Shown here piece after piece: positions 1-64,000 of a stretch of 64,000 nt of DNA. The DNA is taken from NCBI RefSeq assembly GCF_020906515.1, contig NC_085854.1, forward strand, positions 186,001 to 250,000. Direction: 5' to 3'. Numbering within the stretch: the first letter of the stretch is position 1; each line of letters starts with the position of its first letter. The notes under the pieces were generated by a model. It searched no databases. It was not told where the DNA came from and saw only the letters and a list, made by a program, of their open reading frames with translations. The position numbers and the translations under genes were made by a program. This stretch comes from Vanrija pseudolonga (Eukaryota > Basidiomycota > Tremellomycetes > Trichosporonales > Trichosporonaceae).

Positions 1-49
1 AAAGTGAGGGATTCGGAGGATCAATGGTCACATTCGGACCGCCGAAACC

Positions 50-215
50 CCCTCGCAGTGCACTGTACCGCGAACAACAGAAATGCAGATGTGTGCTTGG
101 CATGCAACGGGTAGCGCTTGGTCACGGGGGGCTGACGGCTCGCCCCCCACGTCTACACATATAGGGGTACAAATGACCCACCCCCTCCCCCCTTCTGCTG
201 TGTCCAACAGTGACT
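50..215 (+). repeat. Duplicated promoter-side block, copy 1
   Basis: Diverged copy of the sequence at 1442-1615. Shared landmarks in the same order are TGTGTGCTT, AGCGCTT, ACGGCTCG, CACGTCTAC and CTTCTGCT. The copy lies far upstream of gene 1, whereas the second copy ends about 30 bp before gene 2, so gene 1 may have a longer leader or a lost first exon. The alignment was judged by eye. Confidence 0.5.
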
Positions 216-501
216 CAGTCAACCACCCCTCCAGTTCAAACCCCCAACAGGTCGCTCTCAAATGTATGCAGGTCTGTTGATGTACCCACCGAACGACACC
301 CCTCGGTGTTGACCGCAACACTGCTTTGTGTTGATGTGCCAAACATCTGACTCGGGCCTCCTCCCAGGCCCTGTGAGCCCCTGGATCCTCAATGCCATCA
401 CTCATGGGGACATTCAGTGCCGGTGTAAACATCGTGGCACTTGGACTGCTGGTCCGGCCTGCGATCCATCAGCTGGCAGCCAAACACGACATCCTGCAAT
501 C

Positions 502-507
502 TATAAA
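502..507 (+). promoter_or_regulatory. TATA-like element for array-1 gene 1
   Basis: TATAAA about 106 bp upstream of the ATG at 613. Position and sequence only. Confidence 0.35.
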
Positions 508-612
508 GCTTGTGGTGCTGGACATCACATCTCTCCAATCAACTTATCTCCCTCATCCAACTTCTACTTTACCAACCCCTCATCCAGCTTCGACTTTATC
601 AACAAGACTGCA

Positions 613-1214
613 ATGGACAACCCCCACGGCACACTTCCTGCTCCTGTTTCCATTGTGAAGCGCCGCGGTTCGGTATGTCCCAAGGCTCTGGCCACCAGCT
701 AACGACCGCGTCTTTGCAGCTCACGTACCGCGTTGAGACCATGTTCTACACCAACCGTCAGTTCAGGGACGTCGAGGCCTGCGTCAATGACTTCTTCATT
801 CAGCAAGGGGGTGAGTGATATTCAACAGCCTCATTTGCTTACTTTATCGCAGTGTACAATAAGATCAAGTGTGTCCCGCTTGAAAACAAGAACGGTGGCC
901 CCATGGGATTCCAAATCGATGTCGCCATAGACGAAGAGGAGGTTACCCAGAAGGTTGAGCAACGTCTCCAGAATATGGGCGAGGACCTGAAGAAGGCTAT
1001 CGATACCAAGTATGTAGGTAAACCAGGAAGACGCTAACGATCCCGAAGGCTCGCGGAGCAATACACCCCCACGAAGAAGGTTCAGAAGAGGGACAAGCCC
1101 AGCCCAAACAAGAACCGCGTCCCTCCGCTCAGCTTCCTTGGTGCCACCATCGGGAAGAACCTGAGATGCCGAAGGTCAAGAAGGCCAAGAAGACGAAGGC
1201 CAAGCTCTAGCTGA
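613..1214 (+). CDS. Array-1 paralog 1, hypothetical protein
   Basis: Unrecognised protein of about 157 residues from four exons: 613-672, 720-810, 853-1009 and 1049-1214. Intron phases are 0, 1, 2, the signature of all members of this array. Exon 2 encodes a module starting LTYRVETMFYTN and exon 3 carries the family P-x-G-[FKR] core (GGPMGFQIDV). The start is the first ATG of the frame that splices cleanly. The last acceptor is AAG rather than CAG. The tail is odd: the spliced frame ends in an Arg/Ser-rich stretch, while a shifted frame reads a Lys-rich tail (PKVKKAKKTKAKL) to a TAG at 1208-1210. A recent frameshift, or a sequence error, near the 3' end is therefore possible. No signal peptide or membrane segment is visible. 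Function unknown. Confidence 0.5.
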
Positions 1215-1646
1215 GCCTGAGCCGGGTCCTGGTTCTGGGGGTTGCCCCATTTCCCATCAATGTATGTAGATGCCCTCGTGCGTCGCCCGTTTCCTTTTGT
1301 AGATAGGCTTATGCATATCTTTCTAATTATTGGTTGTCGAGCTATACCCTTGAGTGGTGGGGTGGGGTAAGTTAAACGCGGCTAGGTGATGATGTATGAA
1401 CAGAAGATCGGCAGTCACGTTGGGAAAACAAACCAAAGTGCCCTCGCATCTCACAGTAACACAACACACACAATAGCAATGCAGCTGTGTGCTTCGAATC
1501 CCACGGGCAGCGCTTTGCACATAGGGACACGGCTCGTTCGCACGTCTACCCGGCGGGGGGCATAGAGAGCGGACTCGCTCACCCACTTCTGCTCCGTCCC
1601 ACCACTTTCTCACTCAGCACCCTGAACACCACAGCCAGTCGTCCTC
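1215..1646. other. Spacer between array-1 paralogs 1 and 2
   Basis: Holds the 3' flank of paralog 1 and the promoter of paralog 2, including the duplicated block at 1442-1615. Nothing else supported. Confidence 0.5.
1442..1615 (+). repeat. Duplicated promoter-side block, copy 2
   Basis: Counterpart of 50-215, ending about 30 bp before the ATG of paralog 2. It supports a tandem-duplication origin that included promoter sequence. The region upstream of paralog 3 (about 2860-2960) shares shorter pieces such as GACTCGCTC.CCCAC. Confidence 0.5.
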
Positions 1647-2523
1647 ATGTCCTCCATCTCCAGCCAAGCTGAGGACGGCTCTTCGCCTTCCACGATGAGT
1701 GAAGTTGAGGCGCCTTCCACGATGGGTGAAGTCGAGGACCAATACATACCTTTCAACTTCATTCCACCCGAAGCCGGCTACACCGCTTCCATCATGAGTC
1801 AATCTGACGACGGCTACCCGCCGTCGACGATGAGTCTGGAAGGTCGCTCCACGCCATCCATGACGAACCGATACCAGGACAGCTTCGGACCGTCCTCGAG
1901 TAGTCAAGATGGAGACCGCTCCGCGACGCCCTCAACAACGAGTAATGCCGAAGACCCCTTCGCGCCTGCCGCGACGCCTCAATGGGAAAACCAGTTCATG
2001 CCTCGAGACTACCACCTGCCGCTCTTGACCGACAACCACGTTCTCGTACGTCCACCGTCACCTGAGGACCCCACCTAACGTCGCCGCAGTACCTCTTCAC
2101 CACACGGACCAACTACCAGCTCACCCGCCCCGAGACGCACGCGGTCAAGAACCAGGTGGAGGAGGAGCTACATACGGCTGATCGTAAGTGTGGAACCGAC
2201 ACAAAGCTAACCGCGTCCTCGCAGTTCACAAGTTTTCATTCATTTGGCTCTCAAAGTCGTTTGACGCCGGTCCGCACGGCTTCCTCCTCCAGTTCTCCAT
2301 CATGGACATGCTGGAGCTCCCCCAGGAGGTGATTGTCAACATTGGCTGCTGCCTTGTGGTGAATGCGCATACGGAGTGAGTTGAGCCCCCTACCGCACCA
2401 CCACGCTAACCACAACCCAGCGTCGACGCGATCCGTTACTATCCCCGTGCGGTCAACGACCCGAAGGAGGTCGAGGTCGCGCCGCCTGGATACCGCAAAT
2501 ACACCTTTCGCCACATCCCATAG
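1647..2523 (+). CDS. Array-1 paralog 2, Ser/Thr-rich N-terminal extension
   Basis: Predicted 248-residue protein from exons 1647-2045, 2090-2183, 2225-2375 and 2421-2523, with the array's 0-1-2 intron phases and a 94-nt exon 2. Exon 1 is far longer than in its neighbours. It encodes about 133 low-complexity residues with a degenerate PSTMS repeat (SPSTMSEVEA, APSTMGEVED, PPSTMSLEG), probably disordered. The family core follows: YLFTTRTNYQLTR in exon 2, AGPHGFLLQF in exon 3, then DVDAIRYYP in exon 4. No targeting signal is evident. Function unknown. The array assignment is well supported by splice phases and the P-x-G-F motif. Confidence 0.65.
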
Positions 2524-3084
2524 AACCACATGAAGTTTATCCCAGCCCATGAAGCGTGTTAGTGCGCATGAAAGACGATGTCAGTGGCGGGTGGGGCGAC
2601 GGTCACACGGCATGACCAGAGTGTGTCAACCTAAGAAGCACTTGGGGGAGTCGAGCCTGTCACTGATCTGCTGGGGCCTTGGGCACATTCTTCAAACTCA
2701 ATATTGTCTTGATGCGAGACAAAAGCGCGGTGGAACAAATCACACCCAGGTCCTGATCGCCATCGAGGTGATAAAAGCCACTCGCACCCGGGACCGTCGC
2801 CCTCGGCACGTGGCATTGTCCACCAGGCGTGGCGGGCTCGGGGGTCGGGTTTGCCGCACACCGTGCTCCGTGTGTGCGTGGGGGTGTGGTGTGTGCTGGG
2901 TTCTGGTGCGACATGCATGGGGCCTGACTCGCTCGCCCACGCGCAAGCACACTCAACCCCTCTCGCGTCCGCGCACCGCCGACACACCCATCCTTTCCAC
3001 ACCGTCGTCACACACCAACACTTAACATTGTCATTGTCACTCTCACTCTTCTTACACCACACATCCTCTTGGTCCACGTCCAAC
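2524..3084. other. Spacer between array-1 paralogs 2 and 3
   Basis: Promoter region of paralog 3, ending in a CT-rich tract (about 3027-3060) typical of fungal leaders. Open frames here lack splice or codon support. Confidence 0.5.
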
Positions 3085-3671
3085 ATGGCTATCATCACCG
3101 GTCCCAACCACCCTGTTAACTGCTCCGCCCCGGTGGAGTCTGGCTCGGCCAGCACGCACTTCGTACGTTCACTCCTCGCGTTGTCTCTGAACGCACAATG
3201 CTGACGAGCAGGTTACCGTCATGTCTGACTGCGAGTCGCCGTGGATGGAGGGGTTCACCGACCACCTCGAGGATTTCATCCACAGGACTCTCGACGACGA
3301 TAACAGTAGGTTACTGGGCGAGGCTTTGTACACAACGCTAACACTGCCAAGTCACCAAGGACGAGTTCAAGCTCGAGTGGGAGACCACTGGCGACCACCC
3401 CAAGGGCTTCACTCTTCGCTTCGACCAGTACATCATTAGCGCCGAGGCCTTCTGCAGGATCAGCAACTTCATGATCATCTATCTTGAGGCCCCGTGAGTG
3501 GGCGAGGAGCGCCGCGCGCGTAGCACGTTGCTAATACCACACAGGGTCGTGGTCACCATGTCGCCGGGCCTCCCCCTCCGTCGCACTATGCGCTTCCACA
3601 TGGACTGCGCTACCGACACCAACCGCCTTGTCATTTGGCAGACCTGCGCCCGTTTTCCCTGCATGCTCTAA
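3085..3671 (+). CDS. Array-1 paralog 3, hypothetical protein
   Basis: Predicted 146-residue protein from exons 3085-3162, 3212-3305, 3352-3493 and 3545-3671, phases 0-1-2, exon 2 of 94 nt. Exon 2 encodes VTVMSDCESPWMEGF and a helical-looking segment. Exon 3 has the family core DHPKGFTLRF, and exon 4 opens with PVVVTMSP, matching the beta-strand-like start of exon 4 in paralogs 4 and 5. The ATG has a good context (CCAACATGG) and begins the only frame that splices through all four exons. No signal peptide. I do not recognise the family. Confidence 0.7.
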
Positions 3672-3973
3672 GAGAACAGCTGGAAGAGCGGACTTCTTGT
3701 AGCTGTGCTCTTGAAAGCTTGCTGTCGTAGACACGTAGACAATCTGTATGCCCCGCTCCATGCAGCTTGTCGCCAGTGTGGACCCGAGCAAAATTGCACT
3801 TGACGCCAAAGGATGTGTTGTCGAGGTTCAGACTCGCCATCGTCGACTCGCGGATGACCATCAATCTGGCGTCGTCCCACTGCGCCGCCTCATAAGAACC
3901 TGCTTCGCGCATCCTATAACACCCAGCCTGTTTCACGCTCCTTCTCCTCTCAACCCCACTTGCGCCAGCCAAC
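3672..3973. other. Spacer between array-1 paralogs 3 and 4
   Basis: Contains a TATAAC element at about 3915, some 58 bp before the next ATG. Nothing else supported. Confidence 0.5.
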
Positions 3974-4414
3974 ATGTGCCCCACCAACGGCAAGCCCGAG
4001 GTACGTCGCCACCCCACTGTCAGCAGTAACAGCACTCACCGCGGCAGATCATCGTTGAGAGCAACGTCCGCGACTGCGACAAGCTCGGCGTCATCGCCAT
4101 CTGTCGCTTCACCTACCGCATCCTGTCGACCAAGATGGAGCGTCACCTCGACGGCGCGTGCCAGAACGGCTCCTCGTCGTCGGGCAAGTGTGCCCAGTTC
4201 TACTTCAAGGCCAACCCCACCTACCACGAGACGCTCGGCACCCTCCACATCAACATCGTGTGCAGCCAGCCTCTCACCGCGTCCGAGGTCCACTGGATCC
4301 GCTGGACGGCCGACAAGTGGTGCAACACGCCGTGGGTACTCGGTCGCAGGCGCGCTGACCAGCAGCGTCAAGATTTACACGTACCCCGAGATCCCCAAGG
4401 AGCAGTACACCTAG
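3974..4414 (+). CDS. Array-1 paralog 4, lacks the second family intron
   Basis: Predicted protein of about 120 residues from exons 3974-4000, 4048-4331 and 4363-4414. The first intron is phase 0 and the last phase 2, as in the rest of the array, but the phase-1 intron is absent, so exons 2 and 3 are fused. The last intron is only 31 or 34 nt because the acceptor is a tandem CAGCAG; either choice keeps frame and changes one residue. The core is recognisable as TLGTLHINIV, followed by VKIYTYPEIPK, which matches VKVKTWP in paralog 5. Four cysteines are present, none in a known pattern. Function unknown. Confidence 0.6.
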   Translation: MCPTNGKPEVRRHPTVSSNSTHRGRSSLRATSATATSSASSPSVASPTASCRPRWSVTSTARARTAPRRRASVPSSTSRPTPPTTRRSAPSTSTSCAASLSPRPRSTGSAGRPTSGATRRGYSVAGALTSSVKIYTYPEIPKEQYT

Positions 4415-4814
4415 GCGCGCGTCGAGTGCACAAAACAAAGAAAAGGTCGCTGAAGAGAGGGGGTGCATTTTGTGTAGGAACCATGCATGGGTTGTAAGGC
4501 GACGACGTTGGAGGCGACTGGCTCGGTGCAGCTGGTGGTGGCGGGGATTGACCCACCCCCCACGCTCATGACCGTACGGTGGTGTGTGCTCATGGTGGGG
4601 GATAGCTCTTGGGCAGTTTTACTCGGCGGCGGCGGCAAAACTGATCTGGCATAGGTGGTACGGTGGCAAGCGTTGAGTGACGAGCGCACCAGCCGTGTTG
4701 TTGTGTGGCCGCCGTCGCGCCAGATGATGACGCCGCCACGCGCCGGCGCGAGAGAGCCAGTGTGCGCACCTCGAGTCACCCATCATTGTTCACTCGTCAC
4801 CCAACACCCTCACA
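4415..4814. other. Spacer between array-1 paralogs 4 and 5
   Basis: No gene seen. It contains the 3' flank of paralog 4 and the promoter of paralog 5. Confidence 0.5.
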
Positions 4815-6067
4815 ATGGCCCAAAAGGTGGAATTCGGCGGCAAGGTGAGTTCTATCTGTACAAGAACGACAGCTGACCCCAGGCCGAGTTCTGGATCGAC
4901 CGTGACTTGAGCACGTTTGAGCAGTCGTTCTTCCGCACTTTCCTCATCAACTTCTTCATTTCGCGCAAGAGTGAGCTTGGTGCGTAATTGCTGCTGACGG
5001 CAGTCACGTATGAGGCCCGCTACTTGTTTGAGCCTTCGGCGGAGGAGAGTGAGAAGGGTGAGGAGAGCGGCACGAGCGACAGCGACCACAGCAGTGCGGC
5101 GAGTGAGGAGAATGAAGGCACCAACGGCAGCCAGGCCACCGAGCGCAATGCCGCATCCAGTGCGGGGACCGAAGGCAGCGAGGCGACCGAGGACGTCGAG
5201 GCGATCGCAAGAAGCGAGGTCACCGAGGCCAGCGACGAGAGCGCAAGTAGCGAGGAGACCGGCCCGCCCAAGCAGCCATGCGGCTTCGGCATCTCCACCC
5301 TCCATCTCCTCACCCCACCGCACATCCAGCTCATCGCCAGCAAGCTCTCCCTCCTGGCGAAGTGCAGGTACGTTGTTTGTCAAGACAGCGCTGACACCCC
5401 CAGCGTCAAGGTCAAGACGTGGCCACGGCACCCGCCCCCGCCGGTGGGGTGGGACCGGCTGTCGGACGGCGAGGTCGACGAGGACGACCTGTCGGCCAAG
5501 CATCGTTGGTGGGTCGACTCCGACAGCGACTCCGACAGCTACGCTTCCGACCAGCAGCCAGACAGCACAACCGACACCCCCGAGACAACGCCGCTCACCA
5601 CCCCCGCCGACGAGGAGCCACGCTCCGACTGGCAGGGCTGTGATACTGACCCGCGCGACAGGCAAAACTGGCAGTCGCGCTGGGTGGAGGACACGCCGTG
5701 CGAGACGGACATTGACCGCCCGCAGCCCTTGGGGCCGGTCTACCTCGCGACGATTCCGGGGGCCGCCGAGGCGTGGCAGGACGACATGGTCGCCGACTGG
5801 GTGGCCCGCGGTGCAGAGGACAGGAAGAACGCGCGCTGGAGGAGCGTGTACAAGCTTGCTGCTACACACGCCGCTACCTACGTCTTGGGAGCGCAAGCAG
5901 TCCGCGAACACACAGTCCGTCAACGACGCATGAGTTGGTGGGATGGATACGTCTCGCCGCTCCTGTACAATACCACGGCTATCGTCGTTGTGCGCTACCG
6001 CGCGCCGTCGCCCGTTGGGTGGGTCAACGTGATGGACCATCGCCTGCGGCGTGCTTTCAACTTTTAG
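4815..6067 (+). CDS. Array-1 paralog 5, with acidic insertion and long C-terminus
   Basis: Largest array member, 381 residues, from exons 4815-4844, 4883-4970, 5004-5367 and 5404-6067. Phases are 0-1-2. The family core is split by an insertion of about 80 residues rich in Glu, Ser, Thr and Ala (for example SEATEDVEAIARSEV), after which it resumes with QPCGFGISTLHLL. Exon 4 starts SVKVKTWPRH as in paralog 4 but continues for about 220 residues with Asp/Ser repeats (DSDSDSDSYASD) and a basic C-terminus. The start ATG follows CCCTCACA and gives the first coding exon MAQKVEFGGK. No membrane or secretion signal is evident. Function unknown. Confidence 0.65.
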
Positions 6068-6505
6068 CCGCGGTGTGTGGACCTGGAGTGCGTGGAGTGC
6101 GTGGGGCAAGACGACGGCGGCGAGCGCACCCGCCACGATCGCCGCACCGCACCCCCCGCACCACCAACAATTAACAAAAATGCGCCATAGCGCACAGTGC
6201 ATGCATGTATGCCCTATCGTTCAGTATGTGCGTTAGAATGGCCTATGAAAATGCATGCATAGTGGTAGAACGGATGGATGACTGCCTCAGCGTGCTCGCC
6301 CACACACACCATGGCTCGAGCGTGTGTGCCGGTTGGCACCGTCTTCTCGTCTGCCCTGCGCAGCGCCGGTGTCAGAATACCACGGCGGGCTGGCCAGTCA
6401 AAGAGGGGATCCGGGTGGCCATAAAGCCTGCACGTCTTCCCCAAACACTCGACATTCAATCCCTCTCTTCTCCTCCAACCCACCACCCACCACACACCAA
6501 GCACA
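6068..6505. other. Spacer between array-1 paralogs 5 and 6
   Basis: Contains a CATAAAG element at about 6420, roughly 85 bp before the next ATG, and a run of ATGCATG-type repeats near 6200-6260. No gene seen. Confidence 0.5.
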
Positions 6506-7022
6506 ATGGCGTCCGGCTTCCCACCGCGCGAGCCGACCCTCCCCAGCCCCAACCTCTCGAGCAGCGTCATGCTCCCGCACCTCTCCAACGTCGACATCGT
6601 GGTATGCTCACCCTCTGTGTCCAAGCTCACGCCAGTACGAGTTCTCGCAGAAGGCGAGCATGCCGTACGACGCGCCGCACTACACGCGCCTCCACATCCG
6701 CCTCCACGACCTGTGCTGTCGTTGGCCCGGTGGGTTCTTCTTGCCTACGCACAATACGCACCGCTGACGCACCCTCAGAGGTCGAAAGCTGCTCCGTCGA
6801 CCGCGCCCCCGCCCCCGGCAAGATCAAGATCACCATGAAGCCCGGCTTCGCGCTGGAGACGGTCTGGCTGCGCTACATCGCCGACTACGTGCGCTACGTC
6901 ACGTGGCACTTGTGGGTGCGTAAGTGGGAGCATGGCTGACGTTTAGGCCCGAGGCCTTCATCTACGCCGATGGGGAGGTCGTCACCAACTATGCTAAGAT
7001 GATTGGCGATGAGTGGGAGTAG
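6506..7022 (+). CDS. Array-1 paralog 6, hypothetical protein
   Basis: Predicted 132-residue protein from exons 6506-6601, 6636-6729, 6779-6911 and 6947-7022. Exon 2 is 94 nt and exon 3 is 133 nt, exactly as in paralogs 7 and 8, with phases 0-1-2. The module reads YEFSQKASMPYD (exon 2), RAPAPGKIKITM (exon 3) and AFIYADGEVV (exon 4), which lines up with paralog 8 (RPPAPGRVLFVM, VRVVEDGVVINGR). Paralogs 6-8 are clearly the closest subgroup of the array. No signal peptide; function unknown. Confidence 0.7.
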
Positions 7023-7245
7023 GTGGGGAGTATGTAGGGGTGCTGCTGCAGGCGGGAAGTAGTAAAACGAGCCATGCATAGTCATACCTCTCATACTGTG
7101 GAGCACCCGATCGAGTGGTGTGTCGCCTACAGTGGGTGAGCGGTCAAACAGCGGTGTACATCAGTCTGTGCGACCAAACGAGCACCAAACACCAGTGTTC
7201 ACACTTGACTCAACTGCACCACCACCACCCACCCACCCCAACACA

Positions 7246-7861
7246 ATGCAAGCCGACCAGACGAGCTACCCAGCCCCGCCCCGCCCCCCACCGCTGTACG
7301 CCATATCCGGCCGCAGCGTCGCGACCTCGCGCATTGTGAGTCACCACCCCGCCGACGCCGCTGACAACAGCACGAGTTCGTCATGGCGCGCGACGAGGCG
7401 TTTAGTCTGGGCGAGTACCTCGTCATCAAGCAAGAGCTGGGCGACGCGCTCTCGCGCGTGGGGGGTGGGTTTGGCTCGTTACCCATCTCTGAGCCTGCTG
7501 ACGCACGCAGGCATCGCCTCCTTCACCGTCGCCCGTCCGCCAGCCGTCGGACGCGTCCTCGTCACCATGGTCCCAGGCAACTCCCTCCGCACGCGCGGCA
7601 AGACGTTCGTCGCGCAAACAATCCAGTGGGCGACCGAGCTCCCGTAGGTGTCCCCGCGCGACGCGAGCTGACGCCCCCAGCGTGCGGGTCAAGCGCCACG
7701 ACAACCGGTTCATCGTCGACGGCGTGGTCGTCACCGCTGAGGGATGGCGCGTTAATGGGGCTGAGGAGAAGCCGCGGACTAGTGGGGCGAACTGGGGTGT
7801 CGTGGCCGGGGCGGGTCGCTCGGCTCAGGCGGCACAAAGTGGTAGCGGTGGTGCTCGTTAG
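7246..7861 (+). CDS. Array-1 paralog 7, hypothetical protein
   Basis: Predicted 165-residue protein from exons 7246-7335, 7371-7464, 7511-7643 and 7681-7861. Exon lengths of 94 and 133 nt and phases 0-1-2 match paralogs 6 and 8. Motifs: HEFVMARDEAFSLGEY (exon 2), RPPAVGRVLVTM (exon 3), RFIVDGVVV (exon 4), then a Gly/Ala/Ser-rich tail. The N-terminal exon is Pro-rich. The ATG lies in ACACAATGCAA and opens the only spliceable frame. Unknown function; probably intracellular since no signal peptide is visible. Confidence 0.7.
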
Positions 7862-8157
7862 TGTCTGGTTAGGTTTACACGATGCCACACTCGTCGTCGT
7901 GCATCAGCAAGTGGCCTCGTATCCCTTCACGTCGACCAAGAGACTGACTGGCTTGTAGCCTGGCACATGAGCAAGCTGTCACTTGTGTTTGCGCCGTGAC
8001 TCGACTCACCCACCAGCGCGGGACGAAGCGGTGATGGTGTGTGTGGGTGGGTGGGTGGGTGCGAGCGAGCGACCCAGCCAGCCAGCCACGTCGTCGCACA
8101 ACACCCCATCCCCCTTCCACTTTCTCTTCTCCTCCCACGACGACCAACCCACCAACA

Positions 8158-8676
8158 ATGCCGCTCATAGTAAGCACCCCCACCCCACCCCACCAACACC
8201 CGGCCACTAACACACGTAGTACGAGCTCTTTCACCCCAACAGGCAGGCGTACACCGTCGAGCAGTGGCACGACCTGCGCGTGCGCCTCTTCCACCTGCTC
8301 GGGGAGGACACGAGTGCGTCGTCCGTTTCCGCCAGTGTCACACTGACCCCAGCAGCTGTGCGCGAGTACGTCCTCTCGCGCCCTCCCGCGCCGGGCCGCG
8401 TCCTCTTCGTCATGGAGGACCGCTTCACGCTGAGTCGTGAACAGCTCGGCCGTCTCCGCGGCTGCCTCTTCTGGGTCGTCGCTGTGCCGTAGGTCAAAGG
8501 TGGATGAGTGACTGTGCTGACGCCCCAGCCACCACGTCCGCGTCGTGGAGGACGGCGTCGTTATCAATGGCCGCGCGGTGCCGCGCGAGCTTGTTGGCGA
8601 GGAGGGGAGCGACGACGGGAGCTCCTGGGCCCACATGCCTGAGGAGTACGAGGAGGAGGGCGTGCTCCCTACTTAG
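8158..8676 (+). CDS. Array-1 paralog 8, minimal hypothetical protein
   Basis: Predicted 128-residue protein from exons 8158-8169, 8220-8313, 8356-8488 and 8529-8676. The first coding exon is only four codons (MPLI). Exon 2 is 94 nt and exon 3 is 133 nt, as in paralogs 6 and 7. Motifs: YELFHPNRQAYTVEQW, RPPAPGRVLFVM, and VRVVEDGVVINGRAV. The acceptor of exon 3 is a CAGCAG pair, giving one optional residue. The protein is close to the minimal core, so it is the best member for structure prediction. Function unknown. It is the last array gene; a transporter on the opposite strand follows. Confidence 0.7.
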
Positions 8677-8910
8677 TAGGACGCTGGGGTGCTTGGGCGA
8701 GTACGTAGATTGCCCATGCAGAACGTGGGGGTAGCCAGTCGTCGAGGCGAGACGCGTACGGCGAGCTGACGTTAGCTGTTAGTGACTCTACCCTCGCAGC
8801 GTCAACACATGAGTCCCACCCACGCAGCAGTGCACAGTCCATCTCAAATGCTAGTCGATCTATTCAGTCAGATATTAAGTACTTGCCCAATGCAGAATCT
8901 AATGATGTCC

Positions 8911-10736
8911 TTAGCCCAGGAAGGTAGCGATGGTGCCGAGCGTTCCGACAATGACGCTCGGGATGAGGATGGCCCAGTCGTACCATCTCCAGCCGAAGAT
9001 GGTTGCGCCGGCCCAGATGGGGATGACAATCATGGTCGCGACAGCGAACGCCGAGCCGAGGAGCGACATGACCGTCTCAAAGCTCGGGACGATGAGCGCG
9101 CCGATAACGAAGACGAAGGCTAGACCGAGGCGCACGCAGGGGCGCACAAACGCCTTGAAGCGCTCATTCTTGTCGTGGCGCGACTCGGCCGCGATGCTGA
9201 AGTGCGACGCGCCGGGGTCGACAAACTGCGACGTGGCTGGGTCGGGGATGTAGGCCGCCGAGGACTCCTCGTCCTCGGCGTTCTCGTACGAGCCGGTCGG
9301 GGACGACGGGCGCGTGATGTAGCGTGGGGTGGGGGCGCCCTGGGGCACAAGGATGGTCTTGTGCAGGTCAAAGTAGCCGAAGATCATGTCGGCGAGCTGG
9401 GCGTGTGTCAGTGCAGCTGGCTGGTCTGAAGACAGCGGTCACAACTCACAGGCCTGACTCCAAGAGCAATCTTGGTCAATGGGTTGATGGCCACCATCCA
9501 CACAGCGAACTGGTTGAGCCAGGGCGACACGCCGGGCGTGCGAGCAAGGTCCTTGCTGACCTCGTCGCTGACGTTTGTGCCGTACATGAGGTAGCCGAAC
9601 ACGGCGACGATGAAGTAGACGGCGGCGGCGATACCGTAGCCGATCTCGCAGACGCGGTCGGCCTGCTTGGGGTTCTTCATGTCGTGGATGAGGTTGGGGA
9701 TGAGGCCGTGGCCGCCGAACTGGTAGGTTAGCGACGTACGCGACTATCACCTACGCCTGCGATAAGGAGGCCAAACACTGTGCCGAGCTTGACCCAGCCG
9801 TGGGCGGGCCAGAGGTCGGTGTGTGCCGGCTCGCGGATACTGCCTGGGCTGTGGGGCGTCGTGATGCCGGTGAAGATGAGGATGGCAATAAGTGAAACGG
9901 TCGAGAAGACGCCCAGGGCCGACGAGTACGACAACAGGCGGAGGGGGAGAAAGAGGGTCGGGATGACGACGACGAGGCCGACGACCTTCCACTGGTCCGA
10001 CGTGTAGATGGGCCACACGGCCTCGAGCGAGTCGGCGTACAGCACGATGAGTGCGATGCTGCGGGGTGTCAGCGCCGCGCGCGCGCTTCCGTCGACTTAC
10101 ATCCACGCCGCGATCTCAATGACGAAGAGGATGCCGACAATCTTCTCGCCACGACCACCGAGCGCGTAGCCAATGACATCGGTGAAGTTGCGCAGACGGC
10201 GGTCCTTCTCAATGATACGGATGAGGATCTTGAGGCTGCGCGGAATGTCAACAACGTGCGTGGATGCGTTCACTTACGTGAAGAGGGTGACAAGGCAGAT
10301 AATCAGGAGGAACAGCGGGCCGAGGACCCAGCCGGCATGTGCGATGGCGATGGGTGCCGCGAGGAGGCCGGTACCGATGAGGTCGCCGAGGACATTGAGC
10401 AGCTGGGGGTGTTAGCTGGACAGGGAGAGGGATGAAACGGGAGGGCAAGCGCGTCTCGAACGGGCGCGGCATCGGGCCGCATCGCTCACGCCAGATGGAG
10501 ATGGCTGATGATGCGACTACGAAGCTTGCCCCCGGGCGCACACTCACCGTCGCACCAAAGCCACTCTTTCCGGGCTTCCAGATGACGACCTCGCGCCCGT
10601 CGTCGCCAGACTCATCGCTAAAGTCATCGAGGAAGTCCTGTGCGGGGGCATACACGGCGGGGTTGGCGTTGTTCTTGACGAGCGGGGTGCGCTCGTTTGC
10701 GCTGGTACCCGGGGCAAAGGAGACCTCTGCGGGCAT
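8911..10736 (-). CDS. Vacuolar amino-acid transporter, AVT/SLC32-like
   Basis: Predicted 502-residue polytopic protein of the amino-acid/auxin permease family, close in layout to fungal Avt proteins, which exchange amino acids for protons across the vacuolar membrane. Exons on the minus strand are 10548-10736, 10278-10402, 10101-10235, 9755-10058, 9450-9719 and 8911-9396. An acidic, soluble N-terminus (about 60 residues) leads into the first membrane segment with the family-typical LLNVLGDLIGTGLLAAPIA, and roughly ten more hydrophobic segments follow. A soluble loop of about 60 residues lies before the last segments. Start: the ATG of MPAEVSFAPG, at the head of the clean spliced frame. Substrate and direction cannot be read from sequence. 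Confidence 0.85.
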
Positions 10737-12189
10737 GTTGAACAAGGAGGAGGAGGGAGGGAAAGGGAGGGAGATGGAGATGGACGGTGGGTCAAAATAT
10801 TGATTTTGTTTTCTGGCAGGTGGAGGTGGAGGAAGGAGGCTCGTGGGTGGACGCGGGTAGGTCCGGGCTGCAGCTGCTGTCGTCGCACGTCGCACGGAGT
10901 GGTGGTGAGCGGCAAGAAAGCACGTACGACAGAGGCGGCGCTGGCGAGACGTCCGAGCTGTAGATACGCAATGACCGGAGGACGCGAAAACAAAAGACGC
11001 ACAAGAAAAGCTGCTAGCTCGGTTGGTGATGGTGCTGTCGAGGCCAGCCAGCCCAGCCAGGTCAGGTTGGAGGCGTCGGCTCGGCGGCGTCAGGCGGCGT
11101 CAGGGTCAGACCGCAATGGTGTCAGCTGTCGTCGTCGTCGCGGGCCTGGCGAACAAGGCGGGGCGAGCAAGCGGACGGCCATCCGACTGGCACTGGAGCT
11201 GGCACTGGCTAGGCACTTGTCCTGCTCGTGCAAGACACGCGGATGCACGCCCTTTTGACGTGCTCAACCGTGCTGGCCTGGTCAGCTCTAATGACGTAGA
11301 GAGGAGATTTTTCGTGCTCGAGTCACGAGGTCAGGAGAGCGTGCCTGCTTTTCACCAGCTAGTTAGGCGCGAAGAAAGTGATCAAGTCATCTCGGATCGT
11401 AGAGGGGCATGTTGCCGAGTCGTCAATGTAGCGATCGAGTCGGTGCTGCTCCGCATCTTGGCGGGGACAGCGACGCGACGCGACGTGACGAGGACAGTGA
11501 CTGTCCTTGAACGCGTCTGATCTAGCCTGACGACGACATCGGGATATCGGGGAACTGGGCAGGGGCGATTCCGCCCTCCCGCGCCCGCGGGGCCACCACA
11601 TCAAACGCGACGCGCGGGCGGGCATTGAATGTGCTCATGTGCTCGTCGGGCATTGAACGGGCACGACGCGTCGTTACTCGTCATGAATCAAAGACCGCCC
11701 ACAGTCGCCCCCTTCAGAAGGAGGCAAGCCTGAAGACGCGTCAGCCGCTATCACCAGCCAGATAAGCAGACCCCGCAACTCACTTGATGGTGTGAAACAC
11801 TGTCCATTTGCGTCAATTCATGGTCGCGTCGTCGTGCGCAGTTGTAGTGCATGCAGTAGTGCAGGCACTGTCAATGTCATTAGTCACGGCGAGTGCTCGC
11901 TGTGCACATTCTAAATGACTGCTCACCGAGGTTTCACTCTAGTAGCCTTGCTGTAGTGAGCGTTTCATGCCCGCACAAGGGCGAGTGCTGCGGCCCATTC
12001 CACAATGAGGAAATGGGCACTAGACTAGATTGTCGCTCGGCCATTGCCCACCACACCAAAGGTGTGCCCACCCGCGGGCTGTTACGCACCCGGGCATGGC
12101 TAGCATGCAAGTGATATAAGAGCAAAGCCGGCGCGCATGCAAGGCTACTCGCTCCCATGCACTTGTTCGCCACCTACACCACCACTACC
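10737..12189. other. Divergent intergenic region of about 1.45 kb
   Basis: Separates the minus-strand transporter from the plus-strand secreted-protein gene, so it holds two promoters. The part next to the transporter start is GA-rich on the plus strand, that is, a CT-rich leader for that gene. Open frames around 11.0-11.5 kb lack codon or splice support. Confidence 0.5.
12115..12120 (+). promoter_or_regulatory. TATA-like element for the small secreted protein
   Basis: TATAAG 75 bp before the chosen ATG at 12190 and 42 bp before an earlier in-frame ATG at 12157. The spacing allows either start; the signal peptide favours 12190. Confidence 0.4.
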
Positions 12190-12685
12190 ATGAGACTAGC
12201 CATCCTCGCCCTCACTTTCGCCCTCTTCGGCTCTTCGGCCCTCGCGGCGCCAGCCAAGCTCCCGCTAGCCGCGCACGCTTTTGCCGCCTCACGCGACGGC
12301 ATCTACGCGGCCCCACAGCAGGACGCATTTCACTCTGCGGGGTCGAACGCGCTCAGCCTCGACATCGACCGCTCGCTCCGCTCTTGCCGCCTCGTCACCC
12401 TCACCATGGAGGGAGGCGTGAGACCATACACCCTCAGCATTGGGCGCGACCACGGGCGCTCGGGTATCGACTGGCTCCTCGAGGCCGACGATGTGGGATG
12501 GGAGTTTGACTGGACTGTCGAGGCCGACCGTGGATGGAGTGTGTGAGTGAAGTGAAAGTTGAGGGAGGTGAAGATCAACGCTGACGATCAACAGTATTGT
12601 CCAGGTCACCGATGCGCTCGGCGACGTTGTCAAGCGCACCTTCCCCGTTCTGCCTGGAAGCACGGCGTGCCTCCGGAGGGTTTGA
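12190..12685 (+). CDS. Small secreted protein with a fungal PYTL-type beta domain
   Basis: Predicted 147-residue protein from exons 12190-12542 and 12595-12685. The N-terminus MRLAILALTFALFGSSALAA is a textbook signal peptide. The mature part has SCRLVTLTMEGGVRPYTLSI early, WTVEADRGWSV near the intron, and closes with VKRTFPVLPGSTACL just before the stop. Basidiomycete secreted or membrane proteins often carry such a domain (C..L.. W.GG..PY.L ... V.D..G .. C L), usually followed by a Ser-rich stalk and a membrane anchor. Here the protein stops right after the domain, so it would be a free secreted module with two bracketing cysteines. An alternative in-frame ATG at 12157 would add 11 residues before the signal. 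Confidence 0.6.
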
Positions 12686-13870
12686 TAGCGCCGAGATGAC
12701 GACGAAGCAGCACAGAACGACAAGACCGAGCAGCAACAACAACAAGACTTATGGCCGAGATGACGAACCACCACCACCCAAGAGTCCACACCACTCCGAC
12801 GCCGACGCCGTCGTCGACGCCGTCCGACACACCATGAACCTCTTCCCCTTCGCATACCATTTGTACATGAGAACTCCCAGTGTCGTGCTTACGGCTCCAC
12901 TGCTATGCATGCCGTACTGGGGCAAGTCTCACTAAAGAGACTAGTGTACATTGCAACTGCCGGCAATGTCACGTGCAAATTCTAGATGGCCGGTTTATGT
13001 AGCTGCCCCGCATTCCACCAATGTTCTTGGCATCCCTCCATCCATCCATCACCTCACTTTGCCCCACTCTTTCCAACTCCACTCTTTCGGACCAACCGAG
13101 ACAAGATTGCTGACACGTTAAAGCAACAACCCCAGCTACTGACACCTCGCTTACACTCACTCAACCGCCCTCCCCCACCCTCCAACACCCCCGCAAGCCA
13201 TCTCGACAATGGACGCCAAAAGGCCAAAAGGCACGACGGCGTCCACTTCATGGCACGTGAGGCCCCACACTACAATTGTCTTCTTCGCTGCTCGTCGGCG
13301 ACAGCTCCGCTTTGTGGTCCCCCGGCGCTCCGTGTCTCGAGTATAAGCGAGCAGCCCCCCTCCGAGGCACCGCGACTGTTCCACCTGCCCTGCGGATTCG
13401 ATAAACGCTGTTGCTGCAGCTGTGCGGCTGCAGTGCGTGGTGGCCCGCGTGCCGCCGAAACCTTATCGGCGTCGGTGCCGCCCGGTCCGCCAACCGAGCC
13501 GTTGGAACCGCTCCTCCTACTCTGAAACCCAAGATGCCGTACCGAGATTCTGGGGTACGACGGTTCCTCGCTTGCTCCTCTCGCCTGTACAGGGCCGCTG
13601 CTAATCATCGCCAATGCAAGATTCGATATGCGTACCTGTCTCGAGCAACCCAGCAAGCGGACCTGGGGCGTGGCTGGAGGATGGCGGACATGGAGCGGAC
13701 GAGAGCGACGGCAAAGATGCGGTTCGAGCTCGTTCTTGGCGGCACCGGTGCCTCTTGTCGTGCTTTGAGTGGGGGAACTGGGGCCCTCTCGGGCCATGTC
13801 GAGCCGCGAGTCGGCGTATAAAGCTGCTCTGTGGGGCTGGCAGAAAAGTCCATCTCCAGAACATCTCGCA
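12686..13870. other. Intergenic region upstream of the GGT gene
   Basis: No gene I can support. A 45-codon plus-strand frame starts at 13209 (MDAKRPKGTTAST) after a CT-rich stretch and may be a first exon, but no convincing partner exon follows. Several overlapping open frames between 13270 and 13800 look like high-GC artefacts. Confidence 0.4.
13817..13822 (+). promoter_or_regulatory. TATA box for the GGT gene
   Basis: TATAAA 54 bp upstream of the ATG at 13871. Confidence 0.55.
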
Positions 13871-15992
13871 ATGGCGGCTCATCTCCTGGCCCTAGTCTAC
13901 TTCCTCGCCCTCACTCCGGCGCTCGCGCACCCGTGGAAGCGCGCCGAGCTCGGCGTGCCCGAGTTCAAGCTCCCGGCGGTGAGCTAGCATATCCTGGATG
14001 CAGCTGACCCACAGCCCGCTTACGGCCCGCGCAACCCCTCGTTTCTCCTCGGCCCCGGCAAGGCAGGCGTCGCGACCGAGGAGAAGGTCTGCTCCGAGCT
14101 CGGCCTGTCCCTCATGCGCGACAAGGGCGGCTCGGCCGTCGACGCGGGTATCGCCTCGGCCCTCTGCGTCGGCATGATCAACGCCTTCGAGTCCGGTATC
14201 GGTGGTGGTGGCTTCATGGTCGTCAAGCCGTCGCCCAACTCGGGTGAGCAGGCCCAGCAGAAGAAGCGCAGCACGGTCAAGCGTCACAGGGACCGCTGCG
14301 GCGACGACGAGGAGTACGGCCACGGCGGTCATGGCGGCAAGGGAGGCAAGGGAGGTGACGGCGGCAAGGGCGGCGATGGGGGCAAGGGTGGGGACGGAGG
14401 CAAGGGCGGTGATGGCGGCCAGGGCGGCGATGGCGGCGATGGAGGCGACGGTGGTGACGGCGGCGACGGTGGTGACGGTGGTGACGGCGGTGACGGCGGT
14501 GAGGGTGAGGGCGGCAACACCCCCTCGACCATCTACTCGATCAACTACCGCGAGGTCGCTCCCGCCGGTGCCAGCCAGGACATGTACGCCGCGACCGGCC
14601 GCAACGGCTCTCAGATTGGCGGCCTGGCCGTCGGTGTTCCCGGCGAGCTTCGCGGCTGGGAGAAGGCGCACAAGCTCGGTGGTCGTCTGCCATGGCACGA
14701 CGTTGTCCAGCCTGTCGCCGACCTCGGCGCCAACGGCTGGAAGGTCTCCAAGCAGCTCGCGTCCATCCTGTCTGGCCCCTACTCCGAGTTCATGAAGGAC
14801 GACCCGAACTTCGCCGAGATCTACTGGCCTACCGGCTCCCCCGCCAAGGAGGGCGACACGATCTACCGCAAGAAGTACGCTGCGGCGCTCACCAAGATCG
14901 CCAACGAGGGCGCCGACGCGTTCTACACCGGCGCCATTGCCGATGACATCATCAAGGCCACCTCGGCGCGCAACGGTATCCTCACCCACGGCGACCTCGC
15001 CAACTACACTGCCGTCCAGCAGGAGGCTATCAGCACGACCTTCCGCGGCAAGACGGTGCACACGATGGACGCGCCGTCCAGCGGTCTCGTCATGCTCGGC
15101 CTGCTCAACATCTACGAGCCGTACTTTGGCCAGGCCGAGTGCTGGAGCACCGACGACATGTTCCACCGTCTCGAGTCGATGCGCTTCGCCTTTGGCGCGC
15201 GTACCAAGGTCTCAGACCCGGCCTTCAACCCCAACCGCACCCTCATTGAGAGCTACAAGACCAAGGAGTGGGCCGACGAGCAGCGCGCCAAGATCACCGA
15301 CAGGACCCACGAGCCGGCCTACTACGGCATGACCCAGATCTCGCCCCCCGACCACGGCACCACGCACGTCTCGGTGCTCGATGCTGACGGCGGCGCGTTC
15401 AGTGCCACCACGACCGTCAACCTCGCCTGGGGCAGCCACGTCATGACGTCCGAGTACGGCATCATCCTCAACAACCAGATGGGTGAGTAGTTGGCAACCT
15501 CCCGTTGCGCCAGCTGACACACGCCCAGACGACTTCGCCGTCCCTGGCGCGCCCGACGCGTTCGGCCTCGCCCCCCAGGTTGCGAACTACATTGCGCCCG
15601 GCAAGCGCCCCCTCTCGTCCACGGCGCCCACAATCATCGAGGACGAGGAGGGCAACGTCGTGACCGTCATCGGCGGCGCGGGCGGCTCGCGCATCTTCCC
15701 CGGAGTCGCGCAGGCGATCCTCAACCTCGAGTGCGGCGACGACGTCAACCGCGCCATCCAGCGCCCCCGCTGGCACTCGCAGCTCAGCCCCAACGTCACC
15801 ACGCTCGAGGTCGGTATCAACGACGACGCCGAGCCCAAGGACGTCGTGCGCGGCCTCGAGGACAGGGGCTACTACATCGCTCTCTTCGACCTCAACTACC
15901 CCACCAGCAACGTCCTCGGCGTGCACGTTACCGACGAGGGCGTCACCGCCGCCAGCGACTCGCGTCTCAACGGTGTCGCGGCGGTCTACTAA
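13871..15992 (+). CDS. Gamma-glutamyltransferase with Gly/Asp repeat insertion
   Basis: Predicted 679-residue gamma-glutamyltransferase (glutathione hydrolase), an N-terminal nucleophile enzyme that transfers or hydrolyses the gamma-glutamyl group of glutathione. Exons: 13871-13978, 14015-15482 and 15529-15992. An N-terminal signal (MAAHLLALVYFLALTPALA) points to the secretory pathway or vacuole. Family landmarks are GGSAVDAGIASALCVGM, ESGIGGGGFMVVK, the autoprocessing site HGTTHVSV with the nucleophile Thr at about residue 485, and PLSSTAPTI followed by GGAGGSRIFPG in the small subunit. Unusually, about 75 residues of Gly-Gly-Asp/Lys repeats (about residues 128-203) are inserted between GGGGFM and NYREVAP, making the protein longer than typical members of about 570-600 residues. 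All catalytic landmarks remain, so the enzyme is probably active. Confidence 0.92.
14325..14516 (+). repeat. In-frame GGD/GGK codon repeat within the GGT gene
   Basis: Degenerate 9-nt tandem repeat encoding Gly-Gly-Lys or Gly-Gly-Asp, with Lys in the first half and almost only Asp in the second. It stays in frame throughout. Length variation between strains would be expected from its repeat nature. Confidence 0.85.
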
Positions 15993-16410
15993 GCAAGAGA
16001 TTAATAATACCAGTCAAAAGGGAATGAAACGGGCTTGCGCAAGGCGACGATTGTGAAGAATGATCTCTCCTCACGCAACACCCCTGTGGTCTTAACCACC
16101 GTCAATCATTCCTCCCCTTCCCCTCCGCACCGCAACACTAAGCGGCTCCAGCGCCTCATTGCATCACATCTCACTTGGGCACAACTTACGCAGCAACGCA
16201 ACGTCACCTATCCCGCTGCTGTCATGCCGACGCCTCATACTCCCACGCCCTGTTCAGACTGACCCAGAACCGTCGATGTGACGCCCAACGGTGGCGCTGT
16301 CCGTCTCACCTCATCGCCATTCGTCACATCGCATCGTGCTAACCAAGCTCATCTTCACAGTCGCTTCGAACACCTCCTAGCATTTCACTGTCACAGCAAA
16401 TCGTCACACG
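15993..16410. other. Spacer between GGT and array 2
   Basis: Contains the GGT 3' end and the promoter of the first array-2 gene. No gene seen. Confidence 0.5.
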
Positions 16411-17163
16411 ATGCCTCCCGCCCCGAAAGAGATGCAGGCCGCCGCTAAGCCCTACGGTCGCCGTCAGAAGCGTATGCCGTATCCTGTTATATACGTTGAC
16501 CTCACAGCCACCACGACCCAAGCCGAGTAGGACATCAACATCCGCGACCTCTTTACCGAGCTGATCGGCAATCGCTCCGTCGCAAGTACCCTTGATGATG
16601 TTAAGAGTCGCGCCTGTATGGCTGCCTCCGTGCCTCCGGGTGGCAAGCACCGGGAGTTGAAGCCACCGGCTTGGGCATGGGATGGCGCTCGAATCGCTGA
16701 TATTGCTGCCAAGCTCCGCTTTTCGGTCAACCCTCCGTTCAAGGTCAAGAAGGCAAGCAAGTACAGCACAACTACGATGAAGACGTCGCTGGGAGTTGCC
16801 GTGAACGCCAACCTCTCGGAAGCTACCGAGGTGGGTTTCACATTGTCGCCGGGTCCGAACCCTCTGATGCATTCCCAGATCGTCTTCAGCTCCAACGATC
16901 GATTCGAATTCTCCCCGCAGTCATGTGCTCACTGTGCCACAGTCGGCAACGACTACTGCTTCAGCGCCCTCGGCTACCCGAGCACCAGCTGTCTGCTCTG
17001 CCTGGCCGACGGCGTGAGATGCAGTAACAAGAAGAAGTCCGCCCGCCAGCGCCGTCGCGACGCCATGCTCAAGCTCTCCGGTGCGGTGACCGACCGCGAG
17101 TGGGCGGCCAAGATCTTCAAGGAGTACGAGAATGCGGAGGAGGACGAGGACGAGGAGGATTGA
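16411..17163 (+). pseudogene. Array-2 paralog 1, C6 protein with an in-frame TAG
   Basis: First of five tandem paralogs. Exons 16411-16471, 16508-16830 and 16879-17163, with intron phases 1 and 0 as in the other four. In the conserved start of exon 2, where relatives read ATQAEW, this copy reads TTQAE and then TAG at 16528-16530; a TGG-to-TAG change explains it. The remaining frame is open to the true end and contains the family Cys pattern C-x2-C-x7-C-x10-C-x2-C-x6-C (CAHCATVGNDYC ... CLLCLADGVRC) and the acidic helical tail AAKIFKEYENAEEDED. Possible explanations are a young pseudogene, stop-codon read-through, a sequencing error, or initiation at the downstream in-frame ATG at 16618, which would still give the whole Cys domain. 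Unknown function. Confidence 0.6.
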
Positions 17164-17447
17164 ATGAGGGAGGGGCACCACCGCTCGAGTCTCGACCCTC
17201 GACAACTGAGAATGCAAAGGACATCGGTGAATCCGCGCCCCCTATCTTCGGGATAGACGACTTACAGTACGCCCTCGACCATTTCTGACGTCGAGACATG
17301 CGCCCGCTGAAACTGCTGACCGACGAAGCTTCGCGTTGTCCTCCTCACGTCATCTCAATCATCCAACATCTGTCACCCGACTCGTCACCCTCAGCTATAT
17401 CTCACCACTCCAATGTCCAACTTCGCGACACGACCCCCGTAAACACC

Positions 17448-18214
17448 ATGCCGTCAACGCCAAAGGACCGGTGGTCAGAGGACCCGAAACCTGAGGCGCG
17501 GCCGCAGACCCAGAAGCGTAAGCCTCCTCAGCGCGGATGCTCGGCTGACATGAGCAGCCCTTGCGACTCAGTTTGACTGGGATCTCATCATCAATTGTCT
17601 CTACGGCAAGCTGATTGGGGCGGGGGATGTTCGTGAGCTCCCTCACGTCCCTCTGTCGATCTCGGAGCAGTACCGTCGTCATCCTCATTTCGTAGGACCC
17701 TCGAGGGAGACGAATGCGGAATGGACTTGGACTGGCCCCACCGTCGTCCAAGACGCTGCTGGCATGCTCTGCTTCAACATCGCCCCGCCATTCAATGCCG
17801 AGAGCGACGGCGCCAGGGGCTCGAAGACGCGATTTGGATACACGGTGAACAGCAACCTTTCAAACGCCACGGCGGTGAGTTGGATTGTTGGCTGGTTCGT
17901 CGGAGTCCATACTCAACCGCCTCCAGATCGTCCTCGATTCTGGCAAGTGCTTCGAAAAGTTCCGCGATACATGCGATTACTGCGCCACCGTCGGCAACGA
18001 ACACTGCTTCTTCGCCCGCGGCAACTCGCACCTGGGGTGCCTCCTCTGCGTTGCCGACGGCGTGTCGTGCAGCCACAAGACGAACCTATCCAAGGCTGCC
18101 CCAGCGAGCATGAAGCGCCGGGAGGCTGTGCTCAAGCTCGTTGGGGCTGTTGGTGACCACGAGTGGGCGGCCAAGGTGTTCAAGGAGTACGAGGCGGCCG
18201 AGGAAGAGCTCTAG
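17448..18214 (+). CDS. Array-2 paralog 2, C6 protein
   Basis: Intact family member of 224 residues from exons 17448-17517, 17558-17874 and 17927-18214, with intron phases 1 and 0. Exon 2 begins PLATQFDWDLI, the equivalent of PVATQAEWNKI in paralog 5, and ends in SNLSNATA, the family xNLSxATE motif. Exon 3 carries CDYCATVGNEHC ... CLLCVADGVSC, that is C-x2-C-x7-C-x10-C-x2-C-x6-C, the spacing of a Zn2Cys6 cluster, followed by a basic stretch and the acidic tail FKEYEAAEEEL. In classical Zn2Cys6 regulators the cluster is N-terminal and followed by a linker and a large activation region; neither is present. Metal binding is inference. Unknown role. Confidence 0.65.
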
Positions 18215-18593
18215 GGTGGCTTGTGAGCGGCGTCTGTGCTGTCAGCATCGGCCGGGGCTTGTGGCGGAAGCTGGGGCTGCGGCGATCGTCAACGCCAAGC
18301 ATGTCTTGCAGCATGGATCCCATCGAGTGTGTCGCTCGCACCGGCTCGAGCACCGTGGCGTGACTGACTGCAAGCACGGCTGAGGCTGACGCTCGAGCCA
18401 CCGAGGCCCCACGAGGCCATGGCGTCATGCAATGGTCGAGTGGGAGCGACTCGACATCATCCTGGTATTTCCACTGTCCTCGCACTGCTATCTCTTTCTC
18501 AATCGTCCACTCACTCACTCACAACATTACCACGCCCCTCCCCCACAACCTCTTCACCTCCTCCCTTCTCCACCATCGCCTCACCTAATCACC
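18215..18593. other. Spacer between array-2 paralogs 2 and 3
   Basis: Includes GCTCGAGCCAC near 18390, a diverged form of the block repeated upstream of paralogs 4 and 5, and a CACTCA-rich leader. Confidence 0.5.
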
Positions 18594-19272
18594 ATGGCCC
18601 CCTATGTGCGCATCAATTCCCAGAAAGCCATTCGCCGCAAGGACAGGCGCAAGTCTGCCCCGCCGGCTCGCCTTTACTAACAGCAGGTGTCGCCACCGAA
18701 GCCGAGTGGGCCGAGATCATCAACAACCTCAACTTCATCTCTGGGCACCCGATTGACGAGCGGTCGGTCGAGGACGCCGCCTCACGGATCCGCTTCGACG
18801 TCGCCCCGCCTCGCCCCGCCCCAGTGGATGGGAAGCCTGTCAATCCCTACGGTAGGACGTGCAAGGTCGACGAAAACCTGTCCAAGGCGACCGAGGTGCG
18901 CATGATACGTGGCAACAGACAGCGCTCACACCACAGATTCTGTACAACTCGGCGCCGGCGTCGTTCCGCAAGCGCCATTCCCCGTGCATCGAGTGCAAGG
19001 ATGTCGGCAACAAGCACTGCTTCTACCTCCCCAAGAGCGAGTACACCTGCTGTGTCATGTGCTGGGCCGACGGCATGATCTGTGTGCTCGCCGACGGGAT
19101 GCGGCCGCCCCGCGAGGTCCGTCGCAAGGCCGTTGACAAGCTCGTTCGCCTGGCTCGAGACCCCGCCGAGGCGGCCAAGATTCTCGCCGAGTTCGAGGAG
19201 GCCGAGGACGAGCAGCCCCCGAAGGACTATGATGTCTGGTTCCGCCGCAAGCAGGGCGAGAATGTTGAGTGA
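18594..19272 (+). CDS. Array-2 paralog 3, C6 protein with a GC-AG intron
   Basis: Predicted 199-residue protein from exons 18594-18648, 18687-18895 and 18937-19272. The first intron uses a GC donor (GCAAGT), at the position where the other paralogs have GTATGC, GTAAGC or GTACGT; it has a perfect branch site (TTTACTAAC) and acceptor, and splicing there restores the family frame VATEAEWAEI. The second intron (phase 0) is canonical. Exon 2 closes with VDENLSKATE. Exon 3 has CIECKDVGNKHC and CVMCWADGMIC, with an extra Cys before the fourth ligand, then RRKAVDKLVRLARDP, an acidic helix and DVWFRRKQG. Function unknown. Confidence 0.65.
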
Positions 19273-19683
19273 TTGTAGCATTGCAGGCACCCTCCAGCGA
19301 CACCTCCTTCCGCAGCGAACGTTCATCCATGTACATACCTTTCGTCGACGCGTGTGCGCCCCTCCACTTGATGAGGATCTGAGCACTGTTGGCAGTCGAG
19401 AGGCAGGGTGGCGTCGAGCGGCTCGAGCGTCTTGAGCTGGTGGCGAGGAATCGCCGTGCGGACGTGCTCGAGCCACCCCGCTCGTGCGACGATTTCCGTC
19501 CCCCTGCTGCTGCTGGACATGAGGCCGAGGGTTCTATTGTGCTCGAGCACATGTCTAGTCGCGCGTCATCGACACACTCACAAAGCTACTCACTCTTCAC
19601 CCACTCACTCATCACGCACTCACTCACTCGCCACTACCAACTCCATACCCCTGCTCTCAGCCTCACCGACCCACAATCCCCCC
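19273..19683. other. Spacer between array-2 paralogs 3 and 4
   Basis: Carries the first full copy of the array-2 intergenic block (about 19290-19490), then a CACTCA-rich leader. No gene seen. Confidence 0.5.
19290..19490 (+). repeat. Array-2 intergenic block, copy 1
   Basis: Shared with about 20372-20580 and, in its second half, about 21540-21640. Landmarks: GACACCTCC, CATGTACAT, GACGCGTGTGCGC, CCACTTG, and near the end GCTCGAGCCAC followed by TCGTGCGACGAT. The copies recur at about 1.08-kb spacing, in step with the gene starts at 18594, 19684 and 20754. Confidence 0.65.
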
Positions 19684-20333
19684 ATGCCCCCTGCCCCTCG
19701 CGTCCGAGGCCCAAAGGTCGTCCGCCTGGGTGACAAGCGTACGTCCCCGCCGCCACGGCCACTCACCAACCCCCGCAGGTGTCGCCACCCAAGCCGAGTG
19801 GGACAAGATCGTCGACAAGGTCGTGGCGGACGGTAGGCGCAAACTGGACGATACCTCGATCGAGCATGCGGCCTCGAGGGTCCGCTTCAAGCTCTTCCCG
19901 CCCGAGACGCCCAGGCGGAAGTCTGGCAGCGGGCTGCCTCTCGACGTGAACCTGTCCAAGGCGACCGAGGTGGGTGGCGTCGTCCGTACGTACTGACCCC
20001 ACCCCACAGGCCCTGTACCGCTCCGAGCCCATATTCCAGCGGTACAAGACCACCTGCAAGCGCTGTAACACCCTCGGCAACGTCCACTGCTTCTTCCTCC
20101 CCAAGAGCGAGTACACCGAGTGCGTGCTCTGTTGGGCGAGCGGCAAGGTGTGCGAGTAGGGCCAGCCCCTCCGCTCGCCCCGCCGCGCGCGGAGGGACGC
20201 AGTGGACAAGCTCGTCCGCCTGGCGCGGGACCCCGCCAAGGCTGGCAAGATCCTCAAGGAGTACGAGGACGCCGAGGAGGAGGGGCCGCCGAAGGACCGC
20301 GACCTCTGGTTCCGCCGCAAGAAGCCGCAGTGA
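19684..20333 (+). pseudogene. Array-2 paralog 4, C6 protein with an in-frame TAG
   Basis: Exons 19684-19738, 19779-19969 and 20010-20333, intron phases 1 and 0. Family landmarks are PAPRVRGPKVV, VATQAEWDKIVDKV, SIEHAASRVRFKL, LDVNLSKATE, CKRCNTLGNVHC and CVLCWASGKVC. Just after the last ligand Cys the frame hits GAG TAG at 20157-20159, and the same frame then continues with GQPLRSPRRARRDAVDKL, an acidic helix and DLWFRRKKPQ to a TGA at 20331-20333. That continuation lines up with paralogs 3 and 5, so it was coding until recently or still is. A product ending at the TAG would keep the Cys cluster but lose about 57 residues of basic and acidic tail. Read-through, sequencing error and recent pseudogenisation all remain possible. 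Confidence 0.6.
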
Positions 20334-20753
20334 GCGTCGCTTGCCGCGACATCATCCGGTGCGCACCGCCCGCTTGAGTGACACCTCCTCCCTCCGTAAC
20401 GATTTGTGGAACCACGTCCATCATGTACATTTCGTCATCGACGCGTGTGCGCTCCCCCACTTGCTGGGGGCAGCCGAGAGAACCGGTGGGGGGTGGCGTT
20501 GACGGCTCGAGCGCGATGAAGAGCAACCCCACCGTGCGGCGCGCTCGAGCCACACCGGTCGTGCGACGATTGCCGGCTGTCTCCTCGACGTGGGGCCGGG
20601 GCTTCCATTGTTCTCAATCTCATATCTAGCCGTTCGTCATCGACTGACCCACTAACTCACTCACTCAATCGCCCACTCACTCTCACTCGCTGCACATAAC
20701 ACTTGACCCTTGCTCTCAACCTCACCGCTCGTCTCCTCTGTCACACACCCACC
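20334..20753. other. Spacer between array-2 paralogs 4 and 5
   Basis: Carries the second copy of the array-2 intergenic block and a CACTCA-rich leader before the next ATG. No gene seen. Confidence 0.5.
20372..20580 (+). repeat. Array-2 intergenic block, copy 2
   Basis: Homologous to 19290-19490, with landmarks GACACCTCC, ATGTACATTTCGTC, GACGCGTGTGCGC and GCTCGAGCCACACC followed by TCGTGCGACGAT. Confidence 0.65.
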
Positions 20754-21446
20754 ATGTCGCCTCCGCGTGTCCGCGACTCGAAGGCCATCCCCCGCCATAA
20801 GAAGCGTACGTCCCCACCCCCGCGCGCGCCACCAGCCTCGCTGACCCCAACCCCAGCTGTCGCCACCCAAGCCGAGTGGAACAAGATCATCGACAAGGTC
20901 AACTTCGACGCCGTGCGCAAGCTGGACGGGGTCTCGATCGAGCAGGCGGCCTCGAGGATCCGCTTCAAGCTCCGCCCGCCCAAAGTGACCACCTGGCTGA
21001 CCGTCACGCCGTCCGCCCACCCGGTCGACGAGAACTTCTCCAAGGTGACCCAGGTGGGTACATAGAGCCAGTATGAGAACGCTCACTGACACGGCCAGAC
21101 GCTGTACAAGTCAGAGCGCGAGTTCCGGCGCTACTACGACGACGCGTGCAAGTACTGCTCGAAGATTGGCAACAAGTACTGCTTCTACCTCCCCAAGAGC
21201 CCCTACACCGAGTGTATCGTGTGCTGGGCCGACGGAGAGCAGTGCACCCACGGCCAGCCGCTGCGCACGCCTCGCCAGGTTCGCCGCGAAGCCGTGGACA
21301 AGCTCGTCGCTGGCGTCAAGGACCGCGGCGCCGCCCTGAAGGCCCTCAAGGAGTTTGAGGCGGCCGAGGAGGAGGAGAAGAAGCCGAAAGACGTCGACCG
21401 GTACCAGTGCTTCCGCACCAAGAAGCCAGCGGGGAGGCGCGTGTGA
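20754..21446 (+). CDS. Array-2 paralog 5, C6 protein
   Basis: Intact member of 201 residues from exons 20754-20805, 20857-21053 and 21099-21446, with intron phases 1 and 0. Order of parts: a short basic N-terminus (PRVRDSKAIPRHKK), the PVATQAEWNKIIDKV segment, SIEQAASRIRFKLRPP, VDENFSKVTQ at the exon junction, the Cys cluster CKYCSKIGNKYC with CIVCWADGEQC, a basic stretch TPRQVRREAVDKL, then a Glu/Lys-rich helix and a basic C-terminus. The combination suggests a small nuclear or nucleic-acid-associated protein, but that is inference. Best representative for structure prediction because no stop interrupts it. Confidence 0.7.
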
Positions 21447-21805
21447 CTTGGCTTGCCTCCTGATCATGAGTCCGACGTATCACTAGTAGCATGTGCATAG
21501 ACTATGAATCTGTCTCCAAGCCGCCGCAACTACTGTGCTGTACTCAGCGGGTAGTACCCGCTCATGGTGGCGAGAGGCTCGAGCTCGACGACCGCCACCG
21601 AGCCCGCGCGCTCGAGCCACGCCGCTCGTGCTTCGCTGATGACACGACGGGGCCAACCGAGACTGATTGCTACAGCTTTGCTTTCGGAGTAAAATCCAGT
21701 ACGGCGTGTAATGCCACCCAGTGGGGCGCGCAGAGCAGGGCTACACGCCGCCGATAATGAACGCATGCATAAGTGAGGACTGTACAATGTATCTTGCTTG
21801 CTTCG
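21447..21805. other. Region after array 2, holding an orphan promoter-type block
   Basis: A third copy of the array-2 intergenic block lies here (next entry), although the next gene is unrelated and on the other strand. Otherwise the region holds the 3' ends of the two flanking genes. Confidence 0.5.
21540..21640 (+). repeat. Array-2 intergenic block, orphan partial copy
   Basis: GCGCTCGAGCCACGCCGCTC followed by GTGC matches the blocks upstream of paralogs 4 and 5, but no paralog follows it. It may mark the boundary of the last duplication or the site of a lost sixth copy. Confidence 0.5.
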
Positions 21806-22975
21806 CTAGCTGTACTGGGGGATCTTGACCTGGTCGACGGGGACGTCCATGAGGTCGTTGATGTTGAGTGGGTGCGGCCACCCCGCCACCGCAGCCTCAA
21901 ACTCGTACTCTTCCGCCTTCTCCGCGTCGAGCGGCGCGCCCTGCCCGGTGCCGTGCATCATCGCGAGGGTGCGGTTGCCCCTATAGTTGCCGAGTTCGGC
22001 CGCCTTGGCGTACCACTCGACGCCGAGCTTCTCGTCCTTGGGCACGCCGTTGCCCGTCGCGTGGAACCCGCCGAGGTTACACATTGCCCTTTGCGACCCG
22101 TTCGCTGCCGCGCGGCGGAGGTACGCGATCGCCTTGTCGTTGTTGACTGGACACCCGTGCCCCACGCTCTCGAAGATGTACAGCTCCATGCCGGCCTCGT
22201 GGTCGCCCCTCGCTTCTGCCTCCTCGAAGAGCTTGCGCGACGCGGCCAGGTCCTGCGGGTACCCGTCCCCGGTGAAGAGCATGTACGCTTTCAGCACGCG
22301 GAGGTTGTGCAGCCCCTTTGTCTGGAGCGCGTTGTTCCAGTCCCTGTCGGCGCCGCCCGGGCTGGCGAGCAGCTCGTCGAGCTTGCGCGCGGCCGTCGCC
22401 TTCCACTCGGCGATCTGCGCCGCGTCGATCCCCTCGGTGGGGGTCGCGAGGCGCGCATGGTCGATGAAGCGGATGGCCGCTTCGGTATCGGTGTCGATCA
22501 CGTAGTGCAGCATATGCGCCGCATGGGCAAACGAGCCCTCGTGCACTGGCGCAAAGTAGTTCGGGCTCGCGAGCATGTGGCTGATGATAATGTAGCCCTT
22601 GGTGCACCCGCCCTGGCGCGCGCGTACGCCCAGCTCGAAGACGACGCCGAAGACCGCCTCGCGCGGGTACACGTCGACGCCCATGCCGCCCAGCTGCATG
22701 AGGATCAGGTCCTGCATGAAGTTTGCGCGCAGGAGCTCGTTTGCGGCCATGTAGCAGATGTAGCCTGGCGCCTGCGGGTCTGCGAGCACCATCTGCGCGA
22801 TTTCGAGGCAGTTGTACTTTGATTCGTGTTGCAGCATTGGCGGCGAGCCGGACGGGCGCGGCCAGGGAGGGAGGGGAGCGCTCCATCCTGCTGCCCCAGA
22901 CCCGTTGCCGTTGCGCGCCTCGTTCCCGTCGCTGCTGCGGTTGCGTTTAAGCTTGAAGATGTTCTTGAGCGCCAT
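21806..22975 (-). CDS. SEL1-repeat protein
   Basis: Single-exon gene for 389 residues. The N-terminus is basic and Gly/Asn-rich (MALKNIFKLKRNRSSDGN), followed by helical repeats; the C-terminal third has clear SEL1-like units such as NLGGFHATGNGVPKD, VEWYAKAAELGNYRG and MMHGTGQGAPLD. SEL1 repeats form an alpha-solenoid used for protein-protein contacts, for example in ER-quality-control or chitin-synthase-activator complexes, so an adaptor role is the default. No signal peptide or membrane helix is visible. I chose the ATG at 22975 because a TATATAA element lies only about 44 bp upstream; a longer open frame has another ATG at 23008, too close to the TATA. Partner unknown. Confidence 0.75.
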   Translation of the reverse strand: MALKNIFKLKRNRSSDGNEARNGNGSGAAGWSAPLPPWPRPSGSPPMLQHESKYNCLEIAQMVLADPQAPGYICYMAANELLRANFMQDLILMQLGGMGVDVYPREAVFGVVFELGVRARQGGCTKGYIIISHMLASPNYFAPVHEGSFAHAAHMLHYVIDTDTEAAIRFIDHARLATPTEGIDAAQIAEWKATAARKLDELLASPGGADRDWNNALQTKGLHNLRVLKAYMLFTGDGYPQDLAASRKLFEEAEARGDHEAGMELYIFESVGHGCPVNNDKAIAYLRRAAANGSQRAMCNLGGFHATGNGVPKDEKLGVEWYAKAAELGNYRGNRTLAMMHGTGQGAPLDAEKAEEYEFEAAVAGWPHPLNINDLMDVPVDQVKIPQYS

Positions 22976-23753
22976 GGTGGAGCGTGAGGTGGCAGGCTTG
23001 CACCGCATGCTCGCGACCTTATATACCACAAGGCCTGACGCGAAGCAGGAACGAGGAGAACAAGAACACGGAGGAATGAAACGCGGGGCCAAGAAACGGA
23101 CGTACGTGGCGACGCGCCAAATGCCACGCGCCACGCCCGCGGCCCCGTTTCACAGTGCCCGTTTCCGTCTCCGTCGAGGATATCTCAGTCCAGCGTTATC
23201 AGGGCGCGCCAACGCGCGCCAACGATGACGAGAGCTGAAGCGGCCTTGGTTGAGAATGTGCCACAGACACGGCCATCCTATGCCGTCTGACTCACTATGA
23301 GGCTAGACGACGCGTGAGTCACCAGACATGAAACGTATGTATCTTGGCACGGGCAGGGGGTTGCTTGGAGTGAGTCTGTCAAGGCCTGATGTCTCGAGTC
23401 GGGCAGCGCTAATCTCACCCCCAGATCGGAAGGCCCTTGACTGCAGCTGCTGTGCGTTCCATGAGTCCGTACAGACAAAACTTGGGTCCAGGCTCGCCGT
23501 TGGTCCATCGCGTCGTCCGAAATAAGCTTCGTCGCCCCACCGAACTCCGTCCGTCGCGGCTCTACCCCGTGCGCGCGCCCAGATGACTGCCAGTTCGGAG
23601 CTGCCAAGGACGTGAACGCCACTCGAATCGCTACACCGCCCGCATGAGATGCGCGTCGCGTCCGCCAAAGCAATAACACTGTACATTGTTCCACGAGACT
23701 ATAAACGTTCGCTGTTCGGTAGCGGGGTATCACATCTTGGGCTCACGGCCCGC
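22976..23753. other. Intergenic region between the SEL1 and CVIA-protein genes
   Basis: Promoter of the SEL1 gene and the 3' flank of the next minus-strand gene's neighbourhood. Open frames at 23.28-23.73 kb lack codon bias or splice logic. Confidence 0.4.
23019..23025 (-). promoter_or_regulatory. TATA box for the SEL1-repeat gene
   Basis: TATATAA on the minus strand, 44 bp upstream of the chosen ATG. Confidence 0.5.
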
Positions 23754-24791
23754 CTAGGCAATCACGCATCCGTCCTTCTTCTTCTCCTCAGCAGCGGCCT
23801 CAGCCTCGGGGTCAAAGTAGACGACGCGCACGCTGCCGTTGGTACTGCGCAGCTCGGCGAGGTCGAGGCCCGTGGCGGGCGTGTCCTCGTCGTCGGCCTT
23901 CGAGGTGAGCCTGTCGTCGTCGACCGTGGTGCCATTGTCGCTCGCAGCGCCGACAGTGCTCGGCGCAGTGTGCCACGTGGCCGTCGTGTCGTCGTCGCGG
24001 CGCTTCGCCTCGGGCTTGACGCGATAACTGATCGTCTTGGAGTCTGCGCCCGGCTCGTTGGGCACGATGACGCTCTTGGCCTTGACGTCGTCCGCGAGCG
24101 TCTTGCTGCCGTTGGAGGTACGCAGCGCGATGATGCCGTCAAAGTCGCGCGGGATGCTGAGGTTGATTGAGCCTGCGCAAGCCGAGCGTCAGCTTATCCG
24201 CCCCCTTCTCTCTCAGCCCATGTCCCCACGCACCGTTCGTGCTCGTCGCGCGCACGAGCAGCGGCTGGCCGTCGTCCCGGTCCGCGAGCACGGCCTTGAT
24301 GCCCCCGTTCGTAGTCTCGAGCTGCACCTCGGCGGGGCGGGGCACCGTGCCCCGCAAAAACAGCGACACGCGGACGGCGCCGTTCGTGGATTTGAAGTGC
24401 ACGTCTGGGCCCGACTTGTTCTCGCCAATGTCGACGGCGTACGCGCCCTTGATCGCGTCGTTCGTGTACTGGAGCTTGCTGCGGCGGGCGTCAGCTCGCG
24501 AACACGACCAACTAATGCAACTCACAGTGGCGCGAGCGCGCGCTGCGCGTCCTCGGGCGGCGTGGGGCGCGACGGCACCGCCGGAGTCGACGGCGCGACG
24601 CTCAGCTCGGCCGTGCGCTCAGACAGCACGTCCTCGTACGTCGGCGGCGGGGGGGCCGCGTTCTCGTCGCCCTCCACTTCGGGTTCGGGGAGACGAGACA
24701 CGCCAGCGGTCGGCACATGCGCGACCTCGTACTCGCGGTCCGGCTGGTTCTCGCCCTCGCGGGGGACGTACTCTGCCTTGGAGGATGTCAT
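23754..24791 (-). CDS. Probable prenylated protein with STNG-type beta repeats
   Basis: Predicted 309-residue protein from minus-strand exons 24526-24791, 24234-24478 and 23754-24172. The N-terminal 90 residues are Pro/Glu-rich, contain PPPPTYEDV (a PPxY-type sequence) and look disordered. The rest has repeated short strands of the type STNGAVRVSL, TTNGGIKAVL, STNGSINLSI, TSNGSKTL and STNGSVRVVY, as in fungal beta-solenoid proteins of the DUF7330/DUF4097 kind (family name from memory, not tested). The last residues are KKKDGCVIA: a polybasic stretch plus a CaaX box identical to that of yeast a-factor, predicting farnesylation and membrane anchoring. Role unknown; a peripheral membrane adaptor is plausible, and the PPxY could recruit a WW-domain ubiquitin ligase. 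Confidence 0.7.
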
Positions 24792-25267
24792 TGTGTTGGG
24801 GGTGGTGATGGGGGAGAGGGAGAGTTGAGGTAGATACCTTGAGCACGTTGGCTACTTGTGGTGCGGTGTGAATTGTGGGGCCCCGACACCGCCCTTTGGC
24901 TTCGACGCGTATGCGTCGACGTCGGTCTTGGCTCTCTGTCCTTTTTGCATGCTCGCGCCGATACGCGGATGGATGGATATACGGAACACGTCGGGCGACA
25001 CATGCACACGGCCCAGGCCAGGCGAACAAACATGCTTAAGACGTGCAGATGCTTGGCGACGAGGCCGATGTGGACGAGCTCGGCGGAGACTCCGGCTGAT
25101 GTTTACTCAAACTGTCAGTCTCCCGCCCTTGCCCCACCCGCAGCACTCGCTTCGCTCGTGCTGCTTGCACTGAGCAGTGATCCATCAATGCGTACAAACT
25201 TCTCCCATGCAGTATCTCCTATGCCTGATTCACACAAGCGTTTTTGTCTGATCGCCAGCTAGCTACC
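24792..25267. other. Spacer between HSP60 and the CVIA-protein gene
   Basis: Both neighbours are on the minus strand, so this is the HSP60 3' flank plus the promoter of the CVIA-protein gene. No gene seen. Confidence 0.5.
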
Positions 25268-26763
25268 TTACATCATACCGGGCATGCCCATGCCGCCCAT
25301 GCCGCCCATACCGGGCATGCCGCCGGGGGCAGACTTGTCCTCGGCGTCGACAACGCAGGCCTCGGACGTGGTGAGGAGCGAGGCGACACCCGAAGCGTCA
25401 ACAAGGGCAGTGCGGACGACCTTGAGGGGGTCGAGGATACCGGCCGAGATCATGTCGCGGTACTGCGAGGTGGCGGCGTCGTAGCCCCAGTTGAACTTGT
25501 CCGTGGCGACAAACTCGTCGGAAAGGAGACGGCCGACAACAACCGAACCCTCCTCGCCGGCGTTGTCAACAATGGTGCGGACGGGGCGGCGGATGGCGTT
25601 GCGGATGATGGAGACACCGAGCTGCTGGTCAAAGTTGGAGACCTCGATCGAGTCGAGCTGGGCCGAAGCCTTGAGGAGCGCGGTACCACCACCGGGGACG
25701 ATACCCTCCTCAACGGCAGCGCGGGTAGCGTTGAGGGCGTCGTCGTAGCGGTCCTTCTTCTCGCCGACCTCGACCTCGGACGAGCCACCGACCTTGATGA
25801 CGGCAACACCGCCCGAGAGCTTGGCGAGGCGCTCCTGGAGCTTGGAGCGGTCGTACTCCGAGGTGGTGGGGTCGGCAATGACGCCACGGATCTGCTCGCA
25901 GCGGGCAGTGATGTTGGCCTTGTCGCCCTCACCGTTGAGGATGATGGTGTCGTCCTTGGTGATCGAGACCGAGCCAGTCTGGCCAAAGTGGTTGATGGTG
26001 GCCTTGTCGAGCTTGACGTCGAGCTCGTCGGTGAAGACGGTGCCGCCAGTGAGGATGGCAATGTCGCCGAGGATCGATTTGCGGTTGTCACCGAAGCCGG
26101 GGGCCTTGACGGCAGCGACCGAGAGCTGGCCACGGAGCTTGTTGAGGATGATGGCGGCAAGGGCCTCGCCGTCAATGTCCTCGGCAATGACGAGGAGGGG
26201 GCGGCGGGCACCGGCGGCGGCCTCGAGGGCGGGGAGGATGTCCTGGAGCGACGAGATCTTCTTCTCCGAGAGGAGGATCAGGGGGTGCTCGAGCTCGACC
26301 TTCTGGGTCTTGGCGTCGGTGATGAGGTAAGGCGAGATGAAGCCGCGGTCGAAGCGCATGCCCTCGGTGATCTCAATCTCGTCCTCAATGGTGCGGCCCT
26401 CACGGACGGTGATGACACCCTCCTTGCCGACCTTCTCCATGGCCTGAGCAATGATGGCACCAACGTGGGTGTCGCCGTTGGCCGAGATGGTGGCGACCTG
26501 GGCAATCTCCTCCGACGTGGTGATGACGCGCTTGTTGGCCTCGAGGACGGCGAGGACCTTGTCGACGGCCTTCTGCGAGCCGCGGCGGAGGTCCATGGGG
26601 TTGCAGCCGGCGGCAACGTTCTTCACACCCTCAGAGTAGATGGCGCGGGCGAGGACAGTGGCGGTGGTGGTGCCGTCACCAGCAGTGTCGTTGGTCTTGG
26701 AGGCGACATCCTGGACGAGGCTGAGGCGTGGGTCAGCGCCGAGCCCGTTACGGGAAGGGGTTC

Positions 26764-26796
<33 letters not shown>

Positions 26797-27457
26797 CTTG
26801 AGGGTGATGGCCTTGGCGACCGAGACACCGTCCTTGGTGATCTTGGGGCCGCCGAACGACTGGGCTGTATGGGTTAGTACGGTGTGGTGACAGTTGAGGT
26901 TGCATGGGGAGTATAGGGATCTCGACGGCGACAATGACCCCTACGGGCCACCATCCCGATCTCGCGGATCTGGTCCGCTCTCGGCTCGGCACTTTGAGTT
27001 TGGGCCGAGGCGGCGTCGCCGGCGCCATCGCACCGGCCGGCCACGACTCGAGCTGCCCGGTGTCTTCGAGCATGCTCGCTGCGCCCTCCAGGCGGCTTCT
27101 CCATGCTGGGGGAGCGACACCGTGGCCACTGCCCAGCCATCACCATTCTCACCAGCAAGCTCCCTGCCGCCGGCCGGCCTTCCACCCGCTCCGCTCCTCC
27201 GCCCTCACACCGACCCCGCTCGCTCCCATCACCCCCCCTCCCCCCCTACCTCCCGACTCACCAATGATAACAGTGCGGCCCTTGGGACCAAGAGTCGCCG
27301 AGACGGCCTTGGCGAGCGTGTCGACACCCTTGAGCATGCCCTGGCGGGCGTCGTTGCCAAAGACGACGTCCTTGGAGCCCATGTGACGGCGGGCGGCCGT
27401 GTTGGCCGTGAGGAGGCGAGCAGGGCGGGGGAGTGCGGCGCGGGAGCGGGCGAGCAT
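25268..27457 (-). CDS. HSP60: Mitochondrial chaperonin HSP60
   Basis: Predicted 580-residue group I chaperonin, the ATP-driven folding cage of the mitochondrial matrix, working with HSP10. Minus-strand exons are 27262-27457, 26771-26864 and 25268-26720. The N-terminal presequence is basic and Ser/Ala/Arg-rich ([20 protein letters not shown]), followed by [16 protein letters not shown]. Landmarks: [38 protein letters not shown] (ATP-binding), [16 protein letters not shown] and the family's Gly/Met C-terminal tail [18 protein letters not shown]. Length is normal. The first intron is 397 nt, far longer than the 30-60 nt introns typical here. HSP10 lies head-to-head 308 bp away. Confidence 0.97.
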
Positions 27458-27569
27458 GGTGAGGGAGGTGTGATGGGGGTTGAAGAGAAAGCAACAGCAA
27501 AGAGAGTCAAGTCGTTGTTCGCCAATGCCTAAAGCCGAATCAGTGACGCTCGTCGAGCTCCGGGAAAAG

Positions 27570-27577
27570 TTCGAGAA
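27570..27577. promoter_or_regulatory. Heat-shock-element-like TTCnnGAA, site 1
   Basis: TTCGAGAA, an exact tail-to-tail HSF pair; a GAA-like unit sits one base out of the 5-bp register upstream. Confidence 0.5.
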
Positions 27578-27670
27578 TGTTACCGCCGCCCCGCTCCGTT
27601 TTTTCTTACTGGCTGACGGCCGGATTTTTTGGTTCCGGCCGACCGACAAGTCCGTTGCTTGCTGAGTTCT

Positions 27671-27678
27671 TTCGCGAA
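27671..27678. promoter_or_regulatory. Heat-shock-element-like TTCnnGAA, site 2
   Basis: TTCGCGAA, with an additional TTC at 27667-27669. Lies closer to HSP10. Confidence 0.45.
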
Positions 27679-27765
27679 TAGCCGACGAGCAGCAAGTCGA
27701 CAGCAACGACGACGACATCTCCATTTTTGTTCTTGCAGTAGTACATCACAGCAACAGCAGTAAAA

Positions 27766-28703
27766 ATGGTGAGCTCGACGGCGAGGGGGGCAGCGACGCC
27801 GACGATAGCAGCTCACACCCCCACAGTCCGCCACGTTCAAGTCGATCAGGTCCCTCCAGCCCCTCCTGGACCGCGTCCTCGTCCAGCGCTTCAAGGCCGA
27901 GACGGTGAGTGCGCGCGAGCAAGCGAGGGCAGCGAGCGCAGCGAGGGCGAGAGTGGGAGAGCAGGGCTGGGCGGGGAGCAGGCCAGAGATGGCTGTCAAG
28001 CTGCTCGAGGAGCTGGCTAGCTCTCGAGTTTCGTTCACGGGCCGGCTCACCCGCCCGCCCGCCGCCGCGGAGTCACCGCCGACGAACGCCGCAACGCCGA
28101 GGCAGGGCCGAGGGGAGGTGACGCGCAGCTGCTGAGCAGTGGCTCGGGGATGGGTGGCTAGGCGCCGGCGTCGGCGTCAAGCCGGCTCGTGCTGCCTACT
28201 CCTTCCCCGGAACTGCTCCGCGGGGCCTACCCCTCACCCACCTTGACCTGCCCCCCTGCCTCCTAGGCGCGACCGTGTCGCGTCGACACCGCTAACACCC
28301 CCCGCAGAAGACCGCCTCGGGCCTCTTCATTCCCTCGTCGGCGACCCAGTCGCCCCTCCCCGAGGCGACCGTCATCGCCGTCGGCCCCGGCGCGCCCAAC
28401 AAGGACGGCAACGTCGTCCCCGTGTCCGTCAAGGTTGGCGACCGTGTTCTGCTTCCTGGATGGGGCGGCAGCCCTATCAAGGTTGGCGAGGAGGTGAGTG
28501 CGCGAAGCCCGGCGCGCAGCGCTGGGCTGAGCGGGCGTGCGGTCTGGGTCTGCTCTGCTCTGCTCTGCTCCTTGCAGGTAAAGGAAGACAGCACGCAGCC
28601 CCGCCCCCCGCCCCCAACCTCGCTCCGCTCGGTCGTGTGCTAACGACCCCAGGAGTACCACCTCTTCAAGGACGCCGAGATCCTGGCCAAGATCAGCGAG
28701 TAA
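27766..28703 (+). CDS. HSP10: Mitochondrial co-chaperonin HSP10
   Basis: Predicted 105-residue GroES/HSP10 lid of the HSP60 cage. Exons: 27766-27768, 27827-27904, 28308-28493 and 28653-28703. The first coding exon is only the ATG; the intron begins immediately after it (ATG|GTGAGC), and splicing yields M-SATFKSIRSLQPLLDRVLVQ, matching yeast Hsp10. Landmarks: LLDRVLVQRFKAETKTASG, the mobile-loop region, ATVIAVGPGAPNKDGN, VKVGDRVLLPGWGGS, and the closing EYHLFKDAEILAKISE. Intron 2 is 403 nt and intron 3 is 159 nt, long for this genome. Divergent partner of HSP60. Confidence 0.95.
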
Positions 28704-29107
28704 GAAGTCATATATGCATGGGTGCACCTCTCAAGAGGGGTCGCGAGCGCGAGCCGCGGAGCGGCGAGCGGGGGAGGGGGTCGACGCCGAGGACATGCTG
28801 GCGCCGAACAAAGCCAGACTGACGACACTAACCGCCATGACGAGGTGTGCCACTGTACTTCCTGCCCACAGCCAAGCCAGGTGGCCCACAAAGCTCAGCT
28901 CACACGAGTTCCGTCATATCGCAGGAAGGCAAGCTAACCCCCGTCCATGACCTTGCCTCCCCTGCCGTCGAGGAATGCTCACCCCTTGCACATTCCGCCA
29001 ACCCCTCCCAGTGCCCAGTGCCTCTGGCAACACGTGCATCGTCGCCCACCAACTAGCACTAATATACGTATATATATCTTTATTCTTCCCCACCTTCCTC
29101 CGCCCGC
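28704..29107. other. Convergent 3' region of HSP10 and the LURP-one-related gene
   Basis: Contains an AT-rich tract (about 29055-29090, TATATATCTTTATTC) likely serving 3' end formation on one or both strands. No gene seen. Confidence 0.5.
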
Positions 29108-30197
29108 CTAGTCGTCGTCGTCGTGCTTGATCTCGTCGAAGCAGATGCACACGGCGGCGATGAGCGCGAGGTCGACGCCGGGGGCGACGGTGACGTAGTA
29201 CTGTGGTGTCAGCGCGTCACGCACGAGCGAAGCGAGTGCGCGGGGCGCGGGGCGAGGCGAAGGTTGAGCTGAGCTTCGTGCCAAGCACTTCCCCGTCGTC
29301 GCCAGTCCCACTCCCGCCACCGCCTCGCTGCCTGCCGCAGTTCGGCTTGCGGCAACTCACAGTCTGCTTGTCGTCCACAAACTCGCGCATCGACACGTGG
29401 TGCTTGGAAATCTTGGCCACCACCTGCGAGTCGTCCCACTTGATCTCGGCGCCGCCGAGGAACATGTTGCCCGTGAGGGTGAGGCTGGCCTTTTTGCCGT
29501 CGGACGCGTTGATGAAGGAGACTTCGAGGCGCGAGGTGACTGCGGCGAGCGAGCGGGCGAGCGCGTCAGCGCGAGCCTGAGGGTGTGGCTGGAGAGATGG
29601 AGGGGCGGACGAGGATTGGCATGGCATGGCACACCCCCGCCCGCCTCACCCCGCCTCGCCTCGCGCTGCGCGCTCGGCTCGGCTACTCACGGCTCAAATG
29701 CTTCGACACTCTAAACACCTCGCTGCCGTCCTTGTTATCCGCCACGAACGTCTTGTGCAGCGCGAGCTTCTTGACGCGGAGCTTGAAGAGGAAGTTGCCG
29801 TTGCCGTCGAGGATTTCTAGGCGAGCGTCAGCGGCGAGCAAAGCGAGCCGTCCGTTGCGAGGCGGGCAGGCCAAGGGGCCAGCCACACTCGTGCCCTAGG
29901 CGCGCTCGACTAACCTTTGCTGTCGTGCATCGACACGAGCTTGGCGCGCGCCTTGATGATACGGTCGCCCTTTGTGTCCTTGACGGAGAAGTCGTCCTGG
30001 GGCGCGGTGTGAGCCTCGTCCTTCCCTCGCCGTCCTCCCCCTTAGGCGTCTCGCCGCAAGCCATACCAACTCACCCCAGTGAAGCTGAACACTCTCTCCC
30101 GCAGCACGAGCGTCTCCTCCTCGTCGCGCACAAACGCAGGCAGGAGCCCCAGGGGCGGATGGACGGCGTGCAGCTTTTCGCTCGAAAACAGGCCCAT
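29108..30197 (-). CDS. LURP-one-related (tubby C-like) protein
   Basis: Predicted 200-residue protein from minus-strand exons 30075-30197, 29915-29996, 29691-29816, 29361-29539 and 29108-29200. The order of strands around a central helix (ETLVLRERVFSFTG, DDFSVKDTKGDRI, EILDGNGNFLFKLRVKKL, GSEVFRVSKH, ASLTLTGNMF, then the C-terminal hydrophobic helix VDLALIAAVCICFDEI) is that of LURP-one-related/DUF567 proteins, which resemble the tubby C-terminal barrel and phospholipid scramblases. The buried C-terminal helix is a family hallmark. The last residues are a poly-Asp tail. Function in fungi is not established; lipid or membrane association is the usual guess. All five exons splice in frame with GT-AG borders. 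Confidence 0.8.
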
Positions 30198-31152
30198 GGT
30201 CGTGAAGTGAGTGATGGTGTGAATGCAACAGGCAAGTGCTGCCAGTGTTGTTTCATGACGTGGGCCTCGTCGTCTCGCCAAGGGAGGGACGTGATCGAGA
30301 TCGACAGGGCGGGAAGGGGGCAGGGTGACTGTTCGGGAGGGGCACGTGGTGCACGTGGTCGACGTGGTCAACGTGGCGACGGCGTGGGGCCTGTCCCCGT
30401 ATGCAGTGGATCCAAGGTTATATTAACTGGCACTGCCGTTGGGTTTCGGATTCCGCATCTCGCGCTTCGGAAACTCAGACGGCGATGGCCACCATATCGC
30501 GACATGGCTGGCGGGCTGGCGGGCGGGCGGGCGACTGGCCGACTTGCGGCGCCGGCGGCGGCGGAGGGCACGCACGCTCCGACGACCCGATAAGAGCAAA
30601 CCCCGCACCATGCTCGGCGGCAATGGCGAGCGCGGCGGCGCAGGGCCGTCGAATTCGGCTCGGCGCGGTAGAGTCGCCGCTGGGCCGAACGAGCCGCTCG
30701 CTGCTGTTGGCTGCTGTTGCTGCTGCAAGCAAGCGCTTGCGCTTGCGCTTGGTGCGTACTTACTTATTTGTACTGTGCCTGCCTCCGGCGCCGCTGCCGC
30801 CGATAACACCATCCATACGCAATTGACCGACGACGTGCTAATGTCTGCCTAACTCTGTACCTTACCACTCGGTCACTGCCGCTGATGCCCCGCTGCGGCG
30901 CGCCGCTGGCGCCGGCGCCGGTAGCGGCACGACGGAATCCACACGGCTTGACACGGCGGGTGAGTGGGCAGTAAGTAGCATAGCACGCCATGTGCCTCGC
31001 GCTCGTCGTCATGTTGCCGCTAGGCTGAGCCGTCTTGGTCACCCCCGCCTACTGCCACCTGCCGGCTGCCTCGTATCGGGCCGAGCGACAGCTATAATAG
31101 CCAGCGAGGGCGCGCGACAGAACATTCTCACCAGCTCACCAAACCCAACAAA
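30198..31152. other. Divergent intergenic region, LURP-one-related/MFS
   Basis: Two promoters back to back; a TATAATA element lies near 31093, about 60 bp before the MFS start. Open frames near 30.4-30.9 kb on both strands overlap each other and look like high-GC artefacts. Confidence 0.45.
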
Positions 31153-32934
31153 ATGGGACGCGATACCCCGCCCCCGCGCGACAACGACACCGACTCGGCC
31201 TCGAGCGCGCCCAAGGCCCGCTCGCGCTGGCCCTTCGGCGCGCTCTCCGCCGAACGCCGCCTGGTCCTCAAGCTCGACCTGTCCATGCTCGTCTTCTCCC
31301 TCCTCGGCCTGATCATGCGGTACATCGACCAGGCGAACATCTCGACTGCGTTCGTGAGCGGGATGAAGGAGCAGCTGGGCATGTTTGGGCTGGAGTACAA
31401 TTATGTGCTTACGGCGTGGACTGTTGGGTGAGTGGGCGTGTGTGCGGGGTGTGGCGAAGCCACGGCCGCAACGCCGGTCACCTCGGCTCGGCTCGCTGAC
31501 GCTCGCCTCGCCGCCTGGCAACAGCTACTGCATAGGCCAGATCCCCGGCACGGTCCTCCTCAACCGCGTCTCGCCGCACTACGTCATCTTCGCGTGCGAG
31601 GCGGGCTGGTCCCTCATGACGCTGTGCACGACGTGGGTGACCAACTGGAAGCAGCTGCTGTTCATCCGGTTCATGGTGGGCCTGTTCGAGGCGCCATACT
31701 ATCCCGGCATCCTCTTTCTGTTGGGCAACTGGTACACGCCGAGCGAGCTGGGCAAGCGCACGACGCTCTTCCAGGGGATCACGAGCATCGGCGTGCTCAT
31801 CAACTCGCTCATGCAGGCCGGCATCCACCGCACGCTTAATGGCAAGCTCGGGCGCCCGGGCTGGCGGTGGATCTTCATCATCGACGCGGTCATCTCGCTG
31901 CCCGTCGCCATCGCGGCGTTCTTCTTCATCCCGGACTTGCCGTGGCATATCAAGCCCAACTGGCTTATCAAGCAGGAGGACATTGACCTCGCTAAGAAAC
32001 GGCTCGACGGGCTGGGGCGCAAGGGCACGTCGCCGGACGGGCTCAAGCCCCGCGCGCTGTGGAACGTCCTCAAGAGTTGGCATATCTGGGTAAGCGCGGC
32101 CGAGCCCCTCGTGGGCTTCATACCCCTCCCATTGCGCAGCCCCACTCACACCCCCCGCAGCTCTTCACCCTCACCTACATCCTCTACATGTTCAACATGC
32201 AGCCGCAGAACAGCTTTGCCTTCTGGCTCAAGAACTCCAAGGACCCGAAGTACACGATCGAGCAGATCAACTACTACCCGTGCGGGATGTACGCCGTGCA
32301 GTTTGTCAGCTGTGTCGTGTTGAGCTACATCAGCGATACGTGGCTGCGGGGCGCGCGGTGGCCGTTCATGGTGCTCACGGGGGTGAGTTCCAGCGCATTG
32401 ATGACAAGGCCGGCGAGGCTGACTCCCCCAGCTCTGGCACTGCGTAGACTGCGCCCTCCTCGCAGCATGGGACCCATACGGCACCCACCGCGGCCGCCGC
32501 TGGGCGCTGTACTACCTCACCGGACTAGTAAACTGCACCCCGGGCCTCCTGTACGCATGGTGCAGCGAGATCATCTCCGAGAGCGCGGAGAAGCGCGCCA
32601 TCGTGATGGGCACGTTCAACTCGGTCGCGTTTAGCTTTACGGCGTGGCTGCCTCGTGAGTAACACCCCCCTGTCCCCGCAGCGCGGCTGACGCCGCGCTA
32701 GTCATCTTCTTCAAGCAGACCGACCAGCCGTGGGTGCGTAACGGCAACATTGCGTGCGCGGCCTTCATCGCCGCCGAGGTGGCCACGATCTTCGGCATCC
32801 TCTTCCTCTCAAAGCGCGACGAGGCGCGCAAGGCGCGTCTCGTTGACAACAGCGAGGGCGAGGGCGACGACAGCGTGCCGCGCCTCACGCGCACCGGGTA
32901 TGAGGACAGTGAGGACTGGGACGGTAAGAAATAG
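31153..32934 (+). CDS. MFS transporter, allantoate/pantothenate permease type
   Basis: Predicted 505-residue major-facilitator protein from exons 31153-31427, 31525-32089, 32161-32382, 32432-32654 and 32702-32934. The soluble N-terminus is followed by a first helix with KLDLSMLVFSLLGLIMRYID and QANISTAFVSGM, typical of the anion:cation symporter branch that includes yeast Dal5 and related vitamin or nicotinate carriers. Further landmarks: RFMVGLFEAPYYPG, GKRTTLFQGI, and the central loop with WHIKPNWLIKQEDIDLAKKRL. About 12 membrane segments are expected in the plasma membrane. The C-terminus is acidic (TGYEDSEDWDG). The substrate cannot be told from sequence. Confidence 0.85.
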
Positions 32935-33754
32935 TGTGCCGCTTCGGTGCGGTATTGCATCTCTGCAGGGGGTTGTCTGGGTTGGTTGTGGTGCTTCAAA
33001 AGTGGATGTGGGATGCATTGGTTTACGGTGCGTTCTGCCACACTCCTGCAGTCGGAGGCGCCACCTCGGTCCATGCACAGGTCACCGAGCCTGCGTGCGC
33101 CGACACTCACTCAACGCCCACGTCGCTTCATCATGCAAAGCAGCATGCAGCAGCATGCATCACCACCTCACGTCGCCGCATATCCGCCGATCTCGGACCC
33201 CCACCCACCACACCACACTACACTACGTGCTAGCACCTCCCCCACCCATGGCCACCAGCCGACACCCGTAGCGCCGTTCCTTCCTCCGTGCTAATCTCTG
33301 CCGAAGTGTGCCTGTTGCGTGTAGTGCTAGCTGGCTGCTCGACCCAACTCGTGACGCCAGGACGCGACACACTAGTCTGCGCCGTCGTTTGTCGTTTACC
33401 AACTTCTAGCCCAGCGTTCTTTTCTAGCTTACTCGCTCCTGCGGCTCCTCTTGGCAACTTTTTGCAACTTTCTTGGTTTGGCCGAGGCTTCAAGCATCGT
33501 GCAACGCGTGCTCCACGCTCCTCCCACCGCCTCGCTCGCTCGCTACGCTCGCTCACTCGTAGTCCATGACATGCATGCTCGTACTCGGACACAATGAATG
33601 ATGGGTGATGACAGAACCAGTCAGATGCAAAGAAGAACAAGGAAGAATGCTAGACAGTACACGCGCGGTCGTCGCGCCGGTCGGTGACATCTATGCGAGG
33701 GGTCGTGCCGTCGTGCCGTGGCGCAACGACGAGTGGCACACCTTCACGCCCCGC
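32935..33754. other. Convergent 3' region, no gene
   Basis: Between the 3' ends of the MFS transporter and the large minus-strand gene. Nothing supported; a CGCTCGCTCGCTACGCTCGC-like motif is seen near 33530-33560. Confidence 0.5.
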
Positions 33755-36700
33755 CTACAGCCCCATGATCGCAGAGCAACTCGCCCACAGCAGATCAATC
33801 AGCTGTCGGCCATTGTCGCTCAGACCCGTCCCTCGCCACTCCTCGTAACCCGTCGGACCCCACGCCGACTCGCCCTTGCACAGGCCAAGCCTGTCCAAGC
33901 CCTCGAGTACAAACTCGACGCCCTGGTTGTGGCTGTGACACACGGCAATGACCGTCGGAAACGCGCGGCCAGACGAAATGTTGGCCTCGACAGCCGCGTC
34001 GTGCGCAGAGTCGGGCGACGACCCAGAACTCGACGACGCCGCCGGGTCCTCCATCTTGGTTGCCCCGTCTAGCGGCGGTGTTGCCAGGCCGGCGGGCTTG
34101 CCGGTGCGCACCTGCTCGGCCCACTGCTCTAACGCAATGACCGGCACCTCGGGCGATGACTTGAGGTCCTCGACCTGGACAACCTTGGCGACGACGCGGA
34201 ACGACTTGAACGGTAGTGGACGCAGGTTGGTCGACTCGCCTCTGGCCTTGCCGAGGATTGGCGAGAGATCGTGAAGCTCGTTGGGCGGGGTGGTGGTCAC
34301 AGGCAGCGGGTGTGCCATGTGGCGCGAGCCGCCGATACCCCGCGGAGAGCCAATGCTCCGTGGCGAGTCGGCCTTGCTGCCTCGAGGGCGTAACAGCTTG
34401 GGTAACCTGCCAAGAGATGAAGCGACGTGGTGCTCCTCCTGCTCGTGGTGCGGCGCCTCCTGGATCTTGAACAGGGTAGAGTTTGAGCCAAATCTCGTGT
34501 CGCCGCCAGAGTTGAAGGGCGTAAACCACACTAACAGCGCTTGTCTCGGGCCGTCGATGAAGAACGGGTTGATGAACGGCTGCGCAACACTCGAGGGACG
34601 CGACTTGTTGTGGGGCGTTGTAATCTCCGACTCGATGGGGATGACCATGGCCAAGGCCTCATCGGGGACACCCTCCCAGGCCTTGCCCTCTTTCCAGGGT
34701 AAGCCGCCGTTCTGCTCGTCCTCGATGCCGAGGCCTAATGAACCAAACATGGCCTCGTCGCCCGGCCACTCGTCGCCATAGGGGTCAACCGTGCCGTCCG
34801 TGTTGTACCGGCTCGACTGTTGCGACGATGCCGAGGCCGAATCGCTGCGGTCCGATGCGTGCCGCATGGGTGAAGCCTTGAACGTGCCCGAGGAATGGGA
34901 CGAGTTGGTGTGGTTGCTGCTGTGGCCGTTGGCTCCCCACATGTGGCTCCCACGCTCCTTGCGCTCCTCGTATCCCTGCAGCACCTTGTTCATGCTGCGC
35001 TTGAGGGCACCACCAAACGACGACGACTTCTTGGTCTTCTCCTCGTCGACGTCCTTTTGCTTTGAACGGCGGTGCTCGCGCTTCGGCTTGTCGTCCTTGC
35101 CTTTTGGTGGCGAACCGGATGGAGGGGTCGGCGTCGTCGGTCGGCGCGCCATGACAGTCGGCTGTGATGCGCGCTGGCCGTGAGGAATGGCTGTGGCGTC
35201 CGAGTCATGCGAGCCAAAGCGCACGCGCTCTTCATGTTCCCGCTTGTTGAGCTCATTGTACGAGGCCATGACGAGCGGCTCGCTGACGCTGGCGCGGTTG
35301 CGAGTGGCAGCGGCAAACCGATGTGATACTCGCTTCTCCCGTCGTGAAGCGAGCTCGCGCTGCACTGTGAACGGCAACTTGACGCCACCATTCTCCGTGT
35401 GCACCATCTTGCCAGTGAGGGTGTAGCCAATGTAGGGCGTGATGATGAGCGGTTGGTGGGCGCCGTCGGGAACAGGATCTGTGGGCAGGATGAGCTGACC
35501 CCGGGTCGGCTGCTCGAGGTCGTACTCGCGCGAGCTCATCTGGCGGATACGCCAGACGTGGCCCGACTCGACAGCCCGGATGTCACCGTTGGGGTAAATC
35601 TCATACCTGCCAGCACCCGGCGCGTCCCATGCGGCACGAGGAATAAGCACAGCGGGGTCGAGTGGGTCGACCTCGTCTGGGTGGCGGTCCACGGGGAAGA
35701 TGGGGTTGACCTCTGGCGGCGGCGGCCGTGGCAATGGGCAGGCGCGGAAGGTCCACTCGCCTCTGCGGCCTCCGTACTCGTCGTCGAACGCGCCAACAAA
35801 CTTGGCAAACGAGTCCTCGACCTCATCGCTGGGCCGCGCAGTAGACCGCTCTTGCCCCTCAAAGCTGTTAGACCCGCGGCTCTTGGTCGAGCCGGAGCCA
35901 TTTCTGCCGAGGTTGGGTTTTGAGCCAGCAAGGATAAAGTCGATGTCAAATTCGGAGAGGTCGACAGGGGCGGGAGGGTGGAGTGATGGGGGGAGCGGTG
36001 CTGGGAGTGGCTCAGACTCGAGGTTGCGCGAATTGAGCAGGTGTGATGCGCGATGGAGTGCCAGCGTGGTCTGGAGCAGACGGGGGACAGGGTCGGAAAG
36101 TGGCAACAGCGGTGGCAATGGTCGCTGCGGTGTCTGCAAATGGTGTTAGTGCCGGCTGCACGTGTGTGTGTGTGTGGTACTCACGGCCAAGTGAGCCTCA
36201 TCCTCTTGCTCGTCGGTGCCCTCCCAGCTGGTCGGATCTGTGACCGACGCGGCTGGGTCGCGCTCCGGCTCGGGTACGGCACCCCGTGGGGGAATGTTGA
36301 CAGGCAAGCTCGGTCTTCGGCCCAAGGTGTTGTCGTCAAAGTTGATGATACTCTGACCATCCTGGGGCTTTTGTATCCGCTCCCAGATCAACAAGCTGGT
36401 TCGACGTGTGCTTGCTGGGGATGCCGGTCCAGCTGTCGAGTTGCCGCCACCGAGGCTCAGCCGTGCGCGTGCGCGCCGCGAGTCCTCGCCAAAGGTTGCA
36501 GCTAAGAAGGCCCGTCTCTGTCGCTCTGCCTCTGCCTCTTCTGCCTGCTCGAATGCCGACTTGTCGCGCAACGACATGGCGTGGATGCGTTGCAGGGACG
36601 ACGCGGCGGACGAGTTTGGCGTGTCATCTGGCAGACTTCCAAATTTAAAAGTCTGGTCAATGACTGCCGTGTCGTCGACACTGCCGCGGGTCGACGCCAA

Positions 36701-37702
36701 TGTCGGGTTGAACGGCGTCGGCTGGGGACCTGTCCACGCTCCATAGTAGAGATGAGGCAGGCTCCCTCGTCTTCCATCTGCCAGGGCGGCCAGGGCGCTG
36801 CTGCGTCGAGGCTGCTGACTTGGGAGAGTGTCTATTGTTCGCGACTCTCTCGGGGGGAGCGGGGCGTTCAACCGGCCCGACACGAGGGTGCGCGTGGGGG
36901 AGGGGGCGGCCAGAGTCGGATTTGATGGCGTCAGGGATGACCTCCTCTTGGCAGGATTAAAGTTGGACATTGTATTTGGTGCAGTGTTGTTGCTAGAGGA
37001 GGCGGCGCCGCTGCTCGATGACGCGATTGGGAGCGCCGAGATTGAGGGTGTGAGTGACAATCGTCGCAGGTTGTTTGCGTTGTTTGGGCTCGGCCGAGTC
37101 GCCGTCAAGTTTGACGACGCGTTGGAAGCGACCGTCGCCACCGAGTCTCGTCGTGATGGTTCAGACGTAAACTCGCTACCTTGGGCAACAAAGCCCACCG
37201 AGCGCATGGGCGACGACGATTGCTGAGCGGCGGCGAGGGCGAGCGACGCAGTCTCCAGTGCGTGTTGCAATGGCGGCGGCGGGACCGGCGAAATGACATT
37301 GAGTCCCAACGGTGTGAGGGACCCTCGCCGAGGGTGATGAGTATGGATAAACTGCGAGGGGTGGGTTATCGACACGACTGAGGGCGTCGGTGGGGCCGAC
37401 GACGGTCCATCAAACGTGGGCGAGTGGCTCAAACTGCGAGGTCAGTCTCCATCTATTCCAGCTCGTCTAACTTACTCTGTTGTGAGCGCAAACTGGGCAC
37501 TGGCCGACGAATCGAGGGGGTCGATACCCGTATATGCGCTTGAGACGCTCGCCTGGCGTCGCTCGGCGAGTGATGGACGCGCCGGCACGGTCAGCGGCGA
37601 CACTGGCTCTCCGAAGGGGGCAATGTCCGCCAGGTTGGCCGCCGAAGTCGACGACGATGCCAGCTCTGGCGGGTCATCCGACCTGTGCAAGCCCGTCATC
37701 AT
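33755..37702 (-). CDS. Large Ser/Pro-rich protein of unknown function
   Basis: Predicted 1284-residue protein from minus-strand exons 37476-37702, 36185-37433 and 33755-36133. The N-terminal half is low-complexity, rich in Ser, Pro and Thr with many RRxS-type sites (for example GRRPSLPVN, RRSSLTPSN), as in substrates of basophilic kinases. More ordered stretches are LLQTTLALHRASHLLNSRNL, a segment around AWDAPGAGRYEIYPNGDIRA and ESGHVWRIRQMSSREYDLEQ, a Lys-rich region EHRRSKQKDVDEEKTKK with GALKRSMNKVLQGYEERKE, and the C-terminal domain around LLVWFTPFNSGG, FRVVAKVVQVEDL and GVEFVLEGLDRLGL. I do not recognise the family. Start: the first ATG of the frame (two consecutive ATG codons). No membrane segment. 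Looks like a large regulatory scaffold of the cell cortex or signalling, but that is only an impression. Confidence 0.75.
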
Positions 37703-38773
37703 GGGTACGCGCACGCCCTTGTTTCAGCGGCGACGGGCCCACGATCACCGCGATCACCAGCGAACGTGCGGGTGTGTCGGGGGCAAGGGGAGGGGTGGGG
37801 ATGCGGCGGCGATTGGGGTTGTCGCGCAGTGTCGTCGCTGGGCGACGGACGGCGTCGACTCGCGGTGCCGGGGGGAAAGGGGGGGAGGGGTGTCGAGGCT
37901 GCTGCTTGTGCTGTTACGACGGCGTGCTCGTCATGCGGTCAATGGCGGGGCGCGCGTCGAGTACGCGGTGGGTGGTCTGTTGGAGTAAAAGAGTAACGGC
38001 GGCGGCGGCGGCGAGTGAGTTGGGGCTGTCGCTGCTCGTCGCCCGGTTCCTGGCTCCCTTTTGGGTCGGCTTTGAATTGGCGGCTGGGCGGCGCGCTCTC
38101 GGCGGATCTCTTTGGCTGCTATTGACACGAGTCGGATGTGCAAGTGTAGAGGTAACACGAAGCAAAGGGGGTTGCCCGTGTCTCACGTCGTGTGCGACAG
38201 ACCGACGAGATCGACGGCGGCGGACTTGAGCGTCCACGTTGGTAGAGTTCCGGTCAAGCCGTAGGTTGCTTTCGTTGGCTCGGCTCCAACAAACAGGATA
38301 CACTGTCGATCTTCTTGCTGCTGCTGTTGCACTACTTCGGCCAAGTGCTCGTGGTCGGCGTTTGGCAACCGAGGGGGGCGCGGCTGCGGCTTGATTAGGC
38401 GGCGTAGTCGTTGGAGGGGAGGGCTGCGTGGTGTGGGGTGTGCGTGGATGGAATCTGATTGCCGGTGGGGGGTACGTGTGAGTTGAAGATGGGCAGGAAC
38501 GCCGGGAGTTGGAGAGGAGAGAGAGAGAGAAGAGGGGGAAGGGAGGGAGGCGAGTCGAGGGGGGAGATGCTCTGTGACGAGATGTGAGTTGAGATGTAGA
38601 GAGAGGATGTAGTAGATGCAGATGAAGAGGATGTTGGAGTTGAGTGATGGTGGTGGTGGTTTGGTGGTGCCGAGCGAGCGAGCCAGCCAGCCAGGACGTC
38701 CGTCGTGACGGTGCTCGTTGTCGACTTACTTTGGAGGTTTGAAGTCTGTGCCAACGGCCAACGGCAATCCCAT

Positions 38774-38799
38774 GCAGGCAGGCAGGCAGGCAGGCAGGC
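38774..38799 (+). repeat. (CAGG)n microsatellite
   Basis: About six tandem CAGG units. Confidence 0.8.
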
Positions 38800-39511
38800 C
38801 ATCCATCACCCAGGTATGCATCCAATCCCTGGGACACCAGGTCGAGGACATGCCGCCGAACGAGCCAGAGGGGCAAGGCAGAGGCTACAGGGTTTGAAAA
38901 AAGGCTGCTGCAGGCATGACACCCGAGGCTACAAAGGTGGGGGAGAGGTGGCTCTCTCCTCGTCCTCGTCCTCGCCGTGGAGACCTCCCCTGTCCATGTC
39001 CCTGTCGGGGGGGTCTCTTGTTCAGGCATACCAGCCCGGGCAAGGAGCAACATGGCTACATGGACAGCACCCGCACCCAGCAGCAGCAGCAGCACCACTC
39101 CTCCTCGATGTGCCTGTACCTCTTTCACTCAACCCTCCTCTGCGGGCATGGCACCCAAGCAGCCCCTCGGAGCAGGCCGTCACCTACTGCGGCGCCGCTC
39201 ACGCCGACTTTGATGTGCAGCGGGTCGAGTCCTGAGAGGAAGAGGGCATCAGCAGCAAAGAAAAAAAAAAAAGGTTGACCAGGCACATGGCTCTGCATAT
39301 GTGGACGGGTGACCACGGCGGGGGGTGACAAGGGAGCGTAGAGGCGCCGCCGCACATTCAACAGCGGCAGCGTGGGCGTCGAAGGCAAGGACGGGCTGGG
39401 TAGGTAGGCTGGGTCGCTGGCTACTGCCTGCTCCTCTCGGGTGCTCGACACGGACAGCCGGATGCATTGCCCACCTTGTCGCACCTGCTGGGGTCGACCG
39501 AGACCGACTTC

Positions 39512-39540
39512 TGGTGCATGGTGCATGGTGCATGGTGCAC
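39512..39540 (+). repeat. Seven-base tandem repeat, TGGTGCA x4
   Basis: Four consecutive copies of a 7-mer in non-coding DNA. Confidence 0.75.
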
Positions 39541-40730
39541 ATTCCACGTCTAGCCGCGGTGTCTGCGGTAGCCGGGTGGGGGTGGGGGGGTGGTGCATGT
39601 GGTGTCTGATCGTCTGGCAAGCCATGCAGCTCGACTTGGTAGATCTCGACGACGACTAGAGTTGTCACCAACAAGGACGCTTTTCCCTGCTGACGCCATG
39701 ATCTACAGCGCTGCAACCCTCGACGAGAACAGGACAGGACAGGTGTCGGCGGGACCTTGCGTAGCAGAGGCAGCTCGCAGCTCTGAGCTTGAAGTTGCGT
39801 GCCGTGCGTCCTGCCCTCTGCTCTTGGAGCTCAACCAAGGCACGAGCATTTACGTCACCCGGACCCAGACCAGACGCACGCTCACCACCTGCACCACCTG
39901 CAGCGTAATGGACAACTCGCCGACTGGCCCGCTGCCAAGGCGGACACGGAGGGGAAGGAGGGGGGCGTTAACGGCCGACACCGGCACGGCCATGGGCCCG
40001 GCGAGCGAGGCGACGAGGAGGACAAGCCAGATCTGCACCAGAACTCGGCACACATCCCCTTCGTCAACTCGAGCTCGCCTGCGTACCTCGCCAGCAGAGA
40101 GCCGAGCGCGGGCGGGTCGTCGCCGAGCTGCAATGTGCAAGAGGGGAGATTGAGCATCTTGACGCAAGTGTACAGACTGCTGCCCAGACGCAAGTGTACA
40201 GCCAGCGCAGATCTCGCTCGCCTCTGCGCCTCTGCTCGGACGCAGTACAATGACGCAGCAGCGTAGCGTACTCGGACGCTGCTCGCTCGCTCGCTGGTCG
40301 CACTGTCCCCGTGCCTACTAGTGCCTCGTCGTCACAGGCCCGTGCTAAAGGCCAGTGCTGGCAGCGGCGCCGAAGCGGCATGTCCTCGGCATGGCAGCAA
40401 GCGAGGCGCAGTGGAGCAGCAACGTTCCAGCAATAGCGTAGCGCGGACTGGAGAGTGGCAGTGGCGGAGGCGAGGGAGGAGGTGCCAGCCAGCCAGCGGG
40501 ATTGCGACAGCGAGGCTTGCGACGGCGAGAAGAGAGGAGGATTGTGCCCGCAGCGAGAGCGAGGAGGAGGCATACCTGCCTGCCTGCGCCTGCCGTGCGT
40601 GCCGAGGCCAACGACGATCTTGACGGCAGCGCGCAGAGCAGCACGCACATACCCCCCACGTCGTCGCACGCCGTTCCCATGCCACTCAGGTCCAGGGGGA
40701 TCGCCACGGCACGCCAGCAGGGTACGGGGA

Positions 40731-40752
40731 CGCAGCGCAGCGCTGCGCTGCG
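40731..40752. repeat. 22-bp perfect palindrome of GCGCA units
   Basis: Reads identically on both strands and then continues as direct CTGCG repeats to about 40761. It could form a hairpin; no gene function assigned. Confidence 0.7.
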
Positions 40753-40937
40753 CTGCGCTGCGGTGTATGTAGATCATCGTGCGCAGCCAAGCAAAGCAAG
40801 CACAGCAGGGGATCCAAGCTGCGCCAAGCAAGCAAGCGTTGCGTGGGTCGTCGTGGGCAAGTGGACGGGCTGCGTGGGCCAGAGGCAACGCACAGCGACG
40901 GGGTCAAATAAATGTGAAAAATTCGCTCAACACCCCC

Positions 40938-41035
40938 GGGCGTGTAGCTCAGTTGGTAGAGCGTGTCATTAGCACGAGTACTGCGGTACTACTACCTACT
41001 TGACAAGGTCTTTGGTTCGATTCCTAACTCGTCCA
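40938..41035 (+). tRNA. trnA-AGC: tRNA-Ala(AGC) with 25-nt intron
   Basis: Full cloverleaf. The acceptor stem GGGCGTG pairs with CTCGTCC and discriminator A, including the G3-U70 wobble that is the alanine identity element. D-arm is GCTC/GAGC. The anticodon stem TGTCA/TGACA has loop TT-AGC-A, an intron at 40975-40999 after position 37, and T at position 38. T-loop TTCGATT. The 5' GGGCGTGT and 3' CTCGTCCA ends agree with yeast tRNA-Ala. A T5 terminator lies at 41047-41051. Confidence 0.93.
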
Positions 41036-41759
41036 GTGTGTAACACTTTTTGCGGAGCGGGAAGGGGCTGGAGAGGTGTTGTTGTCGAGGGCGTGGTGTG
41101 GCGCGGATCCCTTGTGTGGGCGCAGACCCCAGTTCTGATGCGGGCGTTTGTGTACGTGTACGCTGTGTGCACTGCAAGACGCGAGCAAGGCGTTGCCGCC
41201 ATCGCGTCGCGGGGAAACAGGAGGGACGCCGAAGACGACGACGACGCGCCGACTCCCTCCCCTCCCACCTCCAAGCTGCCTCGGCGCCATCGACTCGACC
41301 CGACGCCGACCCCTACAGCCTCACCCCACGAGGCCAACCCCGTCCCACGAGATCCATAGACTCGTACACATACCGCAGAATCAATAACACGAATGTCCGA
41401 CGCGAACGAACCATTCGAGGACAAAGCTCAATGTGGCGAGCGCATTGGCAGCCACCCTCCGCCAGGCATCCCGCGGTATCTCAACGCAGCCTACCGCTTA
41501 TCCATCCCTCGGGAAGAGGCGTCTCCACACGCCAGCACTAACTTGCGCGATGCGCCAGAACTCGCCTTACGCGATACACGACGAACGGCCGTCGGATGGT
41601 AGCCAGCATCAACATTGTTGTAATCTCCCCGGTGGTGAATCTCGTTTTGCCTGATAGTTGGCTGTTTTGCCGATACCCGCGCAGCCACGAGATATATGAC
41701 GCAACGACGACCGACCCTACCCAACGTTTCTGCTCAACACCACCACAACCACCCCCACG
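41036..41759. other. Spacer between tRNA-Ala and the fusion gene
   Basis: Contains the tRNA terminator and, at about 41691, a TATATGA element some 65 bp before the fusion-gene ATG. No gene seen. Confidence 0.5.
41047..41051 (+). terminator. Pol III terminator of tRNA-Ala
   Basis: T5 run 12 bp after the tRNA discriminator base. Confidence 0.75.
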
Positions 41760-44672
41760 ATGAGCTTCGACCCGCACGCCGAGCCCCTCGTCCGCCCCGC
41801 CATCAGCGCAGACGACGCGGTGCGCGTCGCGCGCGAGCGGTACGGCATCGCTGGCAGCGTCAGCGAGCTCGGCTCGAACCAGGACCGCAACTTCCTCCTC
41901 ACACCAGCGAAGAGGGACCATAACGTGCAGCGCTACCTCCTCAAGTTTGACAACGCGGCATACCTGACGCAAGAGATCCAGACGCAGAACGACGCGCTGC
42001 TGCGCTTGTCTGCGGCCGGGCTGACTGTCCCCGCGCCAGTGAAGTCTCCGGCAGGCAACACCATCGAACATGCCCTCGTTGGGGGGAAGGACGTGCGCGT
42101 CCGCCTGCTCACGTTCGTCGAGGGCGAAAGCATGGTCAAGGACGGCGTGCTCGCCCCGTGCGTGATCGCGCAGCTCGGCGCGCTGGCCGGCCGCGTCGTC
42201 TCCGTGCTCGCCACCTTTCCGTCGACAGGCCTCGACCGAAGCCTGCAATGGGACCTGCGCAACGCCGTGCCCGTGGTAGAGGGGTACATCGATTCCGTGG
42301 CCGCTGACCGGCGGGGCCAAGTACTCGCCGCGACCAAGATCGCCTACGACCAAGTCTCTGCCGTTGCGTCCCGCCTGCCTATCCAGCCGATCCACGGCGA
42401 CATCACAGACGACAACGTCGTCGGCAGCCGCGACGCCTTCGGGCGCGTGCGCCCCACCGCCGTTATCGACTGGGGCGACATGGGCACGGGGTACCGCGTC
42501 GCCGAGATCGCCGTGGCCGTGAGCTCGGTGCTGCACCACCAAGGGGCGGGGCGCGCCTTCGACGCGCTGCCGGCCATCGCCGCGTTCGACGCCGCCGCCG
42601 GCACGCCGCTGTCCGACGCGGAGATCGACGCGCTCTGGCCGCTCGTCGTGTTGCGGGGTGCCGTGCTTGTCGTGAGCGGCGCGCAGCAGGTGGCCTTGGA
42701 GCCCGGGAACACGTACGCCAAGGAACGCATGGAGGCCGAGTGGCGCCTGTTCGAGATTGCCGCCGAGCTGGACACGCGCGTCGCGGCGGCCGGCATCCGC
42801 GCCGCGCTCGGCCGCGAGGCTAGCCCCCCGCCCAGTGTGGGCACGCTGCTCGACCGCGCGTCGACCGCGGTCCGGCTTGACACGGCCTCCCCGCTCCTCG
42901 CTGCAGGCGTGTGGCTGCGCGGCGAGGAGGCCGAGGCCGCGCTCGCGGAAAAAGTCTACACTGCGCGCTTTGCGTACGGCGAGCACCGGCTCACGCGGAC
43001 CATTGGGCCCGGGAAGGAGCGCCCGGTGAATGCTGCGCTGTTTACGGAGCTTACGCTCGCCGAGCCGGTGGCCCTCACTGCGCCGTTTGCGGCCGAGGTG
43101 GCCGCCACGGCGGACGGGTTCACGCTGGCGTCGCCGACGCACGGCACGCTGCGCCTGTTTGGCGACGTCGACTCGGCGCCCTCTGGCGCCGTGGCCGAGG
43201 GCGCGCCGCTCGGCCGCGCGACGGGCCGCCTCAAGGTCCAGTGGGCGCGTGCGCACGCGCCCCCGCCACCGCTCTTCACCGACGCCGACTCGCTCCCCGC
43301 GTGGAAGAGGCTCACGTACGACCCCGCCGCCTTAGTCGCCGCCCCGCCAGCCGACTGGCTCCCTGACGTTGCTGCTGAGCGGACGCGCCGCGAGGCGGCC
43401 GTCGCGGGCGCCGCGGAGCGATACTACGAGATCCCGCCCGACATCGAGCGCGGGTGGCGCGAGCTGCTCATCGACACCACGGGGCGCTGCTACCTCGACA
43501 TGGTGAACAACGTCGCTGGGATCGGGCACGGGCACCCGGCCATGGCGGCGGCGGTCAACCAGCAGCTGCTCACGCTCAACACGAACAGCCGCTTCCTGTA
43601 CGCCTCGCTCGCCGACTATGTCGAGCGGCTGCGCGCGCTCGCGCCTGACCCGTCGCTGTCGGTGGTCATGCTCGTCAACTCGGGCTCCGAGGCCGTCGAC
43701 CTCGCGCTCAAGCTCGCGCGCGCGCATACCGGCCGCCAGGACGTGCTCGCGCTCCGCGAGGCGTACCACGGCTGGACGGGCTTCACTGACGCCGTTTCGA
43801 CGTCGGCGTACGACAACCCGTACGCGGCCGCGAGCCGCCCCGCGTGGGTGCACGTCGCCGACGCGCCGAACACGTACCGCGGGGCACACCGCGATACCGA
43901 CTCGCGCGACCCCGGCGCCAAGTACGTCGCTGACGCGGTGCGCCTGCTCGACGACCTCGACGCGCAGGGCCGGCCCGTGGGCGCGTTCCTCGCCGAGCCA
44001 GTGTTCGGGAACGGCGGCGGCGTGCTCTTGCCCGACGGATACCTCGAGGGAGTGTACGCTGCCGTCCGCGCCCGCGGCGGCGTGTGTATCTCGGACGAAG
44101 TCCAAGTCGGGCTTGGCCGGCTCGGCCACTACACCTGGGGCGTGGAGCAGCAGCGCGTCGTGCCGGACATCATTGCCGTCGCCAAGGCGCTGGGGAACGG
44201 GTATCCCCTCGGCGCAGTATACACTACGCAGGCGATCGCAGACAGCTTGGTGCGCGAGGGCATGTTCTTCTCGTCAGCGGGCGGCGGGACGGCGAGCGCG
44301 GTCGCCGGGCTCGCCGTGCTCGACGTGATGCGCGACGAGGCGCTCCAGGCCAACGCGGCCGCGGTCGGCGACCTGCTGAGCGCGGGCTTTGCCGACCTCG
44401 CAAAGCGCCACAAGCTCATCGGCAAAGTCCACGGCATGGGCCTGTACCAGGGCGTCGAGCTCGTGCGCGACCGCGCGACGAAGCAGCCTGCGCCAGAAGA
44501 AACCGACTGGATCTGCGAGCGCCTGCTCGACTACGGCGTGATTATGCAGGCGACGAGCGAGCGGCGTAACGTGCTCAAGATCAAGCCCCCGCTCACGCTC
44601 ACCCCGGCCCATGCACGCGTGTTCCTCGACGCGCTGGACGCGGTGCTGGGCGAGCTGGAGGCGAGGGCATAG
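41760..44672 (+). CDS. APH-kinase/class-III aminotransferase fusion, intronless
   Basis: Single-exon gene for 970 residues with two enzyme domains. Residues about 1-340 are an aminoglycoside-phosphotransferase-fold kinase with HGDITDDN (about 212) and IDWGDMGTG (about 236), in the hydroxylysine-kinase branch. Residues about 380-540 form a linker domain with strands, in the place where bacterial fusions carry an M23-peptidase-like module. Residues about 545-970 are a PLP-dependent class-III aminotransferase with NSGSEAVDLALKLAR, EAYHGWTGFTDAVS, DEVQVGLGRLG and the Schiff-base Lys in AKALGNGYPLG (about 809). Vertebrate relatives act in sequence as a hydroxylysine kinase and a phospho-lyase, so a combined kinase/phospho-lyase for an amino alcohol or hydroxy-amino acid is the best guess. 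Lack of introns in an intron-dense window, and the bacterial-type fusion, suggest horizontal transfer. Confidence 0.85.
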   Translation: MSFDPHAEPLVRPAISADDAVRVARERYGIAGSVSELGSNQDRNFLLTPAKRDHNVQRYLLKFDNAAYLTQEIQTQNDALLRLSAAGLTVPAPVKSPAGNTIEHALVGGKDVRVRLLTFVEGESMVKDGVLAPCVIAQLGALAGRVVSVLATFPSTGLDRSLQWDLRNAVPVVEGYIDSVAADRRGQVLAATKIAYDQVSAVASRLPIQPIHGDITDDNVVGSRDAFGRVRPTAVIDWGDMGTGYRVAEIAVAVSSVLHHQGAGRAFDALPAIAAFDAAAGTPLSDAEIDALWPLVVLRGAVLVVSGAQQVALEPGNTYAKERMEAEWRLFEIAAELDTRVAAAGIRAALGREASPPPSVGTLLDRASTAVRLDTASPLLAAGVWLRGEEAEAALAEKVYTARFAYGEHRLTRTIGPGKERPVNAALFTELTLAEPVALTAPFAAEVAATADGFTLASPTHGTLRLFGDVDSAPSGAVAEGAPLGRATGRLKVQWARAHAPPPPLFTDADSLPAWKRLTYDPAALVAAPPADWLPDVAAERTRREAAVAGAAERYYEIPPDIERGWRELLIDTTGRCYLDMVNNVAGIGHGHPAMAAAVNQQLLTLNTNSRFLYASLADYVERLRALAPDPSLSVVMLVNSGSEAVDLALKLARAHTGRQDVLALREAYHGWTGFTDAVSTSAYDNPYAAASRPAWVHVADAPNTYRGAHRDTDSRDPGAKYVADAVRLLDDLDAQGRPVGAFLAEPVFGNGGGVLLPDGYLEGVYAAVRARGGVCISDEVQVGLGRLGHYTWGVEQQRVVPDIIAVAKALGNGYPLGAVYTTQAIADSLVREGMFFSSAGGGTASAVAGLAVLDVMRDEALQANAAAVGDLLSAGFADLAKRHKLIGKVHGMGLYQGVELVRDRATKQPAPEETDWICERLLDYGVIMQATSERRNVLKIKPPLTLTPAHARVFLDALDAVLGELEARA

Positions 44673-45441
44673 GCGTGCATGGGACACCAACAGGCGCAGT
44701 GTATAAAGGAGAGGTGGCAGTGGCAGAGTAATAATGTAGATACTTATTGATGGATCGTGGCTCGAAACTGCAGAGAAACAGACCCAGCCTGGCAACTACC
44801 CCTTGACCCACACCCAAAGAGCGCACCACGACGACACACGGTAACTGCATTGCCGGCCATCGCTTAGACAGTGCGCCGAGAGTGCGCCGAGAACGCGGGG
44901 CACGCTACGCCGAGTGAGCGGCGGAGCTCTCGAGCGGAGGGTACCCTCCGCCCAAAGCAAAGTGGCACCGCACGCACACACGGAGTTCACAGCCCAACGC
45001 CGCACGCCGACGGCGAGTTTGCACGCGTGCATGCGAAGCAGCACTGCGGAGCTTGGTGCGCGGAAACTTGGCGGAGACGCAACGCCGAGGCACTGCACTA
45101 CCCCACCTGCAGCTTCCCCTGGTGCGTCTTAGTGCTTTTAGTGTGTTTGAGCCGGCGCCATGACGACGGCGTCGTGTTAGTTTGGGCAACGGTGACGACG
45201 GTGGTGGGCAACGAGTTGTGGGGGTTGTGGGGGTTGTATGTTGTCTCAGTGGCAAGACGAGGCGACGAGGGGAGTGAGTGGCGAAGGACGTGACGCTTCG
45301 AGCTGTGTCAGTGTCCACCAGCTCAGTCAGTGCCCAGCAAGTGGCGACTGCCTCGCCCATGCTGCACGAACAACCACTGCATTACTACACTTCCTATATC
45401 AAACTCTTCCTTCTCTACTCGACCGCTAAAACACACCACAC
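44673..45441. other. Convergent 3' region, fusion gene/sugar transporter
   Basis: No gene seen. Contains an 18-bp perfect palindrome at 44934-44951. Confidence 0.5.
44934..44951. repeat. 18-bp perfect palindrome centred on GGTACC
   Basis: GCGGAGGGTACCCTCCGC reads the same on both strands. It lies between two convergent genes and could be part of a transcript-end hairpin. Confidence 0.6.
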
Positions 45442-47426
45442 CTAGTTGTCGACGGGGCGGGGAGGGGGAATGTTCCTGCGGAACAGGGTGTGCTGGATCT
45501 GGTAGTTGATGTACGACTTGGTGGGGACCGAGAAGACCTGGTCGAGCTCCTCGAGGGTGAGCGCCTTGGTCTCGGGCACCCAGAGGAAGATCATGATGAA
45601 CGCGATGAGGTTCAAGCCGGCGTAGAAGCAGAAGGCGCCCACGTTGCCCATGGTACGGAGCATGGGGGGGAAGGTCATGCCGAGGATGGCGGCGAAGAAG
45701 AGGTTGATCATGACCGAGAAGGCCATGCCCTGCTCACGCTGGATGGTGGGGAAGACCTCGGCGCCGTACAGGAAGCACACGGGTCCCTCGCCGACCGAGT
45801 AGAAGATGGTGAAGATGTAGATAAACAGCGCGATGAGGGCGAGACGCGTCGTCGAGAAGACACCGCCAGTGCCGTCGGCGGCCGGGGCGTGCGAGTACTG
45901 GGGCAGGAGGAACATGAGGCCGGTGATGAGGACCGAGATGCACATGCCGGGGAAGGTGGCGAGGAGGAGAGCGCGGCGGCCAAACGTGTCGATGGTGAAG
46001 ACGGCGGGGATGGCAAAGGCAAAGTTGAGCGCGCCAAAGCCGAGCGAGGCGTAGAGCGCCTGGCGCTCGCTGAAGCCCGACTCGTGGAAGACGGTCGACG
46101 AGTAGAAGGCGATAATGTTGATACCGCACATCTGCTGCGCGAGCATGACGGTGCCGGCGGCGAGGGTAGCGCGGCGGATACGAGGGATGCGGAAGCAGTC
46201 GAGCAGACGCGAGATGTAGGTCGAGCCCTCGGCGAGCGCCTTCTCCTCCTCGTAGAGGACGTGCGAGTAGTAGAGGTCACGGGCGGCGATGATGGGGGCC
46301 GAGCGGATCTTGAGGTACGACTTGAAGGCCTCGGGGTAGCGGTTCTTCTTCATGAGCCAGCGGGGGGACTCGGGGATGAGGAAGATGAAGAGGGCAAGCG
46401 GGAGGGCGGGGATGAAGGCCGAGCCGATCTGGAGACGCCAGGCGATCCTGCCAGTGTTCATGACCACACAGTTGGCGGCGAAGCCGAGGAAGATACCGAA
46501 GCAGACCCAGAGCTGCCAGCCCATGGTGAGCGCGCCGCGGATGCGGGCAGGGGCCATCTCGGCAGAGTAGACGGGGACAGTGGCGGCCTTGGCGCCGAGA
46601 CCAAGACCCATGACGAGACGGACAGCGAGCATCGAGCCCCAGTTCTTGGTGAAGGCGGCAGCGATGGGGGTAGCGACGAGACAGATGGCCGTGACGAAGA
46701 TTTCGCCACGGCGGCCGAGGAGGTGGTTGAGCGGGTCCGAGAGCCAGACGCCGATCAGGCCGCCAGAGAGGTATGGTGCCGAGTTGATGAGACCAAGGAT
46801 CCACTCGTCGCGCGGGCCTCCGGGCTCGTTGTGCGGCGTGTTGATCTTGAACTCGGCCGGGAAGGACAGGTTGGCGCCGTTCGAGCCCGTCTGGTCCCAG
46901 CCCTGCGTGGCGGCACCGATCGCACACAGCAGCATGGCAAAGTAGAGCATCTTGGGCTGCGACCACTTGTGGTCCATCTCGTGCTGGAGCGCCTGGCGCT
47001 CGTCGGCGCTCAGCGACGGGATGTGGTTGAATCCATCGGGGTCACGCGCGACGAGCGCAGCGTTGGCGAACAGGTCGCGGTACTCGTCCAGCCCCTTGTC
47101 CTTGGTGAAGAGCTCGGCGCCCTGGATCACCTGCTCGTCGGTGTAACGCTAGGAAGGTGTTAGCCGAGGTCGGTTGTGAAGGTTTTTTTGTGAGTGCGAT
47201 GACGAACGCGGGCAAAGCCCGGTTTTGGAACCGTCGTCGCAAACACCACCACGGGAGGGAGGGAGGCGGGCGGTGGTGGGCACAAGGCCCAGCCACACTG
47301 CTACCACAACACAACACTCACGAGCAGGGGGTTCTCAACAATGTTGTTCTGTTTGCGGTAGGTACCATCGTGGTGCTGGTACTCGAGCTGAGCGTCGGTC
47401 TGCTTAAACTCCTTTTCGTCGGCCAT
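45442..47426 (-). CDS. MFS sugar transporter
   Basis: Predicted 603-residue transporter of the sugar porter family, probably in the plasma membrane. Minus-strand exons are 47322-47426 and 45442-47148, with a 173-nt intron. The soluble N-terminus (MADEKEFKQTDAQLEYQ) precedes 12 expected helices. Signatures: GRRGEIFVTA after helix 2, PARIRGALTMGWQLW, PESPRWLMKK at the start of the central loop, QQMCGINIIAFYSSTVF in helix 7, DTFGRRALLLA, and PETKALTLEELDQVF after helix 12. The long segment between helices 1 and 2 (about 35 residues, FKINTPHNEPGGPRDEWI) is typical of a fungal subgroup including lactose- and hexose-type carriers. Exact substrate unknown. A TATAAA on the minus strand lies 66 bp upstream. 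Confidence 0.9.
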
Positions 47427-47491
47427 GGTAGTGGTAGAGGATGCTTGAGGAGAGGTTGGGGAGAAGATGAGACACGCCAGAATGGTCAGGC

Positions 47492-47497
47492 TTTATA
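47492..47497 (-). promoter_or_regulatory. TATA box for the sugar transporter
   Basis: TATAAA on the minus strand, 66 bp before the ATG. Confidence 0.55.
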
Positions 47498-48259
47498 CAC
47501 ATCGCGTCGCCGGGGAGCCCGAGGGGCATATGCGGGTCGCCAACAGTCGCCCGACTGGCCCCCCGTTGGCCCCTCGGTCGCTCTCCTGTTCCCTCCCCGG
47601 CTGCTTCTGGACCGCGAACGGACGACTGCGACTGGTGCGGCAAGTGGTCCCACGAAAAACCCCTGTCCTCCGTCCGGCGGCAATGGCCACGAGTCACATC
47701 GCAACCGGCGGCAGGTGGGTTTGCTGTTAAGCGAGGAGGCGAGGGGGAGGCGCCGCAGGTGGGTGAGCGAGGTGAGCGAGATCCGGCGAAGGCGAGGCGA
47801 GGAACGACGAGGCGCGGGGCGCGTGAGGCAACATGCCGCTCGCTCTCCTCACTGCGTGCTACCACTTGGTAAGCCGAGCCGCCGCACAGCCGCACGAGAG
47901 CCGCCAGCAGCCCTGACTGACTGAACGCCCATCTCCATCTGCAGCTGCAGCTACACAGCGGGGCAGGTGCGCGCCCCGGTGCAAGCCAATGTCGGCCAAC
48001 AGGCCCCAGAAGGGGGGCAAGGGGGGCCGTTTGACCCTTAGTACCGGGGCCAAGTGGGCCAAGTGGTGCAGAAATCTATAAGCGGAAGCGCTGCTCCGAC
48101 GTGCTGCTTGGCTGTGGGCCGCGGGTGTAGAGCGGATGGTCGTGTGAAGTCTGCCTTTGAATGGCATGGCAAACCACGAAATGGTCGCTAGCCTAGGGTG
48201 CCAAAGGGTCACGAGGATGCCGCCGGCAGCCGTCCTAGCCCGCCGGTAAGTAAGCGAGC

Positions 48260-48600
48260 AGGGGGAGGACAGGCGGGGGCTGCGCGCTCAGCTGCCGACC
48301 CTTGAAGAGCATTGGTTATTCTGTCAGCAACCTCGTTGGCAATAACCTCGCCGATGCCGTAAGGTTTGGGGTGTGGGTGCCTTGCAAGGTCGAGCAGGTC
48401 GTCCAAGACAAGCACGCCGCTCCAAAATCGGATGCAACTGTCCTTGGCAATTCGGTCAACCATCTTATCGACCTGCCGCCGTCGTGGTGGGGGGTATACC
48501 AAACCGTTGCTCGCCCACACGACGAATGGTGAAACGTCTTGCTGAGAGAGCGGGCGAGCAAGTGGAGCCGCCGCCGTTGCCGCGGCAGCTGCCCCACATT
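48260..48600 (-). pseudogene. Possible coding fragment, unrecognised
   Basis: The minus strand contains a protein-like frame without a good start: parts read QDVSPFVVWASNGLVYPPP, DKMVDRIAKDSCIRFWSG, LVLDDLLDLARHPHPK and GIGEVIANEVADRITNALQ. Amino-acid composition and codon choice (GAC, GTC, AAG, ATC) look coding, unlike the other open frames in this stretch. The upstream end meets a stop and there is no ATG before DKMV, so it may be an internal exon or a relic of a lost gene. I cannot name it. Confidence 0.3.
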
Positions 48601-51174
48601 GTCAATAACCGTTGCGGGAGTTGACACGGGTTGGCAACGCCCCCGCCTCGACGCCGCCGGCGAGTGCGCTCGACCCTGGCCATTGCCGCTGACACCTGGG
48701 TGTTGACAGTGACGTCGACTGCGACTGTGGCCGCCGCTCGGGTGACTTGTCTACCGATAAAAGCGTTTATTGCGTGCCGTGCGTGGCCTCTGTCTGCCCC
48801 ACGCAGAGCCCCAGATGGAGGAATAATTCTAGCTCGATCGCCCGTCCCCAAAACACGTTGCAGATCGGTCGCGCACGACGCTTGACGCTTGTGCCGTACG
48901 CGAGATATGAAGCGGCGCGCCATCGCCGTGTCGTCGTCGCCGCCAGTGTTCTGGAATAGAAAACACCCGTGTGAGCTCGAGCTCTTCTTCGTGGTGGGGC
49001 ACAGCCCCATCCGCTGTGTTCGACAATCCGACAACAGTGAGCCGAGGTGTCTTTCCGAGGATCGCGAGGGCGAGGTGGAGCGGGGCGGGGCGTTGGGAGC
49101 CGAGCCATTGACTGGAGGCCACTAACTCTTCGCACAGGGGGTCTCGCGACCTGCTGCGGGAGGTATCCCCCGGCCCACGAAACGCCAACCTGATCGACCT
49201 GTGTAGGGTGTGAGCCGCTGTCGACAAGTGCCCCGTGGAGGCCGATTCCGAGGAGTTTGAGCGGCACGCCAGCGGTGAGCGGAGGCACGACCCCGCTCGG
49301 CCCGCTCGACGGCGGCGAGGACGACGGCGAGCTGTGGTCCGGTGAGCTCTGGAGTGGTCTGGTCCGCAGCCACAGCCGAGGGTCGGATGGGTGGGTCAAG
49401 GGGTCGAAGCTGGGGGATTGACGAGGTTGGGTCCCCAGCCTCCCCCGGCCAGGGTGATCACTGGGGCGAAGCTCGAGGGGAGGACGGGGTGTCCCCGTGG
49501 TGGCTCCCATGTGCCCCATGGCGGGGCACACTGTCGACCCCAGGACTCGATAATGCGACGCCTTGATCGTCAGCTATGCTCACTGACAGTGTACTCACAT
49601 ATCATCGCAGGACATGTCGCACGGCCGCGGGTGGCATAGGGCCGCTCGAGCTGGTGAAGAGGCGAGGCGGCATGAGGGAATGAGGGGAGCAGTGAGTGGG
49701 CGCGTGGCCGGTATCGTTGTCGCCTTTCCCAGCCTTCAGCATGCTGACAATCATCAGTACCACAGCACTCGCTCGCGCTAGCGAGAAGCCACCCACAGGT
49801 CGCGACCCGTCCCACCAGGCTTTATACCGCGCGATCACAGCTCGCAGGCCCGGGCAAGATTTCTTGGCCCGCCAGTCTTGGCTCCTTGGCCCCGCGCGCC
49901 AAGAGCCGTAACCCAGGTCCAGGTCCGGGGGGTGGAGCCGCACGCACGCACGCATGCGCAGCAGCGACCCAGTGCATATGTGCACACTGCCGCCGGTCCC
50001 ATGCATGGGGGTTTGGGCGGACAGTTGAAACTTCGGATGTTTGGGATGCGCAGGGCTGGTTGGCGGCTTTGTCGGATGGGGTGGTTCCGAGGCCTCAAGG
50101 CTCCGAGTAGGATCGATGTGCTCGCTGCCGGCGGGAATGGGCGCCACTGGCCACCCGCTGAGAGGGACTGCTGTGTGTGGGGGTGCGTGGGGGGAGCCTT
50201 GCGGACTTGGGGGTGTACCTCCCAGCCCCCGGACGGGGGTGAGGCGCGAGGTGAGCAAAGTGTGGCCTAGCAACTACTCGGCGGCGGCATCAGCACCGCC
50301 CGCCAGCCCCACAGCACGATAGAGACGAGCCTGGGTCCGCGTCACAGCGGGGTCTGGGGCTGCTGTGAGGTGAGCCTTTGGTGGGCCTCAAGCTGCGGAC
50401 CGTCACTTTGCGCGGACGGAGGTGAACTGGGGTGCGCACCGTCCGCGGCCAGCCAGCCGGCGGCAAGAGTCGAAGTGGGATTGGCGCCGGTAGGAAGGAA
50501 GTGGAAGAAGCTAAAAGCTGTGTTGAGCAGCGAAGGACACCTCAGGTATACAAGTTGGGACTCGCCCTGCTGGTGTTGGGTCGGCGGTGGACGGTGAGCT
50601 GAGGGACGTGTGGACGAAAGTGAGTCATCCCTTCGCCTCCGGCCACGCTCGACCATCTTGGTCGACGGGGGTGAGTCGGCGGCGCGGGCTGGGAAGCTTG
50701 CGCCAAGTCAAAGAAGTCATGGGAGGTACGCGCTCCGTGTGGCTGCTGGTTGGTTGGGTGTGTGGGCTGCGACGGTCGAACAGCTGGTTGCGGGACGAGG
50801 AGATGAGAGGAAGAGCAAACGCAAGACCACGATATGTCGGATGCCTCTTTCATCGGCACCTCGCCCCGCCTCGCTCCCTCCTTCGACCAGCACCCCTTCC
50901 GCCCTGCTGCGAGCATGCACGTCCAGTGCTCCACCCACCCACCCCACTGCCCCCCGCCGGGCTCCAGCGCCGCTCTGCGTGCCCCGCTAATAAGAGAGGC
51001 GAGCGGACGACGGCCCGCTCGGGACATCCACATCCGATCCGACGTGACGTGCGTCCACCAACATGGCGGCCACACCACCCCACAGCCAACGGCGCCGTGG
51101 CCTGCTCGTCCTGACATTGACCACTCGTGGCGTCGGACCCCGGCCCGCTTACATACATACTTGCATACACACCC

Positions 51175-52049
51175 CTACGCTTTCTGCTCCTTCTCAGCGG
51201 CCGCCACGCCGGCAGCGATCCGCTCCTGCCCCCTCTTGTACGCGTCGCGCGCGCGCATCCGCGCGACCCACGCGCGCGTGGCCGGGCCGACGTCGTACTG
51301 GCCCTTGCGGTTACCGTTGACCAGCGCGTCGAGCGAGTATCCCATCATGAACTGTCGCGGGCGAGCGAGCGTCAGCGAGCGGACACCGCTCCTCTCTTCT
51401 CCAGTCCAAGCCCACTCACGTCGCCTTGTCCCGGCTTATCCGTCCCAGAGAACCACTCATTCGCTACCAGGTACTCCTCGACCTCGCCCAGCGCCGCCGC
51501 AATGTTCGTATCCGCCACGCCGGCAAACCACCCGCCAAACGCCCCCGCGCCCATCTTCATCCCCGGCAGCATCTTGTACCACGCGACCTTCTTGAACCCC
51601 TCGACGCCCTTGGCGACCATGAACGCGGGCTGGAGCCACAGCTGCAGTGTTCCTTCCGCGTAGTGCGCCCAGAAGACGCTGTCGTCGCCTGGGGGCGCCT
51701 CGGCGGAGGGCGAAGAGTGGCGAGTCAGGAGGTAATGCGTGATGTACCCGCTCTCGGTGAGCTTCTTCCCGTCGACCTCGAGGACTGGGGACTGAGGTCG
51801 TGTCAGCGAAGACCGACGAGAGCAGCATGGAGAGGCGGCCGGCCACACACACCTTGCCCATCGGACTGATGGCCTTGAGCGACTCGCCGGCCCAGCCTTG
51901 TTCCGTGCGGAGGTGTGTGACAAGCTCGTACTCGAGCCCTAGCTCCTGCGAGCGTCAGAGATCCACAATGGCGCCGCGCGCACCTCGAGGAGCCACACGA
52001 TACGCTCGCCGCGCGACGGGTGGAGGTAGTGTAGTGTGAGCTTTGCCAT
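51175..52049 (-). CDS. Glutathione S-transferase, Gtt1-like (copy 1)
   Basis: Predicted 235-residue GST from minus-strand exons 51984-52049, 51853-51945, 51420-51791 and 51175-51351, all introns phase 0. N-terminal thioredoxin-like domain: LHYLHPSRGERIVWLLEELG, LKAISPMGKSPVLEVDGKKL, LTESGYITHYLL. The TESGxI segment binds the gamma-glutamyl part of glutathione. The helical C-terminal domain follows, ending in FMMGYSLDALVNGNRKG. The sequence resembles yeast Gtt1, an ER/membrane-associated GST, but no membrane helix is seen. Its neighbour at 52.5 kb has the same exon borders, so the pair arose by tandem duplication. Likely role: conjugation or reduction of electrophiles and peroxides. Confidence 0.85.
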
Positions 52050-52510
52050 GGCGATGTGAGTGAGCAGTGGGGCGCGCGTGCCCCCGCGCTTTCCGCGTCG
52101 TGACGCTCTTATGCATCTCGTCTTGTCGCACTGTTAGTGCTCGCCGGCACGCCGTCAGCACGGCAGCGGCACGGACAGATCTTGGAATGCACTCGACAAG
52201 TCCCATGGTCCCACTCGGTCCCACTCGGTCATGTGGCGCCGCGTGCACTGCCCCCACGGCGACACGCCCCCGCGTCTCCAACAGCCGCGGCAGTGGGTCG
52301 TCTCGCGGCGACTTGACCCCGCTTCCGTGACATCTCATCGAGAGATGGACATCCGAGCATATCTTTAACATGCATACATGGTGGGGGGGCCGAGTGCCCC
52401 GCCGCTGGCTGCTCGCGACACGGACGTGCGTGAGCGCCCCGCGAGCCAGAGCCCCGCACCCCCCCTCATCTTATCTCCCCCGCACTGTGCCTGTGCCGCT
52501 GCGCGGCACG
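52050..52510. other. Spacer between the two GST genes
   Basis: Promoter of GST copy 1 and 3' flank of copy 2. No gene seen. Confidence 0.5.
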
Positions 52511-53375
52511 CTACAACTTCGCCGCGGCCGCCTTCCTTGCCTTGGCCACCTCGCCCGCGGCGGCCGTGGCGCGCGCCATGCCCCGCACGAACGCGGGGCG
52601 GGCCTTCATCTTGGCGATGTACGCCTTGGTCTTTGGCCCGATAGGAAGCTGGCCGCCGCGCGCGAGCTGGTCGAGCGCGTAGCCCATCATGAACTGGCGG
52701 AGTGTCAGCTTTCCTTTGCCCCTCTCCCCCCCGCACACCGCGCCACTCACATCGCCCTGTCCAGGCTTGTCGCCGCCCGAGAACCACTCGTGCTCCCCCA
52801 GAAACTCCTCGGCCTGCTGCAGTGCCGGCGCGATCGTGCGCCCCGCCTCTGAGGTGTACCACCCCGCCAGGGCCAGCGCGCCGGCCTTGGTGCTCTCGTT
52901 CTTGGCGAACGCGCGCGCGCCGCCGCCGAGCACGACAGTCGGCTGCGACCACAAAAGCAGGGTCCCCTCGGCAAAGTGCGACCAGAAGACGCTGGCGTCC
53001 GACGGGCTCGCCTCGACGTTGGGCGAGGAGAAGTGCTTGAGGAGGTAGTATGTGATGAAGCCGGATTCCGTGAGGAGCTTGCCGTCGATCTCGAGCGCGG
53101 GGGACTAGGGGAAGCGAGCGTCAGCGAGCTTCCTCGGCGCACACGACCATGTGGGGGGAGGCTCCAACGCACCTTGCCTAGCGACGACACCTCATTCAGC
53201 GTCTTCTCAGCCCAGCCCGACCGCGCGCGGAGGTGCACGCTGAGGTCGTAGTCCACGCCGAGTTCCTGTCGTCGTCAGCCAAGGTTGCTCCAGGTCCATG
53301 CCCCACCTCGAGGAGCCAGACGATGCGCTCGCCGCGCGATGGGTGGAGGTAGTGCAGCAAGGGCTTGGAGGGCAT
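52511..53375 (-). CDS. Glutathione S-transferase, Gtt1-like (copy 2)
   Basis: Predicted 232-residue GST from minus-strand exons 53307-53375, 53173-53265, 52751-53104 and 52511-52693. Exon 2 is 93 nt and all introns are phase 0, as in copy 1. N-terminus LLHYLHPSRGERIVWLLE, then ELGVDYDLSVHLRARSGW, SPALEIDGKLLTESGFITYY, and the C-terminal domain ending FMMGYALDQLARGGQLP. The two proteins are well conserved at the glutathione-binding end and diverge in the substrate-binding C-terminal helices (ALALAGWYTSEAG here against GAFGGWFAGVAD in copy 1), which suggests different substrates. Confidence 0.85.
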
Positions 53376-53789
53376 GCTGGAGTCTGGCTTTGTTGCGAGA
53401 TGTGAGATAGATGGAGGTGGTGCCGGGTTCTTGGTCCCGGAGGTCGCGCTAGTGAATCTGCCCTCGCCGTCGGTTAGGTCGAGGTGCTGGATGCTCAGAG
53501 GATGGAAGCCGTCGTCGGGAGATGGAAAGCGTGATGAGGAGCCGTGGATGTATACTTGCACGACTTGATGGATGCAGGACAACAGGACGAGCAGGTTGTC
53601 ACCCGGCTATCATGCCCCAGGGCCGAGACAATCGTCATGATCATGACTCAGGTCATAGCCGCTCGGCGCCCCACACGGCCATCAACACCACCCGCCTCCT
53701 CGACTCCCGGTACACCATTACATGATAAAAAGTACACAGATACGCAGTCAAGTTGGGCAAGTCCAGGTTCGGAGATTAGGCAGACGCAT
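53376..53789. other. Spacer between GST copy 2 and the transcription factor
   Basis: GST promoter and transcription-factor 3' flank. No gene seen. Confidence 0.5.
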
Positions 53790-56545
53790 CTAGCTCGTCG
53801 AGGACGACGGCCAGAGCGTCATGAGGGTCGCCAGGTCGGCATAGGGCAGCCTGACGGGGTCAGCACGGCTTACATCCACTCTCTCAGCCGCCCAACTCAC
53901 AGCTGGTGCGCAACATCCCCCGCGTCCTGCCACTGCGAGTTGGCAGTAAACAGATCCAGCAGCGCGTTCACATCCGTCGGCACATTGTCCGGCTGGACAG
54001 GCGGCGTAAGCAGGTCGATGATGCGCAGGCAGCGCTCGGCGAGCGGGTCAGTCTGGATGGCGCGCAATGTGAGCGTCTCGCGCGTCTGCCGCACGGCTTC
54101 TTGCCACGCTGCGCGGTCGGGCGACGTCACGTCGGTCCATAGCGCGATGAGCGGGACGAACGATGACTGGAAGAGGAAGTGACTGGGGGAGGTCAGCTAC
54201 ACCCATAGCCAACTCGGCGTTACTCACAGCCCGTACCACTTCTCCAGCTGATTCAACTTCCTCCCCTTGAAGAAGTCGTGAATGTCGTAAATCGTGTCCA
54301 TCGCGCTCTGGAGGCAGTAGCTCGACAACGTGTGCTCGAGCTCCTCCTGCCCCGTGTGGATGGCGCTGAGCGGCAGGCGCTGGAGCGCGCGCTCGAGGAA
54401 CGCGCGGCGGTGGAGAATGATACGCAGATTACAGTATCGCCAGAAGAGCTTGTGCGCGGAGAAGTGCAGCCACGGCGTGTCGCGGAAGTGGTCGTCGTGG
54501 GTCACGGGCGACGCGAACCACTTTGGGATCGTCGCGTGCCAGTGCCGAATGTCGTGGTCGAGCTCGAGCACCTCCTCGCCCGACGGGGGCGGGGTCGAGA
54601 TGACGCGCTCGTAGATTCTGTTCGCGCAGAGGTGGAACGACGCCTGGTAGATGAGCGACGTGTAGATTGTCGTCTCGGACGACGCGGGCGGGACGGCGGG
54701 CGCCGACGGCGTAAAGTCGCGGTCCTGTACATTGTGGATCATCTTGACGTCTGCGGAGCCGTACGGCAGTAGCTAGACTCGTCAGCGAACATACACACAC
54801 AGCACACTCACGATCGGCCTTCCAAACGTCACACTCGCTCCGGCGTCAAAGATGAACACGACCCACCACACGCGTCTCCGCACCTCGCGCTCAAACGGCT
54901 TGATGTTCCACATCGGCAGCTCGCGGTGCAGGCCGAGGCCGATGGCCATGCGCACCGCAATGCCGAGGTACACGCTGCCCGCGTTGCTCTTGTTGCGCTT
55001 CTGCGCGAGGTTACTCAGCAGCGTGAAGGCCTGCACGAGCGTCAAGCTGCCCGTTTCCAAGTGATCAACCGTGATAACCGCAATCGCGCGCTCGAGGAAG
55101 TGGTCGACAATGTACATTGGCGCCGTGGAGCAGATTGCCCCGAGACCAATGACGACGTGCATGAGCACTGCCCACTGCGCGCGCGGCGGGCGCGGGATCA
55201 CCTCGGCATACTGTGCGCGGAAGGTGCTCTCGTGGATGATGGGGTACTGCGTGTGGTAGTGCTCAAAGTACGCGTCGATGTACCTGCTCATCTCGGCGTG
55301 GGACGGCTGCCAGTTTTCCGGCGGCGCCGGCTCGGCACTGGGCGGGATGTGCGATAGCGAAATCCCCCCCGCGACGATCTGCAGGATACTGAGCAGCGTG
55401 GACCCCGACGCAAAGCCGAGGTATCCCTCGCCGTCGGGGTCGACACTCAGACTGGCCGTGCCGTCGTTCTCGTGCGTCGTGCCGCGCTTGCGCTCGTCCC
55501 ACTCGTATCCGAGCGCGTTGCGCGGCTGGCGCTCGTACGCGTCGGCCGTGGACGCGACCGTCTCGAACGACGCCTGGGGGTTGACGCGGCTCGCGGGCGA
55601 GAGGTGGTGCGGCGGCGGGGGCGGGGGCGGCGCGTGCGTCCCGCCGTGCGGCTCGAAGAAGAGCGACGACGTCGGCGACACGCTAGGCGGCGGGAGCATG
55701 CTGCCGGACGGCGGGCCCGTCGGCGGCGTCGGCAGCGTGCTGCTCGCTGTGCTGTGCCGCCGGTCGCTGCCGGCCGGGTTGCCCGGGTGCGCAAAGATGC
55801 CGTTCGTGCCCAGCACTGGCGAGATGGGGAGCCGCGGCGACGCGTGGTGCTGGTGGTGGTGCGCTTGCGGGTGCGCGTGCGCGTGCGGGATACGCCGGCG
55901 CAGCTCGTCATCCAGGCTCGCGCTGGCCTCGAGCGCGTGCGGTGCGTGCTCGGCCAGCAGGCGTTCGAGCCGCTCGACGCGGTCTTCCACCTCGGCGATG
56001 TACCTAGCGAGAGTCAGTGCAAACTACGGCCTTGACACCCACTTCTTGCCGCGCCGCGGGACCTCTGCTTCGGGGAACACACACGTCTTGCCGTACCGCC
56101 GGCACTGCTCGCACGGATGGATGCGGTCGCACTGGCGTCAGTCGGCGGCGATGAGTCGGGGCAGCTTACCTTGCGTTTGAGTCGGCGGCACTCGATGCAC
56201 TGCGTGTGTCAGCGGGGCTGGACGGCGTGCGTGGGCGCGGCGTAAGGCTCCAGCAGCGGCGACGAGCAGCGGCGTTGTTGCGCAGCATTAGCCTATGCGC
56301 CCACTCACCGAAATCTTGGTGAGCACCGGCGCGGCGCTGTCGTCCGGCGCACCGTCGCCCGAGCCGTTGTTGTTGGCGCTGGCGCTGTCGCCTTCCGAGC
56401 CGTTCGAGCTCTTGCCCGCCGGCGGAGGTGCTGCGGTCACACCCGCAGGGCCGGCGCCAGTAGCTGGGCCTGCACCTGCACTGGCAACAGGTGCAGGCGC
56501 AGCACCACTGCTGCTACCGGCGGCGGCACCAGCGGCAGGTTGCAT
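53790..56545 (-). CDS. Zn2Cys6 fungal transcription factor
   Basis: Predicted 811-residue regulator from seven minus-strand exons: 56309-56545, 56170-56199, 56043-56131, 54812-56003, 54228-54772, 53901-54182 and 53790-53850. The N-terminus is Ala/Pro/Gly-rich. The zinc cluster CIECRRLKRKC then CDRIHPCEQC and YGKTC has the classical C-x2-C-x6-C-x5-C-x2-C-x6-C spacing and is split over three exons, the first ten residues on a 30-nt exon. A coiled coil (YIAEVEDRVERLERLLAEH) for dimerisation follows, then a Pro/His/Ser-rich linker, and the fungal_trans domain (YFEHYHTQYPIIHESTFRA, LGLHRELPMWNIKPFEREV). It lies next to the two GST genes; regulation of them is possible but unsupported. Confidence 0.88.
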
Positions 56546-56829
56546 TCTGAGCGGAGATGTGTTGTTGTGGAGAAGGATGTGGAGAAGTCGAGTCGGAGTT
56601 GGAGATCCGCCCAGGTTAACTGACTGCGCGGGCTGCACGGGGCGGAGGGGCCACTCCGCTCGTCAACAACGGCCAACCCACTCTACAGCCATTCTTGCCA
56701 TCTGTCCACTCCGCACTCTCGGCGTGGGTGCATCGGCAGCCTCTCTGCCGACAGGAGCACCACGCAAAGCATGATATAGCCGCGGTGGGTGCGGGCCAGC
56801 CTGCGCCCCACCCCGCCGCCCACAGCACA

Positions 56830-57682
56830 ATGTCAGTCGACGCCATCGCCCAGCAGCTCGTCCGCGCCGCCGCCGAAGGCAGCCAGCGCCGCGTGGTAGT
56901 CGGTACGTCCTGCCCCCCATCTCCAGCTCACACGCCAGCGGTCAGCGGTATCCCAGGCTCGGGGAAGAGCACGCTCGCGTACCCGCTCGCTGAGCGCGTC
57001 AACGCGCTCGCTGGGCGGGAAGTGGCGATTTGCGTGGGCATTGACGGGTGGCATTACTCGCAGGCCGAGCTGCGGGGGATGGAGGTGGGCGCCGCGAGCC
57101 CGTGGCGGAGCTGACCCGCCAGAACCCTTCCCACCTCTTCGCGCGCCGCGGCGCCCACTTCACCTTCGACGCCGAGTCGTACGCCTCCTTCGTGTCAGCG
57201 CTCGACACGACACCCACGCTGCCCTTCCCGACGTTCTCCCATGCGGACAAGGATCCCGTGCAGCATGGGGGCGAGGTGCGGCCAGAGCACCGGGTGATGT
57301 GAGTGGCGCCGCCAGAGAAGGAAGGAAGGTAGCAGCTGACCCCCGACCCAGCATCATCGAAGGCCTCCACGCCCATCTCGACGTCGTGCCCTGGTCTACC
57401 GCTGCCGCACGTTACGACTACACGATCTGGGTGGACACGCCTCGCGCCGTCGCGCGCGAGCGCATCGTGCGCCGCCATCTCCGCGAAGGGGTCGAGGATA
57501 CCCCCGACGCTGCGGCGCGCCGGGCCGACCAGAGCGACATGGTCAATGCTGATACGTTGCTGGGTAACCGCCTCGTGCCGAGCATTGTCGTCGACTTGGA
57601 CGCTGCTGAGAGCGTTGTTGCGCCTGCCGTTGCTGCGGGAGCCGCGGTACTGTTCACTGCCGCCGCCGGCATCACGGCTTAG
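56830..57682 (+). CDS. P-loop kinase, uridine-kinase/YFH7-like
   Basis: Predicted 241-residue nucleotide-binding protein from exons 56830-56902, 56939-57084, 57123-57298 and 57352-57682. Walker A is VSGIPGSGKSTLAYPLAERV, followed by the substrate loop GIDGWHYSQAELRGM and Walker-B-like IIIEGLHAHLDVVPW. The lid/Arg region is VDTPRAVARERIVRRHLREG, and DMVNADTLLGNRLVPSI matches the xNxxLI-like end of uridine-kinase/phosphoribulokinase-type P-loop kinases, including yeast Yfh7 and bacterial FrcK-like proteins. Substrate unknown; sugars, nucleosides or pantothenate are the family options. It starts 284 bp from the divergent transcription factor. Confidence 0.8.
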
Positions 57683-57861
57683 ACTACCCTAGACATGTTG
57701 TTATGCACCTTCAGTTGTTCTGCACCCTGCTCAGGATGCTCATGCTCAAGATACAGCGCGATCATTGACAGTCTATAGTGTATGTAGGTCTATCATTGAG
57801 GCCGGTGCCTCTTTTACGGTGCCGCCGAAGCGGATTTGGTGTTGCTCGCTGGTGCACCAGC

Positions 57862-59880
57862 TTAGGCCCCAGGAGGGCCGCCACGTCCACGTCCTCCGCG
57901 GCCACGACCACCACGGCCTCGGCCACCGCCCCCACCGCGTCCTCCTCCTCCGCCTCCTCCGCGGGGCTGCTGCTGCTGCTGGTGAGGTGCCTGCTCCTGC
58001 TTAACCTGCTGCTGTTGCTGCTGCTTCTGCCTCTGGCCCTGACCGCCCTGCTGGCCACCACGTCCACCGCCACCACCTCCAGGAAGGTCGTCCGGCTTGA
58101 CGATACGCAGCCCCGGGACACCCTTCAGGCCCATCTTGCCCACAGTCTTGGCGAGCAGTCCAGGCGGCTGGCCGTCCCGCGTCTTAAGCACGTCCCGAGC
58201 ATACGCGTTGGCGTTGGCGACCAGGTCGGTCTGCTTCCACCTCAGGTTGCGCAGGTTGGAGTTGTAGTAGCCCATCCAGGCCTGGTACGCCTGGCCCTTG
58301 GACTCCTCCGACACCGAGTTGAGCGCCTGGTCGACTAACGCGTGGGCGTGAGAGAGGACAGGCGGGTCGATGGGAGGGTACTGGTGCAGCGTGAACGTCT
58401 TGATCGTCTTGTCGCTGAGGAAGAAGGTCTCAAAGTCGGCGAGGACGAGGACACCGTGGCCCTGGGCACCGGCACGGGCGGTACGGCCGAGGCGGTGGAC
58501 GTCTGGGCATGTTCAGCTGAGATTGAGGTGTCTACTACAACTGAACTCACACTGCTCGCCGCTAGAGGGAAGGCCGACCTGGACGACACCGGTCACACCC
58601 TGGACGTCGATACCACGGGCAGTCACGTCCGAGGAGAAGAGGACGCCACGGTCCGCGGCGCGGAACTCGTCAGTCGCCTTGGTGCGCTTCGACTGCGAGA
58701 GACGGCTGTGGATCTCCCACACGGGCCAGCCAGTGGGCAGGGCAGCAAAGATCTCGTAGTAGAGGCCAGCGGCGCGGGCGGTGGGCAGGAAGACCATGAC
58801 TGGGGTGTGAGTGGGTATAACCTGGTGGATCGAGAAAACTTTGGCACCAGCCCGACTCACCCTTGAATCCGCCGCGCTCGCCGGCAAGCATCTCCTCGCG
58901 TCTGAGCACCTCAACGGTCGCCGCGATAACGTCCTTGGGCTCAACAACCAGGCTCTCCTGCACGACGTGCTTGTGGGCGTTGACATCCTCGTCCTTGAGG
59001 GTCGAAATGAAGCGGTGGTCGGGGAGCAGGGCGATCGACGAGATCGAGTGCACCTCGGCGGGCAGGGTAGCCGAGAACAGGAGCGTCTGGCGGGGGACTG
59101 CGCGGCGGTCAGGCAGCGCCTCAAGGATCTTGAGCAGCTCGCGGCGGAACCCGGCATCGAGGAGTCGGTCCGCCTCGTCAAGCACGAGGGTGGGCAGGCC
59201 GCCAAGGCGCGCCTTGAGGTCGCTGTTCTCCAACAAGTCAATCATGCGGCCCGGCGTGGCGACGAGCACGTCGGCGCGGCGCGTCTTGAGGTTCTTGATG
59301 TCCGTGTTGACGTTGGTGCCGCCCACAACGCACTGCACGCCAAAGTGGCCCGCGAACGCACCGCCCAGCAACCCCTCGGCGGCAACGGCAATCTGCTGCG
59401 CGAGCTCACGCGTCGGCGAGAGCACGAGGATCGACACGCCGGAGGGGTTGCGCGCCGTCACGAGGCGCTGCAGCGCGGGCACGAGGAACGCGAGCGTCTT
59501 GCCCGTGCCCGTCTTGGCCTGCGCGAGCACGTCGAGGCCCTTGATAATGGTCGGCAGCGTGGCGGCTTGCACCTGGCGCGGGTGTCAGCGCGTCACCTTC
59601 CTTCCCTAGCCCCCCCCCCCCCCGGCTTCCTCACCTCGGTACAGAACTCGAAAGGAATGTTGGCCAAAAGCTGAGGGCTGAGGCCGTCAAACTCGGCGAA
59701 GCGCGTCTGCGTAGTCGCGCTCGCAATCGTGCTCTGCTGCACTGGCGCGGGGGTCATCTGACCGGGCGTCAGCGCCGGCGTGGACGTCGCGCTGGCGTTC
59801 GGGCGCGGCTTCTTTGCGTTCCCCCCGCTTGGGCGGTCATTCGGGCGGCGATTGTGGCGGGGTGGGCCTGGGGCTGACAT
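57862..59880 (-). CDS. DEAD-box RNA helicase, Mss116-like
   Basis: Predicted 615-residue ATP-dependent RNA helicase from minus-strand exons 59635-59880, 58861-59572, 58551-58799 and 57862-58502. Motifs in order: Q-type motif region (FEFCTEVQAATLPTIIKG), I AKTGTGKT, Ia PTRELAQQ, Ib ATPGRM, II DEAD (VLDEADRLLDAGFRRE), III SAT, IV VMVFLPTARA, V DVTARGIDVQGV, VI HRLGRTARAG. The C-terminal extension (WMGYYNSNLRNLRWKQTD) resembles that of mitochondrial Mss116/CYT-19 chaperones for group I/II intron folding, then a Gln-rich stretch and an RGG-rich tail (RGGRGRGGRGRGG). The N-terminus is basic and Pro-rich but not a clear presequence, so mitochondrial location is inferred from family. Confidence 0.9.
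59610..59623. repeat. C14 homopolymer within helicase intron 1
   Basis: Fourteen consecutive C on the plus strand (G14 on the sense strand) inside the first intron. A candidate for slippage polymorphism or miscalled length; G14 could also form a quadruplex-like structure in the pre-mRNA. Confidence 0.85.
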
Positions 59881-61364
59881 TGTTGAGAGAGAGTGGATGA
59901 GAGGTTGTTGCGACGCGAACGAGTTGCGATGCGACTTTTATTGTCGCGGTGGAGGCGTCGTCGAGCGCGATCGAGCCGCTGCTTCAATGTAAACATTTTG
60001 GTCCCGCTCGATGCCACGCGATGTACACGCGAGCCTCCTGAAATGGCAGAGCCCTCGAGCCCTCTCAACCTAGACGGCATGTATCACTTGCGTGCCGCAG
60101 TTGATGACGACCGTTCTTCTTCGCCAAGTATGCTAAAAGAAGCTGACTTGGAGACAGACTTGGATCGGGGTATCCCAGTTGAAAGGGAGCAGCTCTTGAC
60201 TGTCGCCATCTGTTTCCGCTTCGCTTCAGACTTCACCAGGCGAGGGCTGTAGTCCTAGAGCCGCCTCTGGTTTGGTAGGCTGCCAACGCTCGTCAAGACC
60301 AGGTTGGTGAAGGCGGATACCTGTTTCCTACAGAACTTGTTGGCTTTCAAGCCGGCCAGCAATCAATCGTGCAATCGTGTAGAACGTGAACGTGGCAGGC
60401 CGACACTATTCCGAGAGAACCGCGCAAACCTGTAATGCCGTTTGGGCTTGCTGGGTCCGGCATGCCGACGAATCACACATGGTGCCGAGCACACTGACCC
60501 GTAAGGCTGTCAATACACCCTTTCGGTGAGTACCGTGCTGGAATCAGGCTGACGCCTGCAACGTCATCCTTTACGTCGACAAGGCATGCCACCTCATGTG
60601 GGGTCAACTCGTCGCCACAGCTGACCGCCGGTGGGTCCTATACCCGAGGAATGGCCACAAAATGCTTGCGAAGGCGGGGTCAGCCGCCATCATCGGTTCG
60701 TCACTACTCCTCGAGACCCATCAGCCCCCGCTCCATGCGATACCAACCTGCTGCACATGGTGCACCCCGTAGCAGGACCACGCCGTAACAGTCAGTACCT
60801 CTTTCCCTCCCGGGTCCTTGCACCTGTCTCCTATTGTTCCTCGAAGTGCGACTGCCCACAGGAGACGAGGAACCGGTGGTCTCTCCGCCGTGAAATAACG
60901 TAGGCTTGAAGGAGGCTGAAGGGTAAGGAGTAGTTGCGAGTCCAGAGCAGAGTAAGTGGTGAATGCACGACGCCGAGTCGTAAGTTACAGTTCCTTAGAC
61001 GCGGTGATTTCCTCGACCTCGATGACACATTGGCCCCCGGCGGAAGACGCAAGGTCCGTCCGCACGCAGTCACGTCGGATGCACCTACTTGCTGGAAGAC
61101 ACCATGCGGGTCGAGTGTGGCGCCACGAGCTGCAGTGTGCCACGGCTTGGCGTTGCGTGCTTACGACGACGGCACGAGGTACGTACCTCTGTCGCAACAG
61201 CAACCGGAAGCACTCGGGGGCCTAGGCACCCGGTCCGTGAACGTGTGCATGTGGGCCAAAAGCACACGCAACTCACGACGGCGTACGTACCCCAAGGCCA
61301 ACGATGCACACAGATCGACGACTCACCACTCGTATGCAAGTCAACGACCCCCGGAATGTATCAA
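59881..61364. other. Intergenic region between helicase and tRNA pair
   Basis: Contains the helicase promoter, the tentative small frame at 60043-60252, and otherwise nothing I can support. The part at 60.3-61.3 kb is less GC-rich and its open frames are short. Confidence 0.4.
60043..60252 (+). CDS. Tentative small ORF divergent from the helicase
   Basis: A 69-residue frame starting at the ATG in TGAAATGGCAGAG and ending in TAG. The composition looks protein-like: MAEPSSPLNLDGMYHLRAAV, then SSPSMLKEADLETDLD, VEREQLLTVAICFRF and DFTRRGL. It lies head-to-head with the helicase, 162 bp away. It could be a real small gene, a first exon, or chance. No homology recognised. Confidence 0.3.
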   Translation: MAEPSSPLNLDGMYHLRAAVDDDRSSSPSMLKEADLETDLDRGIPVEREQLLTVAICFRFASDFTRRGL

Positions 61365-61454
61365 GTGGCTTTAGCACAGTGGTAGATTGCGGCGGATTGC
61401 AACTCGTAGAGTCTAAAGATCCGTAGGTCCCCGGTTCGATCCCGGGAAGTCACT
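61365..61454 (+). tRNA. trnC-GCA: tRNA-Cys(GCA) with 16-nt intron
   Basis: Acceptor GTGGCTT pairs with AAGTCAC (one G-U) and is followed by discriminator T. The D-arm is GCAC...TTGC with three paired bases. The anticodon stem GCGGA/TCCGT has loop TT-GCA-A, an intron at 61403-61418 after position 37, and A at 38. T-arm CCCGG-TTCGATC-CCGGG is perfect. The anticodon GCA assigns cysteine. Confidence 0.88.
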
Positions 61455-61469
61455 TATCATTTCTGTCCA

Positions 61470-61551
61470 ATCGCGATGGCTTAGTGGAAAAGCGCCAGGC
61501 TCATATCACGTGATCACCTGGAGATCCTAGGATCGAGACCTAGTCGCGATA
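61470..61551 (+). tRNA. trnfM-CAT: Initiator tRNA-Met(CAT) with 10-nt intron
   Basis: Acceptor ATCGCGA pairs with TCGCGAT plus A73, so the first pair is A1-U72, an initiator hallmark. The T-loop reads ATCGAGA rather than TTC, with A54, another initiator feature. D-arm GCTT/AAGC. Anticodon stem CCAGG/CCTGG with loop CT-CAT-A, a 10-nt intron at 61506-61515 after position 37, and A at 38. It lies 15 nt downstream of tRNA-Cys with no T4 between; the first T4 follows it at about 61568. Confidence 0.85.
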
Positions 61552-63542
61552 GTTGGAGATGATTCTCTTTTGCATGTTTGTGGGCAGCTGCTTATGCTTT
61601 TTGCAGATGCGTCAAGCGGAATGACGTAAACCGGGAGGCGTGTTACTAGTGGCATGATGGCGATCGGGGCGGCTATGGTGCGGAAGATGTGGCCTAGCAG
61701 CGAGCGGGCCGCCACGAACGAACCCCGTTCCTCGCCACAACGGGCCTCACACACGGCACGCGGGACACACGCCGCATCGGCGTGCCCAGAGCTCGAAACT
61801 CGGTGCCAAGAACCCTCCGGCGCATGCATGCCAACGGAACTCGCCTGCACACCTCGCCTCGCGTGTCGCGGCAGTCACTGCCGTTTGGTTCGGTTTCCCC
61901 ACGCTCCCTCCCTCGTCCCTCCCGGCGCCGACGGCGCCCGCAGCAGCCGTCCACTCCATTGACAGCTCGTCAGCGCACCAGCCATCATCAGCCGGCTACC
62001 CCGCTACTACCGGACACGACCGACCCATCTGCGGCATTCCTCGGATCCACCGTGCGGCATGTCTCACCCCGGTGGGCACTGGGGCGAGGTTGGGCGCCGA
62101 TTAGTTTGTCGTTGTTCGTCCTATCGCCGCCGCTCGCTCGCTGGCAGCGGTCGTGTTCCGCTCGTGTTTCCTCCAGCTTGGACAAGAAGACGTGGGCAAG
62201 CTCTCATCAATGCAATCACATGCCTTGGGCAAGCTATTGCGAGCACACTCTGTGCCAGCCGCCTATGATCGGGCCGTCCCTCGAGGCATCGAGGCTGCAA
62301 TATGTATCCCACCCAATTCTGTGTGTAGGTAGGTGGTGCCTTGGGCCTTGTTCCCGCGTGCACACACCCATCCCATGCGGCACCCGCGCAGTCGTTGCCG
62401 CAGCCCGAAGCCGCACTATCCCCACCGCGATATACTCTGCCTCGACGGCCTTGTTTGCGCACCCCCCACGAGACGCATGTGGCGTGGCGAAACAGCCGTC
62501 CGCCTGAGACATATGTCTGCGTACGCGATGTTTGCGGCCCGTGCAGTGTTTACCGCGTTCTTCGTGCGTGCGTGCGTGCGTGCTTGCCAAGGTGCTTCCC
62601 CTCGCCCCCCGCGTTCCTTCCGTCCTATTCCATTTCAAGCCACGCGCAATCACGACCAAGCGGCCAAGCGCTAGTGTGATCATCCTTACGAAGCTGTCCC
62701 CAGTCGAGCTGCCCACCGCCCACCCGCATCCGGGTGAGTTGTCAGACACATTCCGCAACGCCCTGTACCCAATTCCAGCGATGATTCCGGCGTATGGGAA
62801 CTCACTCATGTCGACCGACTCGACTCGACACGACATGGGCAACAGCTGGACACGTCCTCGGCCGTCACCCCCGCCCACCCAATTGACAAGCGCAGGTACC
62901 GCACGTCGTGCTGGCCTGCCTTTGATGTGCATCGCTCTCTTTCCCCTCCCTGTTTGCCTGCACGCAACCACAGCCTAGTCCAGGTGCGGCGGCGTCAGGT
63001 GAGGCGTCATTTTGTCAGGCGCCAGGCCGCAGCAAGCAAACGTCGAGTGAGGAAAGACCCACGGAGTCCATGCCCCGCCTCGCCTCGCCCCTCGCCTCGC
63101 CACGTTCTCGACCTAGTGCCGGCGCAGGCGAGCCGCTCACCTTCCCACACACCGCCTGCGGCTCTGCACTAACGGCTAATAATTTTGGGCCATTTTTACG
63201 ACCAAGCTCAAGCGGGTGACCACGAGACAGCCAATAGACAGCCTGGAACGGACATGCATGGACACATTGGCATACAGGTTAGGCCAAGTCGATAGACTAA
63301 TCGATACATAGTAGAACGGGCCGGTCGGATGGCGTGAGATGGACATGGGTTAATAGCCTTCCTATGCCGAGTGTGTAGACGTCGAGTAGTACCGGAATAC
63401 GAGCGGAAGAAAGGCGGGGGCTGAGGGGGTCGTAAAGTAGAACTAGGGCGGGTGCGATAGCCGCCTCGGGGCTAATAAGCCGGGTACATCTGCGTATGCA
63501 GGAAACACAGGAAACTAGGCTGGACGTGGACGGGCAAGCCTT
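61552..63542. other. Intergenic region of about 2 kb
   Basis: After the tRNA terminator I see no gene. Overlapping open frames at 61.7-62.9 kb lack codon bias. The AT-richer part near 63180-63500 is probably the 3' flank of the last gene. Confidence 0.45.
61567..61571 (+). terminator. Pol III terminator after the tRNA pair
   Basis: First run of four T downstream of both tRNA genes (within CTCTTTTGC, about 16 bp after the initiator tRNA). Confidence 0.6.
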
Positions 63543-64000
63543 CTAAGCCGGGGGAAACACATCCTGGTTGGGCGGGTGCTGGCGGTTGTCATAGGCCACA
63601 CGGAGATCCTGAGACGAGGCGCCGCGCGAGCCGGGGATGTGTGTGTATGGGAGATGCGATTGCGACTCGGCGTATCCTGGAGGCGCCGGATAGACAACGC
63701 CGGGTGGGTGGGACAGCTGGGCACCGCCGACAGATTGGTAACCAACGCCCATGTGAGGCGTGGCGTTGACTGGCGGTCCTCCGGCCGAGGGGTATGGCGT
63801 TCCGCCAGAGGGTGTCACGGCCGGAGACATGTTCACGTAGTTGCCAAACTCCTCGGTCTGCGGGCCTGGGTCCAGCGCTCCATAAGCGCTGGCCGAAGAG
63901 AGCAGCTCGGGGCGGTGGAATCCAGGCGACGCAGGAGACGTGTGGTACCCTCCTTGCTCATCGCTGTTGCCGGAAATGGACGTGGACGGGGCGTGAGAGT
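63543..64000 (-). CDS. C-terminal part of a Pro/Gly/Ser-rich protein, cut by window edge
   Basis: The last 151 codons of a minus-strand gene that continues beyond base 64000; the frame is open to the edge. The sequence is low-complexity: NVNM-type and Pro-rich segments such as SASAYGALDPGPQTEEFGNY, MSPAVTPSGGTPYPSAGG, GVGYQSVGGAQLSHPPG, GVVYPAPPGYAESQSHLP, and the end DNRQHPPNQDVFPPA. Probably a disordered C-terminal tail. No function can be assigned from this piece. Confidence 0.7.
   Translation of the reverse strand, partial: SHAPSTSISGNSDEQGGYHTSPASPGFHRPELLSSASAYGALDPGPQTEEFGNYVNMSPAVTPSGGTPYPSAGGPPVNATPHMGVGYQSVGGAQLSHPPGVVYPAPPGYAESQSHLPYTHIPGSRGASSQDLRVAYDNRQHPPNQDVFPPA

What the first reader, a model, noticed from the sequence alone, without database searches (positions are those of the whole stretch)
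613..8676. Eight-gene tandem array of highly diverged paralogs with one conserved splice architecture
Eight consecutive plus-strand genes show almost no simple identity. Yet seven of them have intron phases 0, 1, 2 in order (the eighth lost only the phase-1 intron), exon 2 is 94 nt in five of them, and exon 3 is exactly 133 nt in paralogs 6-8. A shared core P-x-G-[FKR]-x-hydrophobic (AGPHGFLLQF, DHPKGFTLRF, RPPAPGRVLFVM) sits at the same place in exon 3. Such conserved gene structure with runaway protein divergence suggests a fast-evolving family, for example recognition, conflict or mating-related. I know no described family with this pattern.
Basis: partly seen in the sequence, partly recalled or inferred. 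Interest (0 to 1): 0.87.

Follow-up and report, generated by a model that had tools for sequence, protein, structure and literature searches.

The report
Eighteen-gene orphan array in a yeast
A yeast carries a row of at least eighteen small neighbouring genes whose proteins look almost nothing alike but are cut by introns at the same places, so they appear to be one unnamed, much-diverged family, probably built on one common small protein fold and with unknown function.

Summary
The window is Vanrija pseudolonga. All eight models splice as described; three deposited proteins of these eight were retrieved, two (paralogs 3 and 8) identical to mine. The array continues upstream of the window: I model 18 genes on one strand over 21 kb, 16 of 18 with intron phases 0,1,2. 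A splice-architecture scan finds 11 in the array against 2 hits in 627 kb of other strand-sequence; the other 26 phase orders give 0 to 3 in the array. Sequence alone supports kinship in register for 9 of 18 once close relatives are removed; paralogs 4-8 are tied to the rest only by architecture, position and predicted element order. AlphaFold gives paralog 3 a beta-alpha-beta-beta-alpha-beta core at fair confidence, paralog 8 the same order at low confidence. No Pfam match above cut-off, no membrane span by hydropathy, no relative outside the species in three capped searches. 'Runaway' selection is not shown: synonymous sites are saturated in the four pairs tested. The pattern itself is known from aphid bicycle genes. 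Function remains inferred.

The parts
613..1214 (+). paralog g1: exons 613-672, 720-810, 853-1009, 1049-1214; 157 aa
   Evidence: phmmer E 5e-9 to upstream member m10; with m10 left out 47 of 2000 shuffles score as high, out of register
1647..2523 (+). paralog g2: exons 1647-2045, 2090-2183, 2225-2375, 2421-2523; 248 aa, long low-complexity N-terminus
   Evidence: in register when its cluster is left out, 14 of 2000 shuffles as high
3085..3671 (+). paralog g3: exons 3085-3162, 3212-3305, 3352-3493, 3545-3671; 146 aa; = LOC62_06G007861
   Evidence: 5 of 2000 shuffles as high with its cluster left out; fold model
3974..4414 (+). paralog g4: exons 3974-4000, 4048-4331, 4366-4414; 119 aa; phase-1 intron absent
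   Evidence: membership rests on architecture and position (34 of 2000 shuffles as high, match out of register)
4815..6067 (+). paralog g5: exons 4815-4844, 4883-4970, 5004-5367, 5404-6067; 381 aa; acidic insert inside exon 3 and long exon 4
   Evidence: membership rests on architecture and a PCGF core (insert left out: 105 of 2000 shuffles as high)
6506..7022 (+). paralog g6: exons 6506-6601, 6636-6729, 6779-6911, 6947-7022; 132 aa
   Evidence: phmmer to g7 5e-8, to g8 4e-6
7246..7861 (+). paralog g7: exons 7246-7335, 7371-7464, 7511-7643, 7681-7861; 165 aa in my model, 144 aa in NCBI LOC62_06G007865 (other C-terminus)
8158..8676 (+). paralog g8: exons 8158-8169, 8220-8313, 8356-8488, 8529-8676; 128 aa; = LOC62_06G007866; last member found
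   Evidence: low-confidence fold model
379..490 (+). upstream DNA of g1, 77% identical over 112 alignment columns to upstream DNA of member m10 (window-relative -1076..-975)
74..156 (+). DNA upstream of g1, 76% identical over 83 columns to DNA upstream of g2 (1470-1549)
1470..1549 (+). DNA upstream of g2, the second copy of that repeat

Best explanation
This is one lineage-restricted family of small, apparently non-secreted proteins that has grown by tandem duplication into at least 18 neighbouring genes and diverged almost beyond sequence recognition. Each gene adds variable N- and C-terminal tails to one conserved module of about 95 residues, spread over exon 2, exon 3 and the start of exon 4; in the modelled member the introns fall at the edges of its secondary-structure elements. 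The module most likely folds as a beta-alpha-beta-beta-alpha-beta (ferredoxin-like) sandwich whose surfaces have diversified, so the likeliest mode of action is as a scaffold that binds a different partner in each paralog. Shown: that the gene models are open and spliceable, architecture, extent, kinship by sequence for half of the members. Predicted: the fold. Inferred only: that the proteins are binding modules and that the divergence reflects a recognition or conflict role.
For: 18 models, 16 with phases 0,1,2. Architecture scan 11 hits in the array, 2 elsewhere, other phase orders 0-3. phmmer clusters. Leave-one-out profile: 10 of 18 matched by at most 2 of 1000 shuffles; leave-cluster-out: 9 of 18 matched by at most 14 of 2000. 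Profile comparison of {m09,g2,g3} with {m05,m07,m04,m02} in register, E 9e-4 but HH probability only 22%. Fold model of g3: residues 21-110 in blocks of pLDDT 68-89, pTM 0.61, order E-H-E-E-H-E; g8 the same order. Structural neighbours are designed ferredoxin folds and varied natural ferredoxin-like proteins. GC at third positions 0.67-0.95 in all 18 models, as expected of coding exons here. No 19-residue window above Kyte-Doolittle 1.5 in any of 18.
Confidence: 0.5

Rival explanations
1. Slow relaxation, not an arms race: old tandem duplicates of a dispensable small domain that drift under weak constraint, keeping introns because intron positions change slowly.
For: Synonymous sites are saturated in the four pairs tested, so there is no sign that proteins change faster than neutral; the unresolved 5' end of m04 and 3' end of m09 may be decay; copies vary strongly in tails and inserts.
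Against: 16 of 18 models keep a three-intron open frame and all 18 keep third-position GC bias, so most still look like coding genes; no relative outside the species was found.
Confidence: 0.3
2. Meiotic-drive or killer family comparable to wtf genes: species-restricted, structure-conserved poison/antidote genes.
For: Restricted distribution and a conserved intron pattern resemble wtf (PMC9562144, passages seen).
Against: A Met within the first eight residues of exon 2 is present in only 4 of 17 models with a known exon 2 start (g1, g3, g7, m09), and there are no hydrophobic spans; no drive or transcript data.
Confidence: 0.08
3. Secreted effector family like bicycle genes.
For: Same evolutionary signature: conserved gene structure, hardly recognisable sequence (PMC9168663).
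Against: No signal-peptide-like N-terminus by hydropathy (9-residue maxima near the N-terminus at most 2.1, in g4; next 1.9 in m10). The passages I saw of PMC12820176 call Vanrija species saprotrophic, though they also discuss them as potential opportunists.
Confidence: 0.07
4. Two or three unrelated gene families that happen to share an intron pattern and sit side by side.
For: g6-g8 do not match the others by sequence.
Against: The 0,1,2 pattern with these exon sizes occurs twice in 627 kb of strand-sequence outside the array, so meeting it in two neighbouring families by chance is unlikely; same strand, spacing of 223-1108 bp, same predicted element order in the two members modelled.
Confidence: 0.1

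Closest known systems
bicycle genes of aphids (PMC9168663: abstract and one results section read; PMC13041983: abstract read)
   Same: Paralogs with very little sequence similarity, recognised by exon sizes and phases; structures show one fold under the divergence
   Different: Bicycle genes average about 17 exons, nearly all internal ones phase 2, have saposin-like folds and are implicated as plant effectors; here four exons, phases 0,1,2, a predicted ferredoxin-like core, no secretion signal seen, a yeast
wtf meiotic drivers of Schizosaccharomyces (PMC9562144: passages seen)
   Same: Fungal, restricted, rapidly changing family whose distant members share gene structure
   Different: [quoted passage not shown] no general start of that kind here
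ferredoxin-like superfolds: dimeric alpha-beta barrel, PII, acylphosphatase and similar proteins
   Same: Predicted order of strands and helices

Membership tests
one single paralog family (this array) | intron phases 0,1,2 with exon 2 of 82-103 nt and exon 3 of 121-162 nt on one strand | tested here: met
   11 of 18 by automatic scan; 16 of 18 show the phases in the final models, some completed by hand; g4 lacks one intron, m04 has no resolved first intron
one single paralog family (this array) | sequence kinship of every member to the rest | tested here: inconclusive
   9 of 18 supported with cluster left out; g1, g4, g5, g6, g7, g8, m01, m06, m08 not by this test, though g1 pairs with m10 and g6-g8 with each other
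one single paralog family (this array) | same fold | tested here: inconclusive
   g3 fair confidence, g8 low confidence, same element order; 2 of 18 modelled
bicycle genes | many small internal exons, nearly all phase 2 | tested here: not met
   four exons, phases 0,1,2
bicycle genes | saposin-like fold | tested here: not met
   the g3 model is alpha/beta; 1 of 18 with fair confidence
[quoted passage not shown]
   Met within the first eight residues of exon 2 in 4 of 17 models; transcripts not testable
named ferredoxin-like families with a Pfam profile (RRM, Dabb, PII, ACT and others) | match to the family profile | tested here: not met
   hmmscan of 18 proteins at E up to 1 lists only LRV and CpeT (g8, 0.17), TfoX_N (m05, 0.38) and CCDC106 (g5, 0.027), all below their cut-offs; the fold search itself is inconclusive
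a positively selected family | dN/dS above 1 | tested here: inconclusive
   NG86 core values above 1 within g6-g8, 0.5 to 1 in the other pairs listed; with a codon model and F3x4 frequencies g6-g7 gives 0.33 and three other pairs run to the bounds; third positions saturated in all four

The most novel reading that the evidence does not exclude
The array is a yeast recognition locus: a tandem set of non-secreted ferredoxin-like modules whose binding faces diversify under selection, differing in content between strains and deciding self/non-self or the outcome of a conflict with selfish elements, found only in Vanrija and detectable only by gene structure.
Probability: 0.15. Interest if true: 0.8.

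Novelty: new variant of a known kind. Interest (0 to 1): 0.5.

Why it matters
It is a compact fungal example of homology that survives in intron positions after protein sequences have diverged nearly beyond recognition. It suggests that part of the orphan genes in basidiomycete yeasts may be hidden families that a gene-structure search could recover, and gives a 21 kb locus on which that can be tested.

Tried and rejected
dN/dS: NG86 gave core values above 1 within g6-g8 and lower ones elsewhere. In a codon model g6-g7 gave 0.33 and g6-g8, g7-g8 and m05-m07 ran to the bounds, and third positions matched no better than codon-shuffled controls in all four, so I dropped it. A shared promoter motif: no k-mer stood far above the shuffled maximum; the best were C-rich or repeat-like words. 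A PDB sequence search with the profile listed 3 sequences, best threonyl-tRNA synthetase at E 0.03 over 50 positions; not pursued. Other paralogs in the genome: protein queries covering all 18 members found nothing else (three members again at E up to 10), but these queries also fail to find array members from each other, so absence elsewhere is not shown; only 324 kb of 24.9 Mb was scanned by architecture. Viral structure library: small alpha/beta proteins, best an Orpheovirus protein at E 8e-4 but 12 A rmsd. PHROGs: none for the 6 deposited proteins at E up to 0.01. An RNP1-like reading of the G-F core (RRM; motif recalled) was dropped: no RRM profile match. First six-protein alignment for folding was misaligned by long tails and not used.
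Full report
Origin. The window is positions 186001-250000 of contig 6 (2.6 Mb) in a 24.9 Mb genome. Paralog 8 equals protein LOC62_06G007866 of Vanrija pseudolonga, a basidiomycete yeast. Paralog 3 equals LOC62_06G007861.

Gene models. I rebuilt all eight genes with GT-AG introns of 33-51 nt. Six deposited proteins of the whole array were retrieved. Three of six equal my models (g8, g3, m07). Of the other three, m05 differs at both ends, g7 at the C-terminus, and m08 keeps my first intron in frame (12 extra residues). The deposited m05 ends in VRVYEEE and onward, which resembles the fourth strand of other members better than my own exon 4, so I take that one. There is no transcript evidence here.

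The array is larger. With exon ranges taken from the eight window genes, a scan of 124 kb found four more candidates directly upstream. A looser scan added m09, m10 and, with a wrong exon 2 that I corrected by hand, m02; m04, m06 and m08 were found by reading the sequence. These are m01 to m10, window-relative -12549 to -235. The total is 18 genes, all on the + strand, 223-1108 bp apart. Upstream of m01 only minus-strand frames that look like ordinary genes were seen, and downstream of g8 the scan found no convincing member. Weak points: no start or first intron could be resolved for m04, and the third intron and fourth exon of m09 are not convincing, although m09 is counted among the 16 of 18 with phases 0,1,2.

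Is it more than chance? In a uniform scan (exon 2 82-103 nt, exon 3 121-162 nt, score at least 19; ranges and threshold set after the array had been seen) the array gives 11 hits. Outside it there is one on the + strand at 56724 and one on the - strand at -16477, the latter in a gene that reads like a transcription factor. Four control stretches of 50 kb, the first of contigs 1, 2, 3 and 6, gave 0 on either strand. Running the other 26 phase orders over the same 124 kb gave 0 to 3 hits in the array. g5 (long exon 3), m02 (long exon 2) and g4 (intron lost) cannot be found by this scan, and m04, m06, m08 and m09 were not found by it.

Kinship by sequence. Plain phmmer among the 18 finds m10-g1 (5e-9), m09-g2 (2e-7), m09-g3 (7e-4), g6-g7 (5e-8), g6-g8 (4e-6) and g7-g8 (8e-7). 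Holding each member out of the profile, 10 of 18 score above all but at most 2 of 1000 shuffles. Leaving out the whole cluster as well, 9 of 18 stay above all but at most 14 of 2000, with the match in register (m02, m03, m04, m05, m07, m09, m10, g2, g3). The other nine do not: g4 34, g1 47, g6 55, g5 105, m01 174, m06 191, g8 320, m08 350, g7 1470 of 2000. Shuffles do not keep the strand-helix periodicity, so these numbers flatter the family somewhat. Profile comparisons (HH) are weak: {m09,g2,g3} against {m05,m07,m04,m02} in register at E 9e-4 but probability 22%, against {m10,g1} E 0.059, probability 0.9%, {m10,g1} against {m05,m07,m04,m02} E 0.026, probability 1.9%, and nothing in register for {g6,g7,g8}. 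For g4 to g8 the case therefore rests on architecture, position and, for g8, element order.

Distribution and evolution. None of the 18 proteins has a Pfam match above its cut-off (best listed E 0.027, a coiled-coil profile on the acidic g5). Three searches of 5.8 billion proteins returned only V. pseudolonga proteins, six in all. That tool needs shared five-residue words and draws at most 100 of them, and only the best 8000 candidates were scored, so diverged relatives could be missed; I could not check which other Vanrija proteomes it holds. The upstream DNA of m10 and g1 is 77% identical over 112 columns and that of g1 and g2 76% over 83, whereas no coding stretch passes the same search. 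Either the promoters are constrained or the coding parts change faster; this does not decide. dN/dS cannot decide either, since synonymous sites are saturated in the four pairs tested.

How it might work. None of the 18 models has a membrane-span-like stretch (19-residue hydropathy at most 1.49) or a convincing signal-peptide start by hydropathy. My reading is a small non-secreted module whose fold is kept and whose surface varies, most simply a binding scaffold with a different partner per paralog. Recognition or conflict is the attractive version, and relaxed drift the sober one.

What is known. The closest described pattern is the bicycle genes of aphids, found by a classifier on gene structure because sequences were too diverged (PMC9168663, abstract and one results section read), later shown to share a saposin-like fold (PMC13041983, abstract read). 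wtf drivers were extended to other fission yeasts partly by gene structure (PMC9562144, passages seen). The array is a member of neither: exon number, phases and, for bicycle, fold differ. Five literature searches listed no paper on this family. PMC12820176 (passages only) names the V. pseudolonga assembly.

Noticed in passing
41760-44672 (+): Single open frame in a stretch of about 72% GC joining an APH-type phosphotransferase domain to a class-III aminotransferase. The fusion and base composition are reminiscent (recalled) of bacterial genes; horizontal transfer is possible but was not tested.
   Followed up: partly
L013 3195-4523 (-), window-relative around -16477: Gene that reads by eye like a fungal transcription factor and by chance fits the same 0,1,2 splice scan; on the left side of the array.
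   Followed up: no
L012 4717-5490: Upstream member m06 has a long fourth exon with about 80 residues beyond the end of exon 3.
   Followed up: no
L012 846-1697: Upstream member m03 has a 284-residue first exon whose last part looks by eye like another beta-alpha unit; not tested.
   Followed up: no
deposited annotation of the array: Between LOC62_06G007858 (m08) and 007861 (g3) only two numbers remain for four of my genes (m09, m10, g1, g2), so the deposited annotation probably misses or merges some; inferred from numbers only.
   Followed up: no
G000:C2:1099533-1099781: Weak tblastn match (E 0.19, 35% identity over 82 residues) to the m05-m06 part of a strung query; could not be read.
   Followed up: no
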